This document shows, piece after piece, positions 1-42,332 of a DNA stretch of 42,332 bases. The translations under genes were made by a program, and so were the position numbers. The notes under the pieces were generated by a model. It did no database searches, had not been told where the DNA came from, and was given only the letters and a program-made list of their open reading frames with translations. Source of the stretch: a virus; the IMG/VR virus record IMGVR_UViG_3300017666_000003, positions 1-42,332 of that record; one strand, written 5' to 3'. Numbering within the stretch: position 1 is the stretch's first letter; the number at the start of each line of letters is the position of its first letter.

Positions 1-114
1 ATATTGGGTTACTATTTGAACACGTCGCAGGAAACGACACGGACAATCACGCATGAGGCCAGCCCACACGGATGGCCCCTAGCTTGAAAGCCGAGTCACT
101 TAGATGGACAGCCG
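1..114. repeat. Terminal direct repeat, left copy
   Basis: These 114 bases are identical to 42219-42332, so the sequence closes on itself as a 42,218-bp circle. The copy covers part of the early promoter and the first codons of the gene at 104. This is best read as assembly overlap of a circular or permuted molecule. A true 114-bp virion terminal repeat is less likely because the terminase is of the GpA/cos type. Confidence 0.95.
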
Positions 115-457
115 CAACGCACTAATACAGATGCTCAACCGAACCTTAACCAGATCCAAAGAAACCTCCTCCCGAGTCCAGACTCGTGTCGCGGCCAAAT
201 TGTGTCTCAACCAATTCGAGGTCACGGAGAACGGGGAAACCCGGATCGTCGATTGCGACAACTCGACCGTCGGAGGTCGACGCGGCTTATGCCAGTCATG
301 CGCACGAGAGTTTTACGACTCGCTCAAGTTCGGGACCATTTCGGAGGCCGACCTACACGAGCGAAAGATGATTCAAAAAGGCCTAGTCCTCGGACGTGAC
401 GAGCTACGGGAGCGACATCCCAACCGCAAGTCACTGATTCGACGACGTCGGGCATAA
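104..457 (+). CDS. Small early protein with a probable zinc-binding site
   Basis: 117 residues, first gene downstream of the divergent control region, so probably expressed early. The middle carries four cysteines (near residues 34, 50, 63 and 66), the last two as a CxxC in a Gly-Leu-Cys-Gln-Ser-Cys-Ala-Arg context, which looks like a small treble-clef or zinc-ribbon knuckle. The C-terminus is very basic (ends RKSLIRRRRA), suggesting nucleic-acid contact. A second in-frame ATG lies at 131; I keep the first because it follows the promoter without another ORF. No family is recognised. The 15-base spacing to the next gene suggests cotranscription. Confidence 0.65.
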   Translation: MDSRNALIQMLNRTLTRSKETSSRVQTRVAAKLCLNQFEVTENGETRIVDCDNSTVGGRRGLCQSCAREFYDSLKFGTISEADLHERKMIQKGLVLGRDELRERHPNRKSLIRRRRA

Positions 458-471
458 ACGAGGGTTTACAC

Positions 472-732
472 ATGGCAACGGTTATCGATCCCATCGAGAC
501 AAAGTTTAAGGTTGGTGACACAGTCACTTGCATTAAGAGCAACGCAAAGCTCGTCGGCAAAATTCAATCGGTCAAGAACTCAAGCGTACTGATTAGCTGG
601 AACGGATTTCCTCATGGAATCTGGTACACCCGGCAATTGATCATGAGCATGGGGATTTTAGTTGGTGAACCTTCAGGAACGCCAAACCTTTCCAAGTCGG
701 TTGTATACGGAACGATCGACGTTTTGGCATAG
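472..732 (+). CDS. Hypothetical protein, SH3/KOW-like
   Basis: 86 residues, starting 14 bases after the previous stop. The first half (FKVGDTVTCIKSNAKLVGKI, then alternating hydrophobic positions and WNGFPHGIWY) has the look of a small SH3-like or KOW-type beta barrel that binds nucleic acid or protein. This is a fold impression only; I do not recognise a named family. It ends just before a long noncoding region with hairpins, so it probably closes a two-gene early transcript. Confidence 0.6.
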   Translation: MATVIDPIETKFKVGDTVTCIKSNAKLVGKIQSVKNSSVLISWNGFPHGIWYTRQLIMSMGILVGEPSGTPNLSKSVVYGTIDVLA

Positions 733-834
733 ATACAGCCACGCTAACGAGGGCAGGAGCGTCACGGATGCTCGAGGTCGGACGAGCCGGCCAAGCGTGG
801 ATTTTTCGGCACTCTCATGGAGCGTCGAGTTGCT

Positions 835-865
835 GCCCCGAGGGATACGGATCTCTCGGGGCTTT
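835..865 (+). terminator. Hairpin with short T run
   Basis: Perfect 8-bp stem GCCCCGAG / CTCGGGGC (835-842 with 855-862), 12-base loop, then TTT. A weak intrinsic terminator for the first early transcript, or a structured leader. Confidence 0.45.
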
Positions 866-1027
866 AGACCACAACCGTACGCTAGCGCGTTTCGGCTAAT
901 CAGCCGCAGGGCGCTAGCCCCCGGTTGATACAAGCCCGAAGCGCAAGCGAGGGATAAGAACCAATCATCGAGCCGGCATAGAGTCGAGTGAGGTCGTTTC
1001 AAACCGGCTTGATGATTCCAAACCAAG

Positions 1028-1085
1028 GCGGCTCCGGTCCTTGCGGGTGCAGGGTCAATCGGGTCAACACCGGAGCCGCTTTTTT
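1028..1085 (+). terminator. Strong Rho-independent terminator
   Basis: Perfect 11-bp GC-rich stem GCGGCTCCGGT (1028-1038) with ACCGGAGCCGC (1069-1079), followed directly by six T. The 30-base loop is long for a terminator, but stem and T run are canonical. Confidence 0.8.
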
Positions 1086-1241
1086 GATTCATAGTCATCC
1101 TGGCTCCATCGACAGATGTAACTACTGACTTTGACTTGTGTAGCAGGATAAGCAAGTCGACTGAGCCCCACAGCTTTGAGGTTGAAACGGTACAGATTCA
1201 AAAGGGGATAGCCGTGACGGGTGGAGAGAGTGCCACATTTT

Positions 1242-1363
1242 GCATCGGCGGCGTGTGGGAAACGCGGGCCGAACAACACGAAAAAAGCGAGTCTCTCTCG
1301 TCTCGCGGCCAGTACATCGGGTTGTTTGGTTTGACAGAGAGGGTTCAACTCCCTCCCGATGCA
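1242..1363 (+). ncRNA. tRNA-like element (tRNA-derived or regulatory RNA)
   Basis: The 3' end looks like a tRNA: T arm GAGGG-TTCAACT-CCCTC (1339-1355), then CCGATGC and a discriminator-like A at 1363. A matching 5' acceptor strand GCATCGG sits at 1242-1248, followed by a D-arm-like hairpin GCGT/ACGC (1251-1265). The interval between the arms is about 70 bases, there is no recognisable anticodon arm, and position 8 is not T. A competing fold pairs CCAGT-a-CATCGGG (1309-1321) with CCCGATG-c-ACTGG (1355-1367). It may be a decayed tRNA, a tRNA 3' fragment from recombination, or a leader RNA for the next gene. Confidence 0.3.
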
Positions 1364-1402
1364 CTGGAACAACAAACCAAACCAATCAGAAAGGACACAC
1401 CA

Positions 1403-1816
1403 ATGCACCTCGACACCTTAATGTCGCTTCAATCGGCGTTGATCACCGCCGCCACACGGATAGGCAACGAGCGAATCGAGATCCGCGAGCCCGGCGGCTT
1501 GCGGCTCATCGCCCACGACGTCGACTCATCACTCGACGAAGCGTACATGGATCTCCGCGATCACACCGATGACGGACCAAACACCCTACTCTCCCTCGGA
1601 TCCATGCTCCGGATACTTGGCCGGTCGGTCGAAATGACACGCACCGTCGACGGCATCACACAGCCCGTCGATCTCATCAACCACGCCGTTCCCGTTTGGT
1701 TACACGAACCCCAGATCGAGAAGCTCCGCCAATTCGCCGAGTCCCGACAGATCACCATCTCCCACGCCGCGAGCTTGTTCATTCTCAGCGGATTACAGAT
1801 TTCGAATTGGAACTAA
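1403..1816 (+). CDS. Hypothetical early protein
   Basis: 137 residues. The open frame extends upstream through the tRNA-like element, but the start at 1403 is preferred because AAGGA stands about seven bases upstream, in a leader (AGAAAGGACACACCA) that recurs almost unchanged before the gene at 4942. The protein is acidic and helical, with a C-terminal hydrophobic stretch (ISHAASLFILSGLQI) too short and mixed for a clear membrane segment. The C-terminal half (residues about 100-130, ending in a hydrophobic helix) could be a small helix-turn-helix, but I cannot assign it. It opens a run of small same-strand genes to 8243. Confidence 0.65.
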   Translation: MHLDTLMSLQSALITAATRIGNERIEIREPGGLRLIAHDVDSSLDEAYMDLRDHTDDGPNTLLSLGSMLRILGRSVEMTRTVDGITQPVDLINHAVPVWLHEPQIEKLRQFAESRQITISHAASLFILSGLQISNWN

Positions 1817-1910
1817 GCCACTAATGACATTCGACATTTTTCAAATTGCAAAGCGAGTATTCCGTCGCTCGATTGCAAACCAACCCATGACGGACACAAA
1901 AAGGTTAAGC

Positions 1911-2192
1911 ATGACGAATACCAAATTTCAACGCGACGAATCCATCAAACTTGGCGACGTGGTCAGAGATCGAATCTCCGGATTCGAGGGAACGATCGTT
2001 GCCATCACCGAATGGCTCAATGGATGCCGACGCATCACCATACAGCCTTCATCCTTGTTTGAGGGCAAACCGGTGGACAGCCACACTTTTGACGCGGAGC
2101 AAATCGTCAAAGTTTCAACAGGTCCGGAGTTATCTAAAACTCGCAAAGGTGGTCCCAGCATTTCGCCGCAACGGCATCGCGATCCCAAATAG
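1911..2192 (+). CDS. Conserved small phage/bacterial protein (IKLGDVVRDRISGF type)
   Basis: 93 residues. The frame is open from 1824, but I choose the ATG at 1911 because AAAGG stands nearby and homology-like content begins at once: residues reading IKLGDVVRDRISGFEGTIVA followed by a TEWLNGCRRITIQP block. This pattern is familiar from short proteins of unknown function in many phages and prophages, probably a small SH3-like barrel ending in a short tail. The last 25 residues are basic and low complexity. Function unknown; its context is early or metabolic genes. Confidence 0.7.
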   Translation: MTNTKFQRDESIKLGDVVRDRISGFEGTIVAITEWLNGCRRITIQPSSLFEGKPVDSHTFDAEQIVKVSTGPELSKTRKGGPSISPQRHRDPK

Positions 2193-2240
2193 ACAACGCC
2201 TAACACACTACGAACGATCTCTAACCACGGAAGCGAAGCA

Positions 2241-2693
2241 ATGAAGAACACCAAACACTACTACGTCGATCAATTCAACGAACCCATTGCCCCCCGTCGT
2301 CGTTATGCGGTTGGCAAATCCCGAGCGTCCGGCCAACTATGCGAGGCGTTCGAATGCGTCGAGACCGGCGAGCTAATGCTCCGCACCGTCAAGGGTGGCA
2401 CGATCACCCGCGTCTATGACGAGGATCTCGAGTATCGGCTTGATCCCTCCACAGTATTCACGCGAGTCGACGCCCAGGGGATGCCACTCGAGCGGCCCGA
2501 GGACGATCACGGCTCCTCGGTGCGATCCGCGATTATGCGAGCCCGACACTACAAGGATCAATTGCACGCCATCGAGCGAGACCTCATCACCGAGCTCGGG
2601 GCAGACGGGGACACCGAGTTGACGGACGCCATCATGCAAGCGATCCACGCCGACGGCAACTATCAACAGATCATGACCCTCATCGAATCCTAA
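2241..2693 (+). CDS. Hypothetical early protein
   Basis: 150 residues. The N-terminal 70 residues alternate basic and hydrophobic positions with a beta-rich look (GELMLRTVKGGTITRVYDED). The C-terminal half is helical and acidic. No family or catalytic motif is recognised. The ATG lies 48 bases after the preceding stop with weak Shine-Dalgarno (GAAGCAA). A half copy of the palindromic repeat follows at 2713-2738. Confidence 0.65.
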   Translation: MKNTKHYYVDQFNEPIAPRRRYAVGKSRASGQLCEAFECVETGELMLRTVKGGTITRVYDEDLEYRLDPSTVFTRVDAQGMPLERPEDDHGSSVRSAIMRARHYKDQLHAIERDLITELGADGDTELTDAIMQAIHADGNYQQIMTLIES

Positions 2694-2712
2694 TCACCCA
2701 TCTCGTTTCTTC

Positions 2713-2738
2713 GTAGCCGATCTCGCCAGAGATTGGAC
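2713..2738. repeat. Palindromic element, half copy
   Basis: One hairpin of the two-hairpin family: CCGATCTC, loop GCCA, GAGATTGG, preceded by GTAG. Lies between the genes at 2241 and 2864. Confidence 0.85.
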
Positions 2739-2863
2739 GGTTACCTTGGCCGGGTACCGATGGCAACCCCGGCGTTTAATAATCCATGATTCCCTTCTCT
2801 CGAGGCATGTTTGAGCGCATAGACTCGGGAGGAGGGGGTTTTCACCCTAAACCAATCGCACCA

Positions 2864-3214
2864 ATGACCGAATCCAAAACCGTACCAATCCGGATGGCCC
2901 GAGCCACCCAAGACGACGTCGATCGAGTCGTCAAATTCTTTCAACTCATAGAAGAGTACATGGAATACGGCACCTACACCCCACCCTCAGACGAGTTCGA
3001 GGAGGAATCGATTGTTCTCACCGAGGACGTTTTCGTTCATTACCTCCGGACACTCTGGGGCGGTCGGCAATCGAGCCAACCCGGCGTCGACTCCGCATGG
3101 TCACGAGTCGTCAACGGTTACGCGGTCCTCGTCGACAACGTATGCGATCCCAACAGCGATGTTCTCGAGTACAAACCCGAGATAGCCGCCAAGCTATCCC
3201 AACCCGACGCGTAA
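2864..3214 (+). CDS. Conserved phage hypothetical protein
   Basis: 116 residues from the ATG at 2864; the frame is open from 2786, but the ACCAATGACC context matches other starts here. The N-terminus is helical (DDVDRVVKFFQLIEEYMEYG). The C-terminal segment WSRVVNGYAVLVDNVCDPNS, ending in YKPEI, resembles a short conserved phage protein that I have seen in siphovirus early regions but cannot name. Function unknown. Confidence 0.65.
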   Translation: MTESKTVPIRMARATQDDVDRVVKFFQLIEEYMEYGTYTPPSDEFEEESIVLTEDVFVHYLRTLWGGRQSSQPGVDSAWSRVVNGYAVLVDNVCDPNSDVLEYKPEIAAKLSQPDA

Positions 3215-3359
3215 ACGAGGGACCGAACCACTACCGCCGCCCTTTCACATTTTTCGGGCACGTTACGACCGTACGAGTGTGGTCATTCTCCTAAAAAAAC
3301 TGACCGATCGATTGTTCTGAATAAGCACAACAATTGAGCTCGTACCTTTTGAAATTCCC

Positions 3360-3431
3360 GTAGCCGATCTCGTTAGAGATTGGATCGTACACCACCTCAG
3401 TAACCCTCCAATCTCTAACGAGATTGGCTAC
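3360..3431. repeat. Palindromic element, full copy
   Basis: Full two-hairpin element: CCGATCTC-GTTA-GAGATTGG, a 27-base spacer, then CCAATCTC-TAAC-GAGATTGG, enclosed by GTAGCC and GGCTAC. Intergenic, just upstream of the gene at 3453. Confidence 0.9.
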
Positions 3432-3452
3432 CGAAAACCGAGACAATTCGTT

Positions 3453-3758
3453 ATGGCACGCATCTCCGAACAGAACCGAAACGACCACTACGATGCCATC
3501 TTGGCCACCACACCGAGATCGCGGGCCCAAGTGTTCTTAGCCCTCGCCGATGCCGAGCCAAATGGTTTAACCCGATACGAGCTCGCCGAGTTGTTAAAGC
3601 GGCCCGTCTCGTCGATCTGCGCCCGAGTCCACGAGCTTGAAGAACAGAAACTCATCACCGAGACCGAGGACAAGCGAGACACCCAATACGGAGGCACGTC
3701 CGTCGTGTTACGGATCGCCGCCAATCTTCGCATCGTCAAGCAAATGACCATGTTTTGA
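3453..3758 (+). CDS. Winged-helix DNA-binding protein
   Basis: 101 residues. Residues about 22-70 form a winged-helix pattern: a first helix (AQVFLALADAEPNGLTRYEL), a recognition helix (VSSICARVHELEEQKLI) and a wing with basic turn (TEDKRDTQYGG). This architecture, common in phage early regions, suggests a transcriptional regulator or replication accessory factor that binds DNA as a dimer. There is no effector domain. The start at 3453 follows a full palindromic repeat by 21 bases, and no Shine-Dalgarno is visible. A half repeat follows the stop. Confidence 0.7.
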   Translation: MARISEQNRNDHYDAILATTPRSRAQVFLALADAEPNGLTRYELAELLKRPVSSICARVHELEEQKLITETEDKRDTQYGGTSVVLRIAANLRIVKQMTMF

Positions 3759-3761
3759 TTT

Positions 3762-3823
3762 GTAGCCGAAGTCGCCAAGACTTTGGATCCATCGTCCAAC
3801 CCTGGCCTCGTAGCCTCGTCCAC
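3762..3823. repeat. Half palindromic element plus GTAGCCTCGTCCACTAC element
   Basis: A half hairpin CCGAAGTC-GCCAA-GACTTTGG (3762-3787) is followed by the second repeat family, GTAGCCTCGTCCACTAC (about 3807-3823), and then by CAATC-type heptamers to 3862. Confidence 0.8.
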
Positions 3824-3863
3824 TACCCCAATCGCCAATCATCAATCTCAAATCTGAAATCCA

Positions 3864-4193
3864 ATGGAACGTCGTTTAACCGTACTCCACAACACCCTCG
3901 AAATCGCCGCGATCGCATCGACTTTTACCGGTTGGTTTTCGTGTTCCGACATCCACGAGATCTACAACGCCGACGTCGCCAAAGTTCATCGACGCACCGT
4001 TCTACGTTACTTGCACCAACTAACCGAAGCCGGATTACTCGACAAGAGACGAAAGCGGATCGTCATCGACGACATCAACGGATGCGTCGTCCGGTTGCAA
4101 TTCGGTTGGGTAGGATGGCCAGGCGTCATAGCCGCCCGCGAGACTCGACTAAAGCCCACCCCATTTTCAAAACGCAAGCCGATCGGGCGCTAG
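3864..4193 (+). CDS. Winged-helix protein, second copy of this fold
   Basis: 109 residues. The central part (ADVAKVHRRTVLRYLHQLTE, then AGLLDKRRKRIV) is a clear winged-helix recognition region with a basic wing. The C-terminal 35 residues (WPGVIAARETRLKPTPFSKR) are unstructured. The stop codon is the TAG of a GGGCGCTAGCCCC repeat, so the last codons are repeat-derived and the original end may have been elsewhere. Upstream lie CAATC heptamers instead of a Shine-Dalgarno site. Probably a regulator or an accessory factor for replication. Confidence 0.65.
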   Translation: MERRLTVLHNTLEIAAIASTFTGWFSCSDIHEIYNADVAKVHRRTVLRYLHQLTEAGLLDKRRKRIVIDDINGCVVRLQFGWVGWPGVIAARETRLKPTPFSKRKPIGR

Positions 4194-4206
4194 CCCCGGT
4201 TGTCCC

Positions 4207-4274
4207 GTAGCCGAAGTCGCCAGACTTTGGACGCAAACCAACAAACCATCCAATCTCTTGGCGAGATCGGCTAC
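4207..4274. repeat. Palindromic element, full copy
   Basis: CCGAAGTC-GCCA-GACTTTGG, spacer, CCAATCTC-TTGGC-GAGATCGG, enclosed by GTAGCC and GGCTAC. Intergenic. Confidence 0.9.
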
Positions 4275-4286
4275 CAACAATAACCC

Positions 4287-4589
4287 ATGAAACGCAAACA
4301 CAAATACTCCGCCCAGCCCACCGTTTACGACGGGATCCGGTTCGCCTCCAAACGCGAGGCCAAACGGTACCTCGAATTGAAACTCCTCGAGAAGGCCGGC
4401 AGGATCAGTAATCTACGCCGGCAAGTCCGATACCCGCTCGTCATCGAGACCACCTATGTCGCCGATTTTGTATACGACGAGAAGGGCGAGGAGATCGTCG
4501 AGGACGTTAAGGGACACCGCACCCGCGAGTATCTACAAAAGCGTCGACACATGAAGAAGCAACACAACATCGATATTCGCGAGACTTGA
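4287..4589 (+). CDS. DUF1064-family nuclease-like protein
   Basis: 100 residues, the usual length for DUF1064. It opens with the family pattern of basic residues, a DGIRFASKREAKRYLELKLL helix, a basic strand (RQVRYPL), YVADFVYDEKGEEIVEDVKG and a basic end. The D-E-D/VKG acids and lysine resemble the catalytic core of restriction-endonuclease-fold enzymes, and the family is often described as a phage Holliday-junction-resolvase or VRR-like nuclease. A role in phage recombination or replication intermediates is inferred from family and early position. The start is well placed after a full palindromic repeat. A terminator-like hairpin follows the stop. Confidence 0.8.
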   Translation: MKRKHKYSAQPTVYDGIRFASKREAKRYLELKLLEKAGRISNLRRQVRYPLVIETTYVADFVYDEKGEEIVEDVKGHRTREYLQKRRHMKKQHNIDIRET

Positions 4590-4595
4590 ACGTAG

Positions 4596-4619
4596 GACGG
4601 GTCTCCAGGCCCGTCTTTT
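4596..4619 (+). terminator. GACGGG/CCCGTC hairpin with T run
   Basis: Stem GACGGG, loop TCTCCAGG, CCCGTC, then TTTT. The same hairpin family recurs at 18036-18055 and 36713-36732, each time directly after a stop codon, so it may be a dispersed terminator cassette. Confidence 0.65.
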
Positions 4620-4645
4620 CTACCTCCAACCAAAAGGACAACCAA

Positions 4646-4885
4646 ATGACCAAACAGAGTTACGCCGCCATGATGGCCAACGCATGGAACCGAGCCGCCA
4701 ATTTCAATTTGATCGCTTCCATCGGCGACACCATCAAATGCAAATCCGACGTCGGCACGTTGTTCGACGTCACAACCGTCTCAGAAGCGTTCGCGTTACC
4801 AGATGGATCAGTGCATGTCATGATCCGGACCCTATCGGGGAATAACATCTTCCAAAAGAACATCGACGTCCTTTCCCCTTCGTAG
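4646..4885 (+). CDS. Hypothetical early protein
   Basis: 79 residues. The frame is open from 4586, but AAAAGGA precedes the ATG at 4646 at good distance, while the upstream part crosses a terminator. The sequence is a helical N-terminus (YAAMMANAWNRAANFNLIAS) and then a short beta-rich region (GTLFDVTTVSEAFALPDGSV). No family recognised. The stop TAG lies in a degenerate palindromic repeat (4882-4917). Confidence 0.6.
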   Translation: MTKQSYAAMMANAWNRAANFNLIASIGDTIKCKSDVGTLFDVTTVSEAFALPDGSVHVMIRTLSGNNIFQKNIDVLSPS

Positions 4886-4917
4886 CAACTCATTCAATCT
4901 CGAACGAGATCGGCTAC
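4882..4917. repeat. Palindromic element, degraded copy
   Basis: A shortened copy: GTAGC, then TCAATCTC-GAAC-GAGATCGGCTAC. It supplies the stop codon of the gene that ends at 4885. Confidence 0.75.
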
Positions 4918-4941
4918 CAAATCATAAGAAAGGACACACTA

Positions 4942-5439
4942 ATGGGATTTATGAAAAACTCAGCCGCATGGCATGCACGCTACCAAGCACAGACACCTAA
5001 CGAGGCCGTCAATCACGCCGTCACCATCATGGAGTTTGGGCCGCACGACCGAGTCAGTCGGCGGATCGTAGCTCAGGTATTGCATTACATCTTGACCAAG
5101 GGCGAGGTCTACGGAGCCGGTCCAGCGATCGCAGCTCCGCTCGGCATCAATTACCACTCCACCGTCCAATCGCTCAACATACTACGCGAGTTTGGTCTTA
5201 TCGTAGGCACTCGCGATAAGGGCGTACAGCGTTACGTCGTCGATCAAAAGAGGCTTGCCAATCCCAGCCGCAAGCGATGCGTAGAGATACAGAAAAAGCA
5301 GATCAAAGCCAAGCGAGAAGCGAGAAAAGCGGACAAACCTCGCGGCCGTTGCAAATGCGGTTGTAAGCCCGAGCGTTGGGTCGATGGAGTTTGTCTCCTC
5401 TGTCACACCCGAGAGTGCATCGCGAACGGAACCGTTTAA
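4942..5439 (+). CDS. Winged-helix protein with C-terminal zinc ribbon
   Basis: 165 residues. Residues about 45-100 form a winged helix (IAAPLGINYHSTVQSLNILR as recognition region, then an FGLIVGTRDKG wing). A strongly basic linker (KKQIKAKREARKADKPRGR) follows, and then a cysteine cluster CKCGCKP...GVCLLCHTREC that should bind zinc. Such a helix-turn-helix plus zinc-ribbon pair fits a phage transcription factor or a primase-like accessory; there are no catalytic motifs. AAAGGA in the AGAAAGGACACACTA leader fixes the start. Confidence 0.7.
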   Translation: MGFMKNSAAWHARYQAQTPNEAVNHAVTIMEFGPHDRVSRRIVAQVLHYILTKGEVYGAGPAIAAPLGINYHSTVQSLNILREFGLIVGTRDKGVQRYVVDQKRLANPSRKRCVEIQKKQIKAKREARKADKPRGRCKCGCKPERWVDGVCLLCHTRECIANGTV

Positions 5440-5544
5440 AGATTTGCGATTTGAGATTGGCGATTTGCGATTGATGCAAACCAAGAATACCAGCCCGACG
5501 CGCAAGCGAGGGATTTACACATCACACCAACCCAGGAACAAACC
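5440..5544. repeat. Repeat-only intergenic stretch
   Basis: Contains reversed CAATC-type heptamers (GATTTGCGATTTGAGATTGG and onward, about 5442-5474), followed by a copy of the CCCGACGCGCAAGCGAGGGA family (5494-5513). No gene. Confidence 0.8.
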
Positions 5545-5799
5545 ATGAACCGACAAGCACGATTGCACGCCCCACCTGACGACGAACGACGATGGACCGA
5601 TCACGGAAATGTTTCTTTATTGGAAGCAGCCCGGCAGCAAGCGATAGTTGTCTCTCGTCGAGTCCGATCGACTGGCATCTTTCACATCGAGGTTCGGTGC
5701 GAAGACAGTCCAGAGATACCGACTAGCATCTTTCGCGTCCAAGTTTCTCCGACTGCCACCGTCCTTAATCCTCGCCTCGACACCGACACGGACTCGTAG
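5545..5799 (+). CDS. Hypothetical early protein
   Basis: 84 residues. The first half is charged and helical (VSLLEAARQQAIVVSRRVRS). The second half has a short beta region (FHIEVRCEDSPEI) and a low-complexity end. The stop TAG belongs to a TCGTAGCCTCGTCCACTACC repeat, so the native C-terminus may have been changed by repeat insertion. Start context AACAAACCATG without Shine-Dalgarno. No family recognised. Confidence 0.5.
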   Translation: MNRQARLHAPPDDERRWTDHGNVSLLEAARQQAIVVSRRVRSTGIFHIEVRCEDSPEIPTSIFRVQVSPTATVLNPRLDTDTDS

Positions 5800-5849
5800 C
5801 CTCGTCCACTACCAACACTCACACCAATCGGCAATCATCAATCACCCGT

Positions 5850-6911
5850 ATGGACACACGTTATCAAATAGCCAAGTGGCGAGAGAAGTACGAGACATCG
5901 GACTCGCGCAAACACAAAACGTTGACATGGATTTCTATTCCAATCGAGTTTGGGGCAGATTACTACGCGTTGATTGAGGAGTTTGGCGATGAGGCTGGAT
6001 TGATGGAGTCGGTATGGTTCGCTTTATTGCGGATCGCCGCGTCCAATCCGGTAAAAGATCGACGGGGTGTTTTAGTCAACGACAACGGGAGGCCATATAG
6101 TCATCTTTACTACGAGATGAAAAGCCATCGCCCAGCGAACCTTTTTGCCCGGCTCATAGAGTGGGCTGCCCGTCCCGAGATCGGTTGGCTCGTCGAGTGG
6201 ACCGAATCCGCACCGGCTCCCGCTCTCGTAGCCGAAGTCGCCAAGACTTTGGACGCATCACCGGAACCCATCCAATCTCTGGCGAGATCGGCTACCGAAC
6301 CCACGAAACCCCAACAAAACACAACGCCCGATCCTCAACCGGTTAACAATCGATCAGTAATCGATCAGATACAGGTTGACGATCGACCGCCAATCGACCT
6401 ACCTAACCTAACCTTACCTAACCAAACCTTACCCATCATCGATCGATCTATCGATCGATCGATAGCCACCGACCCGCAACCGGTTGGCACCCAGGCGACA
6501 ACCCGCCCCAGCCCGACACCCAACGGCAGTTCAGATCCGTTGGCCAAGGCTCGGGATCGGATGGATCGATTGATTGATGATAAAGTTTTTTTGAAGGAGG
6601 TTTGTGAACTCGCAACCAACCTCAAAAAAGGCAAAGTCCACAAGCATTTGTTTTGGCACAAGGCCACCCGGGAAGAGGTTTGGCAGATCGTTTTCGCTGG
6701 ATGCGTGTTTGGTCGCGAGTGCCTCGAGAATTGCATGTACACCATCGCCAACGGCACCAAACAAGGCCCCGTTCTCAAGCCCCAAAAGTACATCGACGCC
6801 TCGTTTCGCAAGATGCTCCACGAGGGCCACGGCGTGTCCTGGGAGCAGCTCCGCAACCACATCCCCGTCCCAGCTCCACCGCGTCCCGAACCCGTTCCCG
6901 TTTCTTCGTAG
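5850..6911 (+). CDS. Replisome-organizer-like replication protein with inserted repeat
   Basis: 353 residues. The N-terminal 110 residues fit phage replisome organizers: WISIPIEF, a helical FGDEAGLMESVWFALLRIAA, RRGVLVNDNGRPYS, and EIGWLVEW at the end of a winged-helix-like fold. Residues 127-149 are a translated palindromic element (VAEVAKTLD, then PIQSLARSAT). A proline-, asparagine- and aspartate-rich linker (150-225) follows, whose DNA contains iteron-like repeats. The C-terminal helical domain (230-335) would contact other replication proteins. It probably loads the host replicative helicase at an origin, as lambda O does; no helicase or polymerase is encoded nearby. The stop TAG is in a half repeat (6908-6931). 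Confidence 0.6.
   Translation: MDTRYQIAKWREKYETSDSRKHKTLTWISIPIEFGADYYALIEEFGDEAGLMESVWFALLRIAASNPVKDRRGVLVNDNGRPYSHLYYEMKSHRPANLFARLIEWAARPEIGWLVEWTESAPAPALVAEVAKTLDASPEPIQSLARSATEPTKPQQNTTPDPQPVNNRSVIDQIQVDDRPPIDLPNLTLPNQTLPIIDRSIDRSIATDPQPVGTQATTRPSPTPNGSSDPLAKARDRMDRLIDDKVFLKEVCELATNLKKGKVHKHLFWHKATREEVWQIVFAGCVFGRECLENCMYTIANGTKQGPVLKPQKYIDASFRKMLHEGHGVSWEQLRNHIPVPAPPRPEPVPVSS
6228..6295 (+). repeat. Palindromic element inside the replication gene, in frame
   Basis: Full two-hairpin copy (CCGAAGTC-GCCAA-GACTTTGG and CCAATCTC-TGGC-GAGATCGG) translated as VAEVAKTLD...IQSLARSAT. It lies between the DNA-binding-like domain and the linker, without breaking the frame. Confidence 0.9.
6347..6462. 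other. Candidate replication origin within the initiator gene
   Basis: Direct repeats AATCGATCAG at 6347-6356 and 6358-6367, then CCTAACC/CCTTACC-type repeats at about 6400-6432, then an alternating ATCGATCG tract (6437-6462) rich in GATC and ClaI-like palindromes. Clusters of short repeats inside the linker part of an initiator gene match the lambda O arrangement, where the origin lies in the gene. The tract is not strongly AT-rich, so this remains a hypothesis. Confidence 0.4.
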
Positions 6912-6931
6912 CCGATCTCGTCAGAGATTGG
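6908..6931. repeat. Palindromic element, half copy
   Basis: GTAG + CCGATCTC-GTCA-GAGATTGG; its TAG is the stop codon of the replication gene. Confidence 0.85.
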
Positions 6932-6961
6932 ATTCATCACACCAACCCAGGAATTAAACCA

Positions 6962-7648
6962 ATGACCACAGAAACAACAATGGAACCAACCACAGAAGAC
7001 CAAACCTCGCAAACTATTTTCGAAATCAATTACCCCGAGCCGTTGCTACGCCTCTGGCGATTTGCCGACCACCAAAGCATTAGGTTCGCCATTGATTTTG
7101 TCCGCGTCGATTTCAAAAACGCATTCGTGGAAGCGACTCAAGGGTCAATCATCGTCCGAGAAGTCTTAGAGATTCCCGATGAATGGCGGAGCTTTGATTC
7201 GGCATTGTTTTACGGCGAAGATCTAGAGCGGATTTTCAACTTTTACAAAAAGCGAAATAGCCGACACGGTTTGAAGCTCGTGAAGGACGGTGACAATTGG
7301 TACGCCCAAAACGATCTAGTTCGGATGGCCATCCAAACCAACGGATCCACCTTTCCCAACACAAGCGAGGTTTTTAACCCCCAGCCGGATCGCGTTGTCA
7401 AGTTTCTTCTAAGCGTCGACATACTGCGAATGTTTCTCAAAGCAGTCGATTCAGATGACATCGAGTCATGTAACAGTGTCGAGTTCAGCGTACCGCTTAG
7501 CGGTGGATTCGCGATTGATTTAAGTTGCAGAGGTGGCAAGGTCAAAGCACGTTTCGCAACCATGACCTCCGGCGAAAACGCTGGGAATTCTATCGCAATC
7601 GAACCACCGTTTGAAACCACCGAATCAACCCAGGAACCAAACCCATGA
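6962..7648 (+). CDS. Unknown protein with weak resemblance to sliding clamps
   Basis: 228 residues from the ATG at 6962 (the frame extends upstream as a shadow of the previous gene). The order of strands and helices recalls one and a half DnaN domains: AIDFVRVDFKNAFVEATQGS, then FYGEDLERIFNFYK, then FPNTSEVFNPQPDRVVKFLL and SVDILRMFLKAV. In beta clamps, a FPxY...P....V...L...L pattern occurs at the domain junction. It lacks the full three-domain length (about 370) and I cannot verify the fold. Its ATGA overlap with the next gene indicates translational coupling. Neighbouring the replication protein, a DNA-metabolism role is plausible. Confidence 0.6.
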   Translation: MTTETTMEPTTEDQTSQTIFEINYPEPLLRLWRFADHQSIRFAIDFVRVDFKNAFVEATQGSIIVREVLEIPDEWRSFDSALFYGEDLERIFNFYKKRNSRHGLKLVKDGDNWYAQNDLVRMAIQTNGSTFPNTSEVFNPQPDRVVKFLLSVDILRMFLKAVDSDDIESCNSVEFSVPLSGGFAIDLSCRGGKVKARFATMTSGENAGNSIAIEPPFETTESTQEPNP

Positions 7649-8007
7649 TCCAACTCCACAAAATTGCAACGCCGCCGCAGCTCCACGAGATACTCACCAA
7701 GAATGGTTCCACTGACATCCAGTGTTACGAGGGGGCAGTCAACAAAGGATACATCTCCGTCATCAAAAGCCGCGACCCCAGCGGCCGGAATAACGCGATG
7801 GAAGATCATTTGTCGATTTCCATCAGACCGTTGGTTATGGGAGTTATGCAAAGCGGACGCATCCCAACCAAAGCAGAGATTCAAAGCGTATTGAATTTCT
7901 TCCAATGGAACGGTCCTGCTTGCGTCGGCGAGGGCCAAGACTATGTCGTCCACATTTACAAAGCACCAAGCACTAAGAACCAGGAACAAACGCGGAGCGT
8001 TTCATGA
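7645..8007 (+). CDS. Hypothetical protein, coupled to neighbours
   Basis: 120 residues. Both ends overlap neighbours through ATGA (7645-7648 and 8004-8007), so the three genes 6962-8243 form a tightly coupled set. The protein has a helical N-terminus (PPQLHEILTKNGSTDIQCYE), a beta-rich centre and no motif I can name. The last 15 codons come from an AACYAAG-type heptamer repeat (GCACCAAGCACTAAGAACC), read as APSTKNQEQ, another case of repeat DNA read as protein. Confidence 0.6.
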   Translation: MIQLHKIATPPQLHEILTKNGSTDIQCYEGAVNKGYISVIKSRDPSGRNNAMEDHLSISIRPLVMGVMQSGRIPTKAEIQSVLNFFQWNGPACVGEGQDYVVHIYKAPSTKNQEQTRSVS

Positions 8008-8243
8008 GTTTAACCGCTTTCATATTGCACTTACGTCCCGACGAGAGTCTCACCATCCACACCGAGCTCGACGTCATCCGCTACGAGTTATCGGTAGGGG
8101 TCGGGACACGGCGCCCGCAGCGAATCGTCGGCATGGTCCAGGTCGACACCGTCAAGACCACGCATCACGACGTATTGAGCGAAGCATTACACCGCGAGCT
8201 CGACACGGCCCGCGGCAAGCAACGCACCAAGCGAATTTGGTAG
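8004..8243 (+). CDS. Hypothetical protein, last gene of the coupled set
   Basis: 79 residues; starts in the ATGA overlap with the gene before. A mixed alpha/beta protein with basic C-terminus (RGKQRTKRIW). No family recognised. It ends the early operon, and a strong terminator follows at 8355-8413. Confidence 0.6.
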   Translation: MSLTAFILHLRPDESLTIHTELDVIRYELSVGVGTRRPQRIVGMVQVDTVKTTHHDVLSEALHRELDTARGKQRTKRIW

Positions 8244-8354
8244 CCATATCACCTCTATTACGAACGCTTATTTGACGTTCACGATGGGACACTTTTTTTG
8301 ACAGGTTTAGAATTCTGCTTAAACGCGGCGTTTTTAGCGTCCCAATGAGAAATA

Positions 8355-8413
8355 CCTGCCCGCCGCAGGTGTTAATCCTTCACCAAAAACATCCACGGCG
8401 GGCGGGTGTTTTT
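8355..8413 (+). terminator. Strong terminator closing the early operon
   Basis: CCTGCCCGCCG (8355-8365) pairs with CGGCGGGCGGG (8396-8406) through 11 pairs including one G-T wobble, followed by TGTTTTT. The loop is 30 bases. It isolates the AT-richer genes at 8434-9863 from the early operon. Confidence 0.8.
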
Positions 8414-8433
8414 ATTGTAGCATTGGATTTGAA

Positions 8434-9252
8434 ATGAGTGAATCATTTGCAGCACAAAGAAGCTGGAAAGCTGACTTTGTATGGATGGACGTTTCCAAAC
8501 TTTTTATTGACGATGGTTACCAGCGAGGCAAAAAGGCATCTCACATTAACCGAATCGCGAAGAATTTTGATAGTAGAGTTTTTGGTGCAGTTTCTGTAGG
8601 TCGCCGACCCGACAACAGTTTCTTTGTGATTGATGGACAACAACGTTTAGCAGCCGCCGTGAAGATTGGAATGACATCAGTTCCTTGCATGGTGTTCGAC
8701 GTGTCAAATGATAGGGAAGAGGCTTCGTTGTTCACTCAGATCAACAAGGGCCGTAAAAACATAACGCCGCTTGAACAATGGAAGGCAGATTTGTACGCAC
8801 ATGATCCAGTCGCGCTCGCAGTACGTGACATAGTCGAGGCAACTGGCTATCGCGTGGTGAATGGACAGGCGGATTATGGCGTTCAAAACGTTAAGGGGCT
8901 AGCGGGAGAATACAAAGCAGATCCAGATGTTTTTCGTGATGTTTGGTCTCTGTTGGCAGAATTACACAATGGCTCACCGATAACAGATTTGATGCTACGA
9001 GCTATGTGTCTTGTCGAAAGAACTGCAAGAAAATCGGGCTTAACAATGCTTGTTGAGGAACATTTAAAGACGTTAAAAAAACTTGGCGTTCATGGGATAA
9101 ACAATGCGATGAACAACGCTGTAGGCTACTTGGGCGATCACAATCCACCGACTAGGGCGAAGGGTATCATTAAAGCCATCAACGGTCGCAAGACAAAAAA
9201 CACTTTGCCATTCCCATCGGACAGTTCGACAGGCAAGGAAAACGAATCGTGA
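8434..9252 (+). CDS. ParB/Srx-like N-terminal domain protein
   Basis: 272 residues. Residues 15-95 have the pattern of phage ParB-like (DUF6551-type) domains: a YQR motif (29-31), HINRIAKNFDSRVFGAVSVG, FVIDGQQRLAAA (64-75) with the DGQQR signature, and VPCMVFDV. The family fold binds nucleotide and sometimes has nuclease activity, and in phages it is often used for DNA binding or host takeover; catalysis here is unproven. The remaining 170 residues are helical. The gene is AT-richer than its neighbours and lies behind a terminator, fitting a recently gained cargo (moron) gene. Its stop overlaps the next start (GTGA). Confidence 0.7.
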   Translation: MSESFAAQRSWKADFVWMDVSKLFIDDGYQRGKKASHINRIAKNFDSRVFGAVSVGRRPDNSFFVIDGQQRLAAAVKIGMTSVPCMVFDVSNDREEASLFTQINKGRKNITPLEQWKADLYAHDPVALAVRDIVEATGYRVVNGQADYGVQNVKGLAGEYKADPDVFRDVWSLLAELHNGSPITDLMLRAMCLVERTARKSGLTMLVEEHLKTLKKLGVHGINNAMNNAVGYLGDHNPPTRAKGIIKAINGRKTKNTLPFPSDSSTGKENES

Positions 9253-9863
9253 ACGACGAAGAACGTAAAGCATACGACGCATTCCAGCGAATCGTAGATG
9301 CAGCCAAAAAAATGAACGAGGCGATCAATGGTGACAATCAAAAAAAGCCATCAGTCAAAATGGACCGCGATTCGATTCAATCAAAGACCAAAGTAGAGAT
9401 GAAAATGACCGAAGACGACGATGACATTCAGACAGAGTTCTTTTGCGATCTTTCGTTGAGCATTTGGTTAACGACGATCATGGAGTTCAAGCTGCAGTTT
9501 AGCCCAGGTTTTTCAAACCAAGTCACCGTTTGTTTCGAATCCAAACAGGAAATTGAAGTCGACGTCCTTTGGGATGAGATTTCAAACGAAGGCATATGCG
9601 ACTATGCGTCGCTCCGAGAAGACGGCAGCATTACTCTAGGGATCTCGTATGCTTCACCGAAAGAATTAGGACCGAGTTACCAAGCTTTTGTTGAAATGCT
9701 ATGGATGCTTTCTATTCGCGGATTCCGCCCGACTTGCGCGATGACGCAGTATGGTAACTGCCAAGAGTTTCAATCGCGATTGACAGAGTACATGGAAAAG
9801 ATTGCAACGGTAAAGCAGTCGAGCGACCTAGATATTTCCCAACTCTTTGGTTTTATCTTTTAA
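9249..9863 (+). CDS. Hypothetical partner of the ParB-like gene
   Basis: 204 residues, GTG start in a GTGA overlap with the ParB-like gene, so the two are translated together. The N-terminus (DEERKAYDAFQRIVDAAKKM) is a charged helix with an unexpected likeness to the start of the tape measure protein (DEKSAYEAFQKVIAEAAKLG). The rest is a beta/alpha domain (residues 55-180) with no named family. AT-richer composition shared with the gene before supports joint acquisition. No catalytic motif seen. Confidence 0.65.
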   Translation: MNDEERKAYDAFQRIVDAAKKMNEAINGDNQKKPSVKMDRDSIQSKTKVEMKMTEDDDDIQTEFFCDLSLSIWLTTIMEFKLQFSPGFSNQVTVCFESKQEIEVDVLWDEISNEGICDYASLREDGSITLGISYASPKELGPSYQAFVEMLWMLSIRGFRPTCAMTQYGNCQEFQSRLTEYMEKIATVKQSSDLDISQLFGFIF

Positions 9864-9985
9864 TCCGAACGTCTCTTAGCCCCCCAAATCCCCAGCACAG
9901 CAAGAAACAGCAGCACCCGGCCGATGCCCCACCAATCCCATTGCAGAGTTTCCAAACCTAATCCGTCAAACATCCCATCGTACAT
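9860..9985 (-). CDS. Possible 41-residue membrane protein
   Basis: On the minus strand, 41 codons from an ATG at 9985 end with one hydrophobic segment (WWGIGRVLLFLAVLGIWG) and a basic tail AKRRSD. This is a credible single-span peptide with positive-inside end. The interval holds no other gene, and the stop overlaps the end of the gene at 9249. Against it: no clear ribosome-binding site, and the open frame continues upstream into an antisense region. A pseudogene remnant is possible. Confidence 0.3.
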   Translation of the reverse strand: MYDGMFDGLGLETLQWDWWGIGRVLLFLAVLGIWGAKRRSD

Positions 9986-10006
9986 AGGAAAGCACCGATC
10001 TAAATC

Positions 10007-10708
10007 ATGGCCGGTAGACCATGGACATCCAAAGAGGACGCCATCATCCGGCGGCACTACAAAAAGAAAAGTGTAGCATGGATCGCCCAACGCGTAGACC
10101 GGACCGATCGAAGCGTTTACCAACGGGCCAAGACACTCGGACTATGCGAGGAGCGAAACCAATCTGAGATAGACGACAGAAAGTCACAAATCGTTTTGTT
10201 GTTATCCCAGGGACTCAGCGACAGCGAAGTCGCCAACCAAGTCGGTATGGATCGACGAGCTTTGACCGAAATGCGAAACCGAATGGGAATCGAGGCCAAT
10301 GGGCGAAACGATCGATACCGACAGCGAGTCTCACAGAAAACACGAGAACAATGCCGCCGAGCCGGAGTCGCTAATCTCGCAGCCATTCGAGCCAAGCAAT
10401 TCCGTCAGTTTGTCGACGATCTAGGTTGGCCTAACCTTTCAGTCAGAGCCGCCCAGATAGCCGAAACACTACACAGAAACGGACCCATGACACGACGACA
10501 GATTTGTCAAGCCGTCGGACTACGATGGAAGGGCTCAAGACACTCGCTTTCTAATAGCCGAGTGCCAGGCGGTTCCTATATGGCCGAACTTCAACGAGCC
10601 GGAATCGTCGTCCGTCTCGAATCTGCCATCAGCCTACGAGGCTCTGGCAACCAACACGACCTTTACATGATCGCACTAGGAAAAGAACCATGTCGAACAA
10701 AGGAATGA
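10007..10708 (+). CDS. Myb/GcrA-like and winged-helix DNA-binding protein
   Basis: 233 residues. The N-terminal 45 residues are a classic Myb/SANT-like or GcrA-like helix-turn-helix: WTSKEDAIIRRHYKKKSVAW and IAQRVDRTDRSVYQRAKTLG. A second possible helix-turn-helix (LSQGLSDSEVANQVGMDRRA) follows at about 65-85. The C-terminal part (NGPMTRRQICQAVGLRWKGS) is winged-helix-like. A multi-domain regulator that could control late genes is inferred from this and from its place before the tail module. Its last 19 bases overlap the next gene. Confidence 0.7.
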   Translation: MAGRPWTSKEDAIIRRHYKKKSVAWIAQRVDRTDRSVYQRAKTLGLCEERNQSEIDDRKSQIVLLLSQGLSDSEVANQVGMDRRALTEMRNRMGIEANGRNDRYRQRVSQKTREQCRRAGVANLAAIRAKQFRQFVDDLGWPNLSVRAAQIAETLHRNGPMTRRQICQAVGLRWKGSRHSLSNSRVPGGSYMAELQRAGIVVRLESAISLRGSGNQHDLYMIALGKEPCRTKE

Positions 10709-10989
10709 CCATCAGCTCCGTCGAGGGCCAATTAGAACAACAGCAAACAAACCTTGAACTACAGAGCAAACTCCGCCAAGCCATTTTTGGTGCGATCAGC
10801 GAACACGACGTCGAGGAGATAATCAAACGGCAAGTCGAAAAGGCCAAACAGGGGGACAACGCGTCTTTGCAATTTGTCATGAAATACGTGTTAGGATTTG
10901 GCCAACCCGTAACACTCAATCAAATCAATGTCATGGACGTCGAAACCGCCGCTAGAATCGCGAACAGGAAGCAGCCCACGGCCTCGTAG
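10690..10989 (+). CDS. Small helical protein (terminase-small-like or regulatory)
   Basis: 99 residues. The core LRQAIFGAISEHDVEEIIKR QVEKAKQGDNASLQFVMKYV-type pattern (two helices, a GD turn, then helix and LGxxxPV) is familiar from small planctomycete and phage proteins of unknown function. It overlaps the regulator at 10007 by 19 bases, so expression is coupled. The stop is the TAG of a TCGTAGCCTCGTCCACTACC repeat. Convergent with the minus-strand operon beginning 45 bases on. Confidence 0.6.
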   Translation: MSNKGMTISSVEGQLEQQQTNLELQSKLRQAIFGAISEHDVEEIIKRQVEKAKQGDNASLQFVMKYVLGFGQPVTLNQINVMDVETAARIANRKQPTAS

Positions 10990-11037
10990 CCTCGTCCACT
11001 ACCAACCAAAAGCCCAATCTCTAACGAGATTGGCTAC
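10984..11037. repeat. GTAGCCTCGTCCACTAC element plus half palindromic element
   Basis: The first family supplies the stop of the gene ending at 10989. The hairpin CCAATCTC-TAAC-GAGATTGG (11014-11033) lies at the junction of two convergent genes and might end both transcripts. Confidence 0.8.
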
Positions 11038-11996
11038 GACACTACGAAATGCCCCAAGCCTATTTCGACTTGCTGCCCGACGGCGAAGTTGTCGAACGTC
11101 ACCCGGCCAGCGAACGGACCACCCGCGGGCCCATTGTACACCACATCGACCACCGAATCATCCGTCGGGATCGCCACCGTAGCCGTTACATAATCTACCG
11201 TCCCCGCCGAGTTTTGGATCCGGATCCGAATCGATCCACCCCCGCCATGCGTCGCTGACTTGCGGACCTTTACAACCAAATCATGGCCGAACGTCGTAAA
11301 CGGCGACGAAGTCGGAGCCGCGATCGCTTGGACGTACGAGAACGGACTCGCCGAGGTATTCACAATCCGAGCGAATTGGATCAGTTTCGCCACCCGTAGA
11401 TTGGTCGATAAATCCAAACGAGTAATCGTAAACCCGCTCCCCGTGACATTGGGCAGCCCGTTCAAAAGGAGATTCCGATGCTCGACAAACTCCTCATTGA
11501 TCCCCTCGGGCAACATCCGGATCACCGCCAACTCCCACGAGCGATTCGGATCTCCGGTCGCCGTCACCACGCATTGCTCATCCGTTTGCAGCTCCACGAG
11601 CCACGTTAGGGACAAATGCGAATTGCAAACCAACTCCCGGACCATTGTGTCCGGAGTCCCCAAGGTTAGAACTGATCCACGCGTCCCCGATTGGGTCACC
11701 GGTACCGAGATGATCTGGTCCCAAGTCACCTTTTTGCATTCGACCACGTTCCACGACTTGACCGCCCAGGTCGGAGCCGTCACCTCGAGTTTAAGATCCT
11801 CCCGCTCCGTAGTCGACTGCAGGACGCATAGAAAATGCCCAACCCCTCGCCGGTTGGTAAAAATCGGATTGCTCGCATGAAATTCGATCCCACATCCGAT
11901 CGTATCGCCGGCAGTTTCCATAATCCAAGTGGATGGAGCCGCAGGGTCAGGCCGGCGAGACCGTTTCGCCAAGATGAGCGGATAGCCTTGCGTCAT
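11034..11996 (-). CDS. Unknown beta-rich protein of a reverse-strand operon
   Basis: 320 residues. No signal peptide or membrane segment. The sequence is rich in strands, glycine and serine (SATHGGGGSIRIRIQNSAGT, GGPFAGRVTFDNFAVGQQVE), looking like beta-sandwich modules of an extracellular or virion protein. No family recognised. It starts in an ATGA overlap (11993-11996) with the regulator-like gene upstream, so the two are coupled. As an inverted operon between early and tail genes, it could be a lysogeny-expressed cargo gene or a surface-modifying protein. Its codon use resembles the neighbours, so acquisition is not recent or is from a similar host. Confidence 0.65.
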   Translation of the reverse strand: MTQGYPLILAKRSRRPDPAAPSTWIMETAGDTIGCGIEFHASNPIFTNRRGVGHFLCVLQSTTEREDLKLEVTAPTWAVKSWNVVECKKVTWDQIISVPVTQSGTRGSVLTLGTPDTMVRELVCNSHLSLTWLVELQTDEQCVVTATGDPNRSWELAVIRMLPEGINEEFVEHRNLLLNGLPNVTGSGFTITRLDLSTNLRVAKLIQFARIVNTSASPFSYVQAIAAPTSSPFTTFGHDLVVKVRKSATHGGGGSIRIRIQNSAGTVDYVTATVAIPTDDSVVDVVYNGPAGGPFAGRVTFDNFAVGQQVEIGLGHFVVS

Positions 11997-12502
11997 GACA
12001 GCACCGTCATTTTTCTTGTAGTTGTAGCCGAAGTCGCCAGACTTTGGACGCCCTTTCCAATCTCTTCGCGAGATTGGCTACCAGCGGTCCGCGTTACCCC
12101 ACGCGCCGCACAGATCGGGCATGGGCTCACCGATACCCGTCCATGATCCGGACACCTCCACGAGATCGGAACAAACGCCACCTCGGATTCTTCATCCTCT
12201 TCATCCCGATAATGATCATCCCCCGAAGTCCTCAGACGATGGATCGTCGTTTTGCTGAAACCATACTCGCGAGCAAGCGAACGGACCGAGCCCGACGCCT
12301 TATTGATAATCTCCTCGCGAGTCAGCGGAGCCACCGGTTTGATCCGGCGGACGTTTTTCGGGAGGCGTTTATAGAGAGCTTTCACGTTCCGGAAATGGAA
12401 ACGGCGGCAGATTTCCTCTAGCGTCATATCCGAGAGATAAGCATCCAGAATGATCGCTTGAGCCTCAAAGCCAGGTAGGAGCGGTTGGGAGATTTTAGAC
12501 AT
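11993..12502 (-). CDS. Helix-turn-helix/zinc-ribbon protein with translated repeat
   Basis: 169 residues from the ATG at 12502, chosen because GAGGG stands five bases upstream. Two helix-turn-helix-like segments (MTLEEICRRFHFRNVKALYK, 26-45; GSVRSLAREYGFSKTTIHRL, 71-90) precede an acidic linker and a zinc-ribbon-like CPDHG...CPICAARG (117-135). Residues 141-161 are a palindromic element read in reverse orientation (GSQSREEIG...VQSLATSAT). The whole looks like a small DNA-binding regulator. It shares a transcript with the beta-rich gene through an ATGA overlap. Confidence 0.65.
   Translation of the reverse strand: MSKISQPLLPGFEAQAIILDAYLSDMTLEEICRRFHFRNVKALYKRLPKNVRRIKPVAPLTREEIINKASGSVRSLAREYGFSKTTIHRLRTSGDDHYRDEEDEESEVAFVPISWRCPDHGRVSVSPCPICAARGVTRTAGSQSREEIGKGVQSLATSATTTRKMTVLS
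12024..12081 (-). repeat. Palindromic element inside the reverse-strand regulator, in frame
   Basis: Full copy, read on the minus strand as GSQSREEIG...VQSLATSAT near the C-terminus. The frame continues through it. The same reading occurs in the terminase N-terminus (22985-23042). Confidence 0.9.
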
Positions 12503-12506
12503 ATTA

Positions 12507-12526
12507 CCCTCGTATTGGTGCGAGGG
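12507..12526 (-). promoter_or_regulatory. Hairpin over the ribosome-binding site
   Basis: On the minus strand, CCCTCG-CACCAATA-CGAGGG is followed four bases later by the ATG at 12502. The second arm contains the GAGGG Shine-Dalgarno, so the hairpin could hide it and control translation of the reverse operon. Confidence 0.45.
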
Positions 12527-12550
12527 TGCGAGAGCCAATGGGTCACAGTC

Positions 12551-12580
12551 ATCATATCAACTCGGGACAGTTCCGGCCAA
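12551..12580 (-). promoter_or_regulatory. Probable promoter of the reverse-strand operon
   Basis: On the minus strand TTGGCC (12580-12575), 18-base spacer, TATGAT (12556-12551), a good minus-10 box with a fair minus-35. It lies 48 bases upstream of the start at 12502. Confidence 0.5.
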
Positions 12581-12592
12581 TGGTTTAATGTG

Positions 12593-12655
12593 TAGTGGAC
12601 GAGGCAACGAGGCCATTGCAGCACGTCAGGACTCGTAGCCTCGTCCACTACCCAA
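12593..12655. repeat. Two facing copies of the GTAGTGGACGAGGCTAC family
   Basis: GTAGTGGACGAGGCAACGAG (about 12593-12612) and its inverse orientation TCGTAGCCTCGTCCACTACC (about 12633-12652) flank a short spacer, in the divergent region before the tail genes. Confidence 0.8.
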
Positions 12656-12683
12656 CCCGATCTCTTAAAACCAAAAGCGAACC

Positions 12684-12941
12684 ATGGCAAAAGCAAAAAC
12701 TCAATCCACTGAATCATCTGAGACCATCGACGACACCAAAAAAGCCGTCATCGACTCAACGCCGCCAACCCCACCGGCCCCGATGCCGCTCGACATGCGG
12801 ATCGCCGCCATGTTAGGCATGGGGCTCGACATCGTCCGCGAGCGGATGGTAGGTAAAGATCAGTCCGCATTACTTCAGCTCGTCGAGGATCGCAACCATC
12901 CCGACCTCTCCGCGATGTTAGCCGTCAATAGATCAGTCTGA
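12684..12941 (+). CDS. Small protein at the start of the tail module
   Basis: 85 residues. The N-terminal 35 residues are low complexity, with acidic, threonine and proline residues (TPPTPPAPMPLD). The C-terminal half is helical (MRIAAMLGMGLDIVRERMVG, SALLQLVEDRNHPDLSAML). No family recognised. Position just before the assembly chaperone suggests a small tail-assembly or scaffolding role. A GATCAGTCTGATC-type repeat and half palindromic element follow its stop. Confidence 0.55.
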   Translation: MAKAKTQSTESSETIDDTKKAVIDSTPPTPPAPMPLDMRIAAMLGMGLDIVRERMVGKDQSALLQLVEDRNHPDLSAMLAVNRSV

Positions 12942-12982
12942 TCCGACCGATCTATCATCCAATCTCTGGCGAGATCGGCTAC
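12931..12982. repeat. GATCAGTCTGATC element and half palindromic element
   Basis: GATCAGTCTGATCCGACCGA (12931-12950) overlaps the stop of the preceding gene, and CCAATCTC-TGGC-GAGATCGG (12959-12978) follows. Then come AACYAAG-type heptamers up to the next start. Confidence 0.8.
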
Positions 12983-13023
12983 CACAACTCACAACCAAGC
13001 ACCAAGAACTAGGAACTAAGAAC

Positions 13024-13740
13024 TTGTTTCTCTACTACTACCCCGGCAACGGCCCTATACCCGACGAGCTCCGGTACGTCATCACCGACACAGAGCCCTA
13101 TCACAAACGAACCGTCATGCACGGCCCCCTCGGTCGTCCCGCCGGCACCATCTTCGCTATGGAGAGCCACGACCCCGGTCTCGTGAAGCTCGACGAACCG
13201 TTCCAGAAATGGAAGCCATTCCCAGGAGACTCTCCGTTATGTGTCGGACTATCAGACAGCGTCAAACCCGATCCCCAGCAACTCAGCCGCCCCACGATGT
13301 TAAGGGGGCATGTCGTGAAGTTAGCCGACGGAACCAATTGGCTCGTCCCAATCGCTCGCGGATTCGACAGCGGATCGGAGCAAATGTTCTTGGCGTTACC
13401 GATCGCCTTGGAGTACGAATGCTCGACCGGTCGTTGGATCGCTGGAGGAGTCGAGACCCAGTACAAAGCCTTTTTTGATCTCGCCCAATCTCACGCGCAA
13501 AAGCGGTGGGAGATGCTCGGACAGGGCCAGCTCCAATTCGACGACCCCGACGCCGATAAACTCGCCATGGCCGCGTTACAGACAAACTATCGGATTAGTC
13601 ACCTCGAGCTATCGTTCTTTTCGGGAGCTTACACCCCGAGAACCAGGCAACAGATATTAGACGCCATCCTAGACATACCGACATGGATGGAATGGCACCG
13701 CAAAAAAAAAGAGCTAGCGAGCGATGGTACCAATACTTGA
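13024..13740 (+). CDS. Probable tail assembly chaperone, zero-frame product
   Basis: 238 residues from the TTG at 13024; no Shine-Dalgarno, and the start is preceded by heptamer repeats. N-terminal part beta-rich, C-terminal part helical (ILDAILDIPTWMEWHRKKKE). I do not recognise the family from sequence alone. The call rests on place (immediately before the tape measure gene) and on a run of nine A at 13702-13710, ten codons before the stop, from which a minus-one shift opens an extension. That is the lambda gpG/gpGT arrangement. The protein is longer than gpG (140 residues), so a conserved hypothetical tail protein with frameshift is the more careful wording. Confidence 0.6.
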   Translation: MFLYYYPGNGPIPDELRYVITDTEPYHKRTVMHGPLGRPAGTIFAMESHDPGLVKLDEPFQKWKPFPGDSPLCVGLSDSVKPDPQQLSRPTMLRGHVVKLADGTNWLVPIARGFDSGSEQMFLALPIALEYECSTGRWIAGGVETQYKAFFDLAQSHAQKRWEMLGQGQLQFDDPDADKLAMAALQTNYRISHLELSFFSGAYTPRTRQQILDAILDIPTWMEWHRKKKELASDGTNT

Positions 13741-13829
13741 GATGGTCGAAACAGGTCGACGCCGGCCAGCCGACGAGTTACCGCCCCACTTGGGCCGACC
13801 TCCAGTTTTATACGTTAGGCATCCGGTAG
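13702..13829 (+). CDS. Minus-one frameshift extension of the chaperone
   Basis: Nine A at 13702-13710 give a slippery A AAA AAA site. A minus-one slip reads AGA GCT AGC GAG CGA TGG and continues for 39 residues (contains RWYQYLRWSKQVDAGQPTSY and PTWADLQFYTLGIR) to TAG at 13827-13829, so the fusion product runs 13024-13829 with about 40 extra residues. The extension has convincing protein-like composition (tryptophan, tyrosine, leucine) and no start codon of its own. It ends 97 bases before the tape measure gene. Confidence 0.6.
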
Positions 13830-13926
13830 CCGTAGTGGACGAGGCAACGAGGCCATTGCCAACCCCATCCAATCTCTAACGAGATCGGCTACAACCAAGA
13901 ACTAAGAACCAAGAACTGGCGAAGCT
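13830..13926. repeat. Repeat cluster before the tape measure gene
   Basis: GTAGTGGACGAGGCAACGAG (13832-13851), half palindromic element CCAATCTC-TAAC-GAGATCGG (about 13869-13888) and AACYAAG heptamers ending in GGCGAAGCTATG. The same heptamer leader stands before the genes at 16172, 31637 and 32163. Confidence 0.85.
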
Positions 13927-16041
13927 ATGTCATCTCAAACCATCATCACTCTCACAGGCGACGAGAAGTCGGCCTACGAAGCATTTCAAAAGGTCATCGC
14001 CGAGGCGGCCAAGCTCGGCAACGAAACCGAAAAGGCGGGAAAGAAAGCCAAAAAGACAAAGGACGAATTTAATTTCGGCAAACAAGCATCCGACGGGTTC
14101 CACGACATGGCCACATCGGTCCTATCCGTCACCGCCGCCGTCGGAGTATTGCAACTCGGTCTCGAGGGAGTCCGAGCCGAGTACGAACGTATCAACGAAG
14201 TCGGCCGCGAACAACTCGGATTCGCCAGAAACCTAGCCACCGCCCAACAAGAGGCCAGCAAGAACCTAGCCGGAACCGATCCCGCCGAAATGCAAAGGTT
14301 GTTTGGCGAGGCCGTCCCTCGCATCGCCGTCGAATCGAAATTTCCAGACCTGGCACAAATCACCACCGCGATCGGGGCCGCCGCTTCAATCATCGGGTCC
14401 GATCGAGCCGAGACCGTCGTATCCGCCGCCGCTCAGCTCACCGCACTAACCCCAGATCAATTACAGACCACCACATCCGCCACAGCCGACGTCACCAAAG
14501 CTATCGGCGTCAACGATGCACGCGAAGCCCTCGCCCTATTGCTATCGACCGGATCCGTCTCGCGTCCCGAGAACCTCCCGCAGCTCGCCACCGGAGCCGC
14601 CAAAGCGATCAACGCCGGCGTCGTCTCCACGGCGGACACCCAGTCCCAAATCAATGCCGCCAAAGAGTCCGCCGCCCTCTTCGCGATGTTATCGGAGGTT
14701 GACCCGTCGGGCCAATCCGCATCGACCGCGACCGTACAATTGATCTCCCAGATGCGAGATATGTTCTCCGCTATGGGAGCCGAGGAGCGAGACAAGAAAG
14801 CTTCCGAGCTTGCCAACAAACGCGAGCGAGCCGAAGAGGATTTGCTCCGCACACAAATCCAGCTCGAGCAACGACAAAAGAAAGCCACCGCACTCGGCAC
14901 AGCCGACACCGTCGAGGCGAGAGCCGCTCGGTTATCGGTCAGCACCACCCAGGCCGAAGCCAAGCGACTAACGCAGTCGATCTCAGACATGGACAAAGAG
15001 CTTGCCCAATTTGCATCGATCGCCACCATGCGGGCCAGCGACCCAGGCACCACAGTCGGACGAATCCAGGCCGTCGCCCAAAACGCAGACGCCAGAAACT
15101 TTTTGCTACAAAACCTAGCCGGCGAGGCCGTTTTCAAACCATTGTTCGAGGGACTTCTTACATCCGGCTCCGAACAACAACGCAAACTCGCCGCTGCCCA
15201 GGGGGCCATCACGACCGACATCAGTGTTTTCGAGAAAGCATTGCAGAGTCAGGACATCACGCCGCAACAGCAGATCGCCCGCGACATGCAGCTTAGCCAA
15301 GCCCTGCAGAACGTCGACAGCGTCGCCGATCCGCAACTAGAATTCGCTCGCGCCATCAAAGAGATACGCATCAACGCCGAGGCTAACAACACGCTCCCCC
15401 GAAGCATGTTTCTCGCGACCGGTCGATTGTTCGAAAACATTTTCAGACCAATTATGCCGGACAGTTTAGGGTCGCCGCAGATCGAGGCACGATACGCCAT
15501 CGAACGGCTACAGGAGATCATAAGCGAGGCCGAGCCAGTCGGAGGTTTTCGCAGACCCGAAGACCTACGTCAGGCCGACATGCTCCGAGAACAAATCAAA
15601 GTTATTCAGCGACTCGAGGAGCAATCGCGTACCAGCGATCTATCGCAACTCAAAACGATACTCGGACCAGCGGCGAACCCACCCGCTCCAGTACAACCAA
15701 TACAGCCGCCGAGCGAACGACCTCGCCCCCTAGAGACGGCCACGAATCCAGATCGCGGACCAACCGACAAACCGAGGGAGCCAACGCTTGATCTCAGTCG
15801 AGAGCAACTAGCACAGCAGTTAGCAGAAGCCCGTCGTCGAATGGATCAACCGCCACCGGCAAACGTAGACGCCGCCGCTTTACGTCGCGAGCAAATGCAA
15901 GTCATCGAGCGACTCGAGCAGTTATCTCGCGACATGCAAGCCAACACCGAGGAGGTCCGCCGCAACAACAACATCCTCCAACAGGACACCCAAACCAACA
16001 ACTCCGGCACCATCCAAGCCCAAGTCGATAAACGAAAGTAA
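13927..16041 (+). CDS. Tail tape measure protein
   Basis: 704 residues, one of the three longest genes of the genome, directly after the chaperone. The protein is almost wholly helical, alanine- and glutamine-rich, with coiled-coil stretches (EERDKKASELANKRERAEED, QLEQRQKKATAL, AADVDAAALRRE-type) and hydrophobic segments near residues 60-75 (ATSVLSVTAAVGVLQLGLEG) and 150-160. Tape measure proteins set tail length and pass into the host at infection. The C-terminal third is proline-rich (PVQPIQPPSERPRPLETATN) and ends in a further coiled coil. Short for siphoviruses (tail about 100 nm by the usual rule of thumb). No lytic domain seen. Confidence 0.85.
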   Translation: MSSQTIITLTGDEKSAYEAFQKVIAEAAKLGNETEKAGKKAKKTKDEFNFGKQASDGFHDMATSVLSVTAAVGVLQLGLEGVRAEYERINEVGREQLGFARNLATAQQEASKNLAGTDPAEMQRLFGEAVPRIAVESKFPDLAQITTAIGAAASIIGSDRAETVVSAAAQLTALTPDQLQTTTSATADVTKAIGVNDAREALALLLSTGSVSRPENLPQLATGAAKAINAGVVSTADTQSQINAAKESAALFAMLSEVDPSGQSASTATVQLISQMRDMFSAMGAEERDKKASELANKRERAEEDLLRTQIQLEQRQKKATALGTADTVEARAARLSVSTTQAEAKRLTQSISDMDKELAQFASIATMRASDPGTTVGRIQAVAQNADARNFLLQNLAGEAVFKPLFEGLLTSGSEQQRKLAAAQGAITTDISVFEKALQSQDITPQQQIARDMQLSQALQNVDSVADPQLEFARAIKEIRINAEANNTLPRSMFLATGRLFENIFRPIMPDSLGSPQIEARYAIERLQEIISEAEPVGGFRRPEDLRQADMLREQIKVIQRLEEQSRTSDLSQLKTILGPAANPPAPVQPIQPPSERPRPLETATNPDRGPTDKPREPTLDLSREQLAQQLAEARRRMDQPPPANVDAAALRREQMQVIERLEQLSRDMQANTEEVRRNNNILQQDTQTNNSGTIQAQVDKRK

Positions 16042-16044
16042 CCC

Positions 16045-16171
16045 GTAGCCGAAGTCGCCAGACTTTGGACGCACGTCGCAAATCATCCAATCTCTAACGA
16101 GATCGGCTACCAGGACTCGTAGCCTCGTCCACTACCAAACCAAGAACCAAGAACTAAGAACCGGCAAAGCC
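16045..16171. repeat. Repeat cluster: full palindromic element, GTAGCCTCGTCC element, heptamers
   Basis: Full two-hairpin element 16045-16110, then TCGTAGCCTCGTCCACTACC (16118-16137), then AACYAAG heptamers ending in GGCAAAGCCATG at the next start. The whole gap is repeat DNA. Confidence 0.9.
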
Positions 16172-16651
16172 ATGTTCGCGATCCAAATCAAAGAGCGAGG
16201 CAAAACACCTCGCAAACTTTTGAAGGCCCACAACGCGGCCGCCAAGACCTCGTATCGCGAGACCGCTCGATACTTCCACGAGCATCTCACCCCCAAGCGA
16301 TTCACCTACGAGCATGGCAAAGCCGCAGGCTACACCGCACGAAAAGGGGACGACCTACCGTACGGATCCAAAGATTATTGGAAATCGTACATGGGAAAAA
16401 AGAAGAAACAGAAAAAGCACCGCGATCCGTTCGTGTGGTCCGGACGATCAAAAGCCCAAGCCCGACGCGTCGTCATCAGTTCCACAAGTCGCGGAGCTCG
16501 GCTCACGTACCGCATCCAAGCGTTCACCTGGCACAACAAATGGAAACCCGAGTTTGTGCGAATACTCGAACCCGAGCTAATCACATTGGGCCAAGTGTTC
16601 GACAAAGCCTACGACAAGAACTTTCGCGCCGAACAGAATTTGGGAACGTAG
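16172..16651 (+). CDS. Tail or neck morphogenesis protein
   Basis: 159 residues. Features typical of a short phage morphogenesis family: an N-terminal helix followed by ETARYFHEHLTPKRFTYEHG, an arginine/lysine-rich middle (MGKKKKQKKHRDP), FVWSGRSKAQARRVVISSTS (the P-F-V-W-S-G-R block is the landmark) and a C-terminal helix. Such proteins sit between the head connector or tail terminator genes of siphoviruses and are often of unknown structure. The stop is the TAG of the next palindromic element (16648-16701). Confidence 0.55.
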   Translation: MFAIQIKERGKTPRKLLKAHNAAAKTSYRETARYFHEHLTPKRFTYEHGKAAGYTARKGDDLPYGSKDYWKSYMGKKKKQKKHRDPFVWSGRSKAQARRVVISSTSRGARLTYRIQAFTWHNKWKPEFVRILEPELITLGQVFDKAYDKNFRAEQNLGT

Positions 16652-16701
16652 CCGAAGTCGCCAGACTTTGGACGCCGCCAATCTCTAACGAGATCGGCTA
16701 C
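16648..16701. repeat. Palindromic element, full copy giving a stop codon
   Basis: CCGAAGTC-GCCA-GACTTTGG, short spacer, CCAATCTC-TAAC-GAGATCGG. Its GTAG supplies the stop of the gene ending at 16651. Next come GGCGCTAGCCCCC (16721-16733) and CAATC heptamers (16739-16771). Confidence 0.9.
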
Positions 16702-16776
16702 CCAAACCATCAGCCGCAGGGCGCTAGCCCCCGGTTTTCAATCTCCAATCATCAATCTCCAATCTAAAATCCTATC

Positions 16777-17181
16777 GTGCACGGTTGGCTCTACCTTAAA
16801 CCACGGACGACCACACCGCCCCTCTACGACATCATCTACGGCAACATGATCGCCGCCGGGCTCGAGTTCGATCGGTACCGCACGCTCGCCCGCGTAAGTC
16901 CATTGCCCACGATTCTCCGAGGGTATCTCGTTCTCAGTCCCAGGATCACAAACGCCACGCCGCTCGTTACACGAACACGGACCGTCAGCGTCTCCCGCAC
17001 ATCCACCACGATCAGCGGCACCCCGGCCCAGTCCTACGGGTTCATAAGCATATCCGACACCAATACCAACGGGACTCGCGTCGATCGCGACGAGGGCATC
17101 GCATTTGCCGCCGATCCGTTTCTCGTCACCACCGGAGTCCCACGCACCGTCCCAAACGAAATCGCAATGGTCAAACTATAG
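16777..17181 (+). CDS. Hypothetical tail-module protein
   Basis: 134 residues from a GTG start at 16777. The sequence is beta-rich with many threonine, arginine and serine residues (TPLVTRTRTVSVSRTSTTIS, SYGFISISDTNTNGTRVDRD). This is compatible with a virion structural protein but is not diagnostic. It is flanked by repeat-only intergenic DNA on both sides. No membrane segment. Confidence 0.55.
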   Translation: MHGWLYLKPRTTTPPLYDIIYGNMIAAGLEFDRYRTLARVSPLPTILRGYLVLSPRITNATPLVTRTRTVSVSRTSTTISGTPAQSYGFISISDTNTNGTRVDRDEGIAFAADPFLVTTGVPRTVPNEIAMVKL

Positions 17182-17184
17182 GCC

Positions 17185-17241
17185 GTAGCCGAAGTCGCCA
17201 GACTTTGGACGTCCAATCCAATCTCTGGCGAGATCGGCTAC
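17185..17241. repeat. Palindromic element, full copy
   Basis: CCGAAGTC-GCCA-GACTTTGG, 10-base spacer, CCAATCTC-TGGC-GAGATCGG, enclosed by GTAGCC and GGCTAC. Between two tail-module genes. Confidence 0.9.
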
Positions 17242-17258
17242 AACGAAAACCCACCACC

Positions 17259-18035
17259 ATGAAACCTAAGATCTTTTCCAACGCCATACTCGGTTCCGGC
17301 ATCCCCTACACACCTCCGATCAATCTCCACGTCGCCACGAGCGGAGCCGATCGCACGTATCGCATGGCTCAGCCCGGGTCATGGTGGCTCATCATCACGC
17401 CGGCATCCAATTGGGTCCATGAGATCCTCGCGATCGAGGTCCGTGTTACAGGCCCATCGACCGACCGACTCATCCAACAGTACCGATACATCCGCCGTCG
17501 ATTCTTCAATCCCACGCACTACGGATGGGTCCGAGACGCCGCGTTAGATTCCGGGTCTCAGCGATTCGCACGCGCCCAGCAAATCGGATCGTTCGACATC
17601 ACCGAGTCAGCCATGCCACTCGGAGCGACCCACAGCCCGTTTCCGTATCGCGTCGCCAATTCATTCGGCCCGACTTACATCCACAGTTACATCATCCCCG
17701 ACAACACCGGCCGATTGTACGCCGACGCCACAACACGCTACGACCTCCCGACAATCACCCCCACATCGACACCACCTTACAAATCGCCGGAGCTCGCCGA
17801 GATCGGGCAGGAGCCCCGACAACCGCTCCATTGTTTCTTCACGGTGGGACAAGACGAACGATGCGACATCCGCGTCCGAGGATTCAACCACGACGTCTCG
17901 AGGCTACCCGGGTTCACCGACACCATCCCCATTGATTGCGAGCCCGCAGCCGACGAGGTCGGAGCCGCATGGACCGACGCCAACCCACCCTCCGGCGAGC
18001 GTCCCGGATTCTTTATCTTGCCCGTCACCTTGTAG
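17259..18035 (+). CDS. Hypothetical virion protein
   Basis: 258 residues; start placed at the ATG at 17259, since codons upstream belong to the palindromic repeat. Beta-rich, with tryptophan and tyrosine clusters (QPGSWWLIITPASNWVHEIL, YRYIRRRFFNPTHYGWVRDA), many prolines and few helices, as in phage structural proteins. Sits between the morphogenesis-type genes and the probable tail tube, so a tail or head-tail interface role is likely. No family recognised. A terminator-like hairpin starts at the stop. Confidence 0.6.
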   Translation: MKPKIFSNAILGSGIPYTPPINLHVATSGADRTYRMAQPGSWWLIITPASNWVHEILAIEVRVTGPSTDRLIQQYRYIRRRFFNPTHYGWVRDAALDSGSQRFARAQQIGSFDITESAMPLGATHSPFPYRVANSFGPTYIHSYIIPDNTGRLYADATTRYDLPTITPTSTPPYKSPELAEIGQEPRQPLHCFFTVGQDERCDIRVRGFNHDVSRLPGFTDTIPIDCEPAADEVGAAWTDANPPSGERPGFFILPVTL

Positions 18036-18055
18036 AACGGGTCTCCCGGCCCGTT
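18036..18055 (+). terminator. AACGGG/CCCGTT hairpin
   Basis: AACGGG, loop TCTCCCGG, CCCGTT, one more T. Directly after the stop of the gene at 17259. Same family as 4596-4619 and 36713-36732. Confidence 0.5.
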
Positions 18056-18060
18056 TACCA

Positions 18061-18248
18061 AGAGATCAGACTGATCAGACTGATCAGACTGATCTCTTAA
18101 ACCCGGGAACTCGGGACACGCTCGCTCTCTTTCGTACCATTTTGAGTTATTGGTGTGAGACCACCACTCGCCGTCGGTTGACAGTGACCGCGGCGGGTGG
18201 TTACTCCCACCCTAAGACCCTGCACCCAATCGTACACAGAGAGATACC
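18061..18248. repeat. Tandem GATCAGACT palindrome and noncoding leader
   Basis: AGAGATCAG...CTGATCTCT (18061-18097) is a perfect inverted repeat made of nine-base units ATCAGACTG. GGGAACTCGGGACA (about 18104-18117) recurs at 25871. A hairpin ACCACC...CGCCG / CGGCGGGTGGT (about 18161-18201) precedes the gene at 18249. A promoter or terminator for the tail tube gene may be here. Confidence 0.6.
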
Positions 18249-19169
18249 ATGACGCGATTTCGAGCGCACGCCATGCGGATCGGCACCACTTGGATCGGCG
18301 GCATTTTGTCCACGTCCGCCGAGAACCAGGCCAACATCCAATCCGACCCAACCGCCGGTTCTTCCACGCCGATGTTCGTCTCGATCAACTCGGTCAAGTC
18401 GATGTTTCGTTTCACGACCTATAACGTCGCCGCCGCACTCGGCCAAATCGGATCCACCGGACTAGCTCTCGGAGGTGGCGTCACATGCCAACTCTGGGAA
18501 ATCCAGATGGATGCCAATGGTCAGATCGCCTCTGGCACCGTGCACCGCCATCTCTCTTTCGCCGCCGGTCGCGTCGTCCCTCGTCGACTCACCGCCAGAG
18601 CCCAAGAGGACGCCGAACTAGAGTTCGAGGCCATGGGCCTTTCGGCCAACGGGACCGACAGCCCGCTCATCATCACGGAAAACGTCGCACTCCCAGCCGC
18701 GTTAGATCTCGCACGACACACATTAGCGGACGCCACCATCGCCAACATTGCCGCCGGTTGCATGACGGAGTTAAGCATCGACTTCGGTATCCAGATCGAA
18801 TCACGAGCATGTAACGGCCAAATCTTCGACACCCGGCTCCATCAGCCCTCGTTAGTCCCCAAGCTAACGGTCACCGTGTTGAATGCCGCGTTGATTGGCA
18901 CCGCCGGCACGCAGATCCCAGACATCGGTCGAGCATGCACTCACGCCAACACGCGATTCCGTTTCCGACGACGTGTCAACAAGGTCGCCGGATTTGTATT
19001 GGATGCCACAGCCGAGCACATGATCATCACGACCGACGGTACGGTCGTACCACAAACGATGTTCGATGGATCGACCAACGAAGAGGGCACCGCGACGCTA
19101 GAGATCACGAGCATGTTCGACGGCACCAACGCCCCGATCGTCATCAATAACGCGAGTGCGATCACGTAA
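18249..19169 (+). CDS. Probable major tail (tube) protein
   Basis: 306 residues. Content is mostly strands with regular hydrophobic alternation, small residues (GSTGLALGGGVTCQLWEIQM) and a C-terminal domain of immunoglobulin-like character (TAEHMIITTDGTVVPQTMFD, then GTATLEITSMFDGTNAPIVI). Tail tube proteins of siphoviruses have this look and this size; there is no sheath gene in the genome. The call rests on composition and place after the tape measure block. Order is unusual, since the tube gene usually precedes the chaperone and tape measure. A head decoration protein is an alternative. Confidence 0.45.
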   Translation: MTRFRAHAMRIGTTWIGGILSTSAENQANIQSDPTAGSSTPMFVSINSVKSMFRFTTYNVAAALGQIGSTGLALGGGVTCQLWEIQMDANGQIASGTVHRHLSFAAGRVVPRRLTARAQEDAELEFEAMGLSANGTDSPLIITENVALPAALDLARHTLADATIANIAAGCMTELSIDFGIQIESRACNGQIFDTRLHQPSLVPKLTVTVLNAALIGTAGTQIPDIGRACTHANTRFRFRRRVNKVAGFVLDATAEHMIITTDGTVVPQTMFDGSTNEEGTATLEITSMFDGTNAPIVINNASAIT

Positions 19170-19170
19170 C

Positions 19171-19419
19171 ATGAAACGAATCACACCACGCGGACGACTC
19201 CTCGTCCGCACCGTAGCCGCCAAATCACTCGAATCCGCAGCGGGCAACCCCGAGGCCGCGTTGATGCTATTCCGGCACGACAAGCGATTCCAAGGCTACT
19301 CCTCCATCTGGATGGACTTGGCCATAGCCCTCGCGATCCAGTTTTTCAAATGGTGGATCGAGCGAAACGTACTCACTCCCAGCGTCACGCAACTAGAGGA
19401 CGAACCGTCGTTTGAATAG
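19171..19419 (+). CDS. Small membrane-associated protein
   Basis: 82 residues from the ATG at 19171, one base after the previous stop. The N-terminus is basic (MKRITPRGRLLVRTVAAKS). Residues about 45-66 (SIWMDLAIALAIQFFKWWIE) are hydrophobic and end in a KWW interface motif, suggesting a membrane-lying or single membrane helix. It could belong to the lysis group that follows. No family recognised. Confidence 0.6.
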   Translation: MKRITPRGRLLVRTVAAKSLESAAGNPEAALMLFRHDKRFQGYSSIWMDLAIALAIQFFKWWIERNVLTPSVTQLEDEPSFE

Positions 19420-19452
19420 TTACGCACCAATAACCAGGAACCATCTCACACC

Positions 19453-20142
19453 ATGACCGTAAAAACTAAAGCACAGTTACAGAAAGAACTTGAGGAACTC
19501 ACAGACTCGGTCAAGTTTGCTCACGAACAACTCACAAAACAGCAAACCGAGTTAGCCGAAAAGGAACAGGCGAGGATAAACCTATCCTACGAGAAAGAAA
19601 GCCTCGAACAGCAACTCGACGACCTCCTCTTTGAACAGAAAAAGACGTCTTTCGAATTGGACAAACTACTAAAGAAACAAGCGGAGGAGCATAGCGAGCG
19701 AGCCGCCGCATCGTTCGAATCCTCCCTATTCGGCAAGCTCGTCGGCATGCTTCCCAACCTATGGTCCCTCATCCCATGGGTTCTCGTCATCGCGGGACTC
19801 GTTTATTGGTATCGATACCAAACGACCACCGTCATCGATCCGCCGACACCACCCGACGTCGTCACGATCGAGAAAGCCGTCGGCGATTATTTCCCAACGC
19901 AACAAAAAGAGTTTGCCAAAGCGTTCTCGGACGCGGCCACCAAAGTCCGCTCCAAAGAGATCAAAACCGATGAGCAACTCGACGCACTCATCAACCCGCA
20001 GCTAAAAGCCGCCAGGGATCTCGCCGGCAAACCGTTCGACGTCTCGTTTGATATGTCGCTCCCTCGCAACGACGACGGAACGTTCGCAGGCAAAGAAGAG
20101 GACGCGGCCAAGTTTCTCGAACAAATCTCTCGGAGTTGGTAG
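19453..20142 (+). CDS. Coiled-coil membrane protein of the candidate lysis cassette
   Basis: 229 residues. Residues 5-80 form a long charged coiled coil (KELEELTDSVKFAHEQLTKQ and onward). A membrane segment lies at about 103-120 (LWSLIPWVLVIAGLVYWYRY). The C-terminal 100 residues are soluble and helical, presumably on the other side. It is translated just before the papain-like peptidase (stop at 20142, ATG at 20146), so the two may work together: a membrane anchor or export aid for the peptidase is the simplest idea. No holin family match is visible. Confidence 0.65.
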   Translation: MTVKTKAQLQKELEELTDSVKFAHEQLTKQQTELAEKEQARINLSYEKESLEQQLDDLLFEQKKTSFELDKLLKKQAEEHSERAAASFESSLFGKLVGMLPNLWSLIPWVLVIAGLVYWYRYQTTTVIDPPTPPDVVTIEKAVGDYFPTQQKEFAKAFSDAATKVRSKEIKTDEQLDALINPQLKAARDLAGKPFDVSFDMSLPRNDDGTFAGKEEDAAKFLEQISRSW

Positions 20143-20145
20143 ACC

Positions 20146-20994
20146 ATGGATTACGACAATTTTACCGGCTATGCGATCGAACTCGAGGACCGCGAGCAGT
20201 TACTCGCCACCCAGGTTGACGCCGTTATGAACATGATGGGGGACGTCCCCGATCGGATGGACCCGCGATCGAGCCCACTCGCAGACCAAGGGTTCATGCA
20301 AGTCGAAAACCAACAATCGGTCGGAGCTTGCCAAGGGTTCTCCCTCGCATGTTGCGCCGAGTTCGCCTATACGTTCGCGACCGGCGAAGTCCTGCAGCTC
20401 GATAACATGTACGCGTACATTGCGAGCCAAGAAAAGGACGGCATCAACGGCGACAATGGCTCGACCCTTAGCGGTGGCACCAAAGCCGCCCGCGATGGGC
20501 TCCGCAAGCAGACCGAAACCTATCGGCCCGTCTATCCCGGCCGAGCGTATCTCACTCGCGAGCGACGCGCCGAGGCCGTCTACAAACTCAAATCCCATAC
20601 GACCATGCAAGACGCCGACCACGTCAAGCAGTTCATAGGCTCGGGCGTTGGGATCGTACAACTAGGGATCGCATGGGGTCGATGGATGGAGCCCAATGCC
20701 GCCGGATGTATTCTCGATTTCAACCCAGGACGAGGAGGCGGGCACGCCATAACATTTGCCGGTTATGTACCCGACTCAGACGTTGGAGTCCCATCGGGAG
20801 ATGGTTGGTGGGCATTGCTCAAAAACAGTTGGTCGAAACGATGGGGCAAAAACGGTTACGCGTATGTTGCACCGCGAGCGATCAACAAAATGATCCGGCA
20901 CGCGTGGACCGTCATGGTCGGACGTTCCGACATGGACAGCCCCAAGCCTCGCAAGATCAAAGTCGACTTCACTAAACGATCGCTCCTCCGGTAG
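20146..20994 (+). CDS. Papain-like (C1A) cysteine peptidase
   Basis: 282 residues. The papain landmarks are all visible: NQQSVGACQGF with oxyanion Gln56 and nucleophile Cys62 (papain NQGSCGSC spacing exactly kept), GGGHAITFAGY with His200, and LLKNSWSKRWGKNGY with Asn227, the KNSWG..WGxxGY block of the family. Start and pro-region are short and no signal peptide is visible. C1A peptidases are rare in phages. Since no lysozyme, amidase or transglycosylase is found elsewhere, it may act as the lysis enzyme against a protein-rich planctomycete envelope, or as a virion or maturation protease. The neighbours are coiled-coil and membrane proteins. Confidence 0.8.
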   Translation: MDYDNFTGYAIELEDREQLLATQVDAVMNMMGDVPDRMDPRSSPLADQGFMQVENQQSVGACQGFSLACCAEFAYTFATGEVLQLDNMYAYIASQEKDGINGDNGSTLSGGTKAARDGLRKQTETYRPVYPGRAYLTRERRAEAVYKLKSHTTMQDADHVKQFIGSGVGIVQLGIAWGRWMEPNAAGCILDFNPGRGGGHAITFAGYVPDSDVGVPSGDGWWALLKNSWSKRWGKNGYAYVAPRAINKMIRHAWTVMVGRSDMDSPKPRKIKVDFTKRSLLR

Positions 20995-21003
20995 GTCGTT
21001 CCC

Positions 21004-21070
21004 GTAGCCGAGGTCGTTAGACCTCGGACGCATCCCCGGCAAACCTCCAATCTCTAACGAGATCGGCTAC
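21004..21070. repeat. Palindromic element, variant full copy
   Basis: Left hairpin CCGAGGTC-GTTA-GACCTCGG differs from the usual CCGAAGTC/GACTTTGG at both sides of the stem, keeping pairing. Right hairpin CCAATCTC-TAAC-GAGATCGG. A compensated variant, showing that the stem is selected or was copied as a structure. Confidence 0.9.
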
Positions 21071-21076
21071 CAAACC

Positions 21077-21382
21077 ATGATCGAAAAACTAAAAAAGACA
21101 TTTGCCCCAATCTTGTTAGCGATCACCGTCATGTTCGGCGGAACCATCAAGGCCGAATACGATCGATTGATCGGCGAGATCCAAACCACCAAGCAACGAG
21201 TCGACGACTTGTTAAAGCAGTCATCCGAAATGGTCAACAAAGTCAATCAGATGATTGACGCCATACAAATCCGCTTACGCGAGGAACAGAGTGATGAACG
21301 ATCGACGAATAATGTTAGCTATAGTCGCCATGATGGGCATCAGTATCGGCTACGTCTTACCGACGAATCCAGCCCCGGCTAA
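21077..21382 (+). CDS. Small N-anchored coiled-coil protein
   Basis: 101 residues. A basic start and hydrophobic segment (FAPILLAITVMFGGTIKA) make an N-terminal membrane anchor or signal, followed by a helix with regular heptads (EIQTTKQRVDDLLKQSSEMV NKVNQMIDAIQIRL-type). This shape resembles an inner-membrane spanin, and the next gene starts 89 bases before this one ends, in another frame, as Rz1 does within Rz. The partner lacks a lipobox, so the spanin idea is weak. Codons after about residue 75 overlap the next gene. Confidence 0.55.
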   Translation: MIEKLKKTFAPILLAITVMFGGTIKAEYDRLIGEIQTTKQRVDDLLKQSSEMVNKVNQMIDAIQIRLREEQSDERSTNNVSYSRHDGHQYRLRLTDESSPG

Positions 21383-21932
21383 AGCCACATACCAATCGGC
21401 CACGACTGAGACCAATCTATCGCAGCTCGACGACTCACTCGGCGAGTTACAAATGCTCGTCGCCAAATTGCAACCCCGGGCCAGCCGTCAACCCTTGTTT
21501 GAAAAGGTGCTCCGTCAATGCGAGTGTAACGATTGCGCATGCGACAGCCCATCAAAGAATCCGCCACCCGTAGCCGAAGTCGCCAAGACTTTGGAAAGCA
21601 CGCCCGCGACAACTCAAACCGCTAACGAGATCGGCTACAAACCGGGCCTCGTAGCCTCGTCCACTACGCCAGCGAATTACACACCGCGATGGACTCATCC
21701 CTCCACGATCGAGGATCACATGGTTAGCACGCATGGAGTCTCGACGACTGGAAAGACGCGGGCCCAGCTCTACGCCGAGCATGATGCGATCCATGATTCC
21801 GAGCGTAGCCAAAGTCGTCAGACCTTGGGTTATTCGTCGGTCGTTAGATCGTCATCGTGTCCCGGTGGCGTTTGTCCCGTCCCACAGAGATCGTATCAAA
21901 CCGTTCGACCATTCCGCTTATTCCGCAGATAA
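21294..21932 (+). CDS. Signal-anchored protein with translated repeats
   Basis: 212 residues from the ATG at 21294 (GAGTG nearby). An N-terminal anchor or signal peptide (MNDRRIMLAIVAMMGISIGY, then VLPTNPAPAKA with an Ala-x-Ala-like cleavage site) suggests export. Residues about 78-85 hold CECNDCAC. Residues 93-126 are two repeat families in a row: VAEVAKTLES...ANEIGY from the palindromic element and LVASSTTP from GTAGCCTCGTCCACTAC. The C-terminus is Ser/Arg-rich with CPGGVCPVP. Function unknown; place suggests lysis or envelope interaction. Confidence 0.6.
   Translation: MNDRRIMLAIVAMMGISIGYVLPTNPAPAKATYQSATTETNLSQLDDSLGELQMLVAKLQPRASRQPLFEKVLRQCECNDCACDSPSKNPPPVAEVAKTLESTPATTQTANEIGYKPGLVASSTTPANYTPRWTHPSTIEDHMVSTHGVSTTGKTRAQLYAEHDAIHDSERSQSRQTLGYSSVVRSSSCPGGVCPVPQRSYQTVRPFRLFRR
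21570..21668 (+). repeat. Palindromic element plus GTAGCCTCGTCC element, both translated
   Basis: The palindromic element (21570-21638) has an intact left hairpin but a right hairpin whose first arm is lost (AACTCAAACC instead of CCAATCTC). Loss of pairing while the frame stays open suggests selection for protein here rather than for structure. TCGTAGCCTCGTCCACTACG (about 21648-21667) follows. Confidence 0.85.
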
Positions 21933-21934
21933 CC

Positions 21935-22213
21935 ATGGTATTCTTCGACGACCTTACAAAAAAGAAGATTCTTGATTGGCTCGCATCGCAGGGGATCTCG
22001 ACGATCCTTTTGATTTGCATCCTCGGGTTCATTGGCTACGGAGTCGTGGTCCTTGTCCCGAGTCACATCACGCAGATACAAAAGGGTTACGAGGTCAACG
22101 CCGAGACGCTCAGCAACTCGTTGAACAAGATCGCCGAGAGTCACGACAAAGACCGCGAGATGTTCATGCGGATACTAACCGACAAGAGCATGCGAGCAAC
22201 CGCAACCCCGTAG
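21935..22213 (+). CDS. Holin-like small membrane protein
   Basis: 92 residues from the ATG at 21935, two bases after the previous stop. Short amphipathic start (FDDLTKKKILDWLASQGI), one strong membrane span at about 20-41 (STILLICILGFIGYGVVVLV), then a charged helix (ETLSNSLNKIAESHDKDREM). One-span proteins of this size include class III-like holins and other phage membrane proteins. Its place at the end of the candidate lysis group, before the terminases, supports a holin, but no family motif fixes this. The stop TAG belongs to a palindromic element. Confidence 0.6.
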   Translation: MVFFDDLTKKKILDWLASQGISTILLICILGFIGYGVVVLVPSHITQIQKGYEVNAETLSNSLNKIAESHDKDREMFMRILTDKSMRATATP

Positions 22214-22302
22214 CCGAAGTCGCCAGACTTTGGACGCATCGCCGATATTCATCCACTCTCTAGGCGAGAGTGGCTACACGGACTCGTAGCCTCGTCCACT
22301 AC
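22210..22302. repeat. Palindromic element with compensated stem, plus GTAGCCTCGTCC element
   Basis: Right hairpin reads CCACTCTC-TAGGC-GAGAGTGG; relative to CCAATCTC/GAGATTGG both arms have changed together, which conserves the stem. Left hairpin is standard. It gives the stop codon at 22213 and is followed by TCGTAGCCTCGTCCACTACC (about 22284-22303) and CAATC heptamers. Confidence 0.9.
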
Positions 22303-22343
22303 CCAATCGCCAATCATCAATCGCCAATCGCAAATCCATACAT

Positions 22344-22955
22344 GTGTCACCAATACCTCCTCCCGATACCACCGAGACGATCGCCGCCCTCGAGCTAAAA
22401 CTCAAACAGCTCCGAGGCACGAAACTCACGCTCAAAGAACAAAAGCAACTCGACAGCTACGAGAAACGGCAATTCGAAATTGACTTTGAGGAGTATTGCC
22501 AACACATCTCGAAAAAGCACTATTGCGAGCTTGCAGGCCGCCAAGTCAAAAGCGTCAACGAATTCGGCGAACGGTACGGCATCGCATGCGACGAGGAAAA
22601 GGTAAACCTCTACTCCGTCATTAAAGACTTTCACACGCTCGCCAGTGAACTCTATAAGAAAGCCCAAACGAATCTCGACCTCGACGAAATCGAACTCGAA
22701 CGGGAAAAGCTCAAGCAAGAGATCGCCAAACTACAACGCCAATCGGCGGTCCTCGACATCGACATCCAAAAGAGAATGGAGACACTCGTCGATCGAGTCG
22801 ACATCGTCGCGGGCCTTGAGTGGTTATCCGCCAAGCTACGCGCGTTAGGCACGCGAATCCATTCGCTCGCCGGCCAAGACGGAGTCGATGCCGTCAATGA
22901 GTTTCTCGACGACCTAAGCACGGAGATGGAACGCGGTGGCCAACTCCATTTCTAA
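22344..22955 (+). CDS. Probable terminase small subunit
   Basis: 203 residues from a GTG at 22344 (an ATG at 22342 is out of frame). Helical throughout. The block SKKHYCELAGRQVKSVNEFG ERYGI-type, followed by a NLYSVIKDFHTLASELYKKA helix, is typical of a family found before GpA-type large terminases in bacteria and phages, where it recognises the packaging site. A coiled coil (residues 105-135) may drive ring assembly. It overlaps the large-subunit start by 20 bases, so the two are made together. Confidence 0.75.
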   Translation: MSPIPPPDTTETIAALELKLKQLRGTKLTLKEQKQLDSYEKRQFEIDFEEYCQHISKKHYCELAGRQVKSVNEFGERYGIACDEEKVNLYSVIKDFHTLASELYKKAQTNLDLDEIELEREKLKQEIAKLQRQSAVLDIDIQKRMETLVDRVDIVAGLEWLSAKLRALGTRIHSLAGQDGVDAVNEFLDDLSTEMERGGQLHF

Positions 22956-25011
22956 TCCCAACCCGAAGCGTAAGCGAGAGACTGGTAGCCAATCTCGCCA
23001 AGAGATTGGAGGCACCGTCCAAAGTCTGGCGACTTCGGCTACTACACACAAACCGACCGCCCTCGAATCCCTCGGCCCCCGTCCGCTACCATTCTCCGCG
23101 TTGCTACTCCCCGCCCTCCGAGCCGGTCGCGGCTCCGCTCCTCGTTCGTTTACCGAGTGGCTCACAAACGAGGTCAACCTCCCCATGGACGGCGGACCAC
23201 ACCAAGGCAAACGCTACCAATTCCGATTCCAACCTATCACCAAACATTGGGCCAATGAAATCGATCGAGGCTATTGGAACGAGTTCATTTACTCCGGCCC
23301 CTCACAATCCGGCAAATCATTCTCCGGCTACGTTTGCCCATTGCTTTACCATGCCCTAGAACTCAATCAGTCCGTCGGATTCGGCGTCCCGATGGAAGAG
23401 ATGGCCGACGACAAATGGAGAGCCGACATCAAGCCCGTGATGTTATCATCGCCCCGGCTCCGCCGTCAGCTTCCCCAATCCGGCTCCGGTTCCGCCGGCG
23501 GCAAGATACGAGACTCGGTCGCGTTCGCCAATGGCTCCGTCGCCAAGATCCTCACGGCCGGAGGATCCGACCAAGCCAAAGCAGGCTACACACTCCGAAC
23601 CATCCTCATCACCGAGGCCGCCCGATTCTCCCACGCGGCCGCGACATCCTCCGAAGCCGATCCGCTCGAGCAGCTCCGAGCCCGTCAACGATCCGTCCCC
23701 GTCGAGGAGCGACGCACGTACATCGATGGGACCAAGACGATCGCCGACGAACTCCCATGGTCCCTCTGGGAAACATCGTCGCGATCACGGATCCTTACAC
23801 AGTGTCCCCATTGCGGCAAATGGAACGCACCCACGCGAGCCAATCTCCTCGGGTGGGAAAACGCACGGACGGAAATCGAAGCCATGGAGCGAGCATCCTG
23901 GCATTGTCCCGATTGCGGAGAGGGGATCGACAACGACGACCGCCTGGCCGCCCTCGCCGATTCTCGCATCCTCCACGGCGATCAGACCATCGATAAACAG
24001 GGAAACGTCACCGGCGATCTACCACGGACGCGGCGATTGTTTTTCGATTACGGGGCCTGGCACAACGCTTTTCTCTCCGCAGCCGATTTGGCCAAAGACT
24101 TATGGGACGCTCATCAGATCCCAGAGGATTCGCCGGCCCGCGAACTGCAGGAAAAGAAGCTTGCCCAATTCGTGTTCGGCGAGATCTACCGGCCTAAGGT
24201 CGAGAAGTACGAGGAGATCCTAGCCGAGACCGACATCTCCGATCGACGGCACAAGCTACCACGCGGCACTACATTCGCCGACACCGCCCACCTATTCGCC
24301 GCCATCGACGTCGGCGAGAAGTTTCTCCACTGGGGCGTCGCAGGGCTCCGCGAGATCGGGACACTCGCCGTCATCGACTACGGAACCGAGACACTCAATC
24401 GACTCGTCGACGTCAAACAAGCGATATTCAGCGGTCTCATTGACATCATGAAGAACTTGCTCGTTGGCTACACCAAAGACAAAGCGTCCGAGCGGATGCC
24501 CATCCGGTCGTGTTACATCGACTCCGGGCACTTGCCAGAGGTCGTATTTGCCGCATGCAAAACGATCAACGAGCATTATGCGATCGATGTATTCCTCCCG
24601 ATCCTCGGTCGGGGCGAGACCCAATTGGAGCGGCGACGCTACAACGCCCCAGGCAAGACGTCGGCCATAGTTCGCAAGATCGATCCCGACGGACGGTGGC
24701 ACGAGTCTTTCGTACGCCGGGCCAAGTGTCGGCAATTGACATTGGACGCCGACGCCTACAAGCGGATGAGCGAGAACGGATTTCGTTTACCGCATGACGC
24801 CCCGGGGGCCATTACTTTGTTTAGTGGGACAGGCAACGTCCACCGGGTATTTTCTAAACATCAGATCAACGAGCAATGGTTACCGGAGCTCGTCGACGGG
24901 ATCACGACTCACAAATGGATCCAAACCGGAGCCAACCACTACAAAGACGTCCTCGCCTATCTCTGCTGCGCCGCCAACCGACATGGGTTTATCCCGACCA
25001 AATCGGAGTAA
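22936..25011 (+). CDS. Terminase large subunit, GpA family
   Basis: 691 residues, GTG start. The ATPase carries a Walker A-like GPSQSGKS (121-128) and a LITEAARF Walker B-like block, followed by an insert with CPHCGKW...CPDCGEG (zinc-knuckle-like) typical of GpA terminases; a C-terminal RNase H-like nuclease follows (AAIDVGEKFLHWGVAG, YIDSGHLPE). The enzyme cuts and translocates phage DNA at the portal and implies cos-type ends. The first 38 residues are almost wholly repeat-derived: PKRKRET from the GCGCAAGCGAGGGA family and SQSRQEIGG...VQSLATSAT from a reversed palindromic element. True conserved sequence begins near residue 70. Confidence 0.92.
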   Translation: MANSISNPNPKRKRETGSQSRQEIGGTVQSLATSATTHKPTALESLGPRPLPFSALLLPALRAGRGSAPRSFTEWLTNEVNLPMDGGPHQGKRYQFRFQPITKHWANEIDRGYWNEFIYSGPSQSGKSFSGYVCPLLYHALELNQSVGFGVPMEEMADDKWRADIKPVMLSSPRLRRQLPQSGSGSAGGKIRDSVAFANGSVAKILTAGGSDQAKAGYTLRTILITEAARFSHAAATSSEADPLEQLRARQRSVPVEERRTYIDGTKTIADELPWSLWETSSRSRILTQCPHCGKWNAPTRANLLGWENARTEIEAMERASWHCPDCGEGIDNDDRLAALADSRILHGDQTIDKQGNVTGDLPRTRRLFFDYGAWHNAFLSAADLAKDLWDAHQIPEDSPARELQEKKLAQFVFGEIYRPKVEKYEEILAETDISDRRHKLPRGTTFADTAHLFAAIDVGEKFLHWGVAGLREIGTLAVIDYGTETLNRLVDVKQAIFSGLIDIMKNLLVGYTKDKASERMPIRSCYIDSGHLPEVVFAACKTINEHYAIDVFLPILGRGETQLERRRYNAPGKTSAIVRKIDPDGRWHESFVRRAKCRQLTLDADAYKRMSENGFRLPHDAPGAITLFSGTGNVHRVFSKHQINEQWLPELVDGITTHKWIQTGANHYKDVLAYLCCAANRHGFIPTKSE
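22985..23042 (+). repeat. Palindromic element inside the terminase gene, in frame
   Basis: Reverse-oriented full copy (CCAATCTC-GCCAA-GAGATTGG, then CCAAAGTC-TGGC-GACTTCGG) translated as GSQSRQEIGG...VQSLATSAT at residues 17-36. The same peptide reading is found in the reverse-strand regulator. Confidence 0.92.
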
Positions 25012-25012
25012 T

Positions 25013-25076
25013 ACCAGCCCGCAGCGCAAGCAAGGGATCGGCTTTCGTAGTGGACGAGGCAACGAGGCCCATGGGG
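25013..25076. repeat. AGCGCAAGCAAGGGA and GTAGTGGACGAGG elements
   Basis: ACCAGCCCGCAGCGCAAGCA (25013-25032) and GTAGTGGACGAGGCAACGAG (about 25049-25068) fill the gap between the terminase and the reverse-strand DUF4145 gene. Confidence 0.8.
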
Positions 25077-25733
25077 CTATGGTTTCTTCATAGGCGGTTT
25101 TCCCATCGCGGCTAATTTCGCGTTTAATGCACTATTAGCTGCAGCGGCTTTTGCCGGTTGGACATAATAGAAATCGAACAGCAATTCCAGTACGTCTAAT
25201 GTCCACTCAGCCTCTTCAGGTTCAACCTTTACAATGACTCCGGTATGTTGACATTTGTTAGGATGAGCAGCATAGTTGCCTATGTTTCGAATCGCATCAA
25301 TCGATTCTGACAAATGCGACGGTAGTGCTTTGCTATCGATAACTTCTTGTATCTGGGGTGCTAGGTCTTTAGCCTTAACTTTTGCCGCATCCAATAAAAC
25401 GTTTTGTAAACAACGACGACTTAACGCGGCGGATGCCTTTGGACTAAATGGCAATACCAAACATGCTTCTCGAAAATCCTCTGCAATATCGCTAGGAACT
25501 TCGGTAGGGCAGTTACGTGGTACAACGTTTTTAGGGTAAATCAATTCGAGATCACGAATGAATTCTGGTGCAATTCCCCACTCCCCGCACTTAAAAATCT
25601 CCACAATAAAATCATTGCAGTTTGGGCAGTGCTGATAAGCAACGCCCCAATGAAAATTATTGGCATTGTCTTCTACCATGTGCGAGTAAGACTTTTGCTC
25701 GTGAAACTGAATACCACAGTACGGGCACTTCAT
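25077..25733 (-). CDS. DUF4145-domain protein with N-terminal zinc ribbon (cargo gene)
   Basis: 218 residues from the ATG at 25733, chosen because GAGGGG lies seven bases upstream. N-terminal CPYCG (3-7) and CPNC (36-39) make a zinc ribbon. The C-terminal domain has the DUF4145 pattern: ASAALSRRCLQNVLLDAAKV, a central loop, SIDAIRNIGNYAAHP (145-158) with the I-R-x-x-G-N-x-A-A-H signature, and a VLELLFDFYYV helix. DUF4145 proteins commonly lie in defence islands or with restriction systems. Reverse orientation inside a head operon and AT-richer DNA mark it as an inserted cargo gene, perhaps for superinfection immunity or lysogen fitness. Confidence 0.8.
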   Translation of the reverse strand: MKCPYCGIQFHEQKSYSHMVEDNANNFHWGVAYQHCPNCNDFIVEIFKCGEWGIAPEFIRDLELIYPKNVVPRNCPTEVPSDIAEDFREACLVLPFSPKASAALSRRCLQNVLLDAAKVKAKDLAPQIQEVIDSKALPSHLSESIDAIRNIGNYAAHPNKCQHTGVIVKVEPEEAEWTLDVLELLFDFYYVQPAKAAAANSALNAKLAAMGKPPMKKP

Positions 25734-25904
25734 AACCAAACCCCTCTCATAGACGAACGTGAAATAACCAATCCGCTACCTATTCTTGCAGAATCTTCAA
25801 TGCATGCCAGTATGCCTACCAGCTAGCTAGTAAATCACCAAACCCGGCCTCGTAGCCTCGTCCACTACCAGGGAACTCGGGACATTTCCCCTCGACAATC
25901 TACG

Positions 25905-26183
25905 ATGGTTCCCATGATCACCATCGTCGAACTACAAGCCAAGATCGAGGCAGCCGTCGCAGACTTTGAGGCCGGACTCTACCAGTCCGCCATCACCAAA
26001 GCTCTATCCGCCGGCATGCTCCTCGTTGGTATCCCCGATACCCAATTCGACATTACCGACCAAGTCCGATTCGATCGCCGATCCGCTCGCGAACAAATCG
26101 ATGCACTCGTCAAGAATTGCCGCATGATGCTCAACTCGCAAAGCGGACCCGCCGAAAGTCCAGTGAGGTACGAACGTGGATAA
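25905..26183 (+). CDS. gpW-like head-tail joining protein
   Basis: 92 residues; ATGs at 25905 and 25914 are both possible. Two helices (VELQAKIEAAVADFEAGLYQ, DRRSAREQIDALVKNCRMML) with a short beta hairpin (GIPDTQFDITDQVRFDRR) between them match the alpha-beta-beta-alpha outline of lambda gpW. Its slot between large terminase and portal is where gpW lies in lambda. The stop overlaps the GTG of the portal by eight bases. The 87-base region upstream is repeat DNA (TCGTAGCCTCGTCCACTACC, GGGAACTCGGGACA). Confidence 0.6.
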   Translation: MVPMITIVELQAKIEAAVADFEAGLYQSAITKALSAGMLLVGIPDTQFDITDQVRFDRRSAREQIDALVKNCRMMLNSQSGPAESPVRYERG

Positions 26184-27747
26184 AAACCTATTCGGACCTA
26201 TCGACGTCGGTACATGGAACGGCACCGTCGCGGCTCCCCAATCCACTGGCCTCACCATCTCGCGTCCTAGTGTGGGCGACGTAGGACGCAGATGGGAGGC
26301 CGCGGATACAGACCGGCTCAATGAGGCCCATTGGCAACCGGTCACGCTCAACATGAACGACGTTTTGGAGACGCAAATCAGCGAACTCCAAGCCCGTTGT
26401 CGACACGAGGCCGCGAATAATCCCGTTATCGACGCCGGCATCGAGACGCAACAAACCAACGTTGTCGGCCGTGTCGGGCCAAAGCTCCAAGTCCTCACGG
26501 AAAACGCTCGTTGGAACGACGAGGTCGAAGCGATCTTTCACGCATGGTCGGAGAATTGCGAATACCAAGACGGCCTATCGTTGATGGATCTCGTCGAATC
26601 GTGGACCGCTCAATGGGCGTTCAATGGCGAAATGCTGGTCCAAGAGATCATCGGTAAGCGTCTCAACCAATACAAACTACACGACCTTGGAGCCGAATCG
26701 TTTGATATGTCGGTTTCAAGCACGATGATTTACGGAGGTATTGAACTAAACGAAGCTCAACAAGTTATTCAGTATCACGTCGCCGATCCGGACAACCCCG
26801 CCAATCGTCAGACGCTCAAAAAAGAGTTCTGCCTCCACATGTACCACCGTCGGTTCGCGCTGCAGCGTCGCGGGATCCCGACCATGGCCAGTACGTTACC
26901 GACGATCGCCGACACGCGAGACTACGACGACCAAGTCATGGACGCGGCCCGAGCCCTCGCTGATGCGGCCATTATCATGTCGACCGACGATCCAGAGTTA
27001 ATCAAACCCACGCTACCGACCGACACGCGACGCAAGCGGCGAATGCTCCAATATGCCGCCCCCGGTTGGAAACCGACCGCCGTACCATCAACGCAACCCG
27101 CCGCGAACTACAAAGACTTCCGAAAGGAAAAGCACACCGACATCGCCGGATCAATCGGCGAGCAACCTCACATGATCTTTCGACGGGACGCATCAAATCA
27201 CAACATGAGCTCCGCTCGGTTTGATGGCTCGCGATATGCCCTTTCGATCGACCGTTTCCATACTAAACTCCAAGATCGGATTTTATGCCTCATTGCTCGT
27301 CGACTCATCCGAATTGCCCAGCTCACCGGCATCCTCGGGCCGACCCCACGGAGCAAGCTATCGCGGCGGATCCTTAACGAATTCCCTAACGCCGCCATTC
27401 GGCTCGCCTGGGAATGGACCAAGCAACCACCGATCGATCCTTTGAAAGATGCGATGGCCCAACGTATTCGATTGGAGAACGGAACATTGTGCCTCAGCGA
27501 TGCGATCATCGAAGACGGCCGACGTCCGGAGGAAGTCATGAAGAAACGCAAGCAGGACAACGAGAACCTCAAGAAAGCCGGCTTGCCCGAGTTAAAGGGA
27601 GCATTGCCCACGGATCCCGCGTTGCTCACCGGACTACTCACCCAGCCCGACGAAGCGCCCCCATCCAACGTAGTGGACGAGGCTACGAGTCCCGGCTCCC
27701 AATCCGACACCGCCCCCATCACCTCCGACACGGAGTTTACCGAGTAA
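26176..27747 (+). CDS. Portal protein, lambda gpB family
   Basis: 523 residues, GTG start. Recognisable lambda-type portal blocks: ARCRHEAANNPVIDAGIETQ and QTNVVGRVGPKLQ near the start, the FNGEMLVQEIIG and HMYHRRFALQRRGIPTMAST blocks in the middle, and SSARFDGSRYALSIDRFHTK in the stem region. The portal forms the 12-subunit ring at one head vertex, through which terminase pumps DNA. At residues 499-506 the code runs through a GTAGTGGACGAGGCTACGAG element (SNVVDEATS), in an unstructured C-terminal tail. Its stop abuts the next start (TAAATG). Confidence 0.9.
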   Translation: MDKNLFGPIDVGTWNGTVAAPQSTGLTISRPSVGDVGRRWEAADTDRLNEAHWQPVTLNMNDVLETQISELQARCRHEAANNPVIDAGIETQQTNVVGRVGPKLQVLTENARWNDEVEAIFHAWSENCEYQDGLSLMDLVESWTAQWAFNGEMLVQEIIGKRLNQYKLHDLGAESFDMSVSSTMIYGGIELNEAQQVIQYHVADPDNPANRQTLKKEFCLHMYHRRFALQRRGIPTMASTLPTIADTRDYDDQVMDAARALADAAIIMSTDDPELIKPTLPTDTRRKRRMLQYAAPGWKPTAVPSTQPAANYKDFRKEKHTDIAGSIGEQPHMIFRRDASNHNMSSARFDGSRYALSIDRFHTKLQDRILCLIARRLIRIAQLTGILGPTPRSKLSRRILNEFPNAAIRLAWEWTKQPPIDPLKDAMAQRIRLENGTLCLSDAIIEDGRRPEEVMKKRKQDNENLKKAGLPELKGALPTDPALLTGLLTQPDEAPPSNVVDEATSPGSQSDTAPITSDTEFTE

Positions 27748-30195
27748 ATGAGTACCAAGACTCCAGCCCGCCGTAGCCGAAGTCGCCAAGACTTTGGAAA
27801 GCACGCCCGCAAACCCTCCAATCTCTCCGCGAGATCGGCTACCAATAGGCAGATCAAGACCACCCGCATCGCGACCGAGTCTCGCCGCAGCTCCGGGCCC
27901 GCGTCCCTCGACACCGAATCCCGCTCGGTCGTCGCCACGATCGCTACGGACACCCCGGTCCGGATCTACGATTGGCGAGAAGACGAAGAGATCGACGAGG
28001 TATTAGTCCCCGCCGGCTTTATTGCTCCGCGTCGCATGCGACTCCGCGTTGATCACCGCACATGGGGATCCGAGTCCGTCATTGGCCGCGTCGACGATTT
28101 CAAGATTGGAAAAAAGTCCGTCGAAGCCACACTCCGATTCTCCGGCGCCGACGACGTCAACCCAATCTACCAACGCGTAGCCGATGGATCCCTCGACGAG
28201 GTTTCGATCGGAGCCCGTTACGACATGAAAGACACCGTCCGCATCGAGCCGGGCGAATCCAAAGAGGTCGACGGGGTAACGTACCGAGCCGACAAGAAAG
28301 TCGCCAAGCGGATTGTCCGCAAATGGTACGGCCGCGAAACGAGTGTTGTCGATGAGGCAGCCGACCCCAAGGCCACCATCCGCAGCAAAAAGCGGGAAAG
28401 CGGGACAGCCCGTCGCCGTACCGTACATTCCACCAATACAACTCGCACCGGTTCCATTTCCGTTCCCCACTCAGAGGGCCACACAATGCCACGACTGAAG
28501 ACCAAAGCTCGGCGCAAAGCCAGCGCCCCCGCACAAACGAGTCGGGGAAAAACAACTCGTACCACCGAAGCTCCGGAGCCCGTTGTCTCCAAGCGATCCA
28601 AGACCAAGGTAGAACAGTTGCCCTCAACTGTTTCGAAGCGTCAGCGATCCGCAGATCAGCCGCAGGGCGATAGCCCACGGTTACCCGCTCGCAAAAACCG
28701 GACGCTAGCGCGTTCCGGCTCATCACCCGACACCACGCAGGTCATCCGAGCCGAACGCCAACGTATCGCCCGGATCCGCGAGCTAGCTGGAAACGACGTC
28801 CCCGAAAAGGTCGTCAATCGAGCGATCGACAACGGCTACTCGGTGACCAAGGCCAAGGCGTTGTTCTTTTCTCACCTTCAATCGTCATCGGACAAACCTA
28901 TGCGACAAGCAGGCAACGGCGTCACCCGATCCCCAGCGGGCCACGTCCGCGGCGGAGTCACCCTCGAGGCTCTCCAATTCGCCGTCGCAACACGCTACGG
29001 AGCCAAGATCGAGAACAAACACTTTGCTACGCCGCACGCGTCCGAAGTGTTCCGCCGCGAAGGGTTCGAATGGATCAGCCGATTCAACCGCAACATCGGC
29101 GAGTCTGGCAAATCGGACCTTGAGCGAAACTGCGAAATGGGTCAACGCTTCATTGGCGATCACCCTCGCAAGATCTGCGAAAGGATTCTCGCATTGGAAG
29201 GCATCCGCTACAGCTCCATGAGCGAGGAAGAAGTTGTTCACCGGGCTTTCACAAGTCTTTACCTGCCTCGCGTTTTCGGTCCGTTGATTGCCTTGCAAGT
29301 TATCCAGGCTTACGAGGAACTTGAAGACTCGACGACCGCGTTCGTGGACGAAGTTGACAACGCGGACTTCCGGCCCGTCGAAGCGATCGGACTAGACTAC
29401 ACCCAGGGAATGCGACGCCACGTTAAGGGCACGCAAGCCAAGGAAGTTGGTTTTGCCGAGTTCGGCGAGTTCTTCCAAGTGGATCGGTTCACCGGTCGGT
29501 TTGAGATCGATGAGATGGACATCATCAACGATCAGATCGGGGTCGGCCAACAGGCTCCCGACATGCTCGGCCAGATAGCTCGTCAGATCGGGATCGATTT
29601 GATCTATTCCATCTTGCTCAGCAACCCATTGCTCCGCGATGGTACCGCATTGTTCCACTCGTCACGAAACAACATCGTGACCGCCGCTCCGCTAACGATC
29701 GCCGGATTGACCGCCGTCGCGACTCGTATGGCACTCCAACGGGTCACGATGCGAAACGGTAACACTCGTACGCTCAATTCCCAATTGGGAATGCTCGTGA
29801 CATCGATCGCGGATAATCCCGACGCTCGGTCCATCACGCGAGCGACGAACATCCAGAGTGGTGCTACGACAGCCGGTGGCATTGCCGATTCGAACCCACA
29901 CGCAGGACGCTACCAAGTGTTCAGCGATGGACGAATTGACAGCGGGGTCGAGAACCCACGCACCGAGGCGTTCGTTGCCGGTACGACGACCGACTATTTT
30001 GCGTTTGAGCGACCACAAGGCCGACCACGCACGCTAGTCCGAGCACACCTACGAGGCACCGGCCGCGTACCTCGCGTACGATCCAGCTCACTTCAAAATG
30101 GTTCCGGTTCCTACGGAATTGCGTGGGACGTGTCCAAGGACGTCGGCGCAGGCATCAAAACATTCCGCGGCGTCGTCCGAGCAACCAAGACCTAA
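27748..30195 (+). CDS. Capsid maturation protease fused to scaffold and major capsid protein
   Basis: 815 residues. Residues 60-200 are an HK97-type (U35) prohead serine protease with VDHRT (His103) and EVSIG (Ser143). A basic, low-complexity linker or scaffold segment (225-390) follows. The C-terminal part (about 395-815) is a Mu gpT-like/HK97-fold major capsid protein, with KEVGFAEFGEFFQVDRFTGR, MLGQIARQIGIDLIYSILLS and DSGVENPRTEAFVAG. The fusion implies a polyprotein that self-cleaves during prohead assembly. Residues 9-32 are a translated palindromic element, and 285-330 include three other repeats. An internal start is annotated separately. Confidence 0.9.
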   Translation: MSTKTPARRSRSRQDFGKHARKPSNLSARSATNRQIKTTRIATESRRSSGPASLDTESRSVVATIATDTPVRIYDWREDEEIDEVLVPAGFIAPRRMRLRVDHRTWGSESVIGRVDDFKIGKKSVEATLRFSGADDVNPIYQRVADGSLDEVSIGARYDMKDTVRIEPGESKEVDGVTYRADKKVAKRIVRKWYGRETSVVDEAADPKATIRSKKRESGTARRRTVHSTNTTRTGSISVPHSEGHTMPRLKTKARRKASAPAQTSRGKTTRTTEAPEPVVSKRSKTKVEQLPSTVSKRQRSADQPQGDSPRLPARKNRTLARSGSSPDTTQVIRAERQRIARIRELAGNDVPEKVVNRAIDNGYSVTKAKALFFSHLQSSSDKPMRQAGNGVTRSPAGHVRGGVTLEALQFAVATRYGAKIENKHFATPHASEVFRREGFEWISRFNRNIGESGKSDLERNCEMGQRFIGDHPRKICERILALEGIRYSSMSEEEVVHRAFTSLYLPRVFGPLIALQVIQAYEELEDSTTAFVDEVDNADFRPVEAIGLDYTQGMRRHVKGTQAKEVGFAEFGEFFQVDRFTGRFEIDEMDIINDQIGVGQQAPDMLGQIARQIGIDLIYSILLSNPLLRDGTALFHSSRNNIVTAAPLTIAGLTAVATRMALQRVTMRNGNTRTLNSQLGMLVTSIADNPDARSITRATNIQSGATTAGGIADSNPHAGRYQVFSDGRIDSGVENPRTEAFVAGTTTDYFAFERPQGRPRTLVRAHLRGTGRVPRVRSSSLQNGSGSYGIAWDVSKDVGAGIKTFRGVVRATKT
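27773..27842 (+). repeat. Palindromic element inside the capsid protease gene, in frame
   Basis: Full copy (CCGAAGTC-GCCAA-GACTTTGG and CCAATCTC-TCCGC-GAGATCGG) read as RSRSRQDFG...NLSARSAT, a different forward frame from that in the replication gene. It lies in the first 33 residues, ahead of the protease fold. Confidence 0.92.
28486..30195 (+). CDS. Internal in-frame start: scaffold/major capsid product
   Basis: An ATG at 28486, in the frame of the 815-residue gene, follows GAGGG (28474-28478) by seven bases. It would make a 569-residue protein without the protease, beginning MPRLKTKARR and containing scaffold-like linker plus major capsid domain. This resembles lambda C/Nu3, where an internal start in the protease gene makes the scaffold. 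Most genes here lack such a good ribosome-binding site, which makes it notable. Confidence 0.6.
   Translation: MPRLKTKARRKASAPAQTSRGKTTRTTEAPEPVVSKRSKTKVEQLPSTVSKRQRSADQPQGDSPRLPARKNRTLARSGSSPDTTQVIRAERQRIARIRELAGNDVPEKVVNRAIDNGYSVTKAKALFFSHLQSSSDKPMRQAGNGVTRSPAGHVRGGVTLEALQFAVATRYGAKIENKHFATPHASEVFRREGFEWISRFNRNIGESGKSDLERNCEMGQRFIGDHPRKICERILALEGIRYSSMSEEEVVHRAFTSLYLPRVFGPLIALQVIQAYEELEDSTTAFVDEVDNADFRPVEAIGLDYTQGMRRHVKGTQAKEVGFAEFGEFFQVDRFTGRFEIDEMDIINDQIGVGQQAPDMLGQIARQIGIDLIYSILLSNPLLRDGTALFHSSRNNIVTAAPLTIAGLTAVATRMALQRVTMRNGNTRTLNSQLGMLVTSIADNPDARSITRATNIQSGATTAGGIADSNPHAGRYQVFSDGRIDSGVENPRTEAFVAGTTTDYFAFERPQGRPRTLVRAHLRGTGRVPRVRSSSLQNGSGSYGIAWDVSKDVGAGIKTFRGVVRATKT
28608..28728 (+). 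repeat. Three hairpin repeats translated in the capsid linker
   Basis: AACAGTTG-CCCT-CAACTGTT (about 28612-28631), then CAGCCGCAGGGCGATAGCCC (about 28659-28678), then CCGGACGCTAGCGCGTTCCG (about 28699-28718). Each family also occurs between genes (32697, 16713, 880). They are read as VEQLPSTVSKRQ, DQPQGDSPRLP and NRTLARSGS in the linker of the capsid polyprotein. Confidence 0.85.
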
Positions 30196-30197
30196 TA

Positions 30198-30266
30198 CTA
30201 GCCCGACGCGCAAGCGAGGGATTTAAGCCGAGATCAGTCTGATCCGACCGATCGGACTGATCTCTT
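30198..30266. repeat. GCGCAAGCGAGGGA element and GATCAGTCTGATC palindrome
   Basis: CCCGACGCGCAAGCGAGGGA (30203-30222), then AGATCAGTC...GACTGATCT (about 30231-30262) that folds into a long stem. Between capsid and decoration genes; possible terminator. Confidence 0.8.
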
Positions 30267-30304
30267 CAACACAAAACCAATCCAGTTATTAAGGAATTTT
30301 TAAT

Positions 30305-30673
30305 ATGTCCATGGTCGCAATGTTTCGCGAGTATGGTGGGATCGATGGTCGCATCGAGCACACCATGACCGGCACCGGTCGGTCCGGTACCGTTGTACAG
30401 CTCACTACAGGCGAGCTCGGCGTCATCATGTCCGTCGGTGATTTCGTAGCCGGTGACGTCGTCGCAGTCGCCACCGACATCGAGGCCGAATTCGCATGTG
30501 CCTCGGCCACCACGTTCGCCGTCGGGGCCGCCGTGTTCTACAACCTCGCCGCTCAGCTCGTTGTCGCTTCAGGCGTACATCCCGGCGCAGGCCGAGCGGT
30601 CCGAGCCAAGCTCAACGGCCAAACCACGGCACGCATTCGCCTCAACCGCACCGTCCTCGCCGCCGGTACCTAA
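30305..30673 (+). CDS. Head decoration protein (DUF2190-like)
   Basis: 122 residues, following AAGGAATTTTTAAT with a recognisable Shine-Dalgarno. Blocks GTGRSGTVVQLTTGELGVIM, SVGDFVAGDVVAVATDIEAE and AVGAAVFYNLAAQLVVASG match the DUF2190/capsid-cement pattern, a beta-tulip or barrel that binds at capsid symmetry axes. Place directly after the major capsid protein fits. About the usual length (110-130). Confidence 0.75.
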   Translation: MSMVAMFREYGGIDGRIEHTMTGTGRSGTVVQLTTGELGVIMSVGDFVAGDVVAVATDIEAEFACASATTFAVGAAVFYNLAAQLVVASGVHPGAGRAVRAKLNGQTTARIRLNRTVLAAGT

Positions 30674-30682
30674 TCCGTTTTC

Positions 30683-30707
30683 GTAGCCGAAGTCGCCAAG
30701 ACTTTGG
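30683..30707. repeat. Palindromic element, half copy
   Basis: GTAG + CCGAAGTC-GCCAA-GACTTTGG, the five-base-loop variant. After the decoration gene. Confidence 0.85.
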
Positions 30708-30721
30708 ACCGATACCCTCGT

Positions 30722-30762
30722 GGGGAGGGGCTCGACCGATCCGACATCCACAGCCCCTCCCC
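30722..30762 (+). terminator. Strong hairpin after the decoration gene
   Basis: Perfect 11-bp stem GGGGAGGGGCT / AGCCCCTCCCC (30722-30732 with 30752-30762), then ATTCTTA. Could attenuate transcription after the abundant capsid and decoration genes. Confidence 0.65.
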
Positions 30763-30848
30763 ATTCTTAATCCAATACCAGCCCGACGCGCAAGCGAGGG
30801 TTTGTTTTCAATCGCCAATCATCAATCTCAAATCTTAAATCGATCATT

Positions 30849-31532
30849 ATGGCTCTCGCACTAAGAACCAAGACCAAAACACGACTCGACACGGTAGATC
30901 TAGAAAGCGGTGACGTCGTCGCCATCATCGACACCGCCATGGATCTCGACGAAATCGCCGAGTACATGGACAACAGTCAGCTCGCAGTTAACAGTTCGGA
31001 CGAGATTGTGCTCGACATCGATCAGAGTGCATTACCCGACACCGTCGACCGCGTTCTTGGCAAGCTCTCGACCGAGTTCTCCAAGGGGCACGTCGCCAGT
31101 TTGCTCCGATGCGGGATGTTAAGTCTGACCGATTACGACGATCTCCCCCCATCGTCAAAAAAAAAGCGGCCAAGCTCAAAGCGTAAAGCCGAGCCCACTA
31201 CTCAACCACCCGCACCGACCACCGACCCATCCGACGAAGATCTCGACGACGAATCCGACGAGGACGAGCCGTCCGGCTCCAACGTAGTGGACGAGGCTAC
31301 GAGGCCATCCGCCCCAGAACTAAGCACCAAGAACCAAGAACCAGGAACCTCGGATCTCACCATCGACCCATCACTCGACGGACTCCCCGTCCGGATCCAA
31401 AAGGTACTTACCGTCCGGGGTCTAGCCACCAAAACCGCGATCCAAGCGTACATAGCCGAGGGCAAGAAGCTCGACGACGTCGAAGACATCGGCCCCAAGG
31501 CCGCGAGCCAAATCCAATCTTGGCTCGCGTAG
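30849..31532 (+). CDS. Head-tail region protein with C-terminal helix-hairpin-helix
   Basis: 227 residues. The N-terminal 95 residues are helical and strand-rich (DLESGDVVAIIDTAMDLDEI, GHVASLLRCGMLSLTDYDDL). A charged linker (96-175) is Lys-, Pro- and Asp/Glu-rich and contains two translated repeats: NVVDEATRP (GTAGTGGACGAGG family) and LSTKNQEPGT (AACYAAG heptamers). Residues 179-227 are a helix-hairpin-helix domain resembling the RNA polymerase alpha C-terminal domain (LPVRIQKVLTVRGLATKTAI, EDIGPKAASQIQSWL). A DNA-contacting head-completion or connector protein is plausible; the domain choice is unusual at this locus. Confidence 0.6.
   Translation: MALALRTKTKTRLDTVDLESGDVVAIIDTAMDLDEIAEYMDNSQLAVNSSDEIVLDIDQSALPDTVDRVLGKLSTEFSKGHVASLLRCGMLSLTDYDDLPPSSKKKRPSSKRKAEPTTQPPAPTTDPSDEDLDDESDEDEPSGSNVVDEATRPSAPELSTKNQEPGTSDLTIDPSLDGLPVRIQKVLTVRGLATKTAIQAYIAEGKKLDDVEDIGPKAASQIQSWLA
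31284..31347 (+). repeat. GTAGTGGACGAGG element and AACYAAG heptamers, translated
   Basis: GTAGTGGACGAGGCTACGAG (31284-31303) then ACTAAGCACCAAGAACCAAG (31319-31338) and onward, read as NVVDEATRP and LSTKNQEPGT. Confidence 0.85.
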
Positions 31533-31538
31533 TTTTTT

Positions 31539-31636
31539 GTAGCCGATGTCGCCAGACTTTGGACGCCTAATCCAATCTCTGGCGAGATCGGCTACAACCA
31601 AGAACCAAGCACTAAGAACCAAGAACCGGCGAAGCC
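31539..31636. repeat. Full palindromic element and heptamer leader
   Basis: Two-hairpin element 31539-31595 (left arm CCGATGTC, mispaired by one base), then AACCAAG-type heptamers that end in GGCGAAGCCATG at the next start. Confidence 0.88.
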
Positions 31637-32038
31637 ATGAGTATCCATCGCACCAACGCCTCCATCGCAGCCCGTAACCACGCGGCCGTTTTTGGCAATG
31701 GTGCGGACAGTCCCGACGCCGTTTACTTTCGTCGCGATAAGAAATGCAATTGGCAGCTCCTCGACGGAGCCGTCGCTCATGGCGAGTTTATCACCCAAAA
31801 AAAGACCGACCGCGACAGTCGGAAAGTGGTCGAGCGAAAAGTCTTTATCGATCGCGGAAGCCAACCCGATCTCCATCTCAACAGCGAGATCCGCATCGGC
31901 TCGGAAGCATGTTCGCCCACCTACAACATCACCCACATTACCGCCCAGACCACACGCACCACGCTACACCTAGTCCGCGGCGAAGTCCAAGAGGTCGCCC
32001 GCCCTGGCTACCGTTCCAACAACTACGGCCGCATGTAA
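31637..32038 (+). CDS. Head-tail connector candidate
   Basis: 133 residues, start in the GGCGAAGCCATG leader. Strand-rich (SEIRIGSEACSPTYNITHIT, TTRTTLHLVRGEVQEVA). Between decoration/HhH protein and tail terminator-like gene, the slot of the head-completion or stopper proteins. No family recognised, so the call is from context. Confidence 0.5.
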   Translation: MSIHRTNASIAARNHAAVFGNGADSPDAVYFRRDKKCNWQLLDGAVAHGEFITQKKTDRDSRKVVERKVFIDRGSQPDLHLNSEIRIGSEACSPTYNITHITAQTTRTTLHLVRGEVQEVARPGYRSNNYGRM

Positions 32039-32162
32039 TACAAGCCCGAAGCGCAAGCGAGGGACAGTAGCCGAAGTCGCCAGACTTTGGACGCATCACC
32101 GCAAATCATCCAATCTCTACGCGAGATCGGCTACCAACCAAGCACCAAGAACCGGCGAAGCC
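32039..32162. repeat. Repeat-only intergenic stretch
   Basis: AGCCCGAAGCGCAAGCGAGG (about 32043-32062), full palindromic element (32067-32134) and AACYAAG heptamers with GGCGAAGCCATG. No gene. Confidence 0.88.
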
Positions 32163-32693
32163 ATGAGTATCATTCTCGACCACCTCAACCGCGTCCGCCT
32201 CATGCTCGCCAATTGCAAGCCCGTACAACGGTGGCTCGGCATTGATACAGAATCACCGGACGCCGTCGAGATGGCATCTCTCAAAATCTATCTCGAGGGC
32301 ATCTCCTCGGGCACCGGCCAAGAGCTCACGATCGCCGAGCAACAAAACCTCCGTCCTTACATACTCGTCGTCATGTCCGCCGATTCCGGCATGACATGGG
32401 AGAAACGCGGAGCTCCGAATTGTTGGCGAGGCTCCGGCGAGATCGGTATCGTGCTTAGCAAGCAATGCGAAGACACCACGATCGCCGACATCTTTGTCAA
32501 GACAGCCGACGAGGTTGGCAAGATCATATCGAACGACGTCTCGGGAGAGCCTGGCCTAATCGAGTTAGCCGACTCCGCACAGTACCTAAACATCAACCGG
32601 ATCGAGGTCACGTTTCAAGGTAGGACACCCCAAGAGGAGGTCGTAAACTACGGCGACGCGTACGACGTGTTAATCATCATGTCGTATTCGTAA
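32163..32693 (+). CDS. Tail terminator/tail completion protein
   Basis: 176 residues. The order of elements matches siphovirus tail terminators: an N-terminal helix (LDHLNRVRLMLANCKPVQRW), a central RPYILVVMSADSGMTWEKRG strand pair, GSGEIGIVLSKQCEDTTIAD, a long helix (IFVKTADEVGKIISNDV) and a closing RIEVTFQGRTPQEEVVNYGD - VLIIMSY strand. Such proteins cap the tail tube and join it to the head. The start lies in the GGCGAAGCCATG leader. Confidence 0.55.
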   Translation: MSIILDHLNRVRLMLANCKPVQRWLGIDTESPDAVEMASLKIYLEGISSGTGQELTIAEQQNLRPYILVVMSADSGMTWEKRGAPNCWRGSGEIGIVLSKQCEDTTIADIFVKTADEVGKIISNDVSGEPGLIELADSAQYLNINRIEVTFQGRTPQEEVVNYGDAYDVLIIMSYS

Positions 32694-32696
32694 CGT

Positions 32697-32795
32697 AGAA
32701 CGATTGCCCTCAATCGTTCGCCCCGAGCGCAGCGATGCGGCTCTTAACACCCCAAGCAATTGGGGCAATTGCTCTACTTTCATCGGCAATCGTAA
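32697..32795. repeat. GAACGATTG hairpin and second hairpin, intergenic
   Basis: GAACGATTG-CCCT-CAATCGTTC (about 32698-32719), then CGAGCGCAGCGATGCGG, then CCCCAA-GCAA-TTGGGG (about 32751-32766). The first family is the one translated in the capsid linker at 28612. Confidence 0.8.
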
Positions 32796-33200
32796 ATGTC
32801 CTCGTGTCGTCGCATAGGCTCCGATCCAGAATCAACCGAGTGGCTACTCGAGCTTGATCAGTACGACGACTACACCATGCCGTTCGTCATCACCACCGGC
32901 GAGGGGACGGTCGCCGATCCCGAGCTCCCGATGGATTGCACCGGATGCGAGGTCATCTGGGAGATCCGTCGATTCCCGACATCGCCCACGGTCACCGCCA
33001 CGTTCACGATCGATTGGACCGCCATCACGGTCGGCGAGGGTAACGCATCGATCTATGTCGACATTCCATGCGGCAAGACTCCGCAAGAGGCCGCGAGTCA
33101 GTATTTCCACCATCTCATCCTAGTCGATTCGCTCGGCCATCGTCGCACGATTGCCAAGGGGCCATGCCTCGTGAATAGAGGAGTGCCCCCAAGTGTCTAG
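32796..33200 (+). CDS. Hypothetical tail/virion protein
   Basis: 134 residues. Beta-sandwich-like sequence (TMPFVITTGEGTVADPELPM, TVTATFTIDWTAITVGEG, HHLILVDSLGHRRTIAKGPC) of the kind found in baseplate or fibre-attachment proteins. Its last eight bases overlap the GTG start of the next gene. Start has no Shine-Dalgarno. No family recognised. Confidence 0.6.
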   Translation: MSSCRRIGSDPESTEWLLELDQYDDYTMPFVITTGEGTVADPELPMDCTGCEVIWEIRRFPTSPTVTATFTIDWTAITVGEGNASIYVDIPCGKTPQEAASQYFHHLILVDSLGHRRTIAKGPCLVNRGVPPSV

Positions 33201-33486
33201 GATCAATTTCAACGTTACGAGCTCCCAGCCGATCAAGTTTGGTCTAGTCGATTCGCCGACTATCAACTTTAGCGCCGGAGCTAGGCAAGGCCCCGCCGGC
33301 CCAGGGACCGGTGGCTCAGTTGATTGGCAAGAGATATACCTACGGACGACCGATCCAGGGATTGCGGGACAGCCATGGAACAGCGGAGGGTTTTTAGTGT
33401 TTAGCGATGGAGTCTCTGCAGCATCACTTGATTTTTCCAATTTAAACAACTCAATGTACCTAGCTTTATTGATCGAGGAACTATAA
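33193..33486 (+). CDS. Small virion protein with collagen-like stretch
   Basis: 97 residues from a GTG overlapping the preceding gene (GTGTCTAG). A short glycine/proline stretch (GARQGPAGPGTGGS) separates two beta-rich parts, as in fibre or collar proteins. TAA and the next GTG are adjacent (33484-33489). The three genes 32796-34023 look translationally coupled. Confidence 0.6.
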   Translation: MSRINFNVTSSQPIKFGLVDSPTINFSAGARQGPAGPGTGGSVDWQEIYLRTTDPGIAGQPWNSGGFLVFSDGVSAASLDFSNLNNSMYLALLIEEL

Positions 33487-34023
33487 GTGGCCACTGTAAC
33501 AGTTAAAGACGCCGGCGGAGTCGATCGCGTTATCAACGTACCGAACGACGACGGACGCGCCGCAGCCGCCGCTAGTCGATCAATCGCGCTTTGCACCGAA
33601 GATCAGACGACGCTTAACGCTCGAGCTAGCGAGACAACACTCGCCGCGATCAATACCAAAACGCCCGCACTCGGGCAAGCGGCAATGGCCGCATCGGTTC
33701 CGGTTGTCATCGCGAGTAATCAGTCACGTTTCCCAACTGGCATCTTGTTAGCCGCAGGCGTCGCGAGGCAGTTGTCGGTTACGGCGACTAGCCAAAACCA
33801 AGCCCTAACCGCAGGCATTCGAGCTGTCTCGATCCTCGCTCGAGGTGGGGATGTTAGATTTGCAATCGGTAATACACCACAGACCGCCTTGAGTACGAGC
33901 CATTACATCGCATCCGGCGAGCGACTAGATTTCGACGTTACGAGCTTGACGAGTCCCAATATCGCCGTGATACACGGACCATCCGCGACAAACTGCACCC
34001 TCGAGGTCTCGGAGCTTAGCTAA
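33487..34023 (+). CDS. Phage surface/fibre-associated protein
   Basis: 178 residues, GTG start directly after the previous stop. The segment ASETTLAAINTKTPALGQAA resembles a repeated motif of short virion-surface proteins seen in many phages (NATETTLAAVNTKLPAL type), where it sits between fibre genes. The C-terminal half is beta-rich (VRFAIGNTPQTALSTSHYIA). It probably forms a trimeric stalk or cap. Its stop overlaps the next start by one base (TAATG). Confidence 0.65.
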   Translation: MATVTVKDAGGVDRVINVPNDDGRAAAAASRSIALCTEDQTTLNARASETTLAAINTKTPALGQAAMAASVPVVIASNQSRFPTGILLAAGVARQLSVTATSQNQALTAGIRAVSILARGGDVRFAIGNTPQTALSTSHYIASGERLDFDVTSLTSPNIAVIHGPSATNCTLEVSELS

Positions 34024-36140
34024 TGCGACTAAGAAACCGATCGAGAGTTACGGGAATGAGGCGAATTGTTGAGAGCGTCGTACCCCCAGTTACCGCCATC
34101 GCAACAAACGGCTGGCAAGTCACGTACCTAAGCCCCCCAACCGAATTCGACCCAGCAGGCTCTCCGGTCACGTTTAACGCATCGCGGGCAGGCTACACAA
34201 CGTCAGGGTCGACCACGACCTATACCGAGGCGATGACGATAACAAAGCGAGTGCGACAACCGTTTCCAAATCAAGCAACGCTGACAACAGACCAAGCAGC
34301 GTTAAACGATTTTCTTTATTCGACCGACTCGGTAAGTGGAGCAACAAACAATAGCACCGAAACAAGCCCAGTCCCAATTTGCCAGTGGGGAGTCAGTACT
34401 CGTCGCGTTGTTGGCAACTCGCTATACCTTGAGGTCGTTGCATTCCACTTTAACGCAAGGGCACGTGAGCAAGTCGCATGCGTTGAGTTTACAGCTACTG
34501 ATGGAGTAACAACAGTTACGTCAATTGTCTCAGCATCATCAATCAGTGCACGCGGATGGGACATGAACCCTGTGATTGTGCACGCCACGACTCTAGATAT
34601 TACTTCACTTAACGCTGGAAATATAACAGCGAACGCAAAAGTATATCCGTGGATCGGTGCATCAGGATCAATTGCTAACAGCGCAGCAGGCACAGAAAAC
34701 GCTCGCGGATTTTCTCCGCTTTTGTTTGTTAAGAATACTTCGCTGGCATCGACTCCTCCATTGGTTTACGTGTCAACAACGGGCGTTGACGCGACTGTTG
34801 ACGTTAATGGCCAAGCCGCAGGAATCACTAAAGTCTCGACAACAGCAGCCACGGCTAAAGCGAATCCATTTGCAACGCTCGCGTCTGCTGTCAATGCACT
34901 GAAAGCAGCAACGAACTTAACAGGAGGATTTACTGATGGATGCGAAGTCCGGTTTATGTCTGGCTCGCATACTGTTTCGGGTTCGCCGCTAGCAGGTACA
35001 TACACCAGCAATTGCGGAGTTGTCATCACGCGAGATCCCGATGTTGCGTTTGCGGATGTGACAGTCTCGTTCGGTGCAGCGTGGAACTCTCGGCATGCTC
35101 GCGTTGATTTTCGAGGGCTGCAAATAGCACGCACGGCAAACGTATCGCTGTTTAGCGTGACCGGCTCGAACACAGGAATTAGCTTTACATCGTGCTCAAT
35201 CAATGGTGGATCGTTCACGGCATCAGCCATATCAACTGCGACTTACGTTGAATATGTTCGATGCGATTTCCTAAGCTGTCCTAGTGGTGTGTTTGGTGCA
35301 GGCACAGCAGAAGGCAGAAGATTTCGCGGTTGCACTTCCGATGTTGCGACCATTGTGGAAGCTTGGTCGGTAATTGGTTGCAGATTCCAGCAGGACTGCG
35401 ATTTGTCGCACGGTGCTAGAACGCCGAATAGATCGATAATTGCCTACAACGAATTCTATCGAGTGACTGGGGTGGTTTTAGAGGTCAATCAGAGTTCGCA
35501 AATCACTAACTTTGCAGTCTCGCAAAATGTGTTTGAATTCATATCGGCAACGTCAAATCCGGTTTTGCGTCTGTCTGGTGACAATGCACCATTTGGCATG
35601 ACGCATTGCGTTTTCGTGCATAACACGATGGCAGGCTTTTACACCAATGGCCGATGTAATTTCTGGTATAACGACTCGGCACCGACAAGCAACCGAACGC
35701 AAAAACTCATTAAGGACGTTGGCAATATCTACGTCCAACGAAACACTAAGCATGATATTTTTGCAGGGTTAAACGATGGTTACGCCGACGCCGGAAGCAG
35801 GATAGGTGGATGGTCGAATTTGTTTGGCGTTGGTAGCCAAGGTAATTTTGTGCAATTCACCGATGCAGTGAACAGCGTCCCAGGTCCACAGTCTAGTTTT
35901 TCGCAGGAGTACGGCGGCATCGGCAGCGTGTTTGGCACGTCATCAACTGTTAGGCTCGATCCTTTGTTTGTTGATTACAAGGGCACAACTTCAGGGCCGC
36001 TAGCGGGATCCGGTGGCGGCAATTATCGACTAAGTAGCGGATCACCCGCAGATAACCGAGTTGCTCCGGTGCTACGATTTGATTTGGACGGGAACGCAAG
36101 ATCGGCAAGTCTAGCGACATCGGGAGCGTATGAATTGTGA
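34023..36140 (+). CDS. Right-handed beta-helix tail spike/receptor-binding protein
   Basis: 705 residues. The N-terminal 240 residues are beta-sandwich-like and probably attach to the tail. From about 245 (PLVYVSTTGVDATVDVNGQA) to 680 the sequence has the rhythm of a parallel beta-helix: short strands with N, G and C turns (FSVTGSNTGISFTSCSINGG, EYVRCDFLSCPSGVFGAG, IIAYNEFYRVTGVVLEVNQS). It ends with a SSGSPADNRV-type cap. Spikes of this kind bind or cleave surface glycans; catalytic residues cannot be assigned. The gene is AT-richer than the head genes and free of repeats, as expected for an exchanged host-range module. Confidence 0.75.
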   Translation: MRLRNRSRVTGMRRIVESVVPPVTAIATNGWQVTYLSPPTEFDPAGSPVTFNASRAGYTTSGSTTTYTEAMTITKRVRQPFPNQATLTTDQAALNDFLYSTDSVSGATNNSTETSPVPICQWGVSTRRVVGNSLYLEVVAFHFNARAREQVACVEFTATDGVTTVTSIVSASSISARGWDMNPVIVHATTLDITSLNAGNITANAKVYPWIGASGSIANSAAGTENARGFSPLLFVKNTSLASTPPLVYVSTTGVDATVDVNGQAAGITKVSTTAATAKANPFATLASAVNALKAATNLTGGFTDGCEVRFMSGSHTVSGSPLAGTYTSNCGVVITRDPDVAFADVTVSFGAAWNSRHARVDFRGLQIARTANVSLFSVTGSNTGISFTSCSINGGSFTASAISTATYVEYVRCDFLSCPSGVFGAGTAEGRRFRGCTSDVATIVEAWSVIGCRFQQDCDLSHGARTPNRSIIAYNEFYRVTGVVLEVNQSSQITNFAVSQNVFEFISATSNPVLRLSGDNAPFGMTHCVFVHNTMAGFYTNGRCNFWYNDSAPTSNRTQKLIKDVGNIYVQRNTKHDIFAGLNDGYADAGSRIGGWSNLFGVGSQGNFVQFTDAVNSVPGPQSSFSQEYGGIGSVFGTSSTVRLDPLFVDYKGTTSGPLAGSGGGNYRLSSGSPADNRVAPVLRFDLDGNARSASLATSGAYEL

Positions 36141-36241
36141 TTCAAGACGACATTTCCACCGCTCGGGGCATCTTGGCAACCCTTGGTATCAGTGCCCTAA
36201 TGTGGGTCGGTATTCTATTGATCGTTTGGAGCGTTGCCTAA
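36137..36241 (+). CDS. 34-residue membrane peptide
   Basis: A GTG at 36137 overlaps the stop of the spike gene (GTGA), and the frame ends in TAA at 36239-36241, immediately before the ATG at 36242, so it fits exactly between two genes. The peptide begins with a charged MIQDDISTARG and continues with a clear membrane span (ATLGISALMWVGILLIVW). Exact coupling at both ends argues for a real gene. It could be a pinholin-sized lysis protein, an antiholin or a virion membrane peptide. Confidence 0.65.
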   Translation: MIQDDISTARGILATLGISALMWVGILLIVWSVA

Positions 36242-36712
36242 ATGACGATCTATTCACTCGGAGACGTTTACTTTGACGACCTAACCGGTGACGTCGTTCT
36301 CCCAACTCCCCACAATGAGGTCGAATCGCACGCCGGCCAAGACGGCGTTACCGTGTTCGCCTCTGGCAAGCGCGGCCGTGATTTCTATCTCGAGTCGGTA
36401 TTCCACGAGGCGAGTTGGGTAAACGCTAACACTCTGCAGCTCGCGTACTACAACGCCCCGACACTTGCCCCGCTCAACATCGTCCGAGGCACCGAGACCT
36501 ATGCCGCCACGACGATCCGTTTTGTGGTCCTCGACATCCACGTCTCGATCGAGCCGCTCGTCGCATGGTCCGGGCTACGGATCATCTCGACGTTTCTCAC
36601 CCGAGTCAACATCGCCCCGGCGTTCGCCGTGAAGGCCCGATGGCACCTCGTCGCGATCGATACCGCACTCGAAATCGGCGGGCCACCCCCCGGTCCTCCA
36701 CCTCCACTGTAG
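36242..36712 (+). CDS. Distal tail protein candidate
   Basis: 156 residues; the ATG directly follows the stop of the membrane peptide. Beta-rich (FDDLTGDVVLPTPHNEVESH, AATTIRFVVLDIHVSIEPLV). It ends in polyproline (GGPPPGPPPPL). Preceding a large hub-like gene, it fits a distal tail or baseplate adaptor. No family recognised. A CAGGCCCG hairpin of the GAACGGGTC family begins at the stop. Confidence 0.55.
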   Translation: MTIYSLGDVYFDDLTGDVVLPTPHNEVESHAGQDGVTVFASGKRGRDFYLESVFHEASWVNANTLQLAYYNAPTLAPLNIVRGTETYAATTIRFVVLDIHVSIEPLVAWSGLRIISTFLTRVNIAPAFAVKARWHLVAIDTALEIGGPPPGPPPPL

Positions 36713-36732
36713 AACGGGTCTCCAGGCCCGTC
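36713..36732 (+). terminator. GAACGGGTC/GGCCCGTC hairpin
   Basis: ACGGG, loop TCTCCAGG, CCCGT, directly after the stop at 36712. Without a T run, it may act as a processing or stability signal instead of a terminator. Third copy of this family. Confidence 0.45.
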
Positions 36733-36762
36733 CGATAGCAACGCACCAAGCACTGGCATTCA

Positions 36763-39009
36763 ATGACCAACCTATACCCAACCGACAACCGTCTCGACTT
36801 TGGCTCCGTCCTCGAGGGGGACGTGTTCGCCCGCGTTTACATCAAGCAGCGATGGGCCGACGCGTGGGTCGAGAGACTCGACATCGTCGCAACGCAAATC
36901 CTTTGGGCCGCAGCTCCGAACACCGGCTCGGCCACAATCCACCGACGCTACGGCCCGGTCGTCGATCGCGGCGACGACGCCGCCGTCAATCGTACACCAA
37001 TCGAACTCGGCGGATGGTACGTCAAGATCGTCGTCACATGTCCGGACGGCGATCGCAATTGGCACGGATACGTCATTGACATCGGCGACGAGCCCGGGGG
37101 ATTGGTCAAGGTCGGTACGACTACTTACGCCACCGGCAAGCAAACGTGGCAATGCGTCGGCATGCTCGCCGCGTTAGATCGCGATGTTCTCAAGGATCAT
37201 TTAAGTCACGCACTCAGCTCGATCGACGATCCCGACAAGCTCGATCGCCGGACCATTTTTTCGCCGCCGCACTTCAATCCGTCGGTCACCGTCAACACCG
37301 GTTTGATTACTCGGTTTAAGCAACAGCCAAACCGTAAGACGGACGCCAATGTTTTCGCCGCCAACAACTATATCGGCGGGACCGGTAACATCGTCCGATT
37401 TTGGACCCGGCGAGAGATCGTTCAATACTTGGTCGAGACCGCAGCTCCGGTTGACGAAGGATCCGATTTGATTATTCCGCTCCGGGTGGAATCGCTTACA
37501 CAGGTACCCAACTGGGGACGTCCGGAGCTTGATTGCGAAAACCGAACGCTCAAACAGGCACTCGATTCTATACTCAACAACGCCACCGGCATGGGCTATT
37601 GGGTATGGGTCGAAGCTAACGCGATACCGGAGGAGCCCGACACGATTGTCGTCCAGTTTTACACCACCACGCCAACCCTCATAACGATTGACCCGATCGA
37701 GCCATTGGAGTTGGCAGCGACGCAGCACATCACCGACCTTTATTGTGGCAACGATCCCGCCACAGCTCACACGGTACAGCAATCACTATCCACCCGCTAC
37801 AACCGAGTGCGAGCCGTCGGGGCGAAACGCATCACGGTTTTGAGTCGCGAGTTTATCGATAGCACATGGGAACGAGGTTACACCGACGCCGAAATTCAGT
37901 CGTGGATCGACAAGTTTCCCACTTCGACGACTAACACACTCGAAAAGCAACAACAGATGATCCACGCCCTAGAGGAGGGACGGTTTTATCATCTGTTCCG
38001 AGCGTTCCGAATGCGACTCCTCGAACTCCGCAGCAACTACAGTAAGCCAGGCACACCAAAGCCCCCCGTTTTCAAACAAGACGCGGATCCCGCGATCGCC
38101 TATATGCCATCGCGCTACGGAATACGAATCCTACCGGACCTCCCGCTCAAGCGGAGTATTGACTACACAGCAGCCAACGCCGACGACCTACACCGAGCGT
38201 CGACGATGCCTCAGCGAGACATCGCCATTTACGGACTCCAACAAGCATTTGGATCCACAAGTCCCCCGGCCAACACCAGCACCCCCAACGATTGGGCCAA
38301 CCGTGCACACGTCAATCTCTACTACAACTCAAGCCGCCCTAACTACGAGATAAATCCACAGCCCTACGACGACGGCGACTACATCGGTCTCCAAATGGAC
38401 GTCTCCGGAGCTTGGCAAGGGGTCATGTCGGGTAGCGATCTCAACTCGTTTTCGGGATTCACGAACCCATACAACTTCATTCCGATCATCGATCGCACGA
38501 CTCTCAAGGTCACATTGGCGATCGAGGAGGATCGACGGTGCGAGTCTCTTTACCCGGAGGACGTTATCGACCTCCCCGACGTCGACGCCCTACTTGAGTT
38601 GCGACTCGAGGCCGGTGAAGGCTTCCGACGCGTGGATCTCCTCGCCGGTACCATCGTCGGATACACCGAAACCGACTGGCAACGCGTTCCGGACGACATC
38701 ACACTCGAGGACGACAGCGACGAACTTTGGACGGTCGCCCGTCTAGCGTACGAATGGTACTCGACAGCCCGCTCCATCCTCCGCCTCACGTCCCGTCGAC
38801 CCACCGCCAAGCTCTGGCCCGGCGTCCTCATTCGCGAACTCAACCCCGAACTCACCCCGATCGCTCGCGACGTCAACACTACGATCACCGAAATCGCCCT
38901 CAGTCTACCGACGGCTCCCGGCGTCACCACCGCCGCCCCCCAATTCGAGATCGTCACAGGCTCGGGGGACATCGACTTTGTGCGATACATCCCCCGAATT
39001 CGCACCTAA
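36763..39009 (+). CDS. Tail hub/tip protein
   Basis: 748 residues, last gene of the late operon. Blocks such as WYVKIVVTCPDGDRNWHGYV IDIG-type, GLVKVGTTTYATGKQTWQCV and LKQALDSILNNATGMGYWVW recall baseplate hub proteins (gp27-like domains), in which a beta-barrel pair ring the tail tip. The C-terminal half (450-740) is mixed, with a long beta part (DDITLEDDSDELWTVARLAY EWYST) that could bind the spike. No lysozyme or peptidase motif visible. The length is typical of siphovirus tail-associated proteins. Confidence 0.65.
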   Translation: MTNLYPTDNRLDFGSVLEGDVFARVYIKQRWADAWVERLDIVATQILWAAAPNTGSATIHRRYGPVVDRGDDAAVNRTPIELGGWYVKIVVTCPDGDRNWHGYVIDIGDEPGGLVKVGTTTYATGKQTWQCVGMLAALDRDVLKDHLSHALSSIDDPDKLDRRTIFSPPHFNPSVTVNTGLITRFKQQPNRKTDANVFAANNYIGGTGNIVRFWTRREIVQYLVETAAPVDEGSDLIIPLRVESLTQVPNWGRPELDCENRTLKQALDSILNNATGMGYWVWVEANAIPEEPDTIVVQFYTTTPTLITIDPIEPLELAATQHITDLYCGNDPATAHTVQQSLSTRYNRVRAVGAKRITVLSREFIDSTWERGYTDAEIQSWIDKFPTSTTNTLEKQQQMIHALEEGRFYHLFRAFRMRLLELRSNYSKPGTPKPPVFKQDADPAIAYMPSRYGIRILPDLPLKRSIDYTAANADDLHRASTMPQRDIAIYGLQQAFGSTSPPANTSTPNDWANRAHVNLYYNSSRPNYEINPQPYDDGDYIGLQMDVSGAWQGVMSGSDLNSFSGFTNPYNFIPIIDRTTLKVTLAIEEDRRCESLYPEDVIDLPDVDALLELRLEAGEGFRRVDLLAGTIVGYTETDWQRVPDDITLEDDSDELWTVARLAYEWYSTARSILRLTSRRPTAKLWPGVLIRELNPELTPIARDVNTTITEIALSLPTAPGVTTAAPQFEIVTGSGDIDFVRYIPRIRT

Positions 39010-39352
39010 ACCACGCAAAAACCCAGCGTTTTCCTTGGTTTCCATCACCACCCCCCCAATCGGGTTGAAAGCCAAAAACTAGCCTTACTTACCCCCCGAT
39101 AATGGGGGTGGCGTGCGCAAAAAAAATACGCAATAGCGGGCGAGCCGCCTGCACCCGGTGGGGGTGGGGGGGAGAACCTTAGAAAATCACCCCCCTTGAG
39201 GGTGGGTTTCGGGGGCCGCCTCGACCCTCGGTCAACCCGTCCAGCCCTGGCCCACGATGGCCAGCCATGCCACGCACCTCCACCAACTCGTCCCACCGGC
39301 GTCCCGCTCTTTAGCGAAACACAGTAAACCCTTGCACATCTCACCAAATAGA

Positions 39353-39399
39353 CCGGATTGCAAATCCGCCACGCGTGGGTTCAACTCCCACCGGAGCCT
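39353..39399 (+). other. attP core: 3' half of a tRNA-Cys(GCA) gene
   Basis: Anticodon stem CGGA/TCCG around loop TTGCAAA with anticodon GCA (39360-39362), T arm GTGGG-TTCAACT-CCCAC (39375-39391), acceptor strand CGGAGCC (39392-39398) and T at the discriminator position 39399, the U73 identity base of tRNA-Cys. No 5' half or GGCTCCG acceptor strand lies upstream, so this is not a functional tRNA gene but a copy of the host gene end. Integration here would rebuild the host tRNA. Confidence 0.85.
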
Positions 39400-39406
39400 C
39401 TAAGGA

Positions 39407-39432
39407 AACCAGCGTTAATCGCTGGTTTTTTT
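39407..39432 (+). terminator. Terminator after the att site
   Basis: Perfect 8-bp stem AACCAGCG / CGCTGGTT with five-base loop and seven T (39426-39432). Probably the host tRNA terminator carried in the att region or the end of the late transcript. Confidence 0.85.
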
Positions 39433-39521
39433 ATAGACTTATCGCAAATTGTATCCGGTTGCCAATTGGTACAGACTGGCCACCTTTGGCCGCCAATCCG
39501 TCCCACCGGCGTCTCACTCCA

Positions 39522-40697
39522 TCATACCGCCGTAGCCCTCACCAGGGCAGCAATGGCCGCATCTTGCTGTTCTGGGAATAAATGTCCATAAGTGTCCAAC
39601 GTCAAACGGATCGTCGAATGACGCATAAGCTTCTGTATTTGTTTAGCGTGGACGTTGGCCAACGCCAACCACGCCCCGCACGTGTAGCGTAACGCGTGGA
39701 AGTCCATGACCTTGCCGTCATGGTCCTTTAACGCCAAGAAGTCGCTAGCCTCGCGTTTCGCTCGTTCGTTCACATCTTTGACCTCGCCGACCCAATCGGC
39801 CCTCGCCCGCTCCATATCGTGGGCGACTAGCTCCGCCAGACTCGTCCTCTTTGAAACAACAAACGCCCGCGATCCCGGCATCTTGCGCCGCAAATGCTCA
39901 CCCAGCAACGTCGACAGCCGAGGCGTCAACGGTTGCTCGGCCGGTTTCGCGTTCTTGGTATTCGCCCCAGGCAGTAACACCCAACCGGGATCCGCCAAGA
40001 TAAACGAACTCCGCTTTAGACTCTGAATCTCTTTCGATCTCAATCCCGTCACCAACGCCAACTCGTAGAGCACCGCCCTCTCGAGTCCCATTAGCCCCTT
40101 GACCACGTCACCCGCTTCCGCAGCTCGCCGCAGGTATCCCCACTCCTCGCGCGATAGCGCCCGACGCTCGTATCGTCGATCCTTAGACGGGCTCGGCGAT
40201 CTCAAGTCCGCCATCGGATCGCTCGCCATACGACCCGTACGCCTACACCAATCCGAATAGCCTTTGATCGCCACAATGTAGCTCTGGACCGTTCTCGCCG
40301 AAATATTCTCCCCCTTCATTCGATGAGTCGTATAAGCCACCACATGGGCCGAGGCTAAATCAATACCACGCGTTACGCCGGCATGGGCAATAATCTTTTC
40401 AATCTTCGACCGCGTATCGACCGTATGCTCGTTCGCCCCGTTGGACATCTCAAGCGACGCCACATAATCATCGACCCAGCGTTGAACCGGTTGCGATTGG
40501 TACTCGACGAGCGATTCCGTACGGCGATCGATCACGCCGGCCCGCATCAGTGCGACACGTTTCTCCTCGGCAGCCAAGACCATAGCCGCGACCGATTTCT
40601 CAGTCGTGCCGGTGGATTTCTTGCGTCGTTTGCCGGTTTCGTCAATCCATTGCATTTGCCAATGTCGACGTCCATCGACACGATAAATGGTACCCAT
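39522..40697 (-). CDS. int: Tyrosine integrase
   Basis: 391 residues. N-terminal SH3-like arm-binding part (MGTIYRVDGRRHWQMQWID), core-binding SAM-like helices at about 70-165 and a catalytic domain with the full set: Arg220 in TGLRSKEIQ, Lys248, His334-x-x-Arg337 in DFHALRYTCGAWLA, His360 in LMRHSTIRLTLDTYGH and nucleophile Tyr370. It recombines attP with the tRNA-Cys gene of the host. The start ATG at 40697 is preceded by AAAGGGA (minus strand). The attP lies just past its 3' end, a common arrangement for tRNA-using phages. Confidence 0.93.
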   Translation of the reverse strand: MGTIYRVDGRRHWQMQWIDETGKRRKKSTGTTEKSVAAMVLAAEEKRVALMRAGVIDRRTESLVEYQSQPVQRWVDDYVASLEMSNGANEHTVDTRSKIEKIIAHAGVTRGIDLASAHVVAYTTHRMKGENISARTVQSYIVAIKGYSDWCRRTGRMASDPMADLRSPSPSKDRRYERRALSREEWGYLRRAAEAGDVVKGLMGLERAVLYELALVTGLRSKEIQSLKRSSFILADPGWVLLPGANTKNAKPAEQPLTPRLSTLLGEHLRRKMPGSRAFVVSKRTSLAELVAHDMERARADWVGEVKDVNERAKREASDFLALKDHDGKVMDFHALRYTCGAWLALANVHAKQIQKLMRHSTIRLTLDTYGHLFPEQQDAAIAALVRATAV

Positions 40698-40703
40698 GGA
40701 TTG

Positions 40704-40961
40704 TTAATCCCTTTCCAGTTGGTCAGACACGCCCCGAGAAACAAAACGATGATTGACCAAGCGATCCAGCCCCCGCTCCTCTGGCAAGTCAGCAATAAAG
40801 CGATCAAGCTCGGTGATATGGAATCGGACCATCGTCCCTAATCGTTTGGGTTTGATTTGTCCGCCAGCGACTAAACGCCGCAAATGGCGTTCACTGATTG
40901 ATAGATAAGCCGCGGCGTCCTCTTTGCTCAAGAGACCGATCGGCCTTGTAGATTTCGTCAT
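40704..40961 (-). CDS. Excisionase/MerR-type helix-turn-helix protein
   Basis: 85 residues from the ATG at 40961; further upstream ATGs are possible, but homology-like content starts here. LLSKEDAAAYLSISERHLRR LVAGGQIKP-type sequence is the HTH_17/excisionase winged-helix pattern, followed by VRFHITELDRFI. Next to the integrase (stop to start six bases), it probably directs excision or regulates int. A GGAG lies 11 bases upstream. Confidence 0.8.
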   Translation of the reverse strand: MTKSTRPIGLLSKEDAAAYLSISERHLRRLVAGGQIKPKRLGTMVRFHITELDRFIADLPEERGLDRLVNHRFVSRGVSDQLERD

Positions 40962-41045
40962 AAGATTTGAAGCTCCGATTGCCATCATGGATTCGGAGCG
41001 TCGAGTTGCTGGGGCAAGTATTGGCACCGTCGGGGACTTTGTCAA

Positions 41046-41498
41046 CTAATCTTTCTTGATTTCGATTTTCGGCTTCGAAGCGACAACGTTTTGTCGTCTG
41101 GCCTCGTCTTTCCTCGCCTTGTGTTCTTCAAGTTCCTTTTGTTGTTTGGAAAAGTGGTCTTTGTCTGACTTAAGTCTTTGTTGATAGTCCCATCGATCAG
41201 CCATCTGTTGGCGAGCCGTTTTTGACGAATCACGAAGACTGAACCCAACAAGTACAACCATGCAAATCGCAATGATTCCCAACAATGCTTCGGATCGTCC
41301 ATTTGCGCCAGCTCCGCCAGCAAGCAACAGTGCTAGTATCATCACCGACCACCAAATCCAACCGCACCCGTAGTTGTACGGTTGATGTTCCGCATCGCAT
41401 ATCCAATCAAGCCGCTCGGCTATGATTTTCAATTGCTCCGCCGTCTCGCGTTGAGCCTGGACAAGATCCTCGACCCCTAACTTCTTTTTGTCTTCCAT
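41046..41498 (-). CDS. Two-span membrane protein
   Basis: 150 residues; GGAG eight bases upstream of the ATG at 41498. N-terminal coiled coil (EDLVQAQRETAEQLKIIAER), two membrane spans at about 47-65 (GWIWWSVMILALLLAGGAGA) and 71-88 (ALLGIIAICMVVLVGFSL), then a long basic charged helix. Membrane proteins of the lysogeny module often block superinfecting phage DNA entry; this role is inferred from context. AT-richer than neighbours. Confidence 0.7.
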   Translation of the reverse strand: MEDKKKLGVEDLVQAQRETAEQLKIIAERLDWICDAEHQPYNYGCGWIWWSVMILALLLAGGAGANGRSEALLGIIAICMVVLVGFSLRDSSKTARQQMADRWDYQQRLKSDKDHFSKQQKELEEHKARKDEARRQNVVASKPKIEIKKD

Positions 41499-41668
41499 TG
41501 TTAAAACTCCGGGCGGTTTAATTCAGCAAAACAAAACATCAAGGCAAAAAAATCAAACATAGAACGACTGATTTCCTACAACAATTGACCATACGTGTCT
41601 CTGTAAAACTAAGAATCCCGAAAAACGAAAAAACTCCAATCATCGCGATTTCCAATTGAAGACACACC

Positions 41669-41893
41669 ATGCGAAGATACGACCTATATCGTTTCGTCCC
41701 TGAAATCCATTCGTTTCGGCTCGAACACCGCAGCATTCGCAAAAAGGAATGCCGCCAAATCATACAATCCGCTCGCGGACTGTACCTCGCAGTCCCACAC
41801 GACGAGTCGCTCATCCCTTTTTCCGACTCGCCTTGCTTGGCTTTTTGTAAGCCTTTGGCTTCTCCGCAACGTTCTCGGAGTAAACGGAAATAG
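41669..41893 (+). CDS. Possible small plus-strand gene
   Basis: 74 residues; ATG in an ACACACCATG context like other starts here. Basic, helix-rich (MRRYDLYRFVPEIHSFRLEH, KKECRQIIQSARGLYLAV) with loss of protein-like character after residue 50. Overlaps the convergent gene ending at 41811, so the last 80 bases conflict. Otherwise 41499-41810 has no gene that I can support. Confidence 0.35.
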   Translation: MRRYDLYRFVPEIHSFRLEHRSIRKKECRQIIQSARGLYLAVPHDESLIPFSDSPCLAFCKPLASPQRSRSKRK

Positions 41894-42113
41894 GCATGTC
41901 CAAGGCTTTTTGGATGTTTGAAAGGTACCCGACCAATCTCCCGCGAAATTGGTCCGTGCCATCCTTACCCATCACAAAGAGCGTTTGACCCGGTCCACGT
42001 TTACCCAGTTGCTCCGCAAAGCTTGAAAGCCGCTCGGAAAACCGACCAAGCTCCTCGCTTAGCTGTTCCAAGTCTTGTTTTGTAACGTGCTGTTTTCGTG
42101 GTTTTGGGTCCAT
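41811..42113 (-). CDS. Small charged protein at the control region
   Basis: 100 residues from the ATG at 42113. N-terminal coiled-coil (KQDLEQLSEELGRFSERLSS FAEQLG-type), a middle alpha/beta part (GQTLFVMGKDGTDQFRGRLV) and a very basic tail (KPKAYKKPSKASRKKG). No helix-turn-helix is visible, so although it occupies the repressor position it is not a recognisable CI. It is transcribed leftward from the divergent control region. Confidence 0.55.
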   Translation of the reverse strand: MDPKPRKQHVTKQDLEQLSEELGRFSERLSSFAEQLGKRGPGQTLFVMGKDGTDQFRGRLVGYLSNIQKALDMPISVYSENVAEKPKAYKKPSKASRKKG

Positions 42114-42162
42114 GCAACCCATCGTAAAAGATTTTTTTCTTGTCGCAAGTGTATAAGCAGCA

Positions 42163-42210
42163 ACGATTTAGGAATCGTCTTTGCACAAACAGTGCAACAT
42201 CTGTGTTGCA
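42163..42210. promoter_or_regulatory. Three operator-like dyads in the divergent control region
   Basis: ACGATT-TAGG-AATCGT (42163-42178), TTGCAC-AAACA-GTGCAA (42181-42197) and TGCAACA-TCTG-TGTTGCA (42193-42210), all perfect and packed in 48 bases; the last two share bases. They stand between the leftward gene at 42113 and the rightward early genes, as repressor operators would. Confidence 0.55.
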
Positions 42211-42233
42211 TTAAGTATATATTGGGTTACTAT
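42206..42233 (+). promoter_or_regulatory. Rightward early promoter candidate
   Basis: TTGCAT (42206-42211), 16-base spacer, TACTAT (42228-42233), crossing the circle junction (the minus-10 is also at 10-15). The minus-35 overlaps the dyad at 42193-42210, so a protein bound there would block it. Confidence 0.45.
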
Positions 42234-42332
42234 TTGAACACGTCGCAGGAAACGACACGGACAATCACGCATGAGGCCAGCCCACACGGATGGCCCCTAG
42301 CTTGAAAGCCGAGTCACTTAGATGGACAGCCG
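42219..42332. repeat. Terminal direct repeat, right copy
   Basis: Identical to 1-114; it includes the first 11 bases of the gene at 104. See the left copy. Confidence 0.95.

What the first reader, a model, noticed from the sequence alone, without database searches (positions are those of the whole stretch)
20146..20994. Papain-like peptidase in a candidate lysis cassette
Cys62, His200 and Asn227 in papain motifs are intact. No murein hydrolase is visible in the genome, and the gene is flanked by coiled-coil and one-span membrane proteins. A protein-cutting lysis enzyme would suit a planctomycete envelope; a virion protease is the alternative.
Basis: partly seen in the sequence, partly recalled or inferred. 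Interest (0 to 1): 0.75.

Follow-up and report, generated by a model that had tools for sequence, protein, structure and literature searches.

The report
Protease where phage endolysin should be
A temperate phage carries an intact papain-type protease, held with small membrane proteins at the genome position where phages usually keep their wall-cutting lysis enzyme; related uncultured phages keep papain, subtilisin or (in three genomes, by position only) metallo- or trypsin-type proteases there, with no known wall-cutting enzyme found, so these phages may burst their hosts by cutting protein.

Summary
20146-20994 encodes an intact C1A papain-like protease (Pfam E 4e-10; AlphaFold model pTM 0.83, matching cathepsins). 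Q56, C62, H200 and N227 are invariant in 14 close homologues and down to 25% identity; dN/dS is 0.03-0.10. No murein hydrolase was found in the window or, for five main families, in any of 25 related records. A separate head protease is present. The gene sits in a conserved cassette: B (terminal membrane segment), C (exported, Pro-rich spacer), protease, E (exported; sometimes CxxC), F (membrane segment plus coiled coil). Window and phage G001 share these six genes (26-78%) but no detectable structural genes. In ten terminase-selected relatives whose slot is covered, the slot holds a protease each time: papain, a divergent papain-like family, subtilisin, or matrixin/trypsin-like. In isolated phages with related terminases (JBD30 and others) that position holds endolysin and spanin. 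Best reading: a holin-dependent egress cassette whose effector is a protease. Lysis itself is not shown. The planctomycete host is untested, and planctomycetes do have lysozyme-sensitive peptidoglycan. No published equivalent was found in the searchable library.

The parts
19156..19419 (+). gene B: 87 aa, hydrophobic C-terminal segment (IWMDLAIALAIQFFKWW), GTG start with an ATG 15 nt downstream; conserved first gene of the cassette
   Evidence: HMM from relatives E ~5e-30; alignment A3; hydropathy only moderate, 1.36
19453..20142 (+). gene C: 229 aa, N-terminal coiled coil, one membrane segment (~105-122), Pro-rich spacer, conserved helical C-terminal domain
   Evidence: alignment A4 of 13 homologues; hydropathy 1.87; profile match to the secreted partner family (hhalign prob 91, E 1e-6)
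20146..20994 (+). papain-like (C1A) cysteine protease, 282 aa, no signal peptide; Q56 at 20311-20313, C62 at 20329-20331, H200 at 20743-20745, N227 at 20824-20826
21077..21382 (+). gene E1: 101 aa, N-terminal hydrophobic segment plus coiled coil; weak match to Rz-like spanin phrog_739
   Evidence: phrog_739 E 2e-4, not decisive for a coiled coil; homologue L001_10848-11066 44%
21294..21932 (+). gene E2 (ATG inferred; ORF opens at 21255): N-terminal signal-like segment, WTHPSTIEDHM...EHDAIHD domain, CPGGVCP motif, basic C-terminus; overlaps E1 out of frame
   Evidence: 51% to L001_11063-11548; domain also in L122_5009-5626 (HMM E 4e-24, but that sequence was in the model)
21935..22213 (+). gene F-like: 92 aa, one strong membrane segment (ILLICILGFIGYGVVVL) plus C-terminal coil; holin- or spanin-like in layout only
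   Evidence: hydropathy 2.86; 72% to L001_11355-11831; no HMM match to gene F of the other relatives
22936..25011 (+). terminase large subunit (landmark downstream of the cassette)
   Evidence: PF05876 E 1.8e-20, PF20454 E 4.8e-8
27748..30195 (+). fused head-maturation protease and major capsid protein: the phage has its own virion-maturation protease
   Evidence: phrog_4523 'major head and protease protein' E 2.5e-61 and phrog_133 'head maturation protease' E 5e-35 among window proteins; Pfam capsid; assigned to this ORF by its sequence and by tblastn to Clp-protease-like phage proteins

Best explanation
The gene is the effector of a late egress (lysis) cassette that works like holin-endolysin-spanin but cuts protein instead of murein. 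Shown by sequence: an intact C1A protease without a signal peptide, encoded between membrane-anchored or exported partners, at the usual lysis position before the terminase, and moving between otherwise unrelated phages with those partners. Inferred: the protease builds up in the cytoplasm; a holin-like partner opens the inner membrane (gene A in relatives matches a PHROG holin; in the window E1 or F would do this); the exported partner C docks or restrains it at the envelope; it then cuts structural envelope protein; CxxC/thioredoxin-like or CPGGVCP partners may keep Cys62 reduced or open disulphide-linked wall protein; coiled-coil membrane proteins (E1/F) finish outer-envelope disruption. 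Subtilisin, and by position matrixin or trypsin-like enzymes, stand in the slot in relatives, which suggests that protein cutting rather than one fold is what is selected.
For: Fold and catalytic residues. Purifying selection, dN/dS 0.03-0.10. Cassette conserved around the protease in all close relatives. Window and G001 share six adjacent cassette genes (26-78%) but, outside them, only two weak early-gene matches. Membrane or signal segments cluster here. Gene A of relatives matches phrog_9987 holin, E 1.9e-4. No murein hydrolase in the Pfam families displayed for the window and eight further contigs, and 0 of 25 records with Amidase_2, Phage_lysozyme, Peptidase_M15_4, SLT or CHAP. Slot in terminase-selected relatives: papain G011, G015, G022; divergent papain-like G019-G021; subtilisin G012 (PF00082 E 1e-42); matrixin G013; trypsin plus matrixin-like G014, G016. 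Subtilisin cassette keeps gene F (E 2e-21) and the exported partner (E 5e-5). Divergent papain-like family has the exported partner directly upstream in all 23 loci with coverage; Q/C/H/N invariant in 24 of 24. Isolated phages with related terminases have endolysin plus spanin (JBD30) or a GH19 lysozyme-like protein at that position.
Against: No experiment and no identified host. Absence of an endolysin rests on sequence profiles; a new fold could be missed, and some Pfam tables were cut at 25 families. For G013, G014 and G016 no cassette partner was recognised by HMM, so 'same slot' is positional. Some genomes carry two or three proteases (papain, trypsin-like, astacin-like), which fits one-for-one replacement poorly. 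Holin and spanin calls in the window are weak (coiled coil, hydropathy). Subtilisin genes also occur in large Bacillus phages with other or unknown roles.
Confidence: 0.57

Rival explanations
1. Virion or entry protease: the enzyme is packaged or tail-attached and cuts surface protein during adsorption, or processes virion proteins.
For: In the window it lies between tail-like genes and the terminase; in relatives tail-fibre genes follow it directly.
Against: Head maturation protease already present. The cassette moves between phages with no detectable common structural genes. Partners are membrane or exported proteins, unusual for virion genes.
Confidence: 0.17
2. Papain-fold muralytic endolysin: the enzyme cuts peptide bridges in peptidoglycan, as CHAP or NlpC/P60 enzymes do, and is an ordinary endolysin of unusual family.
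For: Papain-like folds include several peptidoglycan hydrolases (PMC10318531). The position is lysis-like.
Against: The family is C1A with Q/C/H/N and NSW motifs and cathepsin-like structure. Subtilisin stands in the same cassette, and matrixin or trypsin-like enzymes by position; these act on protein.
Confidence: 0.13
3. Moron or host-takeover module: an exported protease system for surface remodelling, superinfection exclusion or nutrient release, not for lysis.
For: Exported partners; several proteases per genome in some relatives; no isolated phage carries the cassette.
Against: Found in every terminase-selected relative whose slot was covered, at a fixed late position, which is more like a core gene. 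No other lysis enzyme was found.
Confidence: 0.13

Closest known systems
Holin-endolysin-spanin cassettes of tailed phages (lambda S-R-Rz; JBD30 endolysin-Rz block before the terminase)
   Same: Position before the terminase; effector without signal peptide beside small membrane proteins and coiled-coil membrane proteins; moves as a module
   Different: The effector is a protease, with no murein-cutting domain; an extra conserved exported partner (gene C/secC) accompanies it
Pseudomurein endoisopeptidases PeiW/PeiP of Methanothermobacter viruses (MEROPS C71)
   Same: Viral cysteine peptidase used as endolysin on a non-murein wall (PMC4456609, PMC12596118)
   Different: Different family, archaeal hosts, pseudomurein substrate; holins were not identified in those viruses
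Proposed proteolytic lysis of S-layer archaea
   Same: Same idea, holin plus protease on a protein envelope; PMC4456609 states it as a hypothesis with no enzyme known
   Different: Here the genes are in tailed phages with bacterial-phage-like terminases, with a conserved cassette to test
Peptidase family C1A (papain, cathepsins, bacterial cysteine protease 3ois; phrog_16701)
   Same: Fold and Gln-Cys-His-Asn active site
   Different: No long inhibitory propeptide; own conserved N-terminal GYxIExEDR and C-terminal GRSDM motifs; phage cassette context

Membership tests
Peptidase family C1A (papain) | Gln-Cys-His-Asn active site in family motifs | tested here: met
   Q56, C62, H200, N227 invariant in alignments of 14 and 10 members
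Peptidase family C1A (papain) | Papain fold | tested here: met
   AlphaFold pLDDT 79, pTM 0.83; Foldseek to cathepsins, prob 1.00, E ~1e-10, TMt up to 0.78
Peptidase family C1A (papain) | Proteolytic activity | not testable with these tools
   needs the purified protein
Holin-endolysin-spanin lysis cassette | Late position next to the terminase/structural block | tested here: met
   window 19156-22213 before terminase 22936; relatives and JBD30 comparable
Holin-endolysin-spanin lysis cassette | Murein-degrading effector | tested here: not met
   no murein hydrolase in window nor, for five families, in 25 records; the effector is a protease. It may work like a lysis cassette, but is not filed as a member
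Holin-endolysin-spanin lysis cassette | Holin | tested here: inconclusive
   gene A of relatives matches phrog_9987 holin, E 1.9e-4; no gene A homologue in the window, only one-span proteins
Holin-endolysin-spanin lysis cassette | Spanin pair | tested here: inconclusive
   E1 hits phrog_739 at 2e-4; E2 overlaps E1 but has no lipobox (sequence)
Prohead (head maturation) protease | Linked to or fused with capsid genes; the genome's virion protease | tested here: not met
   separate head protease-capsid fusion at 27748-30195
C71 pseudomurein endopeptidase | Family profile match | tested here: not met
   only PF00112 matched in Pfam

The most novel reading that the evidence does not exclude
A proteolytic lysis mode of tailed phages: one mobile cassette whose endolysin position is filled by interchangeable proteases (papain-like, subtilisin, matrixin or trypsin-like) that dissolve a load-bearing protein layer of the host, helped by redox-active exported partners.
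Probability: 0.42. Interest if true: 0.88.

Novelty: new variant of a known kind. Interest (0 to 1): 0.74.

Why it matters
Phage lysis of bacteria is understood as murein cutting. If these cassettes lyse by proteolysis, some uncultured bacteria would owe their envelope strength to protein as well as, or instead of, murein, and a new class of lytic enzymes exists. It also gives a concrete gene set for testing the long-standing but unproven idea of protease-based lysis, and a marker for phages that carry no recognisable endolysin.

Tried and rejected
Near and protein searches of isolated phages found no homologue of the window or of P0001, and plasmids gave only 24-27% C1 peptidases in Rhizobium and Priestia. 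Two scans of genome contigs found no prophage copy, so no host could be named; a repeat-based plasmid search and kin search also gave nothing. A scan with the window terminase found no relatives. AlphaFold of the divergent papain-like family failed (pLDDT 34) and hhalign to the papain profile was weak (prob 2, E 0.02); its papain kinship rests on aligned Q/C/H/N motifs and C-terminal PF00112 hits of E 1e-4 to 1e-3. The thioredoxin reading of the CxxC partner is weak (best PDB thioredoxin E 0.17). A prohead-protease role was rejected because the head protease is elsewhere. Searches of the paper library found no description of such a cassette; absence from that library is not proof.

Full report
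The window is a 42,332-base temperate phage record with a 114-base direct terminal repeat, an integrase, portal, a fused head protease-capsid protein and a GpA-type terminase. The repeat suggests a complete, circularly closed genome.

ORF 20146-20994 is a C1A papain-like protease: PF00112 at E 4.2e-10 and phrog_16701 'peptidase'. The AlphaFold model from a 14-sequence alignment has pLDDT 79 and pTM 0.83 and matches cathepsins and plant papains; a broader profile finds C1A enzymes of known structure, first 3ois, at E 4.5e-16. Q56, C62, H200 and N227 are invariant in the 14 and in a set reaching 25% identity. Pairwise dN/dS among relatives is 0.03-0.10, so the enzyme is under strong purifying selection.

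The neighbourhood is a unit. The IMG/VR close relatives with the protease keep, in order, gene B, gene C and the protease, and most keep an exported or membrane gene E and a coiled-coil membrane gene F after it. Relatives also carry gene A, which matches a PHROG holin at E 1.9e-4; no gene A homologue was found in the window. Whole-genome comparison with G001 shows the six cassette genes at 26-78% identity and otherwise only two weak early-gene matches; with G002-G004 the structural genes are at or below about 30% while the protease is 55-66%. The cassette therefore moves as a module. In the window, four of the five strongest hydrophobic segments of 50 proteins lie in it.

No murein hydrolase was found: none in Pfam or PHROG scans of 52 window CDS (25 of 32 PHROG families displayed), none among the Pfam families shown for the larger ORFs of G001-G004 and G012-G014 plus G016 (25 of 41 families shown), and none of Amidase_2, Phage_lysozyme, Peptidase_M15_4, SLT or CHAP in 25 records searched in six frames, while control genomes rang.

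The slot test used terminase-related phages, chosen without regard to the protease, although the four seed terminases came from papain-bearing phages. For ten further contigs whose slot could be read, each has a protease there: papain in G011, G015 and G022; a divergent papain-like family in G019, G020 and G021; subtilisin with an intact D/H/S triad in G012 (PF00082 E 1.2e-42); matrixin in G013; trypsin-like plus matrixin-like in G014 and G016. The subtilisin cassette retains gene F (E 2e-21) and the exported partner (E 5e-5), so a protease of another clan sits among homologous partners. For G013, G014 and G016 the partners were not recognised, so there the match is of position only. Some genomes hold more than one protease.

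The exported partner is the closest companion. Gene C and the secreted family secC match as profiles (hhalign prob 91, E 1e-6). Among 26 loci of the divergent papain-like family, all 23 with upstream sequence have secC directly before the protease, and 24 of 24 aligned members keep Q, C, H and N; several loci are near-duplicates. In one, L147, an intein sits at the catalytic cysteine, as inteins often do in essential active sites (general knowledge).

Position argues for lysis. The nearest isolated phages by terminase are mostly Pseudomonas phages, with a Klebsiella phage among them. JBD30 has endolysin and Rz-like spanin between its late activator and terminase, and the Klebsiella phage a GH19 lysozyme-like protein. 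The cassette lies in the comparable place.

Mechanism. The protease has no signal peptide, so like an endolysin it should need membrane opening to reach the envelope (inferred). Gene C, with a membrane or signal anchor, proline-rich spacer and helical domain, could dock or restrain it (inferred). CxxC (weakly thioredoxin-like) or CPGGVCP partners could keep the cysteine reduced or open disulphide-linked wall protein (inferred). A 2009 paper describes a disulphide-bonded protein sacculus for Rhodopirellula (PMC2754498), but later work shows lysozyme-sensitive peptidoglycan in planctomycetes (PMC4432640). The host of this phage was not identified, so the planctomycete link stays a guess.

Novelty. 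Protease-based lysis has been proposed for S-layer archaea with no enzyme known (PMC4456609), and a 2025 survey of viral lytic proteins does not mention papain or planctomycetes (PMC12596118). No description of this cassette was found in the searchable library. The finding is filed as a new variant of a lysis cassette in working mode only; the defining murein-cutting effector was tested and not met.

Noticed in passing
L147:1601-3811 (IMGVR_UViG_3300037508_001042): An intein with homing-endonuclease features (PF14890 E 6e-13) begins at the catalytic-cysteine position of a divergent papain-like cassette protease.
   Followed up: partly
window, many sites e.g. 4207-4233, 12024-12050, 16045-16071, 22210-22236, 32067-32093: At least 12 interspersed copies of GTAGCCGAAGTCGCCAGACTTTGGACG-like and CCAATCTCTAACGAGATCGGCTAC-like repeats, mostly between genes; origin unknown, plasmid search empty.
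   Followed up: partly
27748-30195: Head maturation protease and major capsid protein fused in one 815-aa ORF.
   Followed up: partly
L120:7751-8512 minus: Matrixin metalloprotease with a weak peptidoglycan-binding match (PF01471 E 0.0027, below cut-off) ahead of it: a possible wall-targeted protease.
   Followed up: partly
L087:439-1116, L123:1513-2184, L069:2699-4000, L121:6759-7877: Trypsin-like proteases near the cassette; L087's has a clear N-terminal signal-like segment.
   Followed up: partly
21294-21932 and L122:5009-5626: Small uncharacterised domain W-T-[HY]-P-x-T-I-x-x-H...H-D-x-[IL]-H shared by exported cassette proteins; no Pfam match for the L122 protein.
   Followed up: partly
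25077-25739 minus: DUF4145-like ORF on the opposite strand between terminase and portal, low third-position GC (0.40), possibly a late insertion.
   Followed up: no
L016:9875-10627 (82.8 kb contig): A distant papain-like protease (22% identity) next to a recombinase-like and a queuosine-type gene in a large phage contig without the cassette.
   Followed up: no
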